Part shown: piece after piece, positions 1 to 64,000 of the stretch
Layout of the letters: every line of letters begins with the position of its first letter
Numbering within the stretch: the first letter of the stretch is position 1
Assembly (NCBI GenBank): GCA_026545225.1
Contig: CM048846.1
Location: 13,107,975 to 13,171,974 of the forward strand
Direction: 5' to 3'
DNA length: 64,000 nucleotides
From: Cornus controversa
Lineage: Eukaryota; Streptophyta; Magnoliopsida; Cornales; Cornaceae
Position numbers and translations under genes: made by a program
The notes under the pieces: model-generated
What the model was told of the DNA's origin: nothing
Seen by the model: only the letters and a program-made list of their open reading frames with translations
Databases searched by the model: none

Positions 1-65
1 TATTTTTTTATTGTTAAATTTATGGTATTGTGGATATTGGTTAACTTGTTGAATATATATTAATA

Positions 66-180
66 TATTATTTCATAGCCGTATCCCCGCTGTGTCGTGT
101 CCTGTTTTTTTGAAATTTGCCGTGTCGCCGTGTCCGTGTCCGTGTTGTACCGGTGTCCCATGTCCGTGTCCATGCTTCTT
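66..180. repeat. GTGTCC-rich low-complexity tract
   Basis: This stretch is built of imperfect reiterations of GTGTCC and CCGTGTC, seen at about 105-175. It ends shortly before recognisable copia coding sequence begins. It encodes nothing recognisable. It may be an unrelated insertion or a decayed tail inside the Sirevirus. Positions 1-65 show only AT-rich sequence. Confidence 0.4.
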
Positions 181-189
181 AGGTTTTAA

Positions 190-3036
190 TGTTGTATTTA
201 AATTGGATCATTACATAGTTGAAAAATATGGCCGTTAAATTTTTGTTGCATATAGAAATGGTAATTTGTACACCATCCTTCTTTGTGACTTGCTTGATCA
301 AAATATTAAATACTTTATTTTCTCTAGTGATAATAGTTAGTTATGGCATAGAAGACTAGGATATGTAAGTATAGACTTGATCTCAAAATTGTCCAAAAAT
401 GACTTAGTCAAGGCCTCCCAGAGACTAAGTTCATTAAGGACAAAACTTGTAGTGCTTGCCAATTAGGCAAACAAATCAAGTCTTCCTTCAAGAGAAAAAA
501 GGATATCACTACAACAAGACCATTAGAATTGCTTCATATGGATCTCTTCGGTCCGGATAGAATTGCTAGCTTAGGAGGAAAGTTTTATGCATTTATGATT
601 GTAGATGATTTCACTAGGCTTACTTGGGTATTCTTTCTTGCTCATAAGAATAAAATACATGTCATTTTCTCTAAGTTTTGTAGAAAAATCCAAAACGAGA
701 AAAAATGTAAGATTAAGAGCATCAGAAGTGATAGAGATAGAGAATTTGATAACCGAGATACTGAGAAATTTTGTGATGATAATAAATTATGATCACAATT
801 TTTCCGCTCCTAGAACTCCTCAACAAAACGGGGTTGTTGAGAGGAAAAATAGACCCCTCCAAGAGATGGCTAGAACAATGTTCAATGAACATACGTTGCC
901 TAGATATTTTTGGGTCGAGGCTGTTAGTACTTCTTGTTATGTTATAAATAGAGTCATCATTAGAAACAAGCTTGATAAGACTCTATATGAGCTTTGGAAT
1001 GGTCATAAGCCTAATATAGGTTATTTCAAAGTTTTTGGGTGCAAATGTTTTGTGTTGAATGACAAGAACAATTTAGAAAAATTCGATACTAAATCTGATG
1101 AAGGAGTTTTCCTAGGATATTCATCCAAAAGCAAAGCCTATAGAGTTTTCAACAAAAGAACATTAGTAGTAGAAGAATCAATATATTTAGTATTTGATGA
1201 ATCTCTTATTCCTACACCTAGACAAAATTTGGATGATGAAGTGATTGAACTTGAAAAGAATGTTGATGGGCTTACGTTAGTTGAAAAATCAAAAGAGTCC
1301 ACCATTGATGAGTTACAAGAAAATGCTTCTAAGGAGGAAATCACCCAAAATGACATACATAACTCTTTTCCAAAAGATCAAAGAGTCATTCCTTATCATC
1401 CACTTGACCAAGTTATAGGTGATCCTTCTAAAAGAGTGAGTACTAGATCATCTCTTAGAGATATGTGTGATCATTTAGCCTTTGTGTCTCAAATAGAGCC
1501 AAAGAACATCCACGAGGCCGAAAATGATGAGTCATGAATTTTAGCTATGCAAGAAGAACTAAACCAATTTGAGAGGAATTAAGTTTGGAATTTAGTTCCT
1601 AGACCCAAAAATCAAACCGTCATAGGAACCAAATGGGTTTATAGAAATAAGAAAGATGAGTCGGGTGTTATAATTAGAAATAAGGCTAGATTAGTTGCCC
1701 AAGGTTTCAACCAAGAAGAAGGAATTGACTATGAGAAAACTTTTGCACCCGTTGCTAGACTAGAAGTAATTAGGATGTTACTTGCATATGCATCTCATAA
1801 GAATTTTAAGTTATATCAAATGGATGTAAAAAGTGCATTCTTGAATGGCTTCATAGAAGAAGAAGTTGATGTAGAACAACCACCGGGCTTTGAGAGTCAT
1901 GATCTTCCAAACCATGTTTTTAAATTATCTAAAGCCTTATATGGTTTGAAACAAGCTCCTAGAGCTTGGTATGAAAGATTGAGTGATTTTCTTTTAGAAA
2001 ATAATTTTGTTAGAGAAAAAATTGACATCACTCTTTTTATAAAAATTATTGATAAAAATTTATTGATCATTCAAGTTTACGTTGATGATATCATTTTTGG
2101 ATCAACAAATGAGAAGTTATGCAAAGAATTTGCCTCAATCATACAAAACGAATTTGAAATGAGCATGATGGGTGAACTTAACTTTTTCTAGGATTACAAA
2201 TCAAACAATCATTAGATGGTATATTTATTTGCCAATCTAAATATGTTAAAGATTTGCTAAAAAAATTTGGCTTGGAGGACGCCAAACATGCAAAAACTCC
2301 TATGAGTAATGCCTCTAAACTTGATAAGGATGAAAAGGGGAAAGATGTTGATATCAAGAAATATAGAGGTATGATTGAAAGTCTTTTGTAATTAACTACA
2401 AGTAGACCGGACATCATGTTTAGTGTTTGCTTATGTACAAGATTCCAATCATGTCCTAAAGAATCCTATTTAAGTGTCGTTAAACGAATTTTTAAATATT
2501 TGAGATGCACTATTGATTTAGGACTTTGGTTTCCTGGGGATACATCCTTTGATCTCATAAGTTATTCGAATGTCGACTTTGCCAGATACAAAATAGATAG
2601 AAAAAGTACTAGTGGTACCTGTCATTTTCTTGGACACTCCCTTGTATCTTGGTTAAGCAAGAAACAAAATTTTGTAGCTTTGTCAACAGCGGAAATCGAA
2701 TATGTGGCAGTCGGAAGTTGTTGTGCTCAAACGCTTTATATTAAACAACAACTTGAAAATTTTGGACTTACATTTGATCATATACCTATTAGATATGATA
2801 ATACAAGTGCTATTTGTATTTTCAAAAATCCTATACAACATTCAAGAACAAAGCACATTGAAATCAGACATCATTTCTTGAGAGATCATGTGTCCAAAGG
2901 AGATATCGAGCTTATTTTCGTAAATACAGAAAACCAATTAGTTGATATTTTCACCAAGCCCCTCCAAGAAGATAGGTTTTGTTCTATTAAAAGAGAAATA
3001 TGCATGACTAGAGCAAGTGAAATTGAATTGACTTGA
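190..3036 (+). pseudogene. Sirevirus-type Ty1/copia pol remnant (pre-integrase, integrase, RT, RNase H)
   Basis: This is the 3' two thirds of a copia polyprotein in several frames. Visible in order are a GAG-pre-integrase zinc motif (WHRRLGY then CSACQLGK, about 350-470), an integrase core (HMDLFGP, then TPQQNGVVERKNR near 820-850), a C-terminal integrase FLGY motif near 1110, reverse transcriptase starting [10 protein letters not shown] near 1630 with the YVDD catalytic motif (VYVDDIIFG, about 2077-2103), and RNase H with STAEIEY and TKHIEIRHH. Lesions include a frameshift between 770 and 800, TGA at about 1536, TAA at about 1580, a one-base loss near 2190 and TAA near 2388. The 5' LTR and gag lie left of the window. 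The family call rests on the long 3' region, the extra ORF and the LTR type. The element cannot make a functional polyprotein. Confidence 0.9.
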
Positions 3037-3583
3037 GTCTCCAGGAAAAAGTCGACTCTTCCATTTTTTTAAGTCGCCTATTTATGCAAAAGTGTTTTTT
3101 GGGTTTTAAGAAAGGAAAGAAAGTTGACTTCTCTAACTGGACAAGTTGACTGTCCTTTTAAAAAAAAATTCTTCTTTCCATTTTTTTTTTCTTTCAGACA
3201 ACCGACTCCCTCAAAAGAGAAAGTCGACTCTCTTATCCCTTCGATTTTCATTAAAAAGTCGACTTTCTAAATTCTTTCAGTCGACTTTCTTTGTGGATTG
3301 TTTACATCTTTATTTTATTTTTTTGTTTGTTTATTCCTTTTCCCATCTCCTTTATTGCTCAGTCGACTTAGGGCTTGCTCTCTTCCTCACGCCTCTATGT
3401 AATTGTCTAGTCCAAATTGCCAAATCTGAACCGGTGACCCAGTGATGATAATCTTTTCAAAATCATTTCTTTCTCTTTAATCATCGGCTTGGGGATTCGT
3501 TCTTTTCTTTTTCACCAACCAATTTTGTATTTTTTTTTTTGGGTAAAAATTACCATCTCGCATTTTCTCTCTCACAAAGCATC
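3037..3583 (+). repeat. Post-pol spacer of the Sirevirus with AGTCGACT palindromes
   Basis: This non-coding stretch lies between RNase H and the third ORF. The palindrome AGTCGACT or close variants recur at about 3050, 3125, 3148, 3226, 3257, 3280 and 3361. The same palindrome recurs in this element's own LTR (about 5948-6360). T-rich tracts separate the copies. No convincing gene is present. Confidence 0.6.
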
Positions 3584-4880
3584 ATGCCTCCACGAACGAT
3601 GGGAGGACGATCCACCGTCGAAAAATAGAACCTCACTGCGGCAGAATCCCGTGATTGGCGAACCAAGAGTCGCTATGACCAGCTCGTTCTGGCATCGGCT
3701 TCACCACCACCTCTAGCGACTTCACCCGCGTCATCTTCCCTCTCTCTATTTTGGGATCCTTCATTTCAAATATGGTACAAACGCAAATTTTTTCATCGTG
3801 CAGTTGAACGAGGTAAAGTTGTCTCACCCAATATCTGTACTGAAAATCATATAAATACATATACCTTTTTTGACAAAATTGGTTGGGGACAATTTGTTGC
3901 AATTGATACATTCCATTATCCAAGACTCATTAAGCTTTTCTATGCTCATTTGGAGCAAGATGAAAGAGAGAAAAATGTTATGTACTCATATGTCAAAGGC
4001 AAATAAATTGAGTTCACCAAGTCTACACTGAGAGAAATTTTTGACCTTCTTAAAGGTGATTTTTAGTACTACTCTACAAATGATTAGGCATTGTATCCTG
4101 ACTTTGAACCTATATATGCCCTAGGACAGATGTGTGGTGACCCTTCCATATCTACAAAAGCTAAGATTAAAGCTAATAAGCTCATTCTTGAAGCTAGGGT
4201 GCTTCATACCATTATAGGGTATAACATTTTACCCAAATCTGGCAGCCAAACAGATGTTACCTATATGGAAGCTTTTATTATCTGGTGTTTGCTGAATAAA
4301 AAGAAGTTGGACCTTGCCCATCTCACCTTCTTCCACATGAAATAGCGTATAAAGAGGGACAGATCTCATCTTGTATATGTTTTTCCCCTCACCAAACTTT
4401 TTGAGTATTTTGGAGTTCCGATTGCCACTGAAACCATAATACGCCCTGTGGCTAAAATTGATCAGCTTGATGACTCTACACTTAAAAGAATGAAATTCAA
4501 GAAAAATGATCAAGGTTTTTGGTACAAGCCAGCTGACCAAGTTGATGACGATGCGGATGCAGAAGAAGGCATTGATAATGATCATGTGAATAAGGATGAA
4601 CTACCAGATGATGAGACACCTCTTCTACTACCTCCTACTGATCCTTCTGTGCTTCATCAAGTTCTTTCTAGACTAGAAAGCATTGATACTCGTTTAGGAT
4701 ATATCGAAAGACTTTAAGGAAGGTTTGACATGATTGAGGGATAGGTGACTCACCTTGAAGGGAAATACATGAAAGATTTGAAAAGATGAGCATCGATTTC
4801 AATGCCTATCAAGCTCAGCTGAATGCACTTGAGGAGATCAAAAGGTATTTTGGCATTTCTCCACCACCACCAGCTCCTTA
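3584..4880 (+). pseudogene. Degenerate third ORF of the Sirevirus, plant transposon-protein domain
   Basis: From the ATG at 3584 (MPPRTMGGRS) one frame can be read almost to 4788. It is broken only by seven stop codons (near 3627, 4004, 4064, 4085, 4343, 4715 and 4742). A frameshift near 4785 leads to a tail ending SPPPPAP at 4880. The middle section (FFDKIGWGQFVAID, FHYPRLIKLFYAHL, then EIFDLL, MEAFIIWCLL and LFEYFGVP) resembles the 'putative plant transposon protein' domain found in extra ORFs of plant retroelements. The C-terminal part is acidic and probably coiled coil. The function of this domain is unknown. Every stop is TAG or TAA and could come from CAG or CAA by C-to-T change. It is sense-oriented and sits where some Sireviruses carry an env-like ORF. 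Confidence 0.7.
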
Positions 4881-5525
4881 GCAGATAAGTTACTTCTTTT
4901 TTATGACGACAAACGGGGAGAAAATTTTGATGTAATGTTTGATATGTCCCTTGTCTCATTATGTTGTGCATATGCTTTTTGGATAAATTATATGAATGCT
5001 CACTTTACTTTAAGCTTTTTTAATGAATGATGTCTAGATGTATGCGTCTTTAAAAATTGTCTTTTCCTCAAAATTATCTTGCTTATATGTTTGTTATTGT
5101 TATCCAATGAATTCAATGATGAATGTATAATGATTAATACATATAATGCATTATGAATACTATGAGAACTCAATTATAAAATATTGTTTCATTGTGTTGA
5201 GGAGTATGGGATTTTGATTTTAGCTTATTGGTTGTGGCGAATGTCTCTAAATGTTTATGCTTGAAATTTTGCTGAAATTTGTTCCACATGATATTTTAAG
5301 CATGTTAAATATTCTTATAAGTGTGGTATGAAAGCATATTTATAGAGGGAGACTTATTATGGTCATGTATTTTATTTAAATCAATTTTTTGAAGCATGAT
5401 CATATGGAAAAATGTTATGTTTATCAATTTATTGATCATATTATTCATCTTGTGCATATCGATAGGGGGAGCATTTTAAAATGCACTCTATATTTTATTT
5501 GAACACATTAATGTTTTGTCATCAT
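4881..5525 (+). other. Non-coding 3' spacer of the Sirevirus
   Basis: AT-rich sequence between the decayed third ORF and the polypurine tract. I see no coding signal or repeat worth naming. Confidence 0.5.
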
Positions 5526-5539
5526 AAAAAAAGGAGAGA
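5526..5539 (+). promoter_or_regulatory. Polypurine tract (plus-strand primer)
   Basis: AAAAAAAGGAGAGA lies one base before the TGTTGACCCA start of the LTR. This is the expected position and composition for the PPT that primes plus-strand DNA synthesis. Confidence 0.8.
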
Positions 5540-5540
5540 T

Positions 5541-7024
5541 TGTTGACCCAAAGATTTTAACCTAAGGGTAATCTCGTAATTTTGATGATAACAAACCATT
5601 AATGGTGTTAATTACTAACATCTTTTTAGTGATTGACTAGAATGATCATATATATTCAAAGGAGCTTTCATCTTATGTGAATATCAATGGAGAAGGAATT
5701 TACACCTCAAGCTTGAAGAATTTTGCAAAACAAAGAAGCATTAGGGTAGACAGGATATGGTGAGAGCTTAGGTATATTTTGTAAAGCTAAATTTGATTTA
5801 CCTGTTTGAAGCTCAATGTCTAAAATTTAATCCAAGACCACATGCATCATATTTCTAAATTTTCATGAGTGACTCTTAGCTTTTTAGATTAATTTTTTAG
5901 CTCATGAATGCCTTGACTAAGTTGTCTTTCAAATGAATTCCAAAATCAGTCGACTTAGTTGAATTATAAAGTCAACTCTTTTAAGCAGTGCAAAAATGGC
6001 ATATCTAGAGTAGTAAGATAGAAGACTATCTCAAATCATATAGAAGACTATCTTTCTATTTTAGTTTATGAACTTTTGTGAAAATGACTTTTCTGGAGTA
6101 GTAAGATAGAAGACTATCTCAAATCATATAGAAGACTATCTTTCTATTTTAGTTTGTGAACTTTTATGAAAATGTCATTTCTAGAGCACTAAGATAGAAG
6201 ACTATCTCAAAACATATAGAAGACTTTCTTTCTATTTTAGTTTATGAGATTTGATAAAATAGTCGTCTTATGCATAAGAGAAAGTCGACTCTTTGTAGGC
6301 AGCTTGAATTTGACTCTTTGAAGGCTCAATTAAAGTCGACTGCTTCAAGCAGAAAGTCAACTGCTTTTCCCCAGATTCAAAATTAAACAGCTAGTTGGTG
6401 CATTTAATGTCTTCACCCAACTTCCAACAGCTATTTTCGTGAGAGTGGCTTTATATACATTTCTTGTTTTGCATTTAAATATACAACTACTAGAGATACA
6501 AGTATTCAATATACAATTCACTCTTCTCACTCTCATTCAATTAAGTCTTGAGCTTCAAACTTGAGAATCATATACAACTATAGTTGTGAGCTTTTATTTG
6601 AGAATTTTATCTTTGAGAGATACAACACTTGTACTTCAAATCCTCTTCTCATCTATTGTAAAGGGTTGGTTGAACCCTAGAAGACTAAGTGGAGGACTTC
6701 ACTTAGCAAGAGAAATGAGAAGCTTGTGAGCTTCATTGTAAAGGTTTGCTCTTCACCCGAAAGGAGAAGCCGTAGTGGATTTGAAAAATCTCAAGAGAGA
6801 TCTTGAGTCGTGGAGTAGGAGATTCTGAACTACGCTACATCTTGAGTTACTTGCGTTTGATTTTCTCTATCTCTAGCTCTTTATTATTGTGCAATTTATT
6901 TATTGTCTTTATCGATTATTTGCATAATTTTATTAGCTTGTTGCAATTTAAATTTGTGGAGAAAACATCATAGTTTGCCATTGACCCCTATTCACCCCTC
7001 TCTAGGGTCAATTCTTGGGTAACA
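5541..7024 (+). repeat. 3' LTR of the Sirevirus (about 1484 bp)
   Basis: The LTR begins TGTTGACCCA directly after the PPT and ends CTTGGGTAACA. The termini form a short imperfect inverted repeat (TGTTgACCcAAaG and TGTTACCCAAGA). A TATA-like TTTATATA lies near 6450. Upstream of it are AGTCGACT-type palindromes (5948-6360) and an 88-bp tandem repeat. The right edge is exact because the interrupted TNT1-like RT resumes at 7025. The 5' LTR and the target duplication are outside the window. Confidence 0.9.
5995..6250 (+). repeat. 88-bp tandem repeat inside the LTR, about 3 copies
   Basis: The units are marked by AGTAGTAAGATAG at 6009 and 6097 and the variant AGCACTAAGATAG at 6185, a spacing of 88 bp. 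Each unit holds an internal dyad (AAGATAGAAGACTATCT followed by ATAGAAGACTATCTT). It lies upstream of the TATA box in the promoter half of the LTR. Confidence 0.85.
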
Positions 7025-9704
7025 CTAATAATTTATGAATAGACGAATGCTTTACAACAGGCGAGAAACCCTCGTTGTAGTCTATTCATTCTTTCTGAGC
7101 ATAGCCTTTTGCTACTAATTTGACTTTGTATCTGATATTATCTTTGCCAGGAACACTTTCCTTTTTGGCATAGACCCATTTGTAGCCAATAGCTTTTTTA
7201 CCCTTTAGAAGCTGCACCAACTTCCAAGTCTGATTCTGGTGAAGTGATTTCAGCTCTTCATCCATTGTTTTCTTCCACTTGACATTGTCTATGCTTTGCA
7301 CAATTTCTCTGTAGGTGTACGAGACATCATCATCTGTCACTGGAAGTGCGTATGCCACTATGTTTGTATATTGAGTATGTTTCAAAATATCTTTTTTTAG
7401 TTTACTAGTGGCAATAGATTTTGGTTGCTGACTGATCACTGGTGTTGGTGTTGGTGCCTCCACCTCAACTGAGATTTCGTCCTGATCAGATTCATCTTCA
7501 GGACAATCATCTATCTGAACAGTCCTTTTTGGAATTACTGGAATCTCAAGCTCCACCTGTTGTAGAGAATTTGGGTTCTTAATCTCTTTTTCTGGAGTTA
7601 TCTGTCTTAACATTACAGATTCATCAAAGGTAACATCTCAGCTCAAAACAACCTTCTTTGACTCAGGACACCAGAGTTTAAATGCCTTAACTCCTTCACT
7701 AAAGCCCATAAAAGTAGCTTTCTTGGCTATAGGATCCAACTTCGATTCTTTAACATGAAAATATGCAAGAAAACCAAATACATGCAACAAATCATAATCT
7801 GAAGCGGGTTGTCTAGACCATAGCTCCTTGGGAGTTTTTCCATCAAGTGCAGTAGTAGGAAGTCTGTTGACAAGATGACAGGCATATACCAAAGCTTCTG
7901 CCCAAAATGCCTTGCTCAATTTGGATTGAGATAACATGCATCAAACCTTTTCAACCAAGTTGCGATTCATGCACTCTGCTACACCATTCTATTATGGCGT
8001 ACCAGGAGCTGTAAAATATTTGACTATCCATTCGTTTTGATAGGCTTTTTTGAAAGGATCTGACTTGTATTCGCTGCCATTATCTAATCTGAGCCTCTTG
8101 AGCTTCTTGATTATCTGGGTCTCAATCATCTTCTTCCATTTAAGAAAGACTTTCAGGACTTCATCCTTGTGTTTCATGGTGTATACCTAAACATATCTAG
8201 AGAAAACATCAATAAATGTCACAAACCAATGGTTACTTTCTATTGAAGCATTTTTGGAAGGTCCCCAAACGTCAGTGTGAACATAGTCCAGCGTTGCCTT
8301 AGTACAATGAATTGCAGTGCCGAACTTGACTCTTGTTTGCTTGCCCAAAACACATTGCTCACATAAATCAAGTTTACCATTCTTGGCACCCTTCAATAGT
8401 CCTTGCTTTATCAAGCCTTACAAAGCCTTCTCCCCAGCATGCCATAAGCGCATGTGCTAGAGTCGGGAAGTATCAGATGCCTCATCTTCAAAACTGTTGG
8501 AGATGGCTGCTCTCCCTGTGATTGTATGCCCATCCAGGAAATACAGATTTCCTTTTTTAGTTCCCTTCATCGCCAGAAATGCACCGCATACAACATTCAG
8601 GACTCTATTTTCAATTGTCACTTTGTAACCGCTGGAGTCTAAGACCCCTAGTGAGATGAGGTTCTTTTTCAAATTTAGAACATGACGGACATCTGTAAGT
8701 CATCTGATTGTACCATCGTGCATCTTCAAACTAATTGTTCCTATCTTTTTTGTCTGGCAAGTATTATCGTTGCCTATAAGCACAACTCCTCCATCAAGTT
8801 CCTATCTGTTATGACACATATGGTAGGAACATCCGGAATCCAAAATCCATCTATCAGACTGGTTGGTTGATGATGAAACTGTAAAAGCTAATTCCTCTTT
8901 GTCATATGTTTTTTCTTGCAACGTTCACATTTGACTTGTCTTTGTTCGAACAATCTTTCTTCTAGTGCCCTTTCTGGTGACAAAAGGCACACTCATCCTT
9001 TGCAGACATCTTCTTGATGATGATTTCTCCTCCTTTTGACTTCGAGCAAGATCTGCCACGTCTTTTGGATCGATCAAATTTTTTGTTGTTCGTCCTACCT
9101 CTGGCTACAGTCAATGCTTCTGATGTTGAGTCCTTATGATCATGTTGATCCTTTTTCGATACTCATTATTCACCAAAGCGTTAGAAACATCTATCAATTT
9201 AACCTCATCTTTTCCATATAGCAAAGTGGTGGTTAAATGATCATAGTCTTTAGCCAAGGAATTTAATAACAACAGAGCTTTATCTTCATCGATAATATCA
9301 ACATCTAAATTCTATAAATCAGTACGAATTTTGTTAAAATTATCCAAATGTTCAAACATAGAAGTACCTCTTTTGTACTGGAATCAAAAGAACTTATTCT
9401 TCAGGTAGATCCGGTTCTCTACACTTTTCGTTATGTACTTGTCCTCTAGTTTCTTCTAGAGACTCGTTGCCATAGTCTCCTTCATGACAAAGTACTTCTG
9501 GTCCTTGGCTAAACGCAATCGAATTGTGCCACAAGCTTAACGGTTTACGAAATTCTAGTTTTCATCAGAAAAATCTTTGGGCTTGACATCCAAGGCAATA
9601 TGAGACCTTTCTCGGAATAATAAATCGAGAACTTCGCATTGCTACATATCAAAGTTATTGGAGCCACCGAATTTCTCCACCTCAAACTTTGCATTTGATA
9701 ACAT
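7025..9704 (-). pseudogene. TNT1-like (Tork-type) Ty1/copia gag-pol remnant, split by the Sirevirus
   Basis: Read on the minus strand from ATG at 9704 (MLSNAKFEVEKFGG). The parts are gag, a CCHC knuckle (CAFC, HQKGH, KKDC, about 8946-8996), the aspartic protease motif WILDSGCSYHMC (about 8812-8862), and a pre-integrase zinc region with CEQCVLGKQ near 8350. Integrase follows (HTDVWGP near 8270, LRLDNGSEY near 8085), then the start of RT (GYKWVYAKKE, KGYAQKE near 7090). Numerous stops and frameshifts interrupt it. The RT reading continues past a TGA near 7085 (IDYNEGFSPVVKHSS) and stops abruptly at 7025, where the Sirevirus LTR ends, so the rest of this element lies left of the Sirevirus, outside the window. 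The family call rests on similarity to TNT1-94-type polyproteins. Confidence 0.85.
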
Positions 9705-9807
9705 GGTTTTCTGAATAGAATAACTTGTGAAAATTTTCGGTGATAGTTGTGGACTCAGAGTCCTTTATTTTAGCTATATGAAGGACTCATATGCAATAAA
9801 TAGAAAC

Positions 9808-9960
9808 TTCAAGGGACTGAATTATAATTTTTAGAAAATTCAGGGACTGAATTGTAATTTCCATAAACTTTAGGGATTGAATTGAAATTTTTAGAAAATT
9901 CAAAGACTAAATTGTAGTTTTCAGAAAGAACAGGGACTAAACTGCAATTTTCAAAAAGTC
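9808..9960 (-). repeat. 30-bp tandem repeat in the TNT1-like leader
   Basis: Five imperfect units of about 30 bp centred on AGGGACTGAATTGTAATTTT run through this interval, between the PBS and gag. On the minus strand they read in frame as reiterated ENYNSVPEFSK-like peptides. This follows from a repeat length divisible by three and is not evidence of a protein. Confidence 0.7.
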
Positions 9961-9964
9961 CAGC

Positions 9965-10192
9965 CACGTGTCTGACACGTGGTACTTCTGCTGACGTGGC
10001 GGTGAGCTGGTATTGACGTGGCGGCTGAGTCAAAGGCTTGGTCAGCGAGTCGACTCAGTCCAGACTCGTTGAGTCAGCTCAGTAACAGAAACGGGCACGT
10101 GTAGTGCGTGGCCACCACTCGTTGTTTTCCTTGGGTGCGTTCCGGTTATCTGTCGGCGTGTGACATCACGTGGGATACGTGTGTCTCACGTG
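9965..10192. promoter_or_regulatory. Cluster of five CACGTG (G-box) cores in the TNT1-like leader
   Basis: CACGTG occurs at 9965-9970, 9976-9981, 10096-10101, 10167-10172 and 10187-10192. The first two form CCACGTGTC-T-GACACGTGG, a 9+1+9 dyad. G-boxes and ACGTGTC-type ABREs are bZIP and bHLH binding sites in plants. A role in element transcription is inferred. Confidence 0.5.
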
Positions 10193-10340
10193 TTTTTTTT
10201 CGCCGGCGCGTGAGGGTTCTTCTGACCTTCGGTTTATTTTGTTGGACTCGTATCAGTGAGATCTACCCTCTGGCATGCTCAAAACCAAATTTCGAGAACT
10301 TTGAATTTGTAGGACAGTGAGCCAAAAAGCTCTGAACCAA

Positions 10341-10356
10341 GGCACTGATATCAATT
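10341..10356 (-). promoter_or_regulatory. Primer binding site of the TNT1-like element
   Basis: On the minus strand AATTGATATCAGTGCC directly follows the LTR end. This is a variant of the TGGTATCAGAGC site complementary to initiator Met tRNA. Confidence 0.55.
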
Positions 10357-10743
10357 TGTTGTGTCAGGAGCTCAGAAACTCAAATCAAAACAACCACACA
10401 CACACAAATAGACAGAGATTTACGTGGTTCGACAATTGCCTACGTCCATGTGAGGCAGTGAATTTTTACTATAGGAGAAATAGTTTACAAACTCTCTGAC
10501 TTTCTGATTCTCACATTCTCTGTTATATTCTGTATATCTCTCACTCTTGTACACCATTACAAACACAACAAATGAGTTTATATAGGCTGAAAGAAGAAAC
10601 ACGTTCTGGACAAACGGACATTTCTGGAAGATAATGGCACACCTTCAGGTAGTGCTTCCTTTTTTGACGCCACTTTCTCCAACACTATCGAGCTATTAAG
10701 GGTATAATAATAATTTCATAAGTTCTGTTAGCATATATTAACA
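10357..10743 (-). repeat. 5' LTR of the TNT1-like element (about 387 bp)
   Basis: On the minus strand it appears to start TGTTAATATATGC (10743) and end CTGACACAACA (10357), next to the PBS. It contains a TATAAAC box near 10575 and the TTACGTGGTT motif near 10422 that is common in TNT1-type LTRs. The outer edge is less certain than the inner one. Confidence 0.65.
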
Positions 10744-11376
10744 ACTGTTACAAATAAGGGGGTAAGTGTTATATGCCAAAACACAGGGGAGGTAAGTGTT
10801 ATAAAGCTAATCTAGAATGGAGGTAAATGTAATTTGCCCATTTTGTAATTGTTATCCACAAAAATGCGTCACAACTTACAATCTCATTGCACCATCACCG
10901 CCAATCAAGAAGTTGCAAAGTGAAACCTACTTTTATTCATCTAAAAATTTAACGGTGATGATAACGACTGTGACCATTATGTTAGTTAAGAATGTGTCAC
11001 GTTAGCCACATGAGTACACACTCCCTTCGACGCCTACGATGTAATTCTCTAGATAATGTTCTTTTTTAGGATTTTAATTCAATATTGTACAATCGCATAT
11101 GGAATCCAAGAGAGATAACGTCGAAGACTTCGTCGCCTTGAGATTTTGATGTGACGGAGAGTTAATAGTTTTAAGGTTGTAGTAAGGAAAATGATTTTAA
11201 AATTGAAGCCAGCTAGAAGAGAAAATATTAAAGACTAATGCCTCCGACCATCTAAACCAATAGTGAATTGTTAGTTTTATTAATATTTAAGTTAGAGTCA
11301 GTCACCAATAGAGGGAAAAAGTATTAGGTACCCAAGACTACTACCAACACTAATTATGCATTTATCAATTTTTCTT
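10744..11376. other. Intergenic, nothing recognised
   Basis: AT-rich unique sequence between the copia LTR and MADS unit 1. GGGGGTAAGTGTTATATGCC and GAGGTAAGTGTTATAAAGC near 10760-10805 form a short imperfect repeat. No gene is seen. Confidence 0.4.
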
Positions 11377-11660
11377 ATTATTTGTATTGAATAAGATTCT
11401 CCAATACAAATACTTCGGTGGGATTTCATAATTTTCCTAGTCAAAGGTGACCAAGTTGTATAAGAATTAATGACTAGCTAAAACATGCTAAGTAGTTATA
11501 CACGGACAAACACAAAAGTTCGAATACTTAACCTCTCTTTTGAGGAAGGAGAGTTTATACTACTCAGCACTGGCCCTTTGGTATTTCAGGTACATTTAAT
11601 CTGGAAGAAGTACTCGTCACTTGATATAAAGGTAAGCCCATATCTATCATTGATGCTTTA

Positions 11661-12366
11661 GGCCCTGTTTGGTAGTACTTCCAATTCCAGATTTCAACTT
11701 TCATTTTTAGTTTTTTGAAAGTCACAGCAAAAATCGCATTTGGTAATTATGAAAAAATGAAAGTGATGGCAAAATTTTGACAATCCTTAGGCATAATTTG
11801 AAAGCTTAATAATGAAACTTTCAGTTTCAAATTTTATTTTTCAGTTCAAGTTTTCATTTCTGATTTTTTTATAAAATGCAATAAATAAAAATTTTGCTTG
11901 CTCAAAAATATAATATAATACAATAAATTAATTAATTTTATTAAAAAAAGAATAAAAAAATTAGAAAATACAGTAAATAAAAATTTGGTTACTCAAAAAA
12001 TATAAATATAACAAAATAAAATATAATAAATAAGAAAACTATAAATAAAAATAATATAATATAAATAAATTACAATAACTACAAAATTATAAGTCAATAA
12101 GAAAAAAAATATTTTATAAAATACAATAAATAAAAAATATATATAAATATAAAGATATAAGTAAGATATATAAATATAATAATAATAAATAAATATATAA
12201 TAAGTATATATAAAGATATATATAAGAAGAAAATACAATAAAATAAGAGCTACATATAAATACAATTATATATAATATAAAAATATAATATAATAAATAC
12301 AAAATTACAAGTCAATAAGAATAAATTTTTTTATAAAATATAATAAATAAAAAAATATAAATTTAA

Positions 12367-12418
<52 letters not shown>

Positions 12419-12862
12419 CTAAAAATATAAAAGGAAATAAAACAAGTATATATAATAATATATGACAATTGCCAAAACCATGTAAATAGTTAGAATTTAT
12501 GACAATTACCAAAAACATGCAAATGCTTAAAAATGAATTTTTAATAAAAATAAACTACAATAAAGTCCTAACAAATATAATTTCGGAGAAAAGAATATAC
12601 ATTATCATATTTATGTTGGTTAAAATGAGTTTGAAGCATATTACTCAAACACAATTTTTAGTCAAAGATACCACTATTTTAAAAAAAAAAATTAATTTTA
12701 GGTTACCAAACATATTTTCAGATTTGTGTTTTCAAAATTTCAACAGCATATAACGTTACCAAACGTATTCTGCTTTTGACAAAAATGACAGTACAATAGG
12801 TTTTCAGATTTCATTTTTCAGAAATCAGAAAATGAAATCCGACAACATTACCAAATAGTACC
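11661..12862. mobile_element. Tourist-type (PIF/Harbinger-like) non-autonomous element, 1202 bp
   Basis: Termini GGCCCTGTTTGGTA and, on the other strand, GGTACTATTTGGTA match at 11 of 14 positions. Flanking TTA (11658-11660 and 12863-12865) is the 3-bp target duplication typical of PIF/Harbinger. M2 (about 19626) and M3 (about 47474) hold the uninterrupted site, which confirms both ends. The interior is very AT-rich with an (AT)n run at 12371-12416 and no transposase. Small ORFs inside are low-complexity. It inserted after the M units diverged. Confidence 0.85.
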
Positions 12863-14215
12863 TTAATTTGTTAAACACAATTTTCATGCTTGTATCCCAT
12901 TCCCATATACATGTTGTCGTCTCGCTGGTCACTACCAAGTTAATTGGAACTCTTTATCCAAAGAGGGAGAGCTGCTACAAGATTTGTTACCTGAAAATTA
13001 TTGGCAAAATGGGAAACATCTTGGGTAGTTGGCAAAGAGATCGCTGAAAGTGGAAACATTCCTAATTCTTTCTTTGACCCATCTGAAAAAAAAATCTCTT
13101 TTTTGCCTCTGATGATTGATCTTATTTTGAATGTGGTTATGAGTTCTTGTACTGCTCTTTATCTGCTTCTTGGAACGACAAAATCAAATTTTATCTAGGC
13201 ACTTGTTTCGGATTTGTTTTTAATTTTCTTGTAACCCAAAGCATATTGTTTGGGTTGGGTTTATTGTTTTTCTTCGGAAGAATGACGTACTTTTTGTTTT
13301 CTTTATACAAATGACTTATTTACCGGAAGAAAAACAAATATATTCAAAATGTTTTGGAATACTGAAACATTGTTAATTTGTTATGCTCTTGGTCAAGTGA
13401 AGTAGTTACTTAATTGTAGACTTTCACCTTCCAAAGATGAGGGTGGGTTGAAGGTTCAAGAAGGACAAAAAAAAAAAAAAAAAGGATGAGTACATTGGCA
13501 AAAAAAAAAAAAAAAACTTTTGTCATTAGCAAAGACTGATGGGTGGGAAATGAAGGTTTCTCAAAAGCAAGATGCATTTAATTATGACAACTATGCAATC
13601 AAGTCATCTCTAATATTAGCCTAGTGGTTAACAATAATTGAGTGAGAATCATTAACTCATTATTATATGTGAATACATTCTATTCAAGTGCCCCAAAAAA
13701 ATGACTTTAAAGCAGCTCTAAGAAAAGAGTTCATCTGCAAAAGCCACGTACAATGCCATGCATGCATATAGAGATTTCTGAAGTTTAAAAATCCATATAG
13801 ATAATTATTTGAATATCAAGATCAAAAGCTAAAAATAGAACAAAATTTACACTGAAGTCCATAACATATCCAAATTCTCCTATAAAGCAACCAAATATTA
13901 GAGAATCCACATATTGTTTGTGCATGTCAAAACACTACTGATTCATAGACCATTTGCTAGATAAATATTGAAGTTAAGCAGACTAATTAAGCATATATAG
14001 CAATTCGAAAAACATAAAGCCATAGAGTCTGATGAGAACCTAAGCAACAAGAAGCGAAGGCCAAATCAACTGGACCTAAAAACAAAAGAAAATAGACAAA
14101 ACAGCAATACTAGTGGAAAAACAACCATATCTATGTCTGGCAGCATTCATGAATCATGATGAACCTGTTCAGAATATCCCACCATACTTATATACCCACT
14201 ACTACTGAAACCATA

Positions 14216-15165
14216 CTAGTGCCACATTTCACTGTCAAAACTAGCTACCACTAGGCCGGCTTCGGATTGTTCGCCATGATCGATGTTGTCTAGCATCCCA
14301 CCACCGTCCACTGGATCAACGTTAATTGCTCCATCCCTTGGAGTATACACCACTTTGCTGCTAGACGCGCTACCAAGTTGATCAGTGCAGTAGCTATGAT
14401 TCAATATCATTGGATTCGCGATTGAGTTTGGATAATTATCGACTGGAATTATTCCTCCTCCCTTTTGAGTTTGATCCAAGGGGTAATATTGGAAGGGCAC
14501 GTCGAAATCAGAAATGGATTGCTGATGATGAGGGTATTGGTTGGGGTAATATTGGAGGGGCACCTCCAACTGCATGCTGTTTCTCCCAAACAAGTCCTGC
14601 ATGGAATAAGAACATTGTTTCTGGGTGCAATCTACCATACTGCTACTGGTACTGGTACTGCTACTGGTACTGGTGTGCCCTTCATGAATTCAAGGCGAAT
14701 TTCGACAGCTTCAATCTTACTCTCCATTACACGATTCAATTCCCTCAAGTCTTCCTCCGGGAGAGCGTCGTACCGATCATCCCAAGTAGGGTAAAACTTA
14801 GCTTCATTCTCATTCTTATTCTTTGCGCGCAGTTTCATAAGCTCTTCTTCAAGCTTCTTCTTCTTGTCCTTGAAAAAGCTGGGCAAATCAACGGTCTTGG
14901 TACTATCATCTTGGTCAGGTCGCTTCTTGTAAGACTCAATCATGTCATGAACCTCATTGTGATTCGTGGGCCAGGTCTCCACCTCCATGCCCATGGGGTC
15001 GTCAATGTCCTGTTTCGGGCTGTAAATTATTACGCACACACCAATGTCGCAGAGAGTCGATAATTCATAAGCTTTCTTCAACAAACCCTTCTTTCTCCTC
15101 TCAAAGGCCAAACGACGTCCCCTTTCATTACTTGTCACTTCCATCTTTCGTTTTGCTCGGCCCAT
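14216..15165 (-). pseudogene. Type I (M-gamma-like) MADS-box gene copy M1, frameshifted
   Basis: ATG at 15165 opens MGRAKRKMEV and a complete MADS domain (about residues 1-60, with KKGLLKKAYELSTLC and IIYSP), then a WPTNHNEVHDM segment and a K/E-rich coiled-coil-like region. Near 14640 a small deletion in the GTACCA/GTAGCA repeat shifts the frame, so the protein ends after 177 residues at AVW. The rest of the C-terminal region stays open in another frame (MVDCTQKQ..., 14638-14216). It would encode a protein with the DNA-binding domain but no Q/Y-rich tail. It is intronless, as usual for type I genes. Such factors act in the nucleus, often in female gametophyte and endosperm. That role is a family inference. 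Confidence 0.8.
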
Positions 15166-15569
15166 CTTCGCATTTTTTTCAAATCAAACATGGATAGTTA
15201 TGTTACAATTATGTAAATACGAAATTAAAGAATTATAATTAGTATAAGAGATGGATTGAAAATAATAATAATAATAAATAATAACATCATTGTATATATA
15301 ATGAAGTAATAAAGAAATATTAATGATATTTCATGGATCAGTATGCATGCAATATGTTTTTCATGATCATTTGAGCTTGACAATATATAACACATTAGGA
15401 AGCGAAAAATAAAATCATGTTTCGTTTAGTGATCACTAGACATCTCTTCTCTATCATATTGCATGTAGTATTAAAGGTTTTATTCAACCTATATAGGTAA
15501 GAGAGACAAATCCTTGAGGGTTTCATGCTTCAAAAAGAAGCCATGCATGTCCCGTACACACATATATCT

Positions 15570-15581
15570 GAATACATATAC

Positions 15582-15620
<39 letters not shown>

Positions 15621-15670
15621 TACTAATTGTCACACACATATATGTTTAGAGAGAGAGAAAGAGAGCGGGC
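15570..15670. repeat. (TA)n, ACAC and GAGA microsatellites upstream of M1
   Basis: A (TA)n run (about 15585-15612), a short CACACA run and an AGAGAG run lie upstream of the MADS start. The same compound tract is present upstream of M2 (about 21885-21975). M3 has only a reduced form (about 51118-51178). Confidence 0.7.
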
Positions 15671-17150
15671 TAACTAATAGTATACTGAAGGCAAATAACA
15701 AGAAAGCAAAATGTACCTTAGCTTAATTCAATGGCTTCTGGAAAAAGAAAAAATTCAATGGCTTTCTCACCTCTCCTTCTCAACCTCAATACACAAAAGA
15801 ATGGGTCTTCTCATGAAACGTTATCTGAGCTTTATAGAGAATAGATTAAGCTAGCTACTATATTACAATTTTGGAAGCTGAATCAATAAGAGATTGACTT
15901 GCCAAAAGTTGTATTGATATGAATCTTTTTCATAACTTGCCATTTTCGTGCTTAAAGATTATTTAAGTAATTTACGGCAACACAAGTCTGCGCTTAATCA
16001 TCTACAAAAAATATATATATGAAATTAAGAATAGCTTATTACGCAATGAAAAGTGTTGACTAATTTTAGATAAATCTGATGCATCACAAGTTGTGAAGAT
16101 CAAATTATTAGCAAGTTACACCAATTTTTTTTTTTTACAAATAAGTATTACATATTTGATATACATTTGTTCGTTATCATGAATTTATTCTATATAATTT
16201 GCTAAATAACTATTTTGTGAAAATTTCAGAAGTCGTAAAATTTAAAGATGCGCATGAACAAATGTCCGAACAAAAGATTGAAAATATTTAAATATTTTTT
16301 GGTAATTACCTTTTTTTTTAATAATGGATAAGAACTCTTGTTGTGGATAAGATATCTTGCCCACGAGTGTATACATACATACGCATACGTATAAATGGTA
16401 TGGTCCGAGTTTCTATCAATAAAGTTGACTGCAACAAATAACAGAAGAGGTAGCCATCACTCATCAGTTAGGGTTTCGAATTGCAAGGCTAGTTTGGTTA
16501 ATTAACCGTTAGTTATAATAGTCGATATTGGGCTTCTTTGCTTTGTATAGCCCACTTAGGCCTTCTTTTAAACTGCTGGGCTAATAGTCCACTTTGTAAA
16601 TACTTGTCTTCATTATATTGTATAAATAAAAAACATATATACTGCTATTACTGGTATACGTAAGTACATATAATTGAAAAAAAGAGTGTTTTTCGTACAA
16701 GTATGAAGTATCCAACTTAACGAATAATACTTTAATTTTTTAGTTATTCATATTAAACATTTTACGTATTATAAATTAAGAAAAATACTCCACTTACATA
16801 ATTTTTTAAAATAAAAAAAAATTACGTTGCCTTTAATCATTTAATTAATAGTTTTCAAATAGTAATTAACCTTACAATTTAATTTTTCCAATCAATATTA
16901 AAGTTAATAGTTTTATATTTCATGAGTCATAATTAGTATCATACTATATTGCAAATCTAGGTCTTTTGTTAAAATTTCGGACAAATTAATTCAACTATGT
17001 AAATTAATTATACACACTTTGTTGAAACTATATATTAACAATTGAAATAAATAATAAAAGATCAATTTTTGGTTAGTAAAAAAAATATGTAACTTGGATT
17101 GCATTGGAGTTTCTGGACCCTAGTGTCTAATCAAATATCAAGTCTGAGGT

Positions 17151-17565
17151 TAAAAAAAAAAATTCTGGATTGCATCAAATAATTGGTAATGGGCCATTTT
17201 TATATCCTATTATTGAATATCTTTTATACCCTGGCATAAATTTTAGATTTCTCTTGAATGTCATCATAATTTTACTGTTAAATTTGAATTCTTTTTGTAA
17301 TGACGACTACTCTTTTTGATAACTTTCTTAGTTCGTTGTGGAGAAGTCAACGAACTAGTTTCATACCTGAACGGTACTACCAATACTTTGAGAATTGGTC
17401 ACATCAAAAAGTACGCCTAAATCACATATAGAGTTACTTTTTGTTTTATATCATCAAATACTGATTTGATCGTTGGAGTGACTCCAACCGTCCTAACTTT
17501 CTTGCTTTGTAGACAACTTGTACTAAACTGTCAACAGAATCGATCATAAATCTTGACAGTGCATT
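17151..17565. other. Spacer between M1 and PPR unit 1
   Basis: AT-rich unique sequence. No gene or repeat recognised. Confidence 0.4.
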
Positions 17566-19446
17566 AATAAGATATATTTTCAAGTCATACTTGCTATTGC
17601 TACAATAAGGTAGCTTTCTAAATAGAAGAAAATTGAATATTGAGTTTAGTAGAATTAAGTTTTTTTGTTCGGATAATAAACATAAATTTAAAGTGTTTTA
17701 GTGTCATTTCTTCTACGTACCTCTCGAATTCATAAATTACCATATTAATACGCAAATAAATAACACTAAAATTATGGTTATAATAGAGCTAAGTTTCCAG
17801 CTTTCCTTCAAGCTTGAGCTTGGTTTTCAAGCTCTACTAATAAATTTTGATTCCAATCTCACTTGAGCTTAAATGTAAGCTTGAGATAAAAAAAATTTAA
17901 GGAGAGAAAATTATAAAACTTGTTCATGAATATCAATCATAATTAGATTGGGGAAACTAGAAGTTGCTAAAATCGAATTTCTTTACGGGTACTTATATGG
18001 GTCCACCAAAGAAACCAAACATCATGTTACCGCCAAAAACAAACTTCTTCAGAAAACGGCCTCTCGCTTCTCTTCCCCTGCTTCACATCCCTTCCTCACC
18101 CACCATCCAAACCACCACCGTCAAAACCTCCACATCTCTCTCTCCTCGCAGACAAATGCACTTCAATGCACCAACTCAAACAAATCCACGCCCGAATGAT
18201 CGTCTCTGCCTATATTCACGACAATTTCGCCGCTAGCCGATTACTATCCTTTGCCGCTCTTTCAGATTCCGGTGACCTCAACTATGCTCTCAAGCTTTTT
18301 AGCAATACCCAGGACCCCAATTCATTTATGTGGAACACCCTCGTTAGGGCCCAAGCTAGTAGTCCAAACCTTCAGAATCTGTGTTTCTTTACATAAAGAT
18401 GCGAAGGCTCGGTGTTGTACCAGGTAAGCACACTTTCCCTTTTCTTCTCAAGGCTTGTTCGAATTTGCGATCACTTGAATGTTGTAAACAAGTGCACACC
18501 CATGTTTTGAAATTCAGTCTGTAACTGGATTTGCATGTTGTTAATGGTTTGATTAGGGGTTACTCTAGTACAGACAATTTGGACGATGCCCGCCAGTTGT
18601 TCGAAGAAATTCTGGATAGAAATTTGAGTATATGGACAACTATGATATGTGGTTATGCTCAAAACTATTGTTCAAATGAAGCTTTATTACTTTTTGATCA
18701 AATGATTTTGGATGGGTTTGAGCCCAATGGACCGACTCTGGCTTCTGTGTTATCTGCTTGTGCTCGATCAGGTTGTTTGGATTTAGGGAGACAGATTCAT
18801 GTTTTTATGGAACAGAATATGATTGAGGTGGGAGTGATTCTTGGGACGGCATTAGTGAACATGTATCTGAAGAACGGAGCAACTTTGATGGCTCAAAAGT
18901 GTTTTGAAAGCATGCCTGAAAGGAATATTGCAACGTGGAATGCAATGATTTGTGGTTTGGCTTTTCATGGACATGCTGAAGGAGTACTTGATCTCTTCCG
19001 GAAGCTAGAGAGGGAGCAGGTTGTGCCAAATGATATCACATTTGTTGGGGTTTTATCTGCATGTTGCCATGCTGGCTTAGCATTATGGGTGTATGGTTGA
19101 TCTTCTTGGGCGAGGTGGGAGGTTATTAGAGGCTGAGGAGCTGATAAAAGGAATGACATGGAAACCAATATGGTGATTTGGGGTGCTCTGTTGGGGGCTT
19201 GTAGGAACCAAGGAAATATTGAGATTGCTGAACGAGTGGTGAAAGAAATTTTTGTTCTTGAACCTCATAATCATGGTGTTTATATTGTTTTGTCTAATAT
19301 GTATGCAGAGGCTGGACGGTGGGAAAATGTTTCGAGACTGAGGAAGGTGATGAAAGAAGGAAACTTGAGGAAAACACCTGGATGGAGCTTTGTGGATGGT
19401 CATAATTAAAGTTGTGTTATATGTGTCTCACAAACCTCATCTGGTT
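17566..19446. repeat. Segmental duplicate: PPR unit 1 (P1)
   Basis: Paralogous to 35643-37570 (P2). Homology starts at AATAAG-TATATTTTCAAG and ends at CATCTGGTT. About 25 bp separate its right end from MADS unit 2. Both copies lie on the plus strand. Confidence 0.85.
18024..19409 (+). pseudogene. PPR gene copy P1, multiply broken
   Basis: Co-linear with the intact P2 gene. Lesions relative to P2 are an extra C near 18078, a one-base loss near 18368, a nonsense change near 18522 (GAA to TAA), a 65-bp deletion near 19079 (retained frame ends ALWVYG), and a one-base loss near 19168. PPR motifs (WTTMICGYAQN, WNAMICGLAFHG, ITFVGVLSACCHAGL) remain readable in pieces. There is no single usable reading frame, so it is a pseudogene. 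Confidence 0.9.
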
Positions 19447-19470
19447 CACAAGGGTTGGAAAGTATAGTGC

Positions 19471-21879
19471 TTGTATTGAATGAGATTCTCCAATACAAGT
19501 ACTCTCTTCTGAGGAAGGAGAGCTCATACTATTAAGCACTGGCCCTTTGATATTTCAGGTACATTTAATAAGGAAGAAGTACCCGTCACTTGATGTAAAG
19601 GTAAGCCCATATCTATCATTGACGTTTTAATTTGTTAAACACGATTTTCATGCTTGTATCCCATTCCCATATACATGTTGTCGTCTCTTTGGTCGCTATC
19701 ATGTTAATTGGAACTCTTTATCCAAAGAGGGAGACCTGCTACAAGATTCGTTACCTGAAAATTATTGGCAAAATGGGAAACATCTTGGGAAGTTGGCAAA
19801 GAGATCGCTGAAACCGGAAACATTCCTAATTCTTTCTTTCTTTCTTTCGACCCATCTGGAAAAAAAAACCGTTTAAAAATTCAATGTGGTTATGGGTTCT
19901 TCTACTGCTCTTTAAATGCTTCTTGGATCGAGGAAATCAAATTTTATCTAGGCACCTGTTTCAGATTTGTTTTTAATTTCCTTGTAACCCGAAGCATATT
20001 GTTTTGGTTGGGTTTATTGTTTTTCTTAGGAAGAATGCCCCTTCTAGAGTGTACTTTTTGCCTTTTTTATACAAATGATTTATTTACCGGGAAAAAAAAC
20101 AAATATATTCAAAATGTTTTGGAATACTGAAACATTGTTAATTTGTTACACTTTTGGTCAAGTGAAGTTGTTACTTAATTGTAGACTTTCACCTTCCAAA
20201 GATGAGGTCGTGGGTTGAAGGTTCAAGCAGGACAAAAAAAAATGGATGAGTACATTTCTTACCCAAAAAAAAAACTTGTCATTAGCAAAGACTGATGGGT
20301 GGGAATCATTAACTCATTATTATATGTGAATACATTCTATTCAAGTGCCCCCAAAAAATGACTTTAATGCAGCTCTAAGAATTCATCTGCAAAAGCCACC
20401 ATGCCATGCATGCATATAGAGATTTCTGAAGTTTAACAATCCATATAGATAATTATTTGAATATCAAGATCAAAAGCTAAAAGTAGAACAAAATTTACAC
20501 TAAAGTCCATATCATATCCAAATTCTCCTATAAAGCTACCAAATATTAGAGAATCCATATATTGTTTATGCATGTCAAAACACTACTGATTCATAGACCA
20601 TTTGCTAGATAAATATTGAAGTTAAGCAGACTAATTAAGCATATATAGCATCAATTCGAAAAACATAAAGCCATAGAGTCTGATGAGAACCTAAGCAACA
20701 AGAAGCAAAGGCCAAATCAACTGGACCTAAAAACAAAAGAAAATAGACAAAACAGCAATACTAGTGGAAAAACAACCATATCTATGTCTGGCAGCATTCA
20801 TGATGAAACTGTTCAGAATATCCCACCATACTTATATACCCACTACTACTGAAACCATACTAGTGCCACATTTCACCGTCAAAACTAGCTACCACTAGGC
20901 CGGCCTCGGATTGTTCGCCATGATCGATGTTGTCTAGCATCCCACCACCGTCCACTGGATCAACGTTAATTGCTCCATCCCTTGGAGTATACACCACTTT
21001 GCTGCTAGACGCGCAACCAAGTTGATCAGTGCAGTAGCTATGATTCATTAATATCATTGGATTCGCAATTGAGTTTGAATAATTATCGACTGGAATTATT
21101 CCTCCTCCCTTTTGAGTTTGATCCAAGGGGTAATATTGGAGGGGCACGTCGAAATCAGAAATGGATTGCTGATGATGAGGGTATTGGTTGGGGTAATATT
21201 GGAGGGGCACCTCCAACTGCATGCTGTTTCTCCCAAACAAGTCCTGCATGGAATAAGAACATTGTTTCTGGGTGCAATCTACCATATTACCAGCTGCTAC
21301 TGCTACTGGTACCACCTCCAAACTTTGATTTGTACCCTTCATGAATTCAAGCCGAGTATTGACAGCTTCAATCTCGCTCTTCAGTACACGACTCAATTCC
21401 CTCAAGTCTTCCTCCGGGAGAGCGTCCAACCAGTCGTCCCAACTAGGGTATAACTTAGCTTCATTCTCATTCTTTGCTCGCCCCATCTTCGCATTTTTTT
21501 CAAATCAAACATGGATATTCATGTTACAATTATGTAAATACGAAATTAAAGACTTATAATTAGTATAAGAGATGGATTGAAAATAATAATAATCATAAAA
21601 AATAAAAATAAATAATAACATCATTGTTTCTATAATGCAGTAATAAAGAAATAATATTAATGATATTACATGGATTAGTATGACATATGTTTTTCTTTTT
21701 AGCTTGACAACAACACGGTAGGAAGCGAAAAAATAAAATCATGTTTCGTCTAATGATCACTAGACATCTCCTATATAGGTAAGAGAGACAAATCCTTGAG
21801 GGTTTCTTGCTTCATAAAGAAGCCATGCATGTCCCATACACGCATATATCTGAATACATATACATTATTGCATTCATAA

Positions 21880-21928
<49 letters not shown>

Positions 21929-23300
21929 TACTAATTATCACACACATGTATGTTTACAGAGAGAGAGAGAGAGAAAGCGGGCTAACTAATAGTATAATGA
22001 AGGCAAAGAACAAGAAAGGAAAAAGTACCTTAGCTTAATTCAATGGCTTCTCTTAGGAAAAAGAAAAAAATTCAATGGCTTCTCACTTCTCCTTCTCAAC
22101 TCCAATACACAAAAGAATGTGTCTTCTCATGAAACGTGATCTGACCTTTATAGGGAATATATTAAGTTAATTTTTGGAAGCTGAATCAATAAGAGATTGA
22201 CTTGCCAAAAGTAAGTTGTATTGATATAAATCTTTTTCATAACTTGCCATTTTCGTGCTTAAAGATTATTCAAGTAATTTAAGGCAACACACGTCAGCAC
22301 TTACTCATACGCAATAAAGAGTGTTGACTAATTTTACAATCACGGTCTAAAACTACTATTACTCTAATTCAAAATTTTAAAATTAATCGTTATCCATTCT
22401 AAAAAAAAAAGGGTGATTGCTAAAAAAAGCAATAAAATCCTTGTTTTGCATCCTCAAACTTTGGAAGGAAGATAGATGACTAAGCTCTTGTCTCTCTTGT
22501 ACCAAAAAAGCTCAATAAACATCTAAAAAATCTAATTTTAATAATCAACGAACTAATTCAAATCCCCGGTTATCAATTAGGAACCCTCTCTTTTAAAATA
22601 TTGGAAATTGATTCACAGGCATTCATATTATGTTATTATACCTCCCAACGCCATTTATCAATGCGATTCTTTTCAAGTACGAGGAGGATTCGTCTATAGT
22701 GCTCTGTTGCATTGACTAACACAAAATTTTTATACTAATAATAAATTTATCTTGTACTTTTGATGATTCCTTCATGACATTTAGATAATTTTGATACACA
22801 AGTTGTGAACATTATCAAGTCCAATGAATTGCACAAGGTTAAAATGCAAGCAGTTGTATCAAATTATTAGCAAGTTACACAAAAAAAAAATTTCGAAGAA
22901 GTATTACTTTGATATAGGTTGGTTATGATGAATTATTTTATATAATTTGCTAAATAACTATTTTGCGAAAATTTCAAAAGTTTAAAGATGCACAAAAACA
23001 AAGGTCAAATCAAAAGATTGAAAATATTCAAATCTTTTTTTAGTAATTACCTTTTTTTGATAATGGATAAGGTGCGTGGATAAGATATGTTGCACACTAC
23101 TTTCTACATACATTTGTTTCTTCTATCAAAAGTATGGCCCGAGTTTCTATCAATAGGGTTTCCAATTGCAAGGCTAGTGTGGTTAATTAACTGTTGTAAT
23201 AATAGCCCACTTGGGCCTTCTTTCCTTATTCACACTTTGTTAAAACTTTGTATTAACAATTGAAATAAATACGTAATAAAAGATCAATTTTTGGTTAGTA
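19471..23300. repeat. Segmental duplicate: MADS unit 2 (M2)
   Basis: Paralogous to M1 and M3. It lacks the Tourist element and the M3 insertions and is shorter on the right, where part of the upstream flank is missing (about 23200-23230 joins sequence that is far apart in M1). It contains the 42-nt exon-like block (19559-19600) and a MADS-domain-less gene copy. Confidence 0.75.
20860..21486 (-). pseudogene. Type I MADS gene copy M2, DNA-binding domain deleted
   Basis: The frame is open for 208 codons from ATG at 21486, but it reads MGRAK straight into NENEAKLYP. In copy M3 these segments are residues 1-5 and 118 onwards, so about 112 codons holding the entire MADS domain and part of the coiled-coil region are gone in frame. 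Both breakpoints lie at GCAAA, which suggests a microhomology-mediated deletion. The rest (DALPEEDLREL, EFMKGT, the DCTQKQCSYSM block and the Q/Y-rich tail to MWH) is conserved. It cannot bind DNA as a MADS protein. Whether it is expressed is unknown. Confidence 0.85.
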
Positions 23301-24903
23301 AAAAAATATGTAAACAAACAATATGTAACATTGGAATTTCTATTTTTCTATCTTTTATGCCTTTTAAATTGGTATTGATGTTTTTGACGGACGGGTATGA
23401 AATGGTTAGGTAGAACCTCAAGTATAATACAGTAGAGCATAGAGGTGCAGAGAAGTATGATGATAGAATAAGTTCCATTTTTGTATGTTTGTTTGACTGG
23501 TTCTTCCTTCACCTTCCATCTGAATTTCTATAGACCCTAAAAATTCCCATTATTGTAACCTTGAAAGCTTTTGCCGCAAGTAGTGAATAGTGATGATGAT
23601 AACATCCTACGGAGAAGCAATGGCAAGAACTACCTTATGATGGGGGCATTCATGATTCATCTAATGCATCCAATGGTAAATCCCTCGTCTCCAGTTCATT
23701 CTGTATCCACTTGTTGTTTAAGGTCTGCATCTCTAATGCTCAAAAGACATGTTTTTCCAGTGATGTGAAGTAGTAGAGGAAAAAGTCACTTTTATGTTGT
23801 TCTTTGCTTTGCTTCTCTCTTGAAAAATGCCTTTTTAACATCATCTTTTACTAAAATAATTAAGAAAGTAAAAATCGTCCTAATCTTACAATTTTATTTT
23901 GTAGGCATATGTTTAGTAAGTACACTGAACACAACCATCATATAAATAAAATGAATGTCTTTTTGTGGTTTCTTTGCTCGTGAAATGTTGTATGATATAC
24001 ATTTTAGTTCTTAGAAGTGCATTTTTATGTTTAGCTTTGTTTCATGGATCCTTTTTGCTAAAAATACAATAACTGCAGCCAAATCCAGCCTTAATTCTAC
24101 TTGGGGTCTAGGCATATAGGATCAAATTCAACCATAATAATTGTTTTCAGTTTTTTTTTATTATTTTTTTATTTTTTATTATTATTTTCTTCTGTGCAAT
24201 CGAAGTCAAGCTCTGCAAGATAAGTTTGGGCGGAAGGTTTATGCCATGGAGTGGCCTAGCCAGCAATGAGTCTGAATGAGATGGAACTTGATACCCATAT
24301 ATATTTCTATGGTTGCACACAACAACCCTTAGACCAATTGTTACCCAAAAATTAACATGCCTTTTAAGTACTAGTGAAGAAACACTATCCAATCCAATTG
24401 CATGATGGTAGGACATTCCCTGCTTTAACTTATTAATGGACGTGCACCCCCACCTTCTTCAAGGGTATGTGCAACTATTATCATCTTTAAATATTTTATA
24501 TGTTTATATCAAAACCAATACCAATGTCTCAAGTTCAACATGTACTATTACGAAGTCAACCTTACACGTACCTATTTTTTTATTTATTGAATGGATATTA
24601 TTATATTGCATATTGTCAATAATATGTAAAGGCTTATTTAGAGACACGTAATCTTGAAAGCTAGCTAAATAAGTTTAGGAGACAAAAATTCTAGTCCTAG
24701 ATAATTTAAGAGAATGTGTAACAAACCTATATGGTTTAGAAAAAGATATATAATCTAAAAGCAGATATATCATGAAATATATAATCTAACACCTAGCTAC
24801 TACACCTGCAGGCAATTCAGCAAATTTTTTTAGCTTCTGAACAGACAGTTTTAGTGAAAAAACTTATGAACTATTGAAAAATAAATATATTTTCATTGAA
24901 CAG
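23301..24903. other. Spacer upstream of the DUF642 remnant
   Basis: No convincing gene. It may include the first intron of the DUF642 gene, but I could not find a signal-peptide exon. T-rich and A-rich runs occur near 24150-24190. Confidence 0.4.
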
Positions 24904-26111
24904 ATCTCTTACAGAATCCAGATTTTGAACTCCCGCCATTGAACTTACTAGAAAACTCCAGTGCCCCATTTGTGCTCTTGAATGAAAGCAATACGATTCC
25001 TGGATTTTCATTTGAAGGCACAGTCCAGTACGTAAAAGCCGGTCGCACTATCTCGTTGCCAGGGAATGGACATGCTATAGAATTGGGTCAAGATGGCAAG
25101 ATCAACCAAACTTATATTGCCAATGGCGATTTGATGCAGTACCTACTGACCTTTACCCTTGCCTTGGGTGGTCTGAACTGTTCAAGCAATGCCAGCCTTA
25201 TAGTTTCAGCTCCAGATAGTGCCTCGGCATTTTCTTTGAAACAAAAATATGGGAAGGAAACATGGGAAAGTTATGGCCACTACTTAGGCAGTTGGGGTAA
25301 TGGAGAGACCATTAACCTAGTGTTTCAAAGCCAAACAACTGAATCTGATACTGCTTCCACTTGTTGGCCTGTGGTTGACAAGCTTCTGCTGAAGCCTGTC
25401 AGGACACTCATTCAAGGCAATGGTACGTAGACATTCATCTCACATGTCCTCCATCATTTGAAAAACATATAGTTACCATCACTGGAAATTCATGTAGAGA
25501 AATATGACCAAAATACATAAGCATGCATAGAGTTCCCAATTTATAGTGAGTTGCATTCCTTCTAACTCAAATCTTGTTTAATTTTGGAACGAATCCTTGG
25601 AAAAACAGATAACTTAGTGCTTAATGGCGGGTTTGAAATGGGTCCACAATTCCTGAATAACTCTGGTGAAGGGATTTTACTTGAACCAGAACCAAGTCCT
25701 GTGGAATCTGTGTTGCAACAATGGTCTGTGATAGGTACTGTTAAATACATAGACTCCAGAAGGCAATGCCGCAATTGAGATTGTATCAGGAGTGTCAGCT
25801 GGCATACAAACAGCAAGAACACTCTCATAAGGTTCAGCTTATAACCTGGAATTCATGCTGGGAGATGCTAACGATTCGTGCATTGGAGATTTCACAACAG
25901 GGGTTCAAGCAGGATCAACAGTCCAGAATTTTACTCTGCAGAGCAACGAGACAGGATCAGCCAAGAAATTCTCTCTCACATTCAAAGCAAAATCGAGTCC
26001 AACTCCAATCAGCTTTCTCAGATATACTACAAGCCAGACTCAAGATCGCGCCTTCTGTGATTGATGATGTTGTTTTGTGTAATTGATGATGTTGTTTTGC
26101 GTGCTTCTTAT
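24904..26111 (+). pseudogene. DUF642 cell-wall protein pseudogene (exons 2-3)
   Basis: Exon 2 (24904-25422) follows an acceptor AACAG and encodes LLQNPDFELPP, then PGFSFEGTVQYV and a galactose-binding-like DUF642 domain. It ends AATG before GTACGT. Exon 3 starts at 25609 after AAAACAG with DNLVLNGGFE, splice phase matching. Lesions: loss of about 17 nt after YIDS near 25757 (inferred from the family) shifts the frame, a TAA near 25829 sits after ARTLS, and a 22-bp tandem duplication at about 26060-26103 repeats the IDDVVL codons after FC and breaks the end. The exon for the signal peptide is not seen. DUF642 proteins are secreted and bind the cell wall. This copy is not functional as read. 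Confidence 0.85.
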
Positions 26112-27552
26112 GTGCTGAAACCATACCCTTGGAATATTCTACTGATGACTTGTATTTACATTGGTCAATGTAATTGGTATCATATTAGTTCTTCTCTTGA
26201 TAACTATGTTAAACATTCATATTGTGAAAGTTTGATGCTTTCTCTAAAAAGAAACATAACTGATTCCTTACATGTAATACAATCATTCCCTTTGCTAGCT
26301 TCTAATCAATGTGATTAACAACCCAAAAATTAGAAGTAGAGATGTAATGCGGTTTATTACCATCAAGTGCCTACTAGCCTCCTGAAAATGTGGAGCGAGA
26401 TCATGGATGAAGAATCAGTTTTTCAATCTCAATTTTGTAGTTTCACATCAGTCAACGAGGATTGCCAAAGAAAAATAATAATTACTCAAACACAAACACA
26501 ATAAATATGACAAATGTTAATTTGTTTAGTATAGTTCATATTCTTGAGTGACTACTTGCCATACACATAACTTGGGTGATTCACAATGACAATATCAGAA
26601 AGAGATTGATGCCATAAACAAACATAGAAGCACAAATAATAGAAGAGACTGAAGTATAATCCCAGTGTCTCAAGTTGAGTGAGTATAACTCCAAGACACC
26701 AATATCTCAAAAATAGAGGATAATAATGTCTTTTATCTCTGGGAGAAATCCAATATTTTGGTTCTTATATTTGTCATGTATTTATCACTCTTATACTACT
26801 CATTGATTAGCATATTATTTTGCAATGATTTTTTTTTTCTTGTTTGCATATTGATTTGAAGAATCTATATTTGTCATGTTAGGTGATTTTTTTTTTTTAT
26901 CAATTACATAACTCCACCCGTGAGAGAGATAGATGGTGATGTCCTAAGGAGGATTGGAGTAGGGTGAGCAAAATAGAAGCAAACTAGTTGTATCCTGTAT
27001 GACAAACGAATATCAACTACATTAAAAGAAAATTTCAATAGAATGTTTATTAAGCTAGCTATATTGTATGGAGCTCTCCTTTCCATTCATCTCTCTCTTT
27101 TTCTCTCCCAAGTCATTATACACAATTCTACCACTCAACCCTGAAAACCAATCGAGTAGCAAATCACATTAGCAAAAGATGACTTTGGAAGAATTAAAAA
27201 GAACGCTTTGTGCTCTACAATTTGGTTTTCATAACATGAAATACAATACTGATAATAAGATGGTCATCAAAGAAGTCGTGGATGGCAATGTGATGGTGTA
27301 AATGGTGCAGACGATTGATGGTGACGCATTGGTGATTTTGTCTTTGTTTCAATGGAATTGCCAAATTTATTAGCGAGAACAGAGAGATAAATTTCCAGTT
27401 CATAGGCAGTGATCACATTAGCGATTAGCCATATTGAGAAGTTCAACGACCCAAAAAACAGATTGTCACCATCATTTTGTACAAATCTAGCATGTGGAAA
27501 ACAAAGATCATTTCATGAAGTGACCATTCTGCAGCTCATTCCTCTATTTAGC
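26112..27552. other. Intergenic, nothing recognised
   Basis: AT-rich sequence between the convergent DUF642 and sulfite oxidase remnants, presumably old 3' flanks. No gene or clear element. Confidence 0.4.
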
Positions 27553-28316
27553 TTACAAGTTCGAGTGACCAACCCAAACATGAACTCGATGCCACGAAGT
27601 GTTCAGTATCCCTCCCAAATTCCAAATGGTTTCCACATTTTCAGGTTGTAGATTTGCGGCAGTATCCACTTGACCAATAATAGGGGGGAAAAAGAAAAAG
27701 AAAAGATCATGTGCAAATGCAGAATCAAAAGCCAAATCATGAACAAAGAAATGGAACTTGCAGATTTGGAGGGGAATGTATGCAGTTTATTCCACATAAA
27801 GCTTTATGCATATAATTTTTTTTTTGTATAATTCATATATCACAAATATTAAATTGACAGATCAGAAAATTAATTATGTTGCGTTTGGGAGCACCGCACC
27901 TTGGAATTGGAATTGGAGAAAATTCAATTTAAACTTCGAACTAAATTTCCTCCAATTATAAATCAAAAGCGCCAATTCGGTGCTTCAAAATATAGCATTA
28001 GAATATATCGAGCTGCCACTAACTCTATAATTAAATTTCTGACAATAGTAAAAATCTATGTTTATAAGCAAGAAAACTTCTGTTCTAGGGCATGACGGTG
28101 TCTAAAGACTAGATATTTGGATCAAGGACTGGTTAAATTTATCAAGTCCCATAATTCACTCACAAATTGGATTCGAGTCGGGTTAAACTTAATTTACCTA
28201 CAATCTATGTTCACTTAAATCCAGCCAAAACATCACTATCTGTCTATAACCCCAGTAAACCCTAGAATAAAAACTCACAATCAGCTAGTTTGTGATTGCT
28301 ATATATTTTTTGTATC

Positions 28317-28651
28317 TGATAAACTCATGGGTAGAACTCATCCTTAAAAACCGGCTTGCAAGAAGAGGGTGTCCAAGTGTATAAACACTGTACATCACAA
28401 AGGTACCTAGGCGATGTGGGACTATGCTAACACTCCCCCTCGGCGCCAAGGTTGGAGACACTCAGCTCTCCCTCTTCACGCACGGCAGGAGATACGAACC
28501 CGGCCCATCCCTTTTGTACCCCTGCTCTGATACCATGATAAACCCATGGGTAGAACTTATCCTTGAAAACTGGCTTGCAAGAAGAGGGAGCCCATGTGTA
28601 TATACACTACACATCCCAAAGGTACCCGGGCGATGTGGGGCTATGCTAACA
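28317..28651 (-). mobile_element. Complete TRIM retrotransposon (335 bp) with perfect target duplication
   Basis: Two 116-bp direct repeats, 28317-28432 and 28536-28651, run TGTTAGCATAG to TTTATCA on the minus strand. Between them the PBS TGGTATCAGAGCA (28535-28523, initiator Met tRNA type) directly abuts the upstream LTR, and a purine tract CGAGGGGGAG (28442-28433) precedes the downstream LTR. GTATC flanks both sides (28312-28316, 28652-28656). There is no coding capacity, so it depends on enzymes from other elements. It sits at the 3' edge of a sulfite oxidase exon. The two LTRs differ at roughly fifteen positions, so it is not recent. Confidence 0.95.
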
Positions 28652-31600
28652 GTATCATCATCTGCAATGTAGGGAGCTCTAGTCTTTTGGTATCTGGAGG
28701 CTTCCACCCAGGTTTTGCCACCATCAATGGATACATCTACTCTCTCGATACAACGCCCACCTCCAGATACAACATATCCTTTGATAGTTATCTTTGCAGC
28801 AAAAATAACCAAAGAAGTAATTTATAAACTTAACATGTAGATATGTTTGAGTCCGAATCCTCTATTGTATGTTTTTTGGTGTGCTGTAGACATGGAAAAC
28901 ATATTAAATCGGGACGTCAACACATTATTTCAAGACTTGATTTAATGGGTTGACTCTCAAATAAGTTGTTGATGTCAACACATTATTTTAAGACGTCAAC
29001 AATCTACATTAAATCGAGCCTCAAAATAATGTGTTGATGTCTCAAAATAAGTTGTTGAACATGCTACAACACCGCACTATGCACAACAGAAGATTCGAAC
29101 TCAGATGTATTTAGGCCTACAAAGCCACCAGGGCTCATTTTTATAAGTTCTATTAAAAACTTGCAAGTAAAAAACTATGAAAACTGCTGCAAATATGATG
29201 GAAAATTTTCAATGGACAAAGGTACCATGTGTCATCTTCATGCGTAAACGAACTATAGGAAATTGGATCAACAAAAAATTGGTTGTATTTGGGATTAATA
29301 TTTGGAGAATTCAGTGATATTGATCACCATGAGATAATTTATGGTATAGTAGGAAAGGCTACTAGAAAGATGCTTATATTCCAGTCACTTGTGACATGAA
29401 ACAGAATAAGAAATTTTTATTTATATGTTTATATATCATATGCATGTGAACTTACCCAAAAAAAATATATTATATGCAGGTGAAAATTTAAAGAAAAGGA
29501 ATATATTATACATATATCATATACACACAATTATCAGAACCTGTAATTGCAGAAATACTGACCTTTCCATGCTTTACCACATTCGCATCTTCTAGGGAAC
29601 ATATTACACACTGTAAAGAAACAATTCCTTAAATTATTAGTCAAATACTTATTGCCTCCAGCAACATAAATTTCTTGAAGATTTACTGCAATTTGTATCG
29701 AAACAGCTTTGCTTTTTCTAGAGTTCCCCAGTGCTAAGCCTACAGTAAAAAAAAAGAAATGGACCAAACCAAATGCCCAAAGCCTCAAAGCATTGGAAAC
29801 TGAATGTAGGCATTGCTTTCACCTTTATTGCCCTGGTATATGTCATGCAAACCAATGGCATATAAAACATTGGAAAAACACTTGGGGGTTATACAAAATG
29901 ATTATTTGATAGATTGAATTTTGTAATTTGCATTAGTTTCTATACTTCAGATTTTTTTCTTTTCTTCCAAAATTCCAGTCCAATTTCAAAGAAACAACAC
30001 CTTTCACATCTTGGATATCAGATCAAGGCTTTCTATGCTCTCAAAAGAGAATAATACGAGAAGCATTGCATATCCTACTACCCTCTCCCCCCAACACACA
30101 CACACAAACCAAGCATATACCTGGATGGGGAAATCCATTTGTGGCTTCCTGGTAGACCAATTGATATTTTCCCAATTAACTGAAGGAGGAAACATTTTAT
30201 AGTCCTTTTGCATAAAGAAGCCCTATTAAGCAGCAGTACGAACTCAGTTTTATAATATACTAAAAGGGGAAGTTATAGTAATAATATCTAAAAGATAGTT
30301 AACAGCCAGCCAACCTGGCATTCTTCTGCAATTATGATGATGGAGTCAAGCCACTTAACAGAACGGGCACCAATAACACCTGGGACAACTACACGCAATG
30401 GATACCCATGATCCCTGTTTAGAGTCTTTGGCAGAACAGCATAGTAAACTAAAGTTAGAGAAGCAAATTATGAAATTTGTACCCAAAATTAGAAAAGGAA
30501 GATACTGTAATAAATGTAAATATAGCAAGCTTTTTCATCCTACATTTTATTTCTTTTCCAGTCATAGGAATTTCTTCAGGATTAGTTTATTATGCCCCAA
30601 CTTGTTAGTTGAAGCTGCTCAAGCAGCTCAACCAAAGTTTGAGCCTATTCTGTAATGGGCTTGGGCTTCCAACTACATCAACTCCCTATGAATTGATATT
30701 AATATCCAGTGGGCCACTTGGAATGAAAATAGGGACCTGGTACAAGATCTTTATGAAGAATGATATTGAGAGAACAGGACGATCTACATGCAACAGATAA
30801 GATCCATAGACTACTCGGATATAAGGTTATTGTTCATTTTAATCTTAGTTTTTGCAAATGTTTTTCTATTACCTCTTGAAAAAATGGGAATTTTTTTTTA
30901 TGGGAGCAAAAGAATATAGGAAATTTTGGATATTCATCATCCACATACAAGTCACTCAACAAGAGCATAGGAGAAGGAATCCTAAAAGAGGAAAACCAAA
31001 GTCCAAGATACACCGACCAGAAAATATCAAAATTCATAAAAGGAGTACAAGCATCAGGTTTCATAAAGTAGGAATCCAAAAAATTAAAAACCAAAGGTTC
31101 AGGGAAAATATTGACATGAACCTTTTTTTTCCGTTCTCTTCCTTTGTACTTTCTGACATAAACGTCAAAGTGAAAAACAAGATTTTTCTTTTTAATGTTT
31201 CACAAAGAAAAAGTCATGCAAAATGTTATGAATGTCAAATTCTCAATCTTGCATAATTGACCAAACCAACCTCCCAATGTACCAAAAGAAAGCAAAACCA
31301 CAATTTTTCTATTCTATTGAAGGTGCATTAATAATGTTTAACCTTGGTTGGTTTCACTTGATATATGTAGTCAAGCAATTTGCATAGCAAAATACATATG
31401 AGTGAAATCATTTAAATAAAAGTGCAACATATTATATATTTTTCATCATAAACACTCAACTAGACAGAAACAATGCAATTTAGTCATAATAGAAAAATAA
31501 CTATGTAAAAGATAATGCATCAAAAAGACCAACTTATCAACAACCAAAATAAATGCATCAAAAAAGACTAAATTGTTAGAATACTGCCAAAACCAGGAGA

Positions 31601-32211
31601 CCTATTTTCAACAGTTCCTTCGTCTGTAGAACAATGAAGGAAGCAGGATGGAGGCCGAGAGAAAAGAAAAAGTCGTGAGAAAACTATAATATGCAATTTA
31701 TATAATAAGCAAGTGATTGGAATAGATGCAGATTGTCCAAACAAATCAGTACAGGGTTTGCTCTCATGTAAGAGGAAGTTTGCTTACCTCTCCATTCATC
31801 TCATACGCAAGTAAAATATCAGCTACAGGGTTAGTGGCCTGACATAATGGAATCGATGCCTTATATGGACCCCCATTCTCCTCCTATAATGTTAAGGAAA
31901 TCATTGGGTTGACTGAAATCCACCACCAAACAGTAAAGGACAGTGAAAGAATTGCAAATCCCAGAATACGATAAAAGTTCAAGCCGATTACCTTACACTG
32001 ATCAATGCTAACAAATTCAACATGTTTTCCGCCTGAGGGTGTGGCATTTGTCAAGTTAGGTATCCCAATAAGTTCGAGAACATCAGCCAATTTGGCCCCA
32101 CTCCAGACACCTGCAAGGAATATGTAGGAATAAGAAATTAGGAATCTATAGGAGCCTTAGGAGGAAAAGCAAGAACTTTCCCACAACATAAACAAGAACA
32201 TAAATGAAAAG

Positions 32212-32214
<3 letters not shown>

Positions 32215-32254
<40 letters not shown>
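32215..32254. repeat. (AT)n microsatellite in a sulfite oxidase intron
   Basis: About 36 bp of alternating A and T, just upstream of the 32110-31992 exon in gene orientation. Confidence 0.9.
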
Positions 32255-32261
<7 letters not shown>

Positions 32262-32904
32262 CTTTTTTAGACAACCTTATGAAGCCACTCAACAAAGATC
32301 ATTGTCCTTTACCCATTTATAGGCAGTTATGCACATATTATGAAGTACAAACACACATGTCCAACTTGTCGCACTTGGATAGTGAAAATAAACGCTGACC
32401 ATACAATCTTGCATCCAAATTTTTTGAATGTACTGTAACCAAAGCCCTATTCCTATTATTTACTACTACTCAATGTTTCAAACCATGGCAAAAAATATGA
32501 TGAATAAAACATAAATAACAAGCTCGGAAAAGCAGAGGTAAGGGCAGACCTACTGTCTACTTGTCTAGCAAAGCATAGAATAGAAAAACAACAAACATGC
32601 TAATCACAAAAGATAGTAAAAGCACAATCTTTAGTTGTTGACACAAGGAAATTTGATGACATCAGTAGACATGGACCATTCCCCTCATTCCATGTTGTCA
32701 GTCCTGGAACCACATGGAACCATGTCTGATCAGCCTCCCCTATAAGGGAGAGAATCCCAGAGATCTATTGAGCCACACCACTGGGTAAAGTGCACAAGGG
32801 CATGCTCATTCATGTTTTAGACGCTCTCACTTGCCATACTGAGGCATTTACAAACAGCGTCCTGGCAATCAATGCCCACCCAAGGTTAGAGGGAAGGCTG
32901 CACA

Positions 32905-33130
32905 AGCAGTAGGCTTAATCATGACAAATCCTGCTTATCTCAGCCCCTCAGGCATTACTGTAGTCTTCGACACCTGGAGCTTCATGAACAAGCAGGAGGC
33001 TTAATCATGACAAATCCTGCTTATCTCAGCCCCTCAGGCATTACTGTAGTCTTCGACACCTGGAGCTTCATGAACAAGCAGGAGGCTTAATCATGACAAA
33101 TACTGCTTATCTCAGCCCCTCAGGCATGAC
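32905..33130. repeat. 86-bp tandem repeat, about 2.5 copies
   Basis: AGGCTTAATCATGAC starts units at 32911, 32997 and 33083, a spacing of 86 bp. The units are nearly identical, so the duplication is young. It lies in the large sulfite oxidase intron. The surrounding 32640-33400 looks like foreign repetitive sequence, but I cannot classify it. Confidence 0.85.
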
Positions 33131-35350
33131 ACTCCAATGTGCCATAGCTGGATTTGAGCCACATGGTCAAATGACCACCATATGCGCCCTATATATACCC
33201 ATATACCCACTTGAATGGGTCAACAACCAACAATTAATGCACTTCGAGCATTACAGACCTTTCGGCTAGAATCCAGGATCCTTGGTCTCATCAATTGCCA
33301 TTGAATGTCTTTCTCCACCATTCTATCCAAGCCAATCCGATAGACTAGACCAATTTCACCTAGTCCAAGCCTATCAGCCACCTCCATCACCTACATCCAC
33401 TTCCTGTGTAGAAAACACAACCAGATAAGACTAGGCATGTCAATGGTTCAGATTTTGATCCAAATCTGATCCGATTACTTGAATATGGATTGAATATATA
33501 ATTCAATAATTCGTTATTGATCCAAATTCGATAATTCATTACATTAACAAATCGAATATGAATTATGGTCAATCCTATTCGATAATGATCTGATCCGACC
33601 TAATATAATATATAATAATAACATCATCATCCTTGCCTTATTCCCATATAATATATAATGTGCTATACATATATCCATCGATTGATGAACATTTGATTGA
33701 AAAATTAATCAAAATGTTGCATACGTAATATCATAGTGGTCGTTTATGTATAGTACTCAAACATTTTTAATTATCTCATTTTTTTCTCTTATTCTTTTTT
33801 TCTCTCGGTCTTTTCCCCACTTTTTTATTTTTCTTTTCTTTAATAAAGAGTCAAAGATCCAATTTTTCTTCTTTTTTTTGCTCATACTTTTTGGTGTTCT
33901 CTCTCTCTCTTGTATGTTAGCTCTTTCCAACATTCAATTTTTTTTAACAAAAATTACACCAATTAACAAATCAGGTTATTGGATCAGATATATGATAAAT
34001 AGCAAATCAGATAATAATTCAGTATTATATAATTCATCAAATTATTGGATCACATATATTCCTTATCGGATTTAGATTGAATCAGTCTTGATTCAGTCCA
34101 AATACAATCCTCAATATTAAATACAAAAATTACTCAAAGTGATTACTCTGAAACTTCAACATTTCTTTTCACTCTTGTGAGTCAGCATTATACCAAGAAA
34201 TGGATCCTTCTCAAATTGATTGAAGAGAAGAAAAAGACTAGACTCACTGGTTTTGCTTATCTGGTGATTCCATAAAAATGGATTTTAGTATCTGAAACTG
34301 CATTATAACAACTTTTGGCTAAAAGTAAGCATACTTGGTTGATCGCATTAAGACTTTAATTTTGTCATTTCTAACATCATCAAAATAAGTTAGCTGTACT
34401 GAGAGAATCAAAAGCATAATTTTAGATCCATGATGGAGGAAACTAACCATTTCCAATAGCAGCAACATCCCAGCCAACTCCTATCACTGTTCTTGCTTTG
34501 TTCATTGCAGTCCTTCTGTTACCAGCACAATGTAAATCAAGACAAGTCAACATCGGCAAGTTCATAAATCTAACAAAACAAAAAAACTTGATCATACTCT
34601 TTGTCACAAAACTGTAGGAGAAAGTTTCCAACCACAATCCCATAGGCTCACATGGTATGTAAAAAATTCATACCTGAAGGGTTGCAGTGACATTATATTT
34701 TGGAAGATTCCTATTATCCGTGAAGCAATATAAGTAACTTATTCAAACAATTTTGCATAAAGTGGTAAATTAATATCATAAACTGTTCTCCCTCATTCTA
34801 TTTCTCAACAGATATCTTTCATGAACAGCTCTTTGGGATTTTCAATCAAACCAGTTATGGAAACACAGTATCTGTTCAGCTAAACAGATTCTGTCAATCA
34901 GTTAAAACTTACATAAAATTCAAAACAACAAGAAGGTTTAAGAGTATATGAAAGTAAGACAGAGCATATAACCTTTCTATGTCATCAATTATTGGGATTG
35001 GTCCATGGTTCCGCTTGTAGAAAAAATCCACAGGAGTCACATAAGAGGAAATCAAGGCCGAACAAGGTGGCTCAGCATCGAAGGGCTCCTGCACCTGAAA
35101 TGGAAGAAAATGATAATTGCACATTGAGTTAAAAAGCAATATAAAGGTCAAGGAGAAAAAGGTAACTCATTGGGCTAGTCAGGACTCGTGAAAAATACTC
35201 CATAAAACTATATGCATAGGCTGATGATACTGCAGTGCTCAAAATAAAAATTTCCTTTCACAGTGGCATCTGTCCAATAATGTAGAGTAAAAAATTCCTT
35301 CCAGGTCCACCCAGGATGATAATATTTTGACTACAAACCATCATTTATAA

Positions 35351-35642
35351 GATGGTACCCTTTTCTCTGATGATACAGTATTATTGCATAATTCTAAGGA
35401 AACTTTAGCAATAAAATTAGAAACGTGGAGAAATGCATTAGAGTCTAAAGGTTTAAAAATAAGACAAACAAAAATAGAATATATGGAATGTAAATTTAGG
35501 AATGTTATATAAAATGATAATATAGCGATAACAATTCAAAGCCAAAGCATTACACAAAATAATTCTTTTCAATATTTAGGATCATCATACAAAAGGACGA
35601 AGAGATTGATGATGATTTTAAGTAGTAGAATTGGAATAGGGC
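35351..35642 (+). pseudogene. LINE (non-LTR) reverse transcriptase fragment
   Basis: In one frame it reads LFSDDTVLLHNSKETLA, then TWRNALESKGLKI, a TAA near 35511, then SFQYLGSSYKR and a basic stretch. This matches the catalytic (F/A)DD block and downstream thumb of plant LINE RTs, where the order ADD, LESKGF, YLGS is typical. It is truncated on both sides. It ends exactly where PPR unit 2 begins and lies between that unit and the first surviving sulfite oxidase exon. Confidence 0.75.
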
Positions 35643-37570
35643 AATAAGGTATATTTTCAAGTCATAATTGTTATTGCTGGCATAAGCTAGCTAAGAAAAT
35701 TGAAGATTGAGTTTAGTAGAATTAAGTTTTTTCGTTCTGATAATAAAAATAAATTTGAAGTGTTTCAATGTCATTTCTTCTACGTCTCGAATTCATATAT
35801 TTCCATATCAATACGCAAATAAAAGATTATGGTTGTAATAGAGCTAAATTTTCAGCTTCCAGTTCAAGCTTGGGCTTGATTATCAAGCTCTACTAATAAA
35901 TTTTGATTCCAATGAGATCAAAATTTTTAAGCAGAGAAAAAATAATTAAACTTGTTCATGAATATCAATCATAAATAGATTGGGGAAATTAGAAGTTACT
36001 AACCCAACACTGCAGCAACGTTGCTGAAATCGAATTTCTTTACGGGTACTTATATGGGTCCACCAAAGAAACCAAACACCAATGTTACCGCCAAAAACAA
36101 CCTTCTTCAGGAAACGGCCTCTCGCTTCTCTTCCCTGCTTCACATCCCTTCCTCACCCACCACCCAAACCACCACCGTCAAAACCTCCACATCTCTCTCT
36201 CCTCGCAGACAAATGCACTTCAATGCACCAACTCAAACAAATCCACGCCCAAATGATCGTCTCTGCCCGCATTCACGACAACTTCGCCGCTAGCCGATTA
36301 CTATCCTTTGCCGCTCTTTCAGATTCCGGTGACCTCAACTATGCTCTCAAGCTTTTTAGCAATACCCAGGACCCCAATTCATTTATGTGGAACACCCTCA
36401 TTAGGGCCCAAGCTAGTGGTCCAAACCCTTCAGAATCTGTGTTTCTTTACGTAAAGATGCGAAGGCTCGGTGTTGTACCAGGTAAACACACTTTCCCTTT
36501 TCTTCTCAAGGCTTGTTCGAATTTGCGATCACTTGAATGTTGTAAACAAGTGCACACCCATGTTTTGAAATTCAGTCTGGAACTGGATTTGCATGTTGTT
36601 AATGGTTTGATTAGGGGTTACTCTAGTACAGACAATTTGGACGATGCCCGCCAGTTGTTCGAAGAAATTCTGGATAGAAATTTGAGTATATGGACAACTA
36701 TGATATGTGGTTATGCTCAAAACTATTGTTCAAATGAAGCTTTATTACTTTTTGATCAAATGATTTTGGATGGGTTTGAGCCCAATGGACCGACTCTGGC
36801 TTCTGTGTTATCTGCTTGTGCTCGATCAGGTTGTTTGGATTTAGGGAGACGGATTCATGTTTTTATGGAACAGAATAGGATTGAGGTGGGAGTGATTCTT
36901 GGGACGGCATTGGTGAACATGTATCTGAAGAATGGAGTAACTTTGATGGCTCAAAAGTGTTTTGATAGCATGCCTGAAAGGAATATTGCAACGTGGAATG
37001 CAATGATTTGTGGTTTGGCTGTTCATGGACATGCTGAAGGAGCACTTGATCTCTTCCGGAAGCTAGAGAGGGAGCAGATTGTGCCAAATGATATCACATT
37101 TGTTGGGGTTTTATCTGCATGTTGCCATGCTGGCTTGCTTGATTTTGGTGGTAAGATTTTTCATTCCATGAGAAGGTTGTATGGCATTGAGCCCAAGATA
37201 GAGCATTATGGGTGTATGGTTGATCTTCTTGGGCGAGGTGGGAGGTTGTTAGAGGCTGAGGTGCTGATAAAAGGAATGACATGGAAAGCCGATGTGGTGA
37301 TTTGGGGAGCTCTGTTGGGGGCTTGTAGGAACCAAGGAGATATTGAGATTGCTGAACGAGTGGTGAAAGAAATTCTTGTTCTTGAACCTCATAATCACGG
37401 AGTTTATGTTGTTTTGTCTAATATGTATGCAGCGGCTGGACGGTGGGAGAATGTTTCAAGACTGAGGAAGGTGATGAAAGAAGGAAACTTGATGAAAACA
37501 CCTGGATGGAGCTTTGTGAATGGTCATAATTAAAGTTGTGTTATATATGTCTCACAAGCCTCATCTGGTT
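35643..37570. repeat. Segmental duplicate: PPR unit 2 (P2)
   Basis: Paralogous to 17566-19446 across the gene and about 0.4 kb of upstream flank. The left junction cuts the LINE fragment. The right junction lies at CATCTGGTT (37570), after which the two loci differ. Confidence 0.85.
36082..37533 (+). CDS. PLS-class PPR protein, E-type, 483 aa
   Basis: Single-exon frame from ATG at 36082. The first 45 residues are basic and rich in Pro and Ser, compatible with an organelle targeting peptide. From MHQLKQIHAQM (about residue 48) onward, L, S and P motifs follow ([103 protein letters not shown]). It ends in an E-motif region (WGALLGACRN, LSNMYAAAGRW, KTPGWSFV) with no DYW domain. E-type PLS proteins usually specify C-to-U RNA editing sites in plastids or mitochondria with a partner deaminase. 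That is a family inference and the target is unknown. ATGs upstream are in other frames. It is one of only two intact ordinary host genes in the window. Confidence 0.88.
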   Translation: MLPPKTTFFRKRPLASLPCFTSLPHPPPKPPPSKPPHLSLLADKCTSMHQLKQIHAQMIVSARIHDNFAASRLLSFAALSDSGDLNYALKLFSNTQDPNSFMWNTLIRAQASGPNPSESVFLYVKMRRLGVVPGKHTFPFLLKACSNLRSLECCKQVHTHVLKFSLELDLHVVNGLIRGYSSTDNLDDARQLFEEILDRNLSIWTTMICGYAQNYCSNEALLLFDQMILDGFEPNGPTLASVLSACARSGCLDLGRRIHVFMEQNRIEVGVILGTALVNMYLKNGVTLMAQKCFDSMPERNIATWNAMICGLAVHGHAEGALDLFRKLEREQIVPNDITFVGVLSACCHAGLLDFGGKIFHSMRRLYGIEPKIEHYGCMVDLLGRGGRLLEAEVLIKGMTWKADVVIWGALLGACRNQGDIEIAERVVKEILVLEPHNHGVYVVLSNMYAAAGRWENVSRLRKVMKEGNLMKTPGWSFVNGHN

Positions 37571-38056
37571 ATCTCGATGAAGATTCAAATACAGATGATA
37601 ATATAGAGATGATTAGGGTCTTGATTAAGTTAACTCTATAATGATCAAATATGTGTTAATATTTTTAATTGTCACTTGTTAAATGACAAATAATAACTAC
37701 TTCTTCTATAAGTTATTAAAGTACTTTTATGTTTTGTTCCTAGTAATTGTGTTTTATTAAAGCTTGCAAGCTTTTATTTAGTTAAATGGTACATTTTTAT
37801 TTTTTAATTATTCATCAAGGTAATCATGATATATCTTATCCAAAGTGAAATCAAAGTACTTAATTTTTTTTCAAAAATTTAATTTTTTAACAATATTTTC
37901 TTTTATAATGAGTACATATTTTGTACGAATTTTATCTCTAAAATTATGTTTGTCAACACTTTATTATATTTTATTTTAATCAACAAATGTGTTTTCATAA
38001 ATTTTTAGGTCATTGGAGATTTTTACTCAAAAGAAGATTATTTTAGCAAATAAAGA
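37571..38056. other. AT-rich spacer, nothing recognised
   Basis: Lies between PPR unit 2 and the first nested retrotransposon LTR. Poly-T and poly-A runs, no gene. Confidence 0.4.
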
Positions 38057-41000
38057 TGTGAAAGACCCATTTGTGCATGCTTCACTGTTCAGATCATAAC
38101 TCTCAGCTTAATCATCGGAATAATGCAAGCCTGGACTTTTTGGAAACCCAATTCATAGAGAAACATTTTTATATTTTACGAGAAAGTCTAAATTCGGACA
38201 TTTAAGGGGTCAAAATGCCGTAACAAGTCAGTGGCAGAAATCTGGGCGAATTTGATGTTGCATATATTTCTTAACTTTCATCAACCTACATTAAGACCCA
38301 CCTCAAATGTGGAGTAATGGATTAAGACTAAATTGCCTAAAGTCCAAGTCCACTTGAACTAGATCAAATGATAATTATTACCCAAGATTTGTCCCTAGAG
38401 GGGGGGTGAATAGGGACAATAGGCAAACGATGAAACTTTTTCGATTGAGCTCATTTTGACAAAAGTAGGCTTGTTTGGACTTTTGTCAATCACTTGAGAA
38501 ACTTATGTATTCAACAAGTGGGAATGAGAATGTTCTACCTATCATGCACTTAAATGATCAAGTGGATGTGACAAAAGAAATGTTCATGAAAGTGCAACGT
38601 ATCATGCTTGTAGTGTGTGGAAATGTTGATTGTGTGTTTAATCAAAACCATGATATGCAAATTGATTGACAAAAAGGTGATCAAAAAAATACTCAATCAA
38701 TTTATAATACAATCAATTCCACAACTCAACCAATATACTCCAAGCATACATCCCATCCTCCTCATATGAAGTATTTAAATAACATTCATTAAATAAACAG
38801 TTATAAAACAAATGCTAACAAAATAAAGGAGAAAACCTATCAAAAGGGTACTTGAGCAATTATCTATGAATATGATGTAAAGAATAAAACTCACATAGAC
38901 AATTAATCAAGCACTTGGAGTGCTACTCATTCATTCATAAAATGGTTTATTGGATAATGAATGAAATGAGCTAAGTAAGTATATGTCTACCAATGCTAAA
39001 ATGGAATTAAAGCTCATAGAGACATTTTGTCAAACATATGGTGTGCAACTTAATTGGAGATGAAAAATCAAATAAGTACTCAATCAATCAACATACTCCA
39101 AGCATTCATATATAAAGCATAATGAAGTTAAATATATAAAATGCTATTAAGTAAAGGAGTTAAAGGTTAGAGAAATGCAAACCAAGCAACACCACGATAT
39201 TTACATGGTTCGGCAACTCCGGCCTACGTCCATGCCTCAAGAGCTCATCTTGAGGTATCCACTATGAAGCTTCCCTTAAGGGTGGAAAGCAAACCTCTAC
39301 AATTGCCAAGTCCAACACTTGGTCTTCTTTGCTCCGGTGAACACTTCACCAAGACTTTATTGCCAAGCGCATAACTTGGTCTTCCATTCACTTTTGATGG
39401 CTCAAGTGAGAACCTTTACAAGCTTCCATGAAGCAATCCCTTTTTGCCAAGAGCACATCTTGGACTTCCTCTCAAATAGGATGAATAGGAGTTTGAGTAC
39501 AATAGAAAATATCCCTCAATGGATAGATACACAAATGATAGCTCACAAACCTAGAGTTATAATTGATGAATCAATATGAAAGCTCAACTCTAGATGAATA
39601 TGAAAGATGAACAATAGATATGCAATGTAAGTTCACTCTTTCTCTTTTTCTTACAAGAGAGTTTCTACCAATTGATATGAGATGAAGGATTCATGGTAGA
39701 ACTCACTCACAATATGTATAAACTAAATGCACAAGGTGAGTTTCTCTCTTGGTCTCTTCTCTCTCTCAGCTAAAAACAGCCTCAAACACATATATATAGA
39801 GTCTTTGAAAAAATATAGCTGTTGGAGGGTAGTTGTGAGCATTAAATGCACCAAACTAGCCGTTAGATTCAGATCCAGCAACTTTCAATCGGCTGAAAAT
39901 GATGTTTCAGTCAGCTGAAAATAATGTTTCAATCATTCAAACTTACTGTTACTTTCAGTCGCCTGAAAGTGCATTTTCAGTCGGCTGAAACTGCATTTTC
40001 AGTCGGCTGAAAGTGCATTTTCAGCAAGCTGAAACTCAACTTTCAGCAAGCTCAAACTGGGTTTGAAGTTCATTGACTAAATGAGAATATTGAGTATTTA
40101 AGATATTTCCAATTGGAGATCATCTCAATATTACATAAGGCTTTTTATGATTTAAACATATAAGTTCAAAGCCTTATTGCTCTAATTCCTAGAGACCATT
40201 CCAAATGATATGATTGAAATACATGGTCCTAGTTATGACTTAATAATTAAGTTCTTCCAAAGCTTATGAAAGCTTGAACTAACTCAACCTTTAGAAAAGG
40301 CCTCATGATTCTATAAATGAAGTTCATGGCCTATTGTTTATACTCTAAGGACTTATGAATGATATGAATTATATGCATTGGTCCTAGAGCTTTCATGTGA
40401 GTGCATCAAAGTAACTTTACAATAAATATAAGCACTCACCCAAGACTATCCTACCCAAGTCTTTTGATCTTCAAATCTTTAAGCTCTTGGGTTCCTTCAT
40501 CATGTGGCTTCACTTCAATTTCGCCATTGATCTTTGATTATTGATCTTTGAGCTCTATGATCATGTGGCTTCATATATCTTCTTGTAAGTTCCTTTGAAA
40601 TCCAAAGCCTTTAAGATACTTGAGATAATTTGATACCTTGTAAATTATACACTCAAGTAAACTTATTAGATCTACACTACAATAGATTGTTATCATCAAA
40701 ATCACTCAAATAACCTTTGGTTGAAACCTTGAGGTCAACAATAATTATAATAATTATCTTAATGATATATGTGTGTGTGTACATACACACACACACACAC
40801 AATATATATATATATTTAAATAATTATTATAAATATTAAATATATTAATATGATAATTATCAAGGTCAAGTCAAATTAAAATTCTATCCCTTCAGTGAGC
40901 TTATAAATAGAAGTGGAGGAGTGAAGGTTGAGGGAGAACCAGTGGAGCTAAGGAAGAAAACCAGTGGAGGCCAAGGAAGAGAAGAGAGAGATAATCCGGA

Positions 41001-41715
41001 TTTTATTTCATTATGTCTTTTATATTTTTGTTATTTTCTTCTACTATGTGTAACTAAACCCCTCAACTAAGGTTGAAGAGGAAACCATCATTAATGAAAT
41101 AAAGTTATTTTGTTCATTTATTTATTCCCATGTGTATGATTTAAATGCTTATGATTTTTACTTCTTGTGATTAATTATTTTAGATTTTTTTCACCATTTA
41201 TATCATGTATTTGTGGTAGTTAGAATTTAGTATAATTAATCAAAGCTTGGTTTTGTATTTCTTAAAAGTGAAAATCTTTGATCTTATGTTTTTCATTAAA
41301 CTGAATACATAAAATGCTTAGAATTTCACATTATTTAAGCGAAGGAAAATCTACCTTTTAATATATTTTTATAATGTTTTGTTGTTAAATTTTGAGTAAG
41401 CAATAGATTGATTTCTTAATTGCTACTCTAAATTTGGGAATTAGTAAATGAATATTAGAAGCTTTATGAATTTAATGGTGGTGGAATCCGACACCTTAGT
41501 AATATGCTCTATTTGATTTCAATTGTGTTATTTTAATTGCATGTTTTGTTTAAACTCTCAAATAAAACTTTGTTCAACTAGATTAGTTTTAAATTACTTT
41601 TAATTTGTATTAGTTTTTTTTCTCAAAACATTCTCTTGGTTCGACCTCGTTCTTGCCGATCTATACTTTAACAGATTCGTACACTTGTGAGTTATAAAAT
41701 TTTAAAACAATAACA
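38057..41715 (+). repeat. 5' LTR of an Athila/Tat-like Ty3/gypsy element, interrupted
   Basis: It probably starts TGTGAAAGACCC (38053-38057) and ends AACAATAACA just before a gypsy PBS. A Sirevirus solo LTR (38376-40740) splits it, leaving about 1.3 kb of true LTR. TTATAAATAG near 40903 is a good TATA box. The section 40963-41523 is repeated in inverted orientation at 45269-45837. The start is approximate. No gag or pol of this element follows, so it is truncated or a non-coding derivative. Confidence 0.65.
38376..40740 (-). mobile_element. Sirevirus solo LTR (2365 bp) with target duplication
   Basis: On the minus strand it starts TGTTGACCTCAAGG (40740) and ends CTTGGGTAATA (38376). Both ends resemble the LTR at 5541-7024 (TGTTGACCCAAAG, CTTGGGTAACA), including the following GATTTTGATGATAACAA-type block. 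ATAAT flanks both sides (38371-38375, 40741-40745). There is no internal domain, so it is a solo LTR from intra-element recombination. TTTCAGTCGGCTGAAA-type palindromes (39880-40060) lie upstream of a TATATATA box (about 39790) in LTR orientation. It contains short ORFs without significance. Confidence 0.9.
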
Positions 41716-41720
41716 CGTTA

Positions 41721-41740
41721 TTGGCGCCGTTGGCGGGGAA
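41721..41740 (+). promoter_or_regulatory. Ty3/gypsy primer binding site
   Basis: TTGGCGCCGTTGGCGGGGAA lies five bases after the LTR end. The motif TGGCGCCGTTG-CGGGGA is the usual PBS region of Athila and Tat-type plant elements. Confidence 0.8.
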
Positions 41741-42460
41741 TCGAAACGAGAAACTAATTAAATTTAGGTTGATTTAATTCTTCTACTAGTTATAGTTTAG
41801 TTTTATTTATTATTATTATCAAAAAAAAATTTTCTTTCTTATTATTTTATTTTTTCTCCTTCTGAATCTTTCTTATTATTTTTAGAATAGTTTACTATTT
41901 GCATTTTTTTTATTAAAAAAAGTCTATTTTTAAGATTGTAACAACTTACTGGTTTGTTGCCTAAATCAATTTCCTTTCTTTCTTTCACAGAATCTCTTTG
42001 TAACCTCTTAATAGTATCATTCCCTTGTATGCACTTTTCCTTATTTTCTTTTTTTGTTTTCATTTTTTTACGTGTGTGTGAACCTCTCTCACGTCACTGT
42101 TTACCATAGCCCAATACTTTTCACAGAAAAATAATAACTTGTTAGAGTTAAATTTAGTTTTTGATTTATTTTGATACTTCTTGAATTCTATAGGTGGTAT
42201 TGTTAAAAATTGCCTTTTTTGTATTTTCTAGGGCACTACTTCGGAATCCTAAGTACATTTTTTTTTCTTTCGTATCTATATATTTTTTATTTTAGATTAG
42301 GATAACATAATTTTTTTTTTATTTAGGTTGATAACTTTTGCATGAGAACTCTAGGATACAATAATTTAGAAATAATTCCAGGTTCACACTTTCTTTGAGT
42401 TATTTTTTAATTTATTTTATTTTATTTTACTTATTTATTTATTTATGTTCTTCTTCTTTA
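41741..42460. other. Leader of the gypsy element, non-coding
   Basis: T-rich sequence after the PBS with no gag reading frame. It looks like untranslated leader or a decayed interior. Confidence 0.4.
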
Positions 42461-42739
42461 AAAAAAAAGGGTAAATATCACTGACACCCCTGTGATTTGG
42501 ACTAATTTCACACGGAGAGAAAGTTTGATTAAAGTACTGCATAAACCTAAACGTTTTGCACCGTCTATCAAAGAGACCACAATCCGTATATAGGTAGGCC
42601 AGACACCATGCAAAAAGACTTTTATGCCCTTTGATTTTGTCAAATAACCAATTTAACTTTTAAAATTACATAAAAAGACCAAAATACCCTAACTCTTTTT
42701 TATTTTCTTTTTCCCCTCTCTGTCCATCAAGCGACGGCC

Positions 42740-42775
<36 letters not shown>

Positions 42776-44200
42776 TTTTTGTGTGTTCGTGTTTTTTTTT
42801 TCTTTGTGGTTTCTTTCGGCACTATCAACCGAAGTTCCATGCATCATCTTCTATGGAAGACAATCACCAAACAGACTCAATTTCACTTCTTTAAAACTCT
42901 GATGTCGAAGACCCAGCTGAGCCTCACCAATCACCACCTTTTTCACCTACTCCAAGCTGAAAGACCCACTTCACTATGAAGCCTATCGACCCCACTGCAC
43001 AAGTAGAGCACAATGCACGACCACCATGCGAAGCTCTACTCCAACGTGGAAGACCTATCTCAGCCCCACTGTCGAAGCTAACAACCATCATCCAGTGCCA
43101 AGCACCACCACTATGGCCATGCATGCACAAACCACAATCTCCAATATATTCTCTTACTTCAAAAGCAAACCTTACCATATGCATAATAACACACCCAAGA
43201 AGACCCATTATGCAGTATGATATGGGTGACAAGAAGTTGTTGAGTGAGAGCATAAAAGAATAATTTTCAATAGAAGGATTGAAGAGAGAGACCCCTTTTG
43301 GCCGAAAGCCTCACCATAGAAGCTTCGACAGCATACACCATCGACCAAGGCCATCACTCATTAGCCATTGAACTGCATAGCCGAAGCTTGACAATCAAGC
43401 ATCCAAAGCTACCCACCACCATCATCTTCACCGACCAGCTGAGTTTCCATCTTTAACCACAATAACACAACATTCCACCACCTTCACGAAACACCACCGT
43501 CTGGGTCCTCTCTGTAGAAGCTCAAAACTATCATCTATGGCTTCCACCGTCACCGGAGAAGACCCATCTTCAACAACCCGAATTACCCACGACCACTGTC
43601 AAACCACCAAATACCACCAACATCTCTCTATCATTGAAGCGCTCGATTTAAGTTATGACATACAACATTATGCTCTCTCTAATTACTTTGCTAACTTGAC
43701 TAAATTGTGAAGGTAATTAAATTTAGTTCAAATGTAATAGGTAAAAGAACTACTCAATACCTTAACCAGAAAAATTTAACAAACTATTCATCAAAATAAT
43801 ATCATATCCCACAGTTGCGCGATGGTGGCATTAGATTAGCAATTTAATTGTGGTCATGAATGATGTTGAACAGTAAGGTTTGTTTGTTGATGTTTGTGCA
43901 TTAGGTTAGAGAGAGAAGAAGAAGTGAGTTTTCAGAGAGAAGATCTTGGGTTTGGCTCTTTGAGGGTCATGAATGGTGTTATAGAAGATTTTCGCTAGGC
44001 GGTGGTTGGCATTTGCTGGGTTTCGACTAATGGTTATTGGCCTGCAGAATTTTGGGTTTTTGGCGACAATTTTGGTTTCAGATGGATTGGGTTTTGTAAC
44101 GTATCTTTTTGCAATTGGCAATCTTCAGTGTCAAAATCAAACATGATCGAGTTATATTATTTAAGTTATATTTCTATCATTAATTATGTAATTAAAGTCT
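42461..44200. other. Unclassified, probably transposon-derived sequence
   Basis: It begins GGGTAAATATCACTGACACCCC, a style seen at ends of plant DNA transposons. An (AT)n run lies at 42743-42774, then a C/A-rich stretch to about 43640 and a segment with GAGAGAGAAGAAG at about 43910. No partner terminus, no target duplication and no convincing gene were found. Short ORFs on both strands (about 42924-43263) have no recognised motif. Confidence 0.3.
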
Positions 44201-44205
44201 CAGAG

Positions 44206-46620
44206 TGAGCATGAAGTTCCACACCAACCATGCAAGGTTTCGTCAAAAAATAAAACTAGAATCTTCAGGAAAAGCTGTCAATGGTCTAAATAAGAATTCG
44301 ATTTATTAAAATTTTGAGATGGTTCCAAATCTATGAGGATATCGTTGATCACAAATAAAAGTCACGTAATCCAGGTAAAATGGTGAGAACACATATATTT
44401 CAAACTGGGAGGTTCTGACTTTAAAAAGAGGGGCTTTAAAGTAATTTGATAAAAATTTCAAGGCTGGACCGGTCCAAGAGGTCTCAGCAACTCCTGTTGA
44501 GTTTGTTACAGGAGTTGGACGTGTCCAAGTGAAGCTCGAACCGGTCCAACTTATCTGGTCTGCGAAATTTAATTAGTTTTGTCCTATTTTGACCTGGAAT
44601 TGACCTAGAACTTTCCTAAAACGTGGGGACTTATTTTCTATTGGTTTTTAACTTGTTTGTCAAAAAAAATTAAGATTTTTAATCTCTATAAAACCTCATA
44701 TGATTTCTCTCTCAGTGTGCTTTCACAAAGCTTTCAAATATACATCAAACTCAGAATTTCTAGGGAGAGAAAACATTAAGATATTTTTCTGAGCAAAGAA
44801 TTTTTTTCTCAATTCTTCATTTATATTTTTGAGAGCACACACATATTTACTTAGTGATTTAGGGTGTCTCTATTTGCTTGATCAACTATTCAAAGACTGC
44901 ATTGAAGATTTTTTTGTGATCAATTTACTGGATTGGTTTCTTCTACAATTGTTTGTTGGTGAGGAAGGAGAAGAAGATCAAGCTATGAAGGGGACAAAAT
45001 ACTTGCTGAGTTTTCATGTTCTTCCAATTACCCTTCTGATAGAATTTTGACATTAGTCGGGAATCTACAGTAGTTAGACGAGGTAATCGCAATTGTAAGC
45101 CTGATGTGTTCCACATTAGAGTTCTTGTTAGAATGGAGTGAGTGTGAGTTTGGGACAGAATCTATTGTACTTTGCTTCAACGAAAGTGGATTTGCTCAAG
45201 GCTACAAAGCCTCACTCGTGATTTTTTTTTTCAATCTGGGTTTTTCACATATATCTGGTGCATTGACTATTGAAATCAAACAGAGAAAATAACTAAGGTT
45301 TCGGATTCCACCACCATTAAATCCATGAAGTTTCTAATATTCATTTATTAATTCCCAAATTTGGAGTAGCAATCAAGAAATCAATCTATTGCTTACTCAA
45401 GATTTAACAATAAAGCACTATGAAAAATATATTAAAAAGGTAGATTTTCCTTCGCTTTACTAGTGTAAAATTCTAAGCATCCTATGTATCCAATTTAATG
45501 AAAAATACAAGATCAAAGATTATCACTTTTAAGAAATACAAACCCAAGCTTAGATTAATTATAATACTTTCTAACTACCACATATACATGATATAGATGG
45601 TGAAAGAATTATAAAATAATTAATCACAAGAAGCAAAAATCATAAGCAATTAAATCACACACATGGGAATCAATTAATGAACAAAAGAACTTCACTTCAT
45701 TAATGGAGGTTTCTTCCTCAACCCTAGTTGAGGAGTTTAGTTACATACAGTAGAAGAAGAAGATAACAAAATAATAAAAGACATAATGAATAAATAAAAC
45801 CCGGATTGTCTCTGTCTTCTCTGCCCTGGCCTCCACTTCTTTTCTCCCCTCAAAATAGTTTTCAATTCACCTCTTTATACCCCAAGAGAATACATAAAGT
45901 CCTAATCCAATTAGGAGATAAATAGGGTTTTCCCGCAGCCCTAAATAGGTAGATTTTTTTACTGACTTTCGGTTCAAGTTTTGACCCAGTAGAAGTCCGA
46001 TTCACGAAATTTTCGTGAAATACAAAAGTGTCCAGAATCAAATTTTATTTAACCCACTCGAGAATTAAGTCGAATTGATGCTTAGAAATAAAACTTTAGG
46101 TCCACTTTTCAAAATGGGATTAAAACTGGATTAAGTGCAGAATTGGGCTTTAAGCCCATAATCTCCTTAAGCAGTTATAATTCTTTTGAACCTCTTCCTT
46201 GGGCTGATTTGAGTTGAAATATGGAGTTGAATGAACCCATTAGATGTAGGCTTCATATAACCTTCTTGGATATCATCTTTAAAAACCCAAAATCATGATT
46301 TTATTTGAAATAATCATTAATGCCCTGAAAAAGACAGAAAATACAAAAACAGAGTAAAATCACATATAAATTATCACTAAGAGAATAAAATATATAAATT
46401 AAGAGGTTAGAATGCGTAACATTCAACGCCGATCACATTGGTTTACTTTATTTTACTGCACTTTATTTATTTGCTTGCTTTGTGGCCGGATTGCTTAGAA
46501 TTTTAATTGGACTTAAAATTGAATAATCTGAAAGATTAAACAAAAAGCGAGTAAACCTAATTACCCCCCTCTAGATTTTAAATCTAACTTTCTCAGCCGC
46601 TTCCGCACTGCACAACTCAT
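44206..46620 (+). repeat. 5' LTR of a second copia (Sirevirus-like) element, interrupted
   Basis: It ends GCACAACTCA just before a TATCAGAGCA PBS and gag. A CTATAAAACCTC TATA box lies near 44686. GGACCGGTCC-type palindromes at about 44466 and 44547 lie upstream. Removing the gypsy LTR at 45266-46435 joins the two halves smoothly at CATTG. The start (TGAGCATGAAG, 44206) is a guess. Confidence 0.6.
45266..46435 (-). mobile_element. Gypsy-type LTR inserted in the copia LTR (minus orientation)
   Basis: CATTG flanks both sides (45261-45265, 46436-46440). On the minus strand it starts TGATCGGCGTTG, has a TATAAAG box near 45880, and shares 45269-45837 with 40963-41523 in inverted orientation. The minus-strand 3' end (TTTCAATAGT) lacks the usual CA, so it may be slightly truncated. 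There is no coding sequence. Confidence 0.6.
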
Positions 46621-46622
46621 AA

Positions 46623-46638
46623 TTAGTATCAGAGCAGT
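46623..46638 (+). promoter_or_regulatory. Copia primer binding site
   Basis: ATTAGTATCAGAGCAG follows the LTR end by two bases. TATCAGAGCA matches the initiator-Met tRNA complement used by copia elements. Confidence 0.8.
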
Positions 46639-46712
46639 GTTCTCTAATTTGTGAGTAGTTCCTTGCGAAATATTTTTAAAATCAAAATTTATTTTTATTT
46701 TCAAAAATCATA

Positions 46713-47198
46713 ATGAAATCTAGTATGAAAGAGGGTAGATCGATTCAGCGAACTCTTTTATTTGATGGTTCAAATTATACTTTTTGGAAGTCTCGCATAA
46801 AAGTCTTTCTCAAATCTCAAAGTGAGAGAGTTTGGATGGTTATTGAGAATGGCTATAAAATTCGTACCATTACCACTGGTATTGGTGATGCAGTTGTGAC
46901 TATAGACAAGGATAAAGTAACATGGTCTAATGCTGAGCATGAAGATGTTAATAATAACAATAAGGGTTTATATGCAATATTCAATTCTGTTGTTCCTTCT
47001 GTATTTGCTAGAATCTCTACTTGTTCCACTTTAAAAGAAGCATGAGATATTTTACAAGTAACTCATGAGGGTACCACCAAGGTAATAAAATCAAAGTTAC
47101 AAATGTTAGCTACTAAATTTGAAACAATTAGAATGGATGAAGATGAGATATTTTCTGATTATGCATTTATCAAAATTTCTTATTATCATGAAAAATTA
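46713..47198 (+). pseudogene. Copia gag N-terminal fragment
   Basis: MKSSMKEGRSIQRT, then LFDGSNYTFWKSRIKVFL and VWMVIENGY, match the N-terminal gag domain of plant copia elements (DUF4219/UBN2 type). A TGA at about 47043 interrupts it. The frame continues as LQVTHEGT, KLQMLATKFE and DEDEIFSDY to about 47198, where MADS unit 3 begins. The remaining gag and pol are absent. Confidence 0.85.
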
Positions 47199-47666
47199 GT
47201 GTTTGTATTAAATGAGATTCTCCAATACAAGTACTCCGGTGAGATTTTATAATTTTTCTAGTCAAGGGTGACCAAGTTGTACAAGAATTAATGACTACAA
47301 CATGCTAAGTAGTTATACACGGACAAACACAAAAGCTCGAACACTTAACCTCTTTTTTGAGGAAAAAGAGCTTATATTGTTCAGCATTGACCCTTTGGTA
47401 TTTCAGGTACATTTAATCAAGAAGAAGTACCCATCACTTGATATAAAGGTAAGCCCATATCTATCATTGATGTTTTAATTTGTTAAACATGATTTTCATG
47501 CTTGTATCCCATTCCCATATACATGTTGTCGTCTCTTTGGTCGCTACCAAGTTAATTGGATCTTTTTATCCAAAGAGGCGACCTGCTACAAGATTTGTTA
47601 CCTGAAAATTATTGGCAAAATGGGAAACATCTTGGAAATTTTGACAAAGAGATCATCGAAATCGGG

Positions 47667-48665
47667 TGTACACACAAATTTCGAGTCTAAAAATAAGATC
47701 AAAACACGAGGACAAATATATCAAATATATTAATTTCGAGAAATATAGATTACAAATCTCTGTAGATCTTTACAAAAAAAAAAAAAAAAAAATTCTCTGA
47801 TTCGATCTCCTTGGTGATCCGGATTCAAGGACTGCTGGAGCTTGATCTTGAATTAGATTAAAACTTTAGTGAAGAACGGCACGTAAATGATTTGCTTGTT
47901 GTTCTTCTCCTTCCGGGTTTAGATGCTTTGAAGTTTTGGATTTTAAGTGAAGAATCCTGCAAAGTTTCATCTTTCTCTAAGAGTCTTCTGGTTGTTTCCT
48001 CCCCGGATTCAAGGGCTACTAGAGCTTGATCTTAAATTGGGTTGTTGAGAGTCCTCTTCAAGTGTTTGTTGTTGAAGAAAATCGGTGAGAATTTCTGATC
48101 AAGGGCTGAAGAAACTTGATCTCAAATAGTTTTGTAGATGATTCTTTGAATTTGTTGAATCGTGGAGGAAGAACGACACAACTTTGAATGTGCTTGTGGT
48201 TGTTGTTCTTCAAAGCTTTGATGGTTGGATGAATGTATGTCTTCAGAGCTTGAAGTGTTGATTGAAGGTAGAGTCTGGCAGAGCTTCAGTCTTCTATATA
48301 TCAGAGTCTTCTTCCCTTTCTCTTCACCCTCTACCTCTATTTATAGACTTTTTGGAGGGGCAAACTAGTAACTTATAACTTATTTTACTCTTAATAATTA
48401 TCTTTTGTCATAATTATCCAATTTATATATATATATATATATATTTGATGATAAATATTTATACAAATATATCAATTATCCTTTGACCCATTTTCTAGTG
48501 GACTTGGACTTCTTAGACAATTTGGATCAGCCCATAACCCATTTATTTGTGGTGGGTCTGGGTTTCGAATTATCTGACTTATTGAACCACATTCCAGAGT
48601 GGGCTAAACTGAAGATAAGTCCAAATTATATTTTGGGTCCATCATGTAATTTTTTAATGTCTACA
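47667..48665 (-). mobile_element. Solo LTR (about 999 bp) inside MADS unit 3
   Basis: M1 and M2 lack it. On the minus strand it runs TGTAGACATTAAAA (48665) to TTTGTGTGTACA (47667), so it has TG and CA ends. A CTATAAATAG TATA box lies near 48345 in the same orientation. The flanks TCGGG (47662-47666) and CCGAG (48666-48670) agree at three of five positions, compatible with a decayed duplication. There is no internal domain. The lineage is uncertain. Confidence 0.75.
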
Positions 48666-49768
48666 CCGAGAACATTCCTAATTCTTTCTTTGACCCATCT
48701 AAAAAAAAACCTCTTTTAAAAAATCTCTTTTCTCCCTTTGATGATTGATCTTATAGCGTTTATGTCTTGATATTTTGAATGTGGTTATGGGTTCTTTCTT
48801 TATCTTCTTCTTGGATCGAGAAAATCAAATTTTATCTAGACATCTATTTCGGGTTTGTTTTTAATTTCCTTGTAACCCAAAGCATATTGTTTGGGTTGGG
48901 TTTAATGTTTTTCTTCGGAAGAATGACGCTTCTGTAGTGTACTTTTTGTTTTCTTTGTACAAATGATTTATTTACTGGAAAAAAAAAAACAAATATATTC
49001 AAAATATTTTGGAATACTGAAACATTGTTAATTTGTTATGCTGTTGGTCAAGTGAAGTAGTTACTTAATTGTAGACTTTCACCTTTGAGGGTGGGTTGAA
49101 GGCTCAAGAAGGACAAAAAAAAAAATGGATGAGTACATTGGCAAAAAAAAAAAAAATTTAACTTTTGTCATTAGCAAAGACTGATGGGTGGGAAATGAAG
49201 GTTTCTCAAAAGCAAGATGCATTTAATTGTGACAACTACGCAATCAAGCCATCTCTATTATTAGCCTAGTGGTTAACAATAATTCAGTGAGAATCATTAA
49301 CTCATTATTATAAGTGAATACATTCTATTCAAGTGCCCCAAAAAAATGACTTTAAAGCAGCTCTGAGAAAAGAATTCATCTGCAAAAATAGAACAAAATT
49401 TACACTGAAGTCCATAACATATCCAAATTCTCCTATAAAGCAACCAAATATTAGAGAATCCACATATTGTTTGTGTATGTCAAAACACTACTGATTCATA
49501 GACCATTCGCTAGATAAATATTGAAGTTAAGCAGACTAATTAAGCATATATAGCAATTCGAAAAACATAAAGCCATAGAGTCTGATGAGAACCTAAGCAA
49601 CAAGAAGCGAAGGCCAAATCAACTGGACCTAAAAAAAAAAGAAAATAGACAAAACAGCAATACTAGTGGAAAAACAACCATATCTATGTCTGGCAGCATT
49701 CATGAATCATGATGAACCTGTTCAGAATATCCCACCATACTTATATACCCACTACTACTGAAACCATA

Positions 49769-50710
49769 CTAGTGCCACATTTCACTGTCAAAACTAGCTA
49801 CCACTAGGCCGGCCTCGGATTGTTCGCCATGATCGATGTTGTCTAGCATCCCACCACCGTCCACTGGATCAACGTTAATTGCTCCATCCCTTGGAGTATA
49901 CACCACTTTGCTGCTAGACGCGCTACCAAGTTGATCAGTGCAGTAGCTATGATTCATTAATATCATTGGATTCGCGATTGAGTTTGAATAATTATTGACT
50001 GGAATTATTCCTCCTCCCTTTTGAGTTTGATCCAAGGGGTAATATTGGAAGGGCACGTCGAAATCAGAAATGGATTGCTGATGATGAGGGTATTGGTTGG
50101 GGTAATATTGGAGGGGCACCTCCAACTGCATGCTGTTTCTCCCAAACAAGTCCTGCATGGAATAAGAACATTGTTTCTGGGTGCAATCTATCATATTACC
50201 AGCTGGTACTGGTACTGGTGTGCCCTTCATGAATTCAAGGCGAGTTTCGACAGCTTCAATCTTACTCTCCATTACACGATTCAATTCCCTCAAGTCTTCC
50301 TCCGGGAGAGCGTCGTACCGATCATCCCAAGTAGGGTATAACTTAGCTTCATTCTCATTCTTATTCTTTGCGCGCAGTTTCATAAGCTCTTCTTCAAGCT
50401 TCTTCCTCTTGTCCTTGAAAAAGCTGAGCAAATCAACGGTCTTGGTACTATCATCTTGGTCAGGTCGCTTCTTGTAAGACTCAATCATGTCATGAACCTC
50501 ATTGTGATTCGTGGGCCAGGTCTCCACCTCCATGCCCATGGGGTCGTCAATGTCCTGTTTCGGGCTGTAAATTATTACGCACACACCAATGTCGCAGAGA
50601 GTCGATAATTCATAAGCTTTCTTCAACAAACCCTTCTTTCTCCTCTCAAAGGCCAAACGACGTCCCCTTTCATTACTTGTCACTTCCATCTTTCGTTTTG
50701 CTCTGCCCAT
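49769..50710 (-). CDS. Type I (M-gamma-like) MADS-box transcription factor, 313 aa
   Basis: Intronless frame from ATG at 50710. Residues 1-60 form the MADS DNA-binding domain (MGRAKRKMEV, then RRKKGLLKKAYELSTLC and IIYSP), with the short linker ending WPTNHNEVHDMI near residue 75 that fits M-gamma type I proteins. Residues 98-165 are K/E-rich and helical. There is no K-box. The C-terminal part is Q/Y/P-rich (VPLQYYPNQYPHHQQ) and ends MWH. Relatives act in the nucleus as heterodimers, mostly in central cell and endosperm. That role is inferred. It is the only one of three copies with both the MADS domain and the tail in frame. An 18-codon upstream ORF (ATG at 50736) overlaps its start. Confidence 0.88.
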   Translation of the reverse strand: MGRAKRKMEVTSNERGRRLAFERRKKGLLKKAYELSTLCDIGVCVIIYSPKQDIDDPMGMEVETWPTNHNEVHDMIESYKKRPDQDDSTKTVDLLSFFKDKRKKLEEELMKLRAKNKNENEAKLYPTWDDRYDALPEEDLRELNRVMESKIEAVETRLEFMKGTPVPVPAGNMIDCTQKQCSYSMQDLFGRNSMQLEVPLQYYPNQYPHHQQSISDFDVPFQYYPLDQTQKGGGIIPVNNYSNSIANPMILMNHSYCTDQLGSASSSKVVYTPRDGAINVDPVDGGGMLDNIDHGEQSEAGLVVASFDSEMWH

Positions 50711-52898
50711 CTTCGCATTTTTTTCAAATCAAACATGGATAGTCATGTTACAATTATGTAAATACGAAATTAAAGACTTATAATTAGTATAAGAGATGGA
50801 TTGAAAATAATAATAATAAAAAATAATAACATCATTGTATATATAATGAAGTAATAAAGAAATGGATCAGTATGCATGCAATATGTTTTTCTTTTGAGCT
50901 TGACAATATATAACACATTAGGAAGCGAAAAAATAAAATCATGTTTCGTTTAATGATCACTAGTCATCTCTTCTCTATCATAATGCATGTAGTATTAAAG
51001 GATTTATTCAACCTATATAGGTAAGATAGACAAAACCTTGAGGGTTTCTTGCTTCATAAAGAAGCCATGCATGTCCCGTACACACATATGTCTGAATACA
51101 TATACATTTATGCTTTCATATATATACACACAAGTGCTAATTGTCACACACATATATGTTTAGAGAGAGAGAAAGAGAGCGGGCTAACTAATAGTATACT
51201 GAAGGCAAATAACAAGAAAGCAAAATGTACCTTAGCTTAATTCAATGGCTTCTCCTAGGAAAAAGAAAGAAATCCAATGGCTTCTCACCTCTCCTTCTCA
51301 ACTTCAATACACAAAAGAATGGGTCTTCTCATGAAACGTTATCTGAGCTTTATAGAGAATAGATTAAGCTAGCTACTATATTACAATTTTGGAAGCTGAA
51401 TCAATAAGAGATTGACTTGCCAAAAGTTGTATTAATATGAATCTTTTTCATAACTTGCCATTTTCGTGCTTAAAGATTATTTAAGTAATTTACGGCAACA
51501 CAAGTTTGCGCTTAATCATCTACAAAAAAAATATATATATGAAATTAAGAATAGCTTATTACGCAATGAAGAGTGTTGACTAATTTTACAACCACGGTCT
51601 TTTTTTTGCTTTCTTCGACTGTTACTTTTGTTATAAAAATACCGTTCACGTTCTAAATCTACTTTTTTTTCTTCTAAAAACCACAAACTACTATTACTAT
51701 AAATTAAATTTTCAAAATTAATCCTTATCCATCTAAAAAAAATGGGTGATTGCTAAAAAAGCAATAAAACCCTTGTGATTGCATCCTCAAACCTCAACAC
51801 TTTTGAAAGGAAGATGATGACTAAGCTCTTGTCTCTCTAGTACCAAAAAAAACCCCATCTAATCAACCTAATTTTAATAATGAACGAAATAACTCTAATC
51901 CCCAATTATCAACGAGAAACCCTCTATTTAAAATATTGAAAATACTTTCAATGATTCATAGGCATTCATATTATGTTATTATACCTCCCAACACCATTTA
52001 TCAATGCGATTCTTTTCAAGTGCAAGGAGGATTGAGACCTTAATAATAAAAAACTTATGAAATACTTTTGATGATTTGTTTATAGTGTTCTATTGCCTTG
52101 ACTAACAGAAATTTTTATATTAATAATAAATTTATCATGTACTTTTGATGATTCCCTCATGAATTTTAGATAATTTTGATACATCACAAGTTGTGAAGAT
52201 TATCAAGTCCAATGAATTGCACAAGGTTAAAATGCAGGCATTGCCTTCACTTAGAGTTGTATCAAATTATTAGCAAGTTACACCAATTTTTTTTTTTTAC
52301 GAATAAATATTACTGGTTTGATATTAATTGGGTGGTTATCATGAATTTATTTTATATAATTTGCTAAATAACTATTTTGTGAAAATTTCAAAAGTTGTAA
52401 AATTTAAAGATGCGCATCAACAAAGGTCCGAACAAAAGATTGAAAATATTTTTTAGTAATTACCTTTTTTTAATAATGGATAAGAACTCTCGGTATGAAT
52501 AAGATATCTTGCTCACGAGTGTCTCCATACATGTGCATATCCATATGTATAAATGGTATGGTCCGAGTTTCCATCGATAAAGTTGACTGAAACAAATAAC
52601 AGAACAGGTAGCCATCACTCATCGGTTAGGGATTCGAATTGCAAGGCTAGTTTGGTTAATTAACCGTTAGTTGAAATAGTTGATATTGGGCTTCTTTGCT
52701 TTGTATAGCCCACTTGGGCCTTCTTTTAAACTGCTGGGCTAATAGCCCACTTTGTAAATACTTGTTCTTCATTATATTGTATAAATAACAAACATATATA
52801 TACTGCTATTACTGGTATACGTACGTACATATAATTGAAAAAACGAATGTTTTCATACAAGTATGAAGTATCCAACTTAACGAATAATACTTTAATTA

Positions 52899-53316
52899 TT
52901 GCATATCAGTGGGGTCCATCCCCTTATGTTTCTTCATTTCTTGCGGGATAAAAAGACTAATGTGTATATATATGAGTAGTGGGGTGACACAACAGCTATA
53001 CTTACTTGCACATATTCTGTTCAAATTCAAAAACACAGCTGCCCCCTCATTCACGTGGCATGCCGTCATTACCTTGCCATAAATATAATATGTTAAATTG
53101 TATATCTGATATAGATTTTTTGAGGCAAATATAATAGACATCTCTCTCTTATCTTACTCTCTCTATATCTGAATATCATATGCTCCTACTGTTATATGTA
53201 CCACTATCTATCTTCTCTTTCTCTCTCCTACTATATAATACTTTAGTAGTTAATTATATACTACTTCTGTTATTTACTATTACAATACAATAGTCCATCA
53301 TTGACTATTACAACCT
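52899..53316. other. Insertion specific to MADS unit 3, unclassified (about 0.4 kb)
   Basis: Unit 1 reads straight through (ACTTTAATTTTTTAG, near 16730). Unit 3 has about 418 extra bases between two copies of TTAATT. No inverted termini, no tail and no clear coding content. It could be an insertion or sequence deleted from M1. Confidence 0.4.
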
Positions 53317-53546
53317 TAATTTTTTAGTTGAATTATATAATATACATATTAAACATTTTACGTATTATATATTAAGAAAAATACTCCACTTACATAATTT
53401 TTTTTTTTAAAAAAAAATTATGTTGCCTTTAATCATTTATTAAAAGGAAAAACAAGTTTTCAAATAGTGTGCAATTATAGTAATAGAAATAGTAATTAAC
53501 CTAACAATTTCATTTTTCCAATCAATATTAAAGTTAATAGTTTTAT

Positions 53547-54902
53547 GAGGAGTGCTAGGACAGTCGCTCTATTTATTGGTGGAATCCAATCAGAGTAATT
53601 AATGTTTTTTGTGTAATAAATGTCGTATTTTTTCATTTAAGAAAATGTCCTTCTAGTTTTAAAATTAATAATAATTTTTTTTATTAATCTATATACTTAT
53701 TATAATCATTTTCTATATAATTTTTTAAAATTTGTAATTAATTAATATATAAAAATACTTTATGAATCTTGAGGAGTGCTAGGGACAGTCGCTTACATTG
53801 GTGCCATCAATAAACAAATAAAACTATTTATAAAAGAAAAATATGACAAGTATATAAAAGAAAAATATCTTCTTTAATTCAATTAACCATAATTATAAAA
53901 TTTTAAAAATCATATAGGAAATGATTATAATAATAAGATGTGAAACTCTTGTTAAACTTTTGTGTCTTTTGGGTGTTGTTAAAAAAAAAAATATTAATAA
54001 GCAACGTTTGTGTCCTTTGTAGGAAAAGGGAACATTTAGGAATGTATTAATAACCATATTTAATTTAGAAGTTATTGACTCATATAACAAATAATATAAA
54101 TATAGGAAAAAATATATAAATATTATAATAATGTGAAATGTTTGAGCATTGTTGTGAAAAAAGAAACTTTTAAGAAAAAGAATTAAGAAAGGTTTAAGAA
54201 TACAATTATTAATCACCAACCTTCTTTCCTAGGAAAGGAAATTGTTTAGGAATATATTAATAATCATATTTGATTTAGAAAGTATTAACTCATACCACAA
54301 ATAATATAATATAAAAATTAAAAAATGTATAGAAAAAATAAAAAGCCTCACACTTTTAGTAGATAATAATAATAATAGTAGTAGTAGTAGATAGATATAG
54401 ATATAGATATAGATATAGATATTGATAGATATAAGAGTCGTCTTTAAAAATATGTTCTTTAATTCAATTAACCATAATTACAAAATTTTAAAATTATATA
54501 GGAAATGATTATAATAACTATATAGATTATTAAAAATATTTAAAAGCAGGACAATATAAACAAATATTAATAAAAATATTTTAATACTTTATGTTTATAA
54601 TTTTATTTGTTTGTTGATGTCATCAATGTAAATACTTTAGAGTTAGAAGGATATATTGATTGATGAAAAAGTAGGACATTTAGTACAGGAAAACATTTAA
54701 TTGATTTTCACCAATCAATGGAAAGCATTATAGTTTTATTTGTTTGTTGATGACACTAGTGTAAATATCTTAAAAGTAGAAGGACATTTTTTTAGATGAA
54801 AAAGTAAGACATTTATTACACAAAAAAATATTAATTAGTCCGATTGGTTTCCACCAATAAATAGAGCGACTGTGAAAGGACAATCGCTTCCTGGCACTCC
54901 TC
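53547..54902. mobile_element. MULE-type non-autonomous DNA element, 1356 bp
   Basis: The left end GAGGAGTGCTAGGACAG and, on the other strand, the right end GAGGAGTGCCAGGAAG are inverted repeats that continue as CGCTCTATTTATTGGTGGAA in both. A 9-bp direct repeat TAGTTTTAT flanks it (53538-53546, 54903-54911), the Mutator-class target length. M1 keeps the empty site near 16910. The interior has a second GAGGAGTGCTAGGGACAG end at 53772, inverted copies around 53790, 54600 and 54735, and a (GATATA)n run near 54390-54420. There is no transposase. Confidence 0.85.
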
Positions 54903-55024
54903 TAGTTTTATATTCATGAGTCGTAATTAGTATCATACTATATTGCAAATCTAGGTCTTTTGTTAAAATTTAGGACAAATTAAATCAACTATGTAATTAA
55001 TTGTACACACTTTGTTAAAACTAT

Positions 55025-55137
55025 TGTAGGTACAGAAAAAATTGCCAATACCCTCCTCACCTTGGCCTTTTTATATCTTTTTAAATACAATCCTCACGCC
55101 TTTAATCTCTCTCTTTATCTCAATCTAAGGAATAACA
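55025..55137 (-). repeat. Putative 3' LTR of the Tat element, only about 113 bp
   Basis: On the minus strand it starts TGTTATTCC right after a purine tract and ends TACCTACA. The outer edge is exact because M1 and M2 diverge from M3 after AAACTAT (55024). A TATAAAAAGG box lies inside (about 55068-55077). Such a short LTR is unusual for a full-length gypsy element, and the 5' copy lies off the window, so this boundary is inferred. Confidence 0.55.
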
Positions 55138-55154
55138 CCTTTCTTTCCTCCCCC
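55138..55154 (-). promoter_or_regulatory. Polypurine tract of the Tat element
   Basis: On the minus strand GGGGGAGGAAAGAAAGG directly precedes TGTTATTCC, the position expected for plus-strand priming. Confidence 0.65.
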
Positions 55155-55239
55155 ATTTCATTGCTTGATTGTAGGTGCAGTTAGAGGAAATTCTGGGATT
55201 CTTTTCGATATTCGCATTTCCTAAATTAGGTGACATGGA

Positions 55240-55291
55240 TGGTGACGTGGATGGTGACGTGGATGCCACGTATTGGGTTGGTTACACGTGT
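55240..55291 (+). promoter_or_regulatory. ACGT-core cluster upstream of the antisense gene
   Basis: GACGTGG at 55244-55250 and 55256-55262 (in a 12-bp direct repeat), CCACGT at 55266-55271 and ACACGTGT at 55284-55291 lie about 300 bp before the antisense ATG. These resemble bZIP and bHLH sites. Promoter function is inferred. Confidence 0.4.
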
Positions 55292-55595
55292 CACATAACG
55301 GCTCTTTTTTCCACTACACTTTGCCCCAAAAAACCCCTTCCAAATTTAGTTGGAATTTGAAAGGGTTTTTTTTTCTGCTTTGGACATCGCTTCGTTTGTT
55401 CCGCCAGGTTGAGTTCGGATTTCGCGCTCCTGATGGCCGCCGTAATGTCACTTCCACATAAATGCCTGTTTTTGCTCTTGTATTTTTCAGATTGTTGTAA
55501 ATTTTGGGCGATTCTGGGAATATCTTCTCATCTGCAGAGGTTAGTGACTTATTCTCCTCCTTCTACTGCTCTCCTCTTTTCTTTTCTTTGAAGCT

Positions 55596-57697
55596 ATGGG
55601 TAAGGCGAGAGGTGTGGAGATTGTTGATGAATTTGGGCCACTGAACCGCTACCAATCTATCGACGAATTTCTTGGTGTGGATGAGTGCGACCTGAGTCTC
55701 CCCGAGGTTCCTTCTGTTCCTCCGACATCAGCCAATCCCTCTTCTTCAGGAGATCAGAGTTCTTCGGGTTCTGATTTGGGGGACGCTGATCAAGACCTAA
55801 TTAGAACTCATGTGAATTTGGGAAAACTTATACTTGACTGTGAAATCCCGTCCGATGTTACTCTTAGGAACTATCCTCTTGATTTCGACTTTCGCTCTAG
55901 ATATGGTCTGGGTGATGACGATATGCTCTTCTCAGCCAGGCATTTTCCCGCCTTTCGTCTCCCCCTTCACCCTTTCTATCATCTTGTGCTTAACAAATTG
56001 AATTTGGCTCCTCTGCAAGTGAACCCTAACTTTTTTAGGGTTATATCAAGCGTTCTTGCTCTTAATCACACTCGTGATTTGGAGTTGGGATTGGACGATC
56101 TCCTTCTTTGTTATCAGATTTGCGCCACAAAGAATGAGAGGAACCGGTTCCACTTTTTCCCATGTCCGGGCAGATCGCTCTGCACTAGTCATCCCTTTTC
56201 TGACAAGGGCTGGAAAGCCCAACTCGTGGTGGTTGGGGGAAACTGGAAGGTCTCTTCTTCTAAGTCATTTCCCATCCCTCGGAAGTTCGGTGGATTAGGT
56301 ATCCCGCCCTCTGGTTTTCTATCTGAACCCCATTGTGGATGTATTATATGCGATGTTATGCTTTTTAATGAAATTCGGTCTTTTGTTGGCGCAGTTAGGG
56401 ATCTCCTTCCCCGTTCGGAGCTAGCGGCACGGCTGAAGACCCTTGCCGAAAAGGTGTGGAAGAAAGTACCTAAGTCCTCCCTTCTCCTATGCTCTCCGGT
56501 ACTTAAAGCTATTTCTGAAAGCGCAGAAGGTGCGGAAATGAAGCTTCCCAAAACCACTGGCACCAAGACGAAGAAGCTGTCTGAAGGGAACAGCCTTGCC
56601 GGTCCTCCGACCGACCGAGAAGCGGAAGTGGCCTCAGCTTTGCGCAAAAGACATGCTGAGGAGGTGGCGGCTGAAAAGTCACTTCCTGCCGAAGTGATAG
56701 AAATAGAGGAGTCTGCCCCTCCTTTGAAGTCCCAGAAGGCAAGTGCCTCAGCTTCTCCTTCGGTTCCAGAACCTAGGGGATCTCCAGCCGTTAGGGCGGC
56801 TAGATTGGGTTCTGATATCCCAAGCTCTTCAGCGGTGGATCCGTGGATTCATCGGATGGTGAAAGAGAATGGCATGCCTCTATCAGTCGAAGATTCCATT
56901 CTCGAAAGCAGGGAATCGATGAAGGCATTTCTGAAAGAGATGTGGCCTCCACGAGATGCGAAGATGATGATGGAGCTTTCTGTTGGCAACCTTTTGGAGT
57001 CATGTCCTGATGCCGCCCTCAAGGTAAAAGACATGCCTTCAACTTCGTCAAGTGTTCTTCTGTTACTTGTTTATGATAATTTTGTGTTCTTTTGCAGAGC
57101 CTGTTTGGTGTGATGACCATGTGCAAACTGGTCGAGCAGGCAACCATTAAGGTTAAAAAGGCAGATGCCCGAGTTAGGAGGGCAGAGGCAGACTTCGGGG
57201 CTGTCATGCGCGAGGTCAGCAATGAGAAGGCTAAATCCCAGGCTCTGTTGCTAGAGAATGAGCAACTCAAATCCCAAGTGGAGGATCTCTCCAAAAAGGC
57301 CGAGGAGGCTGAATTCCAGAGAGCACTGGCTGAGTCCCGAACGGCTGAATCCGAGCAGAACGTCAGCTCTTTACAGGAGAGATCGGTTAAGCTGGAGAAG
57401 GGTGCCAAGGCTCTGTTTGACCGCCTGTCACTTACTGTTCAGATCCGAAATACGGAGGCTTATCGCCAAGGCTTTGAGGATGCTGTGGCGCCCGAAGCTG
57501 ATAGATCCTACCCCGGTGGACCTGATGAGTACGATCGAGAGATGGGATTAAAGGGACCCCCTTATCAGGATCCGGAGGAAGGAGAAGCGGAGAAAGAGAT
57601 CGCTAGTATCTTTGAAGATGACCACGCTTCTCAACAGGATGTGGTGCCACCCAGTGGGGATCTCGCCAATACATCGGATTTTCCTACGGGTCCTTGA
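55596..57697 (+). CDS. Antisense gene of the Tat element (gypsy-type transposon protein), one intron
   Basis: ATG at 55596 (MGKARGVEIVDEFG) opens exon 1 to 57023. A 74-nt intron (57024-57097, GTAAAA to TTTTGCAG) restores frame to exon 2 (SLFGVMTMCKL) ending at 57697, about 675 residues in all. Residues about 73-190 (YPLDFDFRSRYG, FRLPLHPFYHLVLNKLNLAPLQ, RVISSVLALN, CATKNERNRFHFF) match the 'putative gypsy-type transposon' domain. Exon 2 is a long coiled coil (KKADARVRRAEADF, LLLENEQLKSQVEDL) with an acidic tail. It lies opposite to gag-pol, between the tandem repeats and the 3' LTR. Antisense ORFs at this place are known in Tat-lineage elements such as Grande. Their function is unknown. The start and intron are my reading, and no transcript evidence exists here. 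Confidence 0.75.
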
Positions 57698-57892
57698 TTT
57701 TGTGGACATAGTCTCATCTTATTTTGTAATGCTCTTTAGAATAGTTTTAGTCTGTAACAAACTTTTGATATTAATAGAGGATGTTCTTCTGATCTGTCAA
57801 GAATTCATATGATTGTATGTTGTTTGCATTTTGTGATGTATGCAACTCTTGGCCTTTAGGGATGACCAGTTCTTCGCCGCCCCACTTTATAT

Positions 57893-58684
57893 ATTGTTCG
57901 GCTGTTCATGCCTTTTTTTATTTGAGACACTTAGCTGATCATGCTGAGATCTCGTTCGTTTCTTTATGGCGTTCGGCAAGTCATGTTGAAGTGTAGCTCG
58001 GCTTCTTATGGTGTTCGGTTGTTCATGCCATAGCCATATTTTCTCATTGAGGACCTTCGGCTGGTCAAGCTGAAGCGTCGCTCGATTTCTTATGGCGTTC
58101 GGCTGTTCATGCCTTAGCCGTATTTTCTCATCGAGGACCTTCGGCTGGTCATGCTGAAGTGTCGCTCGGTTTCTTATGGCGTTCGGCTGTTCATGCCTTA
58201 GCCGCATTTTCTCATCGAGGACCTTCAGCTGGTCATGCTGAAGCGTCGCTCGGTTTCTTATGGCGTTCGGCTGTTCATGCCTTAGCCGCATTTTCTCATC
58301 GAGGACCTTCGGCTGGTCAAGCTGAAGCGTCGCTCGATTTCTCATGGCGTTCGGCTGTTCATGCCTTAGCCGTATTTTCTCATCGAGGACCTTCGGCTGG
58401 TCATGCTGAAGTGTCGCTCGGTTTCTTATGGCGTTCGGCTGTTCATGCCTTAGCCGCATTTTCTCATCGAGGACCTTCGGCTGGTCATGCTGAAGCGTCG
58501 CTCGATTTCTTATGGCATTCGGCTGTTCATGCCTTAGCCGTATTTTCTCATCGAAGACCTTCGGCTGGTCATGCTGAAGTGTCGCTCGGTTTCTTATGGC
58601 GTTCGGCTGTTCATGCCTTAGCCGTATTTTCTCATCGAGGACCTTCGGCTGGTCATGCTGAAGTATCGCTCGGTTTTTTATGGA
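57893..58684. repeat. 84-bp minisatellite between pol and the antisense gene
   Basis: Units begin (GTTCGGCTGTTCATGCC) at 58013, 58097, 58181, 58265, 58349, 58433, 58517 and 58601, exactly 84 bp apart, with two degenerate or partial units before 58013. The repeat length is divisible by three, so long ORFs appear on both strands here (57887-58861 minus, 58159-58716 plus), but these are by-products. Tandem arrays in the post-pol region are known in Tat/Ogre elements and can seed satellites. A short T-run follows at 58690-58714. Confidence 0.92.
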
Positions 58685-58895
58685 AGAATTTTTTTCTTTT
58701 TTTTTTTTTTTTTTGAAAAATAAAACGTTTAAGACAGTGGCATTGCGTGACTTTTTGCCGCCGCGCAAGGCCACTGCCTTTGTTTGGGATGTGCCGAATT
58801 TATTATATAAAACGAAAAAAGGCTTGGCAATCACCCGGTGTGGGACAAATTCGAGTAACATACTTTCAGTTCTTTATTCAAAAGTGCATTAGGGC

Positions 58896-61800
58896 TTACA
58901 TATAGTACCTTTTCAGGTGCATTGCGTTCCAAGGTTTTTCGACCATGGCTCCATTGCCGTGCATTCTTCGTAGTCTGTATGCCCCGTTTCTAATGGCTTC
59001 GACTATTTCAAATGGACCTTCCCATTTAGCTGCAAATTTTCCTGCGTTAGGTTCCTTGGTGTTGCTGGTGACCTTGCGTAAGACCCAGTCCCCTCGCTCG
59101 AACGAACGAGGTTTGACCTTCTTGTTGTAGGCCTTGCGAAGTCTTTGCTGGTAGGCTGCTACCCTTATCTGTGCAGCTTCTCTCTTTTCGTCAAGTAGCT
59201 CGACGTCGTGTTCGATCAGGCGATTGTTCTCCTGCTCATCGAACGATTCAATCCGTTCGGTCGGGACCTGTAGTTCAATCGGGATTACGGCTTCCATACC
59301 AAATGTCATATTGAAGGGACTACTCCCCATAGATCTTCTGGGGGTTATCCTGTAGGCCCAGAGCACTTTCGGCAGTTCTTCTAACCAGCGCCCTTTCCTC
59401 TCTTCTAACTTTTTCTTGATATTCTTGAAGATGGTTTTATTGGTGATCTCGGCTTGCCCGTTTCCTTGTGGGTAGGATCTTGAAGCGAGCCGTTGGTTGA
59501 TTCCATACTTGGCGAAGAATCTCCGGACGAACTGATTGTCCAGATTTTTACCATTGTCCATAATTATTGCCGATGGTATGCCAAAGCGGCATATCAAATT
59601 ATTCCAGATGAATTTTTTGACTTGAGTGTGGGTTACAGAGGCGTAAGCTTCTGCTTCGACCCACTTGGTGAAATAGTCTTTAGCCAGGAGAACGTATTTC
59701 TTCTTTTGAGCCGCGATCGGCAAGGGTCCCACCATGTCTATCCCCCATTGGGCGAAGGGCCAAGGGCTGGTCGTTGTATTCAAGTTCCCTGGTGGTTGGT
59801 GCAACAGCTGGGCGTGTTTTTGGCACTTGTCGCAATTTCTGGAATATTCTGCAGCATCACGGGACATGTACGGCCAGAAGTACCCTAGCGTCAGAGCTTT
59901 ATGGGCGAGCGATCGTCCCCCGAAATGATTGCCGCAAACCCCTTCATGGATTTCCTTCAATACTGTGTTGGCCTCCGAAGGCGTTAAACATTTTAACAAC
60001 GGTCCCGAAAATGACCTTCTGTAGAGGTTATTATTGACGATCGAATATCTTGAGACCCTCATTCTTATCTTCTTTGCCTCTGTTTTCTGTTCGGGGAGGG
60101 TTCCATTCATAAGGTATGCCTCTATCGGGTCAATCCAGCTTGGCTCCCGTGGGATGGCCAGTATTTCTATTGGTTTTCCGATGCTTGGTTCTCTCAGCTC
60201 TTCTACAGAGGATATCCTGGTCATAGATTCATCTGCGTTGGAGGCTGAGCACGCTAACCTGTCAGCTGCCTCGTTTTCATCACGTGGTATGTGCTTGATG
60301 ATCACTTCGTCAAAGTTTTTCATGTCTTCAAGTACTGCTTCTCGGTAAGAATTCATTTTATCTTCCTTGGCCTGGAATTCTCCCCTAACTTGACTCACCA
60401 CCAGCTGCGAGTCACTGAACAATGTTAGCTTTCTGATCTGTAAAGATTTAGCTAGCCGGAGACCCGCAAGCAGAGCCTCATACTCTGCTACATTGTTTGT
60501 GGCATCGAAATCAAATCGGATGGCATGGTGGAGCGTAATCCCATCGGGAGTTCTCACCTCTATTCCAGCCCCTGCTCTGGTGTGACAGGACGAGCCGTTT
60601 ACATAAACTTTCCACTGGGGTGTTTCTTCTTTCTCTTCCATCGGTTCATCATATTCTAATAGGAATTCGGCCAGCACCTGCCCCTTGCGGGCTGTTCGGG
60701 GTATGAAGAGGATGTCATAGGCGCTGAGGTCCATGGCCCACTTCATCATCCTCCCTGTCATGTCTGGCCTGCTTAGGATGGCCTTGAGCGGCAAATTTGT
60801 GGGGACAACTATCTGATGTGATTCGAAATAGTGCCTTAGCTTCTTCTTTGCGTGTATTAAAGCTAAAATCAGCTTCTCAGCCTTAGAATATCTTTTTTCG
60901 GCGTCAGTCATTGTCTTGCTGGAATAGTACACCGGGCGCTGCTTCCCATCCTCTTCTTTGATCAGCGCTGCGCTTGTCGATATCTTTGATACGGCTAAGT
61001 ATAAAAGTAATTTTTCTCCGGGCTTAGGTATCGAGAGTATTGGTGCTGAGGCCATATATTGCTTTAACCTTTTTAGGGCTTCCGTCTGTTCCGTTCCCCA
61101 AAGTTCGCCCTTCTTCTTACGGATAGCGTCGAAGAATGGCTTGCATTTGTCCGAGAGTCGTGATATGAATCTGCTAAGGGCGGCGATCCGTCCAGTGAGG
61201 ACCTGGACGTCCCTCTGGGTTTTTGGTTCCGACGTCTGAATCAACGCCAAAGATTGGGATGGACTCATTTCTACCCCCGTTCTGCTGACCATGTGACCGA
61301 GGAATTGTCCGGATTGCACTCCGAACGAACATTTCGATGGATTAAGCCTTAGCCGATGTTTCCTAAAGGTGTCGAACACATCTTGTAAATGTTGCCCGTG
61401 GTCTTCCCTTCTTTTACTTTTGACAACCATGTCGTCTATGTAGGCCTCCACGGTCTCTCCGATCTGATCTCTGAAGACGCGACTGACCATTCTCTGATAT
61501 GTTGCCCCTGCATTCTTTAAACCAAAGGGCATTACTTTGTAACAGAAGGTCCCTTGTTCGGTAATGAACGAAGTTTTTTCCTCGTCCTTTTGATCCAACG
61601 GAATCTGGTTGTACCCTGAATAGGCGTCCAGGAAGGTCAGCAACTCATAACCTGTAGTGGCGTCTACCATCTGGTCTATTTTTGGTAATGGGAAGCTATC
61701 CTTCGGGCAGGCTTTGTTCAGGTTAGTGAAATCGATACAAACTCTCCATTTTCCATTTTTCTTTCGTACCACCACAACATTGGATAACCATTCTGGGTAC

Positions 61801-62165
61801 TTTACTTCCCTGATAAGATTAGCTTGGAGCAGGCGACGGATCTCCTCGGCTATTATTTGGTTTCTTTTCGGGGCAAATCTTCTCTGCTTTTGCTTAATTG
61901 GGGTACTATTGGGGTCCACGTTCAGGGTATGTTTCACCAGATTGGGATCCATTCCTGGCATGTCAAGGTGAGTCCAGGCGAACACGTCTCTGTTCCTTCT
62001 TAATACTTCTATCAGCTCTTCCTTTTCTTTGTTCTGCAGCATCGTCCCGATCTGCGTACATTTATTTTCACCCAGGCTGCCTAGTTGAACTGTTTGGAGA
62101 GGCTCCATGGGTTGGGCTATACTTTCGGCCTCCGACAGTTCCGGCGTGCCCGATCTCTGTGGTTG
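58896..62165 (-). CDS. Tat-lineage Ty3/gypsy pol: RT, RNase H, second RNase H, integrase
   Basis: Open from the codon after the gag stop (62165) to TAA at 58896. The first internal ATG is at 62108, and residues below count from it. RT spans about 65-300 (CIDFTNLNKACPKDSFPLP, catalytic YIDD at 223-226). A degenerate gypsy RNase H follows (about 365-485), then a second, archaeal-type RNase H (about 498-620) with E542, D566 and D616, but N504 where the first catalytic Asp is expected (VYVNGSS). Integrase has its HHCC zinc site (H721, H728, C759, C762) and DDE triad D791, D851, E887, and ends MHLKRYYM. Dual RNase H is a Tat hallmark. It is in frame with gag and is probably made by stop-codon readthrough. 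No frameshift or internal stop is seen, so it is well preserved. Confidence 0.93.
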   Translation of the reverse strand, partial: QPQRSGTPELSEAESIAQPMEPLQTVQLGSLGENKCTQIGTMLQNKEKEELIEVLRRNRDVFAWTHLDMPGMDPNLVKHTLNVDPNSTPIKQKQRRFAPKRNQIIAEEIRRLLQANLIREVKYPEWLSNVVVVRKKNGKWRVCIDFTNLNKACPKDSFPLPKIDQMVDATTGYELLTFLDAYSGYNQIPLDQKDEEKTSFITEQGTFCYKVMPFGLKNAGATYQRMVSRVFRDQIGETVEAYIDDMVVKSKRREDHGQHLQDVFDTFRKHRLRLNPSKCSFGVQSGQFLGHMVSRTGVEMSPSQSLALIQTSEPKTQRDVQVLTGRIAALSRFISRLSDKCKPFFDAIRKKKGELWGTEQTEALKRLKQYMASAPILSIPKPGEKLLLYLAVSKISTSAALIKEEDGKQRPVYYSSKTMTDAEKRYSKAEKLILALIHAKKKLRHYFESHQIVVPTNLPLKAILSRPDMTGRMMKWAMDLSAYDILFIPRTARKGQVLAEFLLEYDEPMEEKEETPQWKVYVNGSSCHTRAGAGIEVRTPDGITLHHAIRFDFDATNNVAEYEALLAGLRLAKSLQIRKLTLFSDSQLVVSQVRGEFQAKEDKMNSYREAVLEDMKNFDEVIIKHIPRDENEAADRLACSASNADESMTRISSVEELREPSIGKPIEILAIPREPSWIDPIEAYLMNGTLPEQKTEAKKIRMRVSRYSIVNNNLYRRSFSGPLLKCLTPSEANTVLKEIHEGVCGNHFGGRSLAHKALTLGYFWPYMSRDAAEYSRNCDKCQKHAQLLHQPPGNLNTTTSPWPFAQWGIDMVGPLPIAAQKKKYVLLAKDYFTKWVEAEAYASVTHTQVKKFIWNNLICRFGIPSAIIMDNGKNLDNQFVRRFFAKYGINQRLASRSYPQGNGQAEITNKTIFKNIKKKLEERKGRWLEELPKVLWAYRITPRRSMGSSPFNMTFGMEAVIPIELQVPTERIESFDEQENNRLIEHDVELLDEKREAAQIRVAAYQQRLRKAYNKKVKPRSFERGDWVLRKVTSNTKEPNAGKFAAKWEGPFEIVEAIRNGAYRLRRMHGNGAMVEKPWNAMHLKRYYM

Positions 62166-64000
62166 CTATTGGACGTTAACCCCTGCGGCTTCTGTACTTT
62201 TCGAAGTGCTTCTGATAGTGAGCGAATAACATTCTTTTGCTGCTACCTGATCTCCCCGAAGATCTACCGTTCCTCTTCCGTTAGGGGTAAGACATCTCAT
62301 CACTTGGTGCAGGGTTGACGGTACCCCTTGCATCCTGTGTATCCAACCTCTTCCCATTATAAGGTTATAGGACGAACGAACGTCTGCTATTACGAACGTT
62401 TCCCTGAGTGTTCTCTGCGTGGCCGTTACCGACAACGCGATCGTTCCGCACGGTAGTACCTTGTTTCCATCAAAACCCACGAGCGGCCCGTCGGCTCGTT
62501 TGATCTGGTCACTCCCGATTCCCACTTGCTTGAAAACTTCCAATGTCATTATATTCGCACTTGATCCGACATCAATAAGCACCCTTTTTATCCAACAGTT
62601 TGCAACTAGTAGGCTGACTACTAATGGATCTTCGTGGGGGAGCTGCACTCTTAGTAGGTCCGGATCTCCGAACGTGATCTGAGCATCGGCCCCCATGTCT
62701 TGAACGGAATTGATCTCCGTCATCTTCTGTAATTTTTTTGCTTGGCGTACGACCGATCTGGACGATCCATGGTCTCCTCGGGTAGCGTAACCATGTATTG
62801 TGTTGATCGTCCTGACCGTGTTTGGATTTGGGTTTTCTCTTCGTTCGGGCCCTATGCGTTCATTCGGCCTTGATTGATCTTTCACCACGTATTCTGTCAG
62901 TCCCCCTTTTACAATGATCGCCTCTACTTGTCCTTTGAGATTGCGGCACTCGTTGGTGGTGTGCCCATAATCCTGATACAGAGCGCAATGCTTGCTCTTA
63001 TCTCTGAGCTCGACTGGGATCCGGATGGGTGGGGGTGTTCGAAATATGCCCCTACTCTTGTTTTCCTGGTACAGCCTCGACAGTGTGCACTTCAGAGGTG
63101 TGTTCTTCTCCTCGAATTTGGGACGCTTCCCTGACGTTGGGGGTGGAAGCGGGACTCTGCTTTTCTGCTTATCACCTTTCTCCTTAGGTAACGGGCCGAC
63201 GCTTATCAGAGCTGTCCTTTGCTGGCGCAAAACTTCATCTTCCTCGAGACTGAGGTATCCTTGTGCCTTTGCGTTCAGGTCCCCCATGGTTTTGGGGGTT
63301 TTTCTGACCAGAGATGAATGGAATTTCGAGCCAGGGATCATGGCTATTTTGAACGCTTCCACCGCCGCTGCTTGGTCGCATCCATCAATCAGGAACATTT
63401 CCAGATTGAATCTGGTCATAAAGGACTTCAATGGTTCTCCTTTTGCTTGCCTCATGGTGAAAAGAGAGGAAATTGTCTTCTTCTGTCTTCGGTTGCCAAT
63501 GTATTGTGCGATGAAAAGCTCGCATAATTTCATAAAACTGGGGATGCTACCCGAAGGTTGCTGTTTAAACCATGTCAGGGCAGCGCCGGACAGACTGGTT
63601 GGAAAAACCTTGCACATGAGGTTTTCATCTTCTGCGTGCAAAGTCATCCTCTGCTGCACATGAAAGAGGTGGTCAACAGGGTCTGTCGTTCCGTCGAAGG
63701 TGATGAAACTTGGGAGTGCGAATTTCCTTGGGTTCGGTGACCTCCTTATCTCGTCTGAAAAAGGAGATTGTATCACTTTGCTGGCAACTTGTGTTGCTAG
63801 ATCTGCTGGGGTCATGTTCTTCAGGTCTTTAATGTTGGCATTAACTTCCTCCAGACGTCGGGTCAGTGCATCGAAGCTGGCTTCGGGTCTGGTGGTACGG
63901 GACTCTGGAGGTTCCGCGATTCGTCCTTCATTTCGAGCGGAATTGTATTCCACGGATGCTTCCCTCTCGGGTGGGGCAGCCTCCGGCTGTTTTTCGGTGA
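62166..64000 (-). CDS. Tat-lineage gag-protease, 5' end outside the window
   Basis: The minus-strand frame is open from the window edge (first full codon near 63998) to TAG at 62168-62166. The usual gag capsid domain is visible (FDGTTDPVDHLFHVQQRMTL, ALTWFKQQP, LFIAQYIGNRRQKK, about 63380-63680). A zinc-knuckle-like segment (CALYQDYGHTTNEC, about 62950-62990) has lost its second Cys. An aspartic protease region follows (VLIDVGSSANIM near 62560-62590, then YNLIMGRGW near 62345), with the catalytic Asp kept but the following residue changed from the common Thr or Gly to Val. The GTG at 63953 is not a start, because the frame runs through it. The stop is in a readthrough-type context leading into pol. 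Confidence 0.9.
   Translation of the reverse strand, partial: TEKQPEAAPPEREASVEYNSARNEGRIAEPPESRTTRPEASFDALTRRLEEVNANIKDLKNMTPADLATQVASKVIQSPFSDEIRRSPNPRKFALPSFITFDGTTDPVDHLFHVQQRMTLHAEDENLMCKVFPTSLSGAALTWFKQQPSGSIPSFMKLCELFIAQYIGNRRQKKTISSLFTMRQAKGEPLKSFMTRFNLEMFLIDGCDQAAAVEAFKIAMIPGSKFHSSLVRKTPKTMGDLNAKAQGYLSLEEDEVLRQQRTALISVGPLPKEKGDKQKSRVPLPPPTSGKRPKFEEKNTPLKCTLSRLYQENKSRGIFRTPPPIRIPVELRDKSKHCALYQDYGHTTNECRNLKGQVEAIIVKGGLTEYVVKDQSRPNERIGPERRENPNPNTVRTINTIHGYATRGDHGSSRSVVRQAKKLQKMTEINSVQDMGADAQITFGDPDLLRVQLPHEDPLVVSLLVANCWIKRVLIDVGSSANIMTLEVFKQVGIGSDQIKRADGPLVGFDGNKVLPCGTIALSVTATQRTLRETFVIADVRSSYNLIMGRGWIHRMQGVPSTLHQVMRCLTPNGRGTVDLRGDQVAAKECYSLTIRSTSKSTEAAGVNVQ

Follow-up and report, generated by a model that had tools for sequence, protein, structure and literature searches.

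Leaky stop codons of the tobamovirus type consist of a UAG followed by CAR-YYA (PMC2754532), and in the replicase gene of tobacco mosaic virus (TMV) the codon before the stop is CAA. In a plant reporter the TMV context gave 32% readthrough and that of BNYVV 11%, and tyrosine is reported to be inserted at the TMV-context stop in planta (PMC2754532). The same source describes the plant examples of readthrough verified by 2009 as all viral, and among gypsy-type retrotransposons it names RIRE2 of rice (Ohtsubo 1999) as a candidate for readthrough. RIRE2 is listed under Retand (PMC6317226), and its likeness to the element described below, drawn through the citing text, lies in that membership and that candidacy.

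In Moloney murine leukaemia virus (MuLV) gag and pol share a frame, and the UAG that separates them is read through by means of a purine-rich spacer and a pseudoknot. Stop codon suppression has also been reported for a plant LTR retrotransposon, the Ty1/copia element SIRE1 of soybean, although there it joins pol to an env-like ORF and not gag-pro to pol. In Ogre, a sister clade within the Tat lineage, gag-pro and pol also occupy two ORFs, but these are separated by a spacer averaging 274 bp that is spliced out (PMC6317226). According to a 2025 survey, 41% of Retand clusters have two ORFs, and 83% of the eudicot clusters have a single one (PMC11963269), so the two-ORF form would be the rarer of the two in eudicots. 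A 2003 survey, as related in PMC5009743, sorted plant elements in separate frames into two types and did not include a class with an in-frame UAG. For many families of plant LTR retrotransposons, the means by which Gag is made in excess of Pol is still a question.

Here we describe a retrotransposon of Cornus controversa in which gag-pro and pol are divided by a single in-frame UAG in a tobamovirus-type context, and we examine how well that context is kept among copies of the element. Readthrough in such elements is not a new proposal; what appears to be new is family-wide evidence involving the tobamovirus hexamer. A word search of the main text of PMC11963269 for 'readthrough', 'read-through' and 'UAG' found none of them, and in the accessible part of the open-licence literature we found no report of a conserved CAR-YYA at the gag-pol junction of a Ty3 element.

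The element and its gag-pro/pol junction

The window, a stretch of 64,000 nucleotides, holds at its right end most of one Ty3-type retrotransposon, on the minus strand. The gag-pro ORF (62166..63998, minus strand) runs for 610 codons to the window edge, its start lying beyond; it matches PF03732 (Retrotrans_gag, E 1.4e-12) and contains a protease motif recognized by eye, with no protease match in Pfam. The pol ORF (58896..62165, minus strand) has 1089 codons counted from the codon after the UAG, or 1070 from its first ATG at 62108. Its Pfam matches follow the order RVT_1, RT_RNaseH, RVT_3/RNase_H, Integrase_H2C2 and rve, that is, reverse transcriptase (RT), RNase H (RH), a second RNase H-like domain and integrase (INT). 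Gag, RT and RNase H are all present, as in Tat/Retand elements, with a further RNase H placed between RH and integrase, and a second RNase H at this place is a mark of Ogre and Retand (PMC6317226).

Downstream of pol lies a tandem array of 8.5 copies of an 84-bp unit (57972..58683), in keeping with the tandem repeats reported between pol and the 3' LTR in about half of Tat/Retand elements. The unit length is a multiple of three, and the array is crossed by long ORFs of 324 aa on the minus strand and 185 aa on the plus strand. Farther along, an antisense ORF of 505 aa (55596..57113, plus strand) has a weak match to Transposase_28 (TRP28; PF04195), which at E 6.7e-5 and 23.5 bits does not reach the curated threshold of 26.2; in the 2025 survey, 97% of Retand clusters carry a TRP28 ORF in antisense (PMC11963269). 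It is overlapped by a second antisense ORF of 201 aa (57092..57697, plus strand) that has no Pfam match. Domain order, tandem array and antisense ORF together fit a Retand-type (Tat lineage) Ty3 retrotransposon, consistent with the Tat identity proposed in the preliminary description.

The gag-pro and pol ORFs share one frame, with a single TAG between the 610 codons before it and the 1089 after, and no other stop. On the minus strand the junction reads CAA-TAG-CAA-CCA-CAG (62157..62171), comprising a CAA codon before the stop as in TMV (62169..62171), the UAG that ends gag-pro (62166..62168) and the hexamer CAACCA, which conforms to CAR-YYA (62160..62165). The 19-codon linker from the UAG to the first pol ATG (62109..62165, minus strand) is open. 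The preliminary description had given this reading of the junction, the shared frame and the 19 open codons leading to the ATG at 62108, and each was confirmed. Two features of a type I readthrough site, UAG followed by CAR-YYA and a long in-frame ORF downstream, are present. The word CAATAGCARYYA occurs once in the window. Of 100 dinucleotide shuffles, 8 also contain one or more occurrences (mean 0.08), so the word carries little weight by itself; what matters is where it lies.

Conservation of the stop and its context

We aligned 100 copies from the 772-Mb genome to which the window belongs. The window copy is one of 40 that came from DNA matches, and the other 60 were taken from a further set of about 113 protein matches; overlap between the two sets was counted by eye, and the loci L049-L056 were repeats of places already sampled. 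Counts over these copies are limited by the descent that copies of one genome have in common. The stop is TAG in 97 copies and TAA in the other three, with no sense codon in any, so that the outcome which the preliminary description had named as refuting its reading, a sense codon in most copies, did not occur. The codon before the stop is CAA in 98 copies and gapped in two, bearing out the upstream match to TMV that had also been claimed.

The hexamer is CAATCA in 65 copies, CAACCA in 25, CAACTA in two and some other sequence in eight. CAR-YYA is thus found in 92 of the 100 copies while the flanking codons drift, which is the pattern that the preliminary description had proposed as a check, so that its second refuting outcome, a hexamer not conserved across copies, did not arise either; the full TAG-CAR-YYA is present in 91 copies and absent from nine. 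The codon after CAR-YYA (62154-62159, minus strand) is also well kept, being CAG in 91 copies, TAG in four and CAA in four.

The third base of a codon is usually the freest to change. In the YYA codon it changed once, against a mean of 5.3 changes across 56 flanking codons. Since CCA, TCA and CTA alter the amino acid yet all remain Y-Y-A, with the third base nearly fixed, the conservation of the hexamer looks like that of a signal in the RNA and not like a constraint on the protein. Across linker codons +3 to +19, changes by codon position numbered 69, 49 and 96, with most at the third position, like translated sequence.

Parsimony on a FastTree tree gave 14 changes for the 12-base motif, where the local mean is 43.1 and none of the other segments among 180 nearby had so few. 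Over the whole alignment 27 of 1290 segments, the motif included, were as low, as were 10 of 430 in phase; the other nine in-phase segments are read as belonging to the protease and RT cores. The motif contains no CG or CHG site, and among 350 segments of that kind 22, again with the motif counted, were equally low. It may for that reason mutate slowly, and slow mutation may account for part of its conservation. Two features fall outside such an account: the stop has changed only from TAG to TAA, and between subfamilies the variation of the hexamer stays within Y-Y-A.

Many copies are decayed. Among the fetched copies, 17 have a pol that is open for 1088-1095 codons, uninterrupted by any stop within the match, and all 17 have TAG followed by CAR-YYA. 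In 14 of these 17, no further in-frame stop occurs across the 313 or 544 upstream codons covered.

Alignment-free counts and a second family

Pattern searches of the genome gave counts independent of the alignment. The pattern AACCAA-NNN-CAATCACAGAARYC, which leaves the stop free, occurs at 47 places, 45 with TAG and two with TAA, and its reversed control at none. The pattern AACCAATAG-NNNNNN-CAGAARCC, which leaves the hexamer free, occurs at 43 places, with CAATCA at 42 and TGTCAC at one; 39 of these places were read directly (38 CAATCA) and the other four from the result of the stop-free pattern.

A second family came from the word CAATAGCAATTA, found at 236 places in the genome against 38 for the reversed word. 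Eight of its loci were fetched. Three of them, L001-L003, are in-frame gag-pol junctions, unlike the other five, L004-L008, so the excess over the reversed word does not consist of junctions throughout. At L004 and L005 the word lies out of the gag-pol frame in sequence of related elements, by its look integrase-coding DNA, and such occurrences inflate the genome counts. L001-L003 were left out of the 100 copies because the DNA alignment was unreliable at their stop, and their frame was read separately. The RT of this family is 68% identical to that of the window, with one Cornus florida protein at 71% identity. Its context, CAA-TAG-CAA-TTA, occurs at 22 places when the stop is left free and at the same 22 when TAG is fixed, giving TAG in 22 of 22.

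Probable readthrough and alternative explanations

From the sequence we consider it likely that pol is made as a Gag-Pro-Pol fusion by readthrough of a UAG in the tobamovirus type I context CAA-UAG-CAR-YYA. At the UAG most ribosomes would terminate, releasing Gag-Pro; a smaller share would insert an amino acid there and continue into Pol, and such partial readthrough would yield more Gag than Pol. Readthrough, its level, the decoding tRNA and a use in setting the ratio of Gag to Pol are all points that we infer. The resemblance to the TMV replicase gene includes the UAG, the CAR-YYA after it and the CAA before it, and the second family has the exact CAA-UAG-CAA-UUA. TMV, however, is an RNA virus whose product is a replicase, whereas here the predicted product is the Gag-Pro-Pol of a chromosomal element, with YYA mostly UCA or CCA. 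Against readthrough stand five gene models of Cornus florida with glutamine at the stop position, the single ORFs of relatives in Fagus and Tasmannia, the freedom of the motif from CG and CHG sites, the nine aligned copies without the full TAG-CAR-YYA, the one free-hexamer place with TGTCAC, and the common descent of copies within one genome.

No stable RNA structure was found at the junction in 14 sequences (z from -0.39 to 1.07 against base shuffles) or in the window copy against dinucleotide shuffles (z 0.57), by programs that are blind to pseudoknots. Within that reach, readthrough of the structure-dependent MuLV type is disfavoured, and the present element also differs from MuLV in having its protease before the stop. 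RNA structure would apparently not be needed, as in TMV.

Among the alternatives, splicing survives best, although we regard it as very unlikely. By this account an intron holding the stop would be removed from part of the RNA, and the spliced RNA would give Pol, as has been reported in Ogre (PMC6317226). Possible splice sites are present: GT dinucleotides at -179, -156 and -135, like several AGs farther downstream, are conserved in 90 or more of the 100 copies, and pairing the GT at -135 with the AG inside the stop codon would excise 138 bases in phase. This candidate, the one GT-AG pair scored, is 53% AU and 20% T, however, with 36% pyrimidine in its last 28 bases, and it spans the protein segment GDQ..KECY, which is also found in proteins of Cornus, Fagus and Tasmannia. 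The two ORFs adjoin at one stop, without the intron-bearing spacer that lies between the ORFs of Ogre, and splicing leaves the conservation of CAR-YYA unexplained.

It is also conceivable, if even less probable, that the stop merely ends Gag-Pro, that descent together with slow mutation fixed it in the source copies, and that Pol is supplied by other elements. The equally conserved segments among those lacking CG and CHG, the decay of many copies and the single-ORF relatives in other plants speak for this account. Three observations count against it, namely that pol is open behind the stop in the 17 copies described above, that variation of the hexamer between subfamilies is confined to Y-Y-A, and that the same UAG context recurs in a family at 68% RT identity.

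Least probable of the three is the separate translation of Pol from an internal start codon 3' of the stop: the in-frame ATG at 62108, 19 codons past the stop, is kept in just 3 of 100 copies, and while better-kept in-frame ATGs lie deeper in pol (codon 42 in 57 copies, codon 69 in 94 and codon 72 in 78), an internal start leaves the hexamer unexplained and the linker codons evolve like translated sequence. Frameshifting was dropped, as gag-pro and pol are in one frame. The preliminary description had set aside both a frameshift and an internal start, and on both points the results agree with it.

Relatives in other species

Scans of viral contigs and genome contigs yielded no relative in the DNA of other species, and the cross-species evidence is therefore protein only. 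By protein, 45 of 46 gag-pro relatives are named Cornus florida. Five of its models (P0122, P0127, P0129, P0164 and P0093) read S-T-Q-Q-Q-P, with glutamine at the position of the stop. P0132 ends in STQ, as a glutamine codon followed by the stop would, and P0133 ends in SPQ; in further models the last residue is K or R, or the junction seems to have been spliced around. The five glutamine models and the one ending in S-T-Q give the impression of a site that is sometimes a glutamine codon and sometimes a stop, which suggests that sense-codon copies exist in Cornus florida, although the evidence is biased because gene models favour open copies. As a guess, an origin of the leaky stop by change of CAG to TAG would fit this pattern.

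In more distant plants, Fagus (P0009) and Tasmannia (P0095) have relatives with the same domain order and a related pol, but in these gag to integrase form one continuous gene model with no stop.

Implications

If readthrough operates here, a conserved signal of tobamovirus type would offer a concrete mechanism for two-ORF Retand elements and add a chromosomal user to the best-studied recoding signal of plants. We put forward more tentatively, as a possibility somewhat short of an even chance, that two-ORF Retand elements across flowering plants set their ratio of Gag-Pro to Pol by the tobamovirus leaky-stop code, with selection at the RNA level for the CAR-YYA class. One signal to the plant ribosome would then be common to RNA viruses and a major retrotransposon lineage, perhaps born in the latter by a single CAG-to-TAG change in a run of glutamine codons. 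For annotation, one stop at such a junction is no reason to score these elements as broken.

Elsewhere in the window, at 49769-50710, lies a gene for a MADS-box protein of 313 aa, whose nearest match is a PHERES 2-like protein of Cornus florida at 43% identity, with proteins of Ericales also near.
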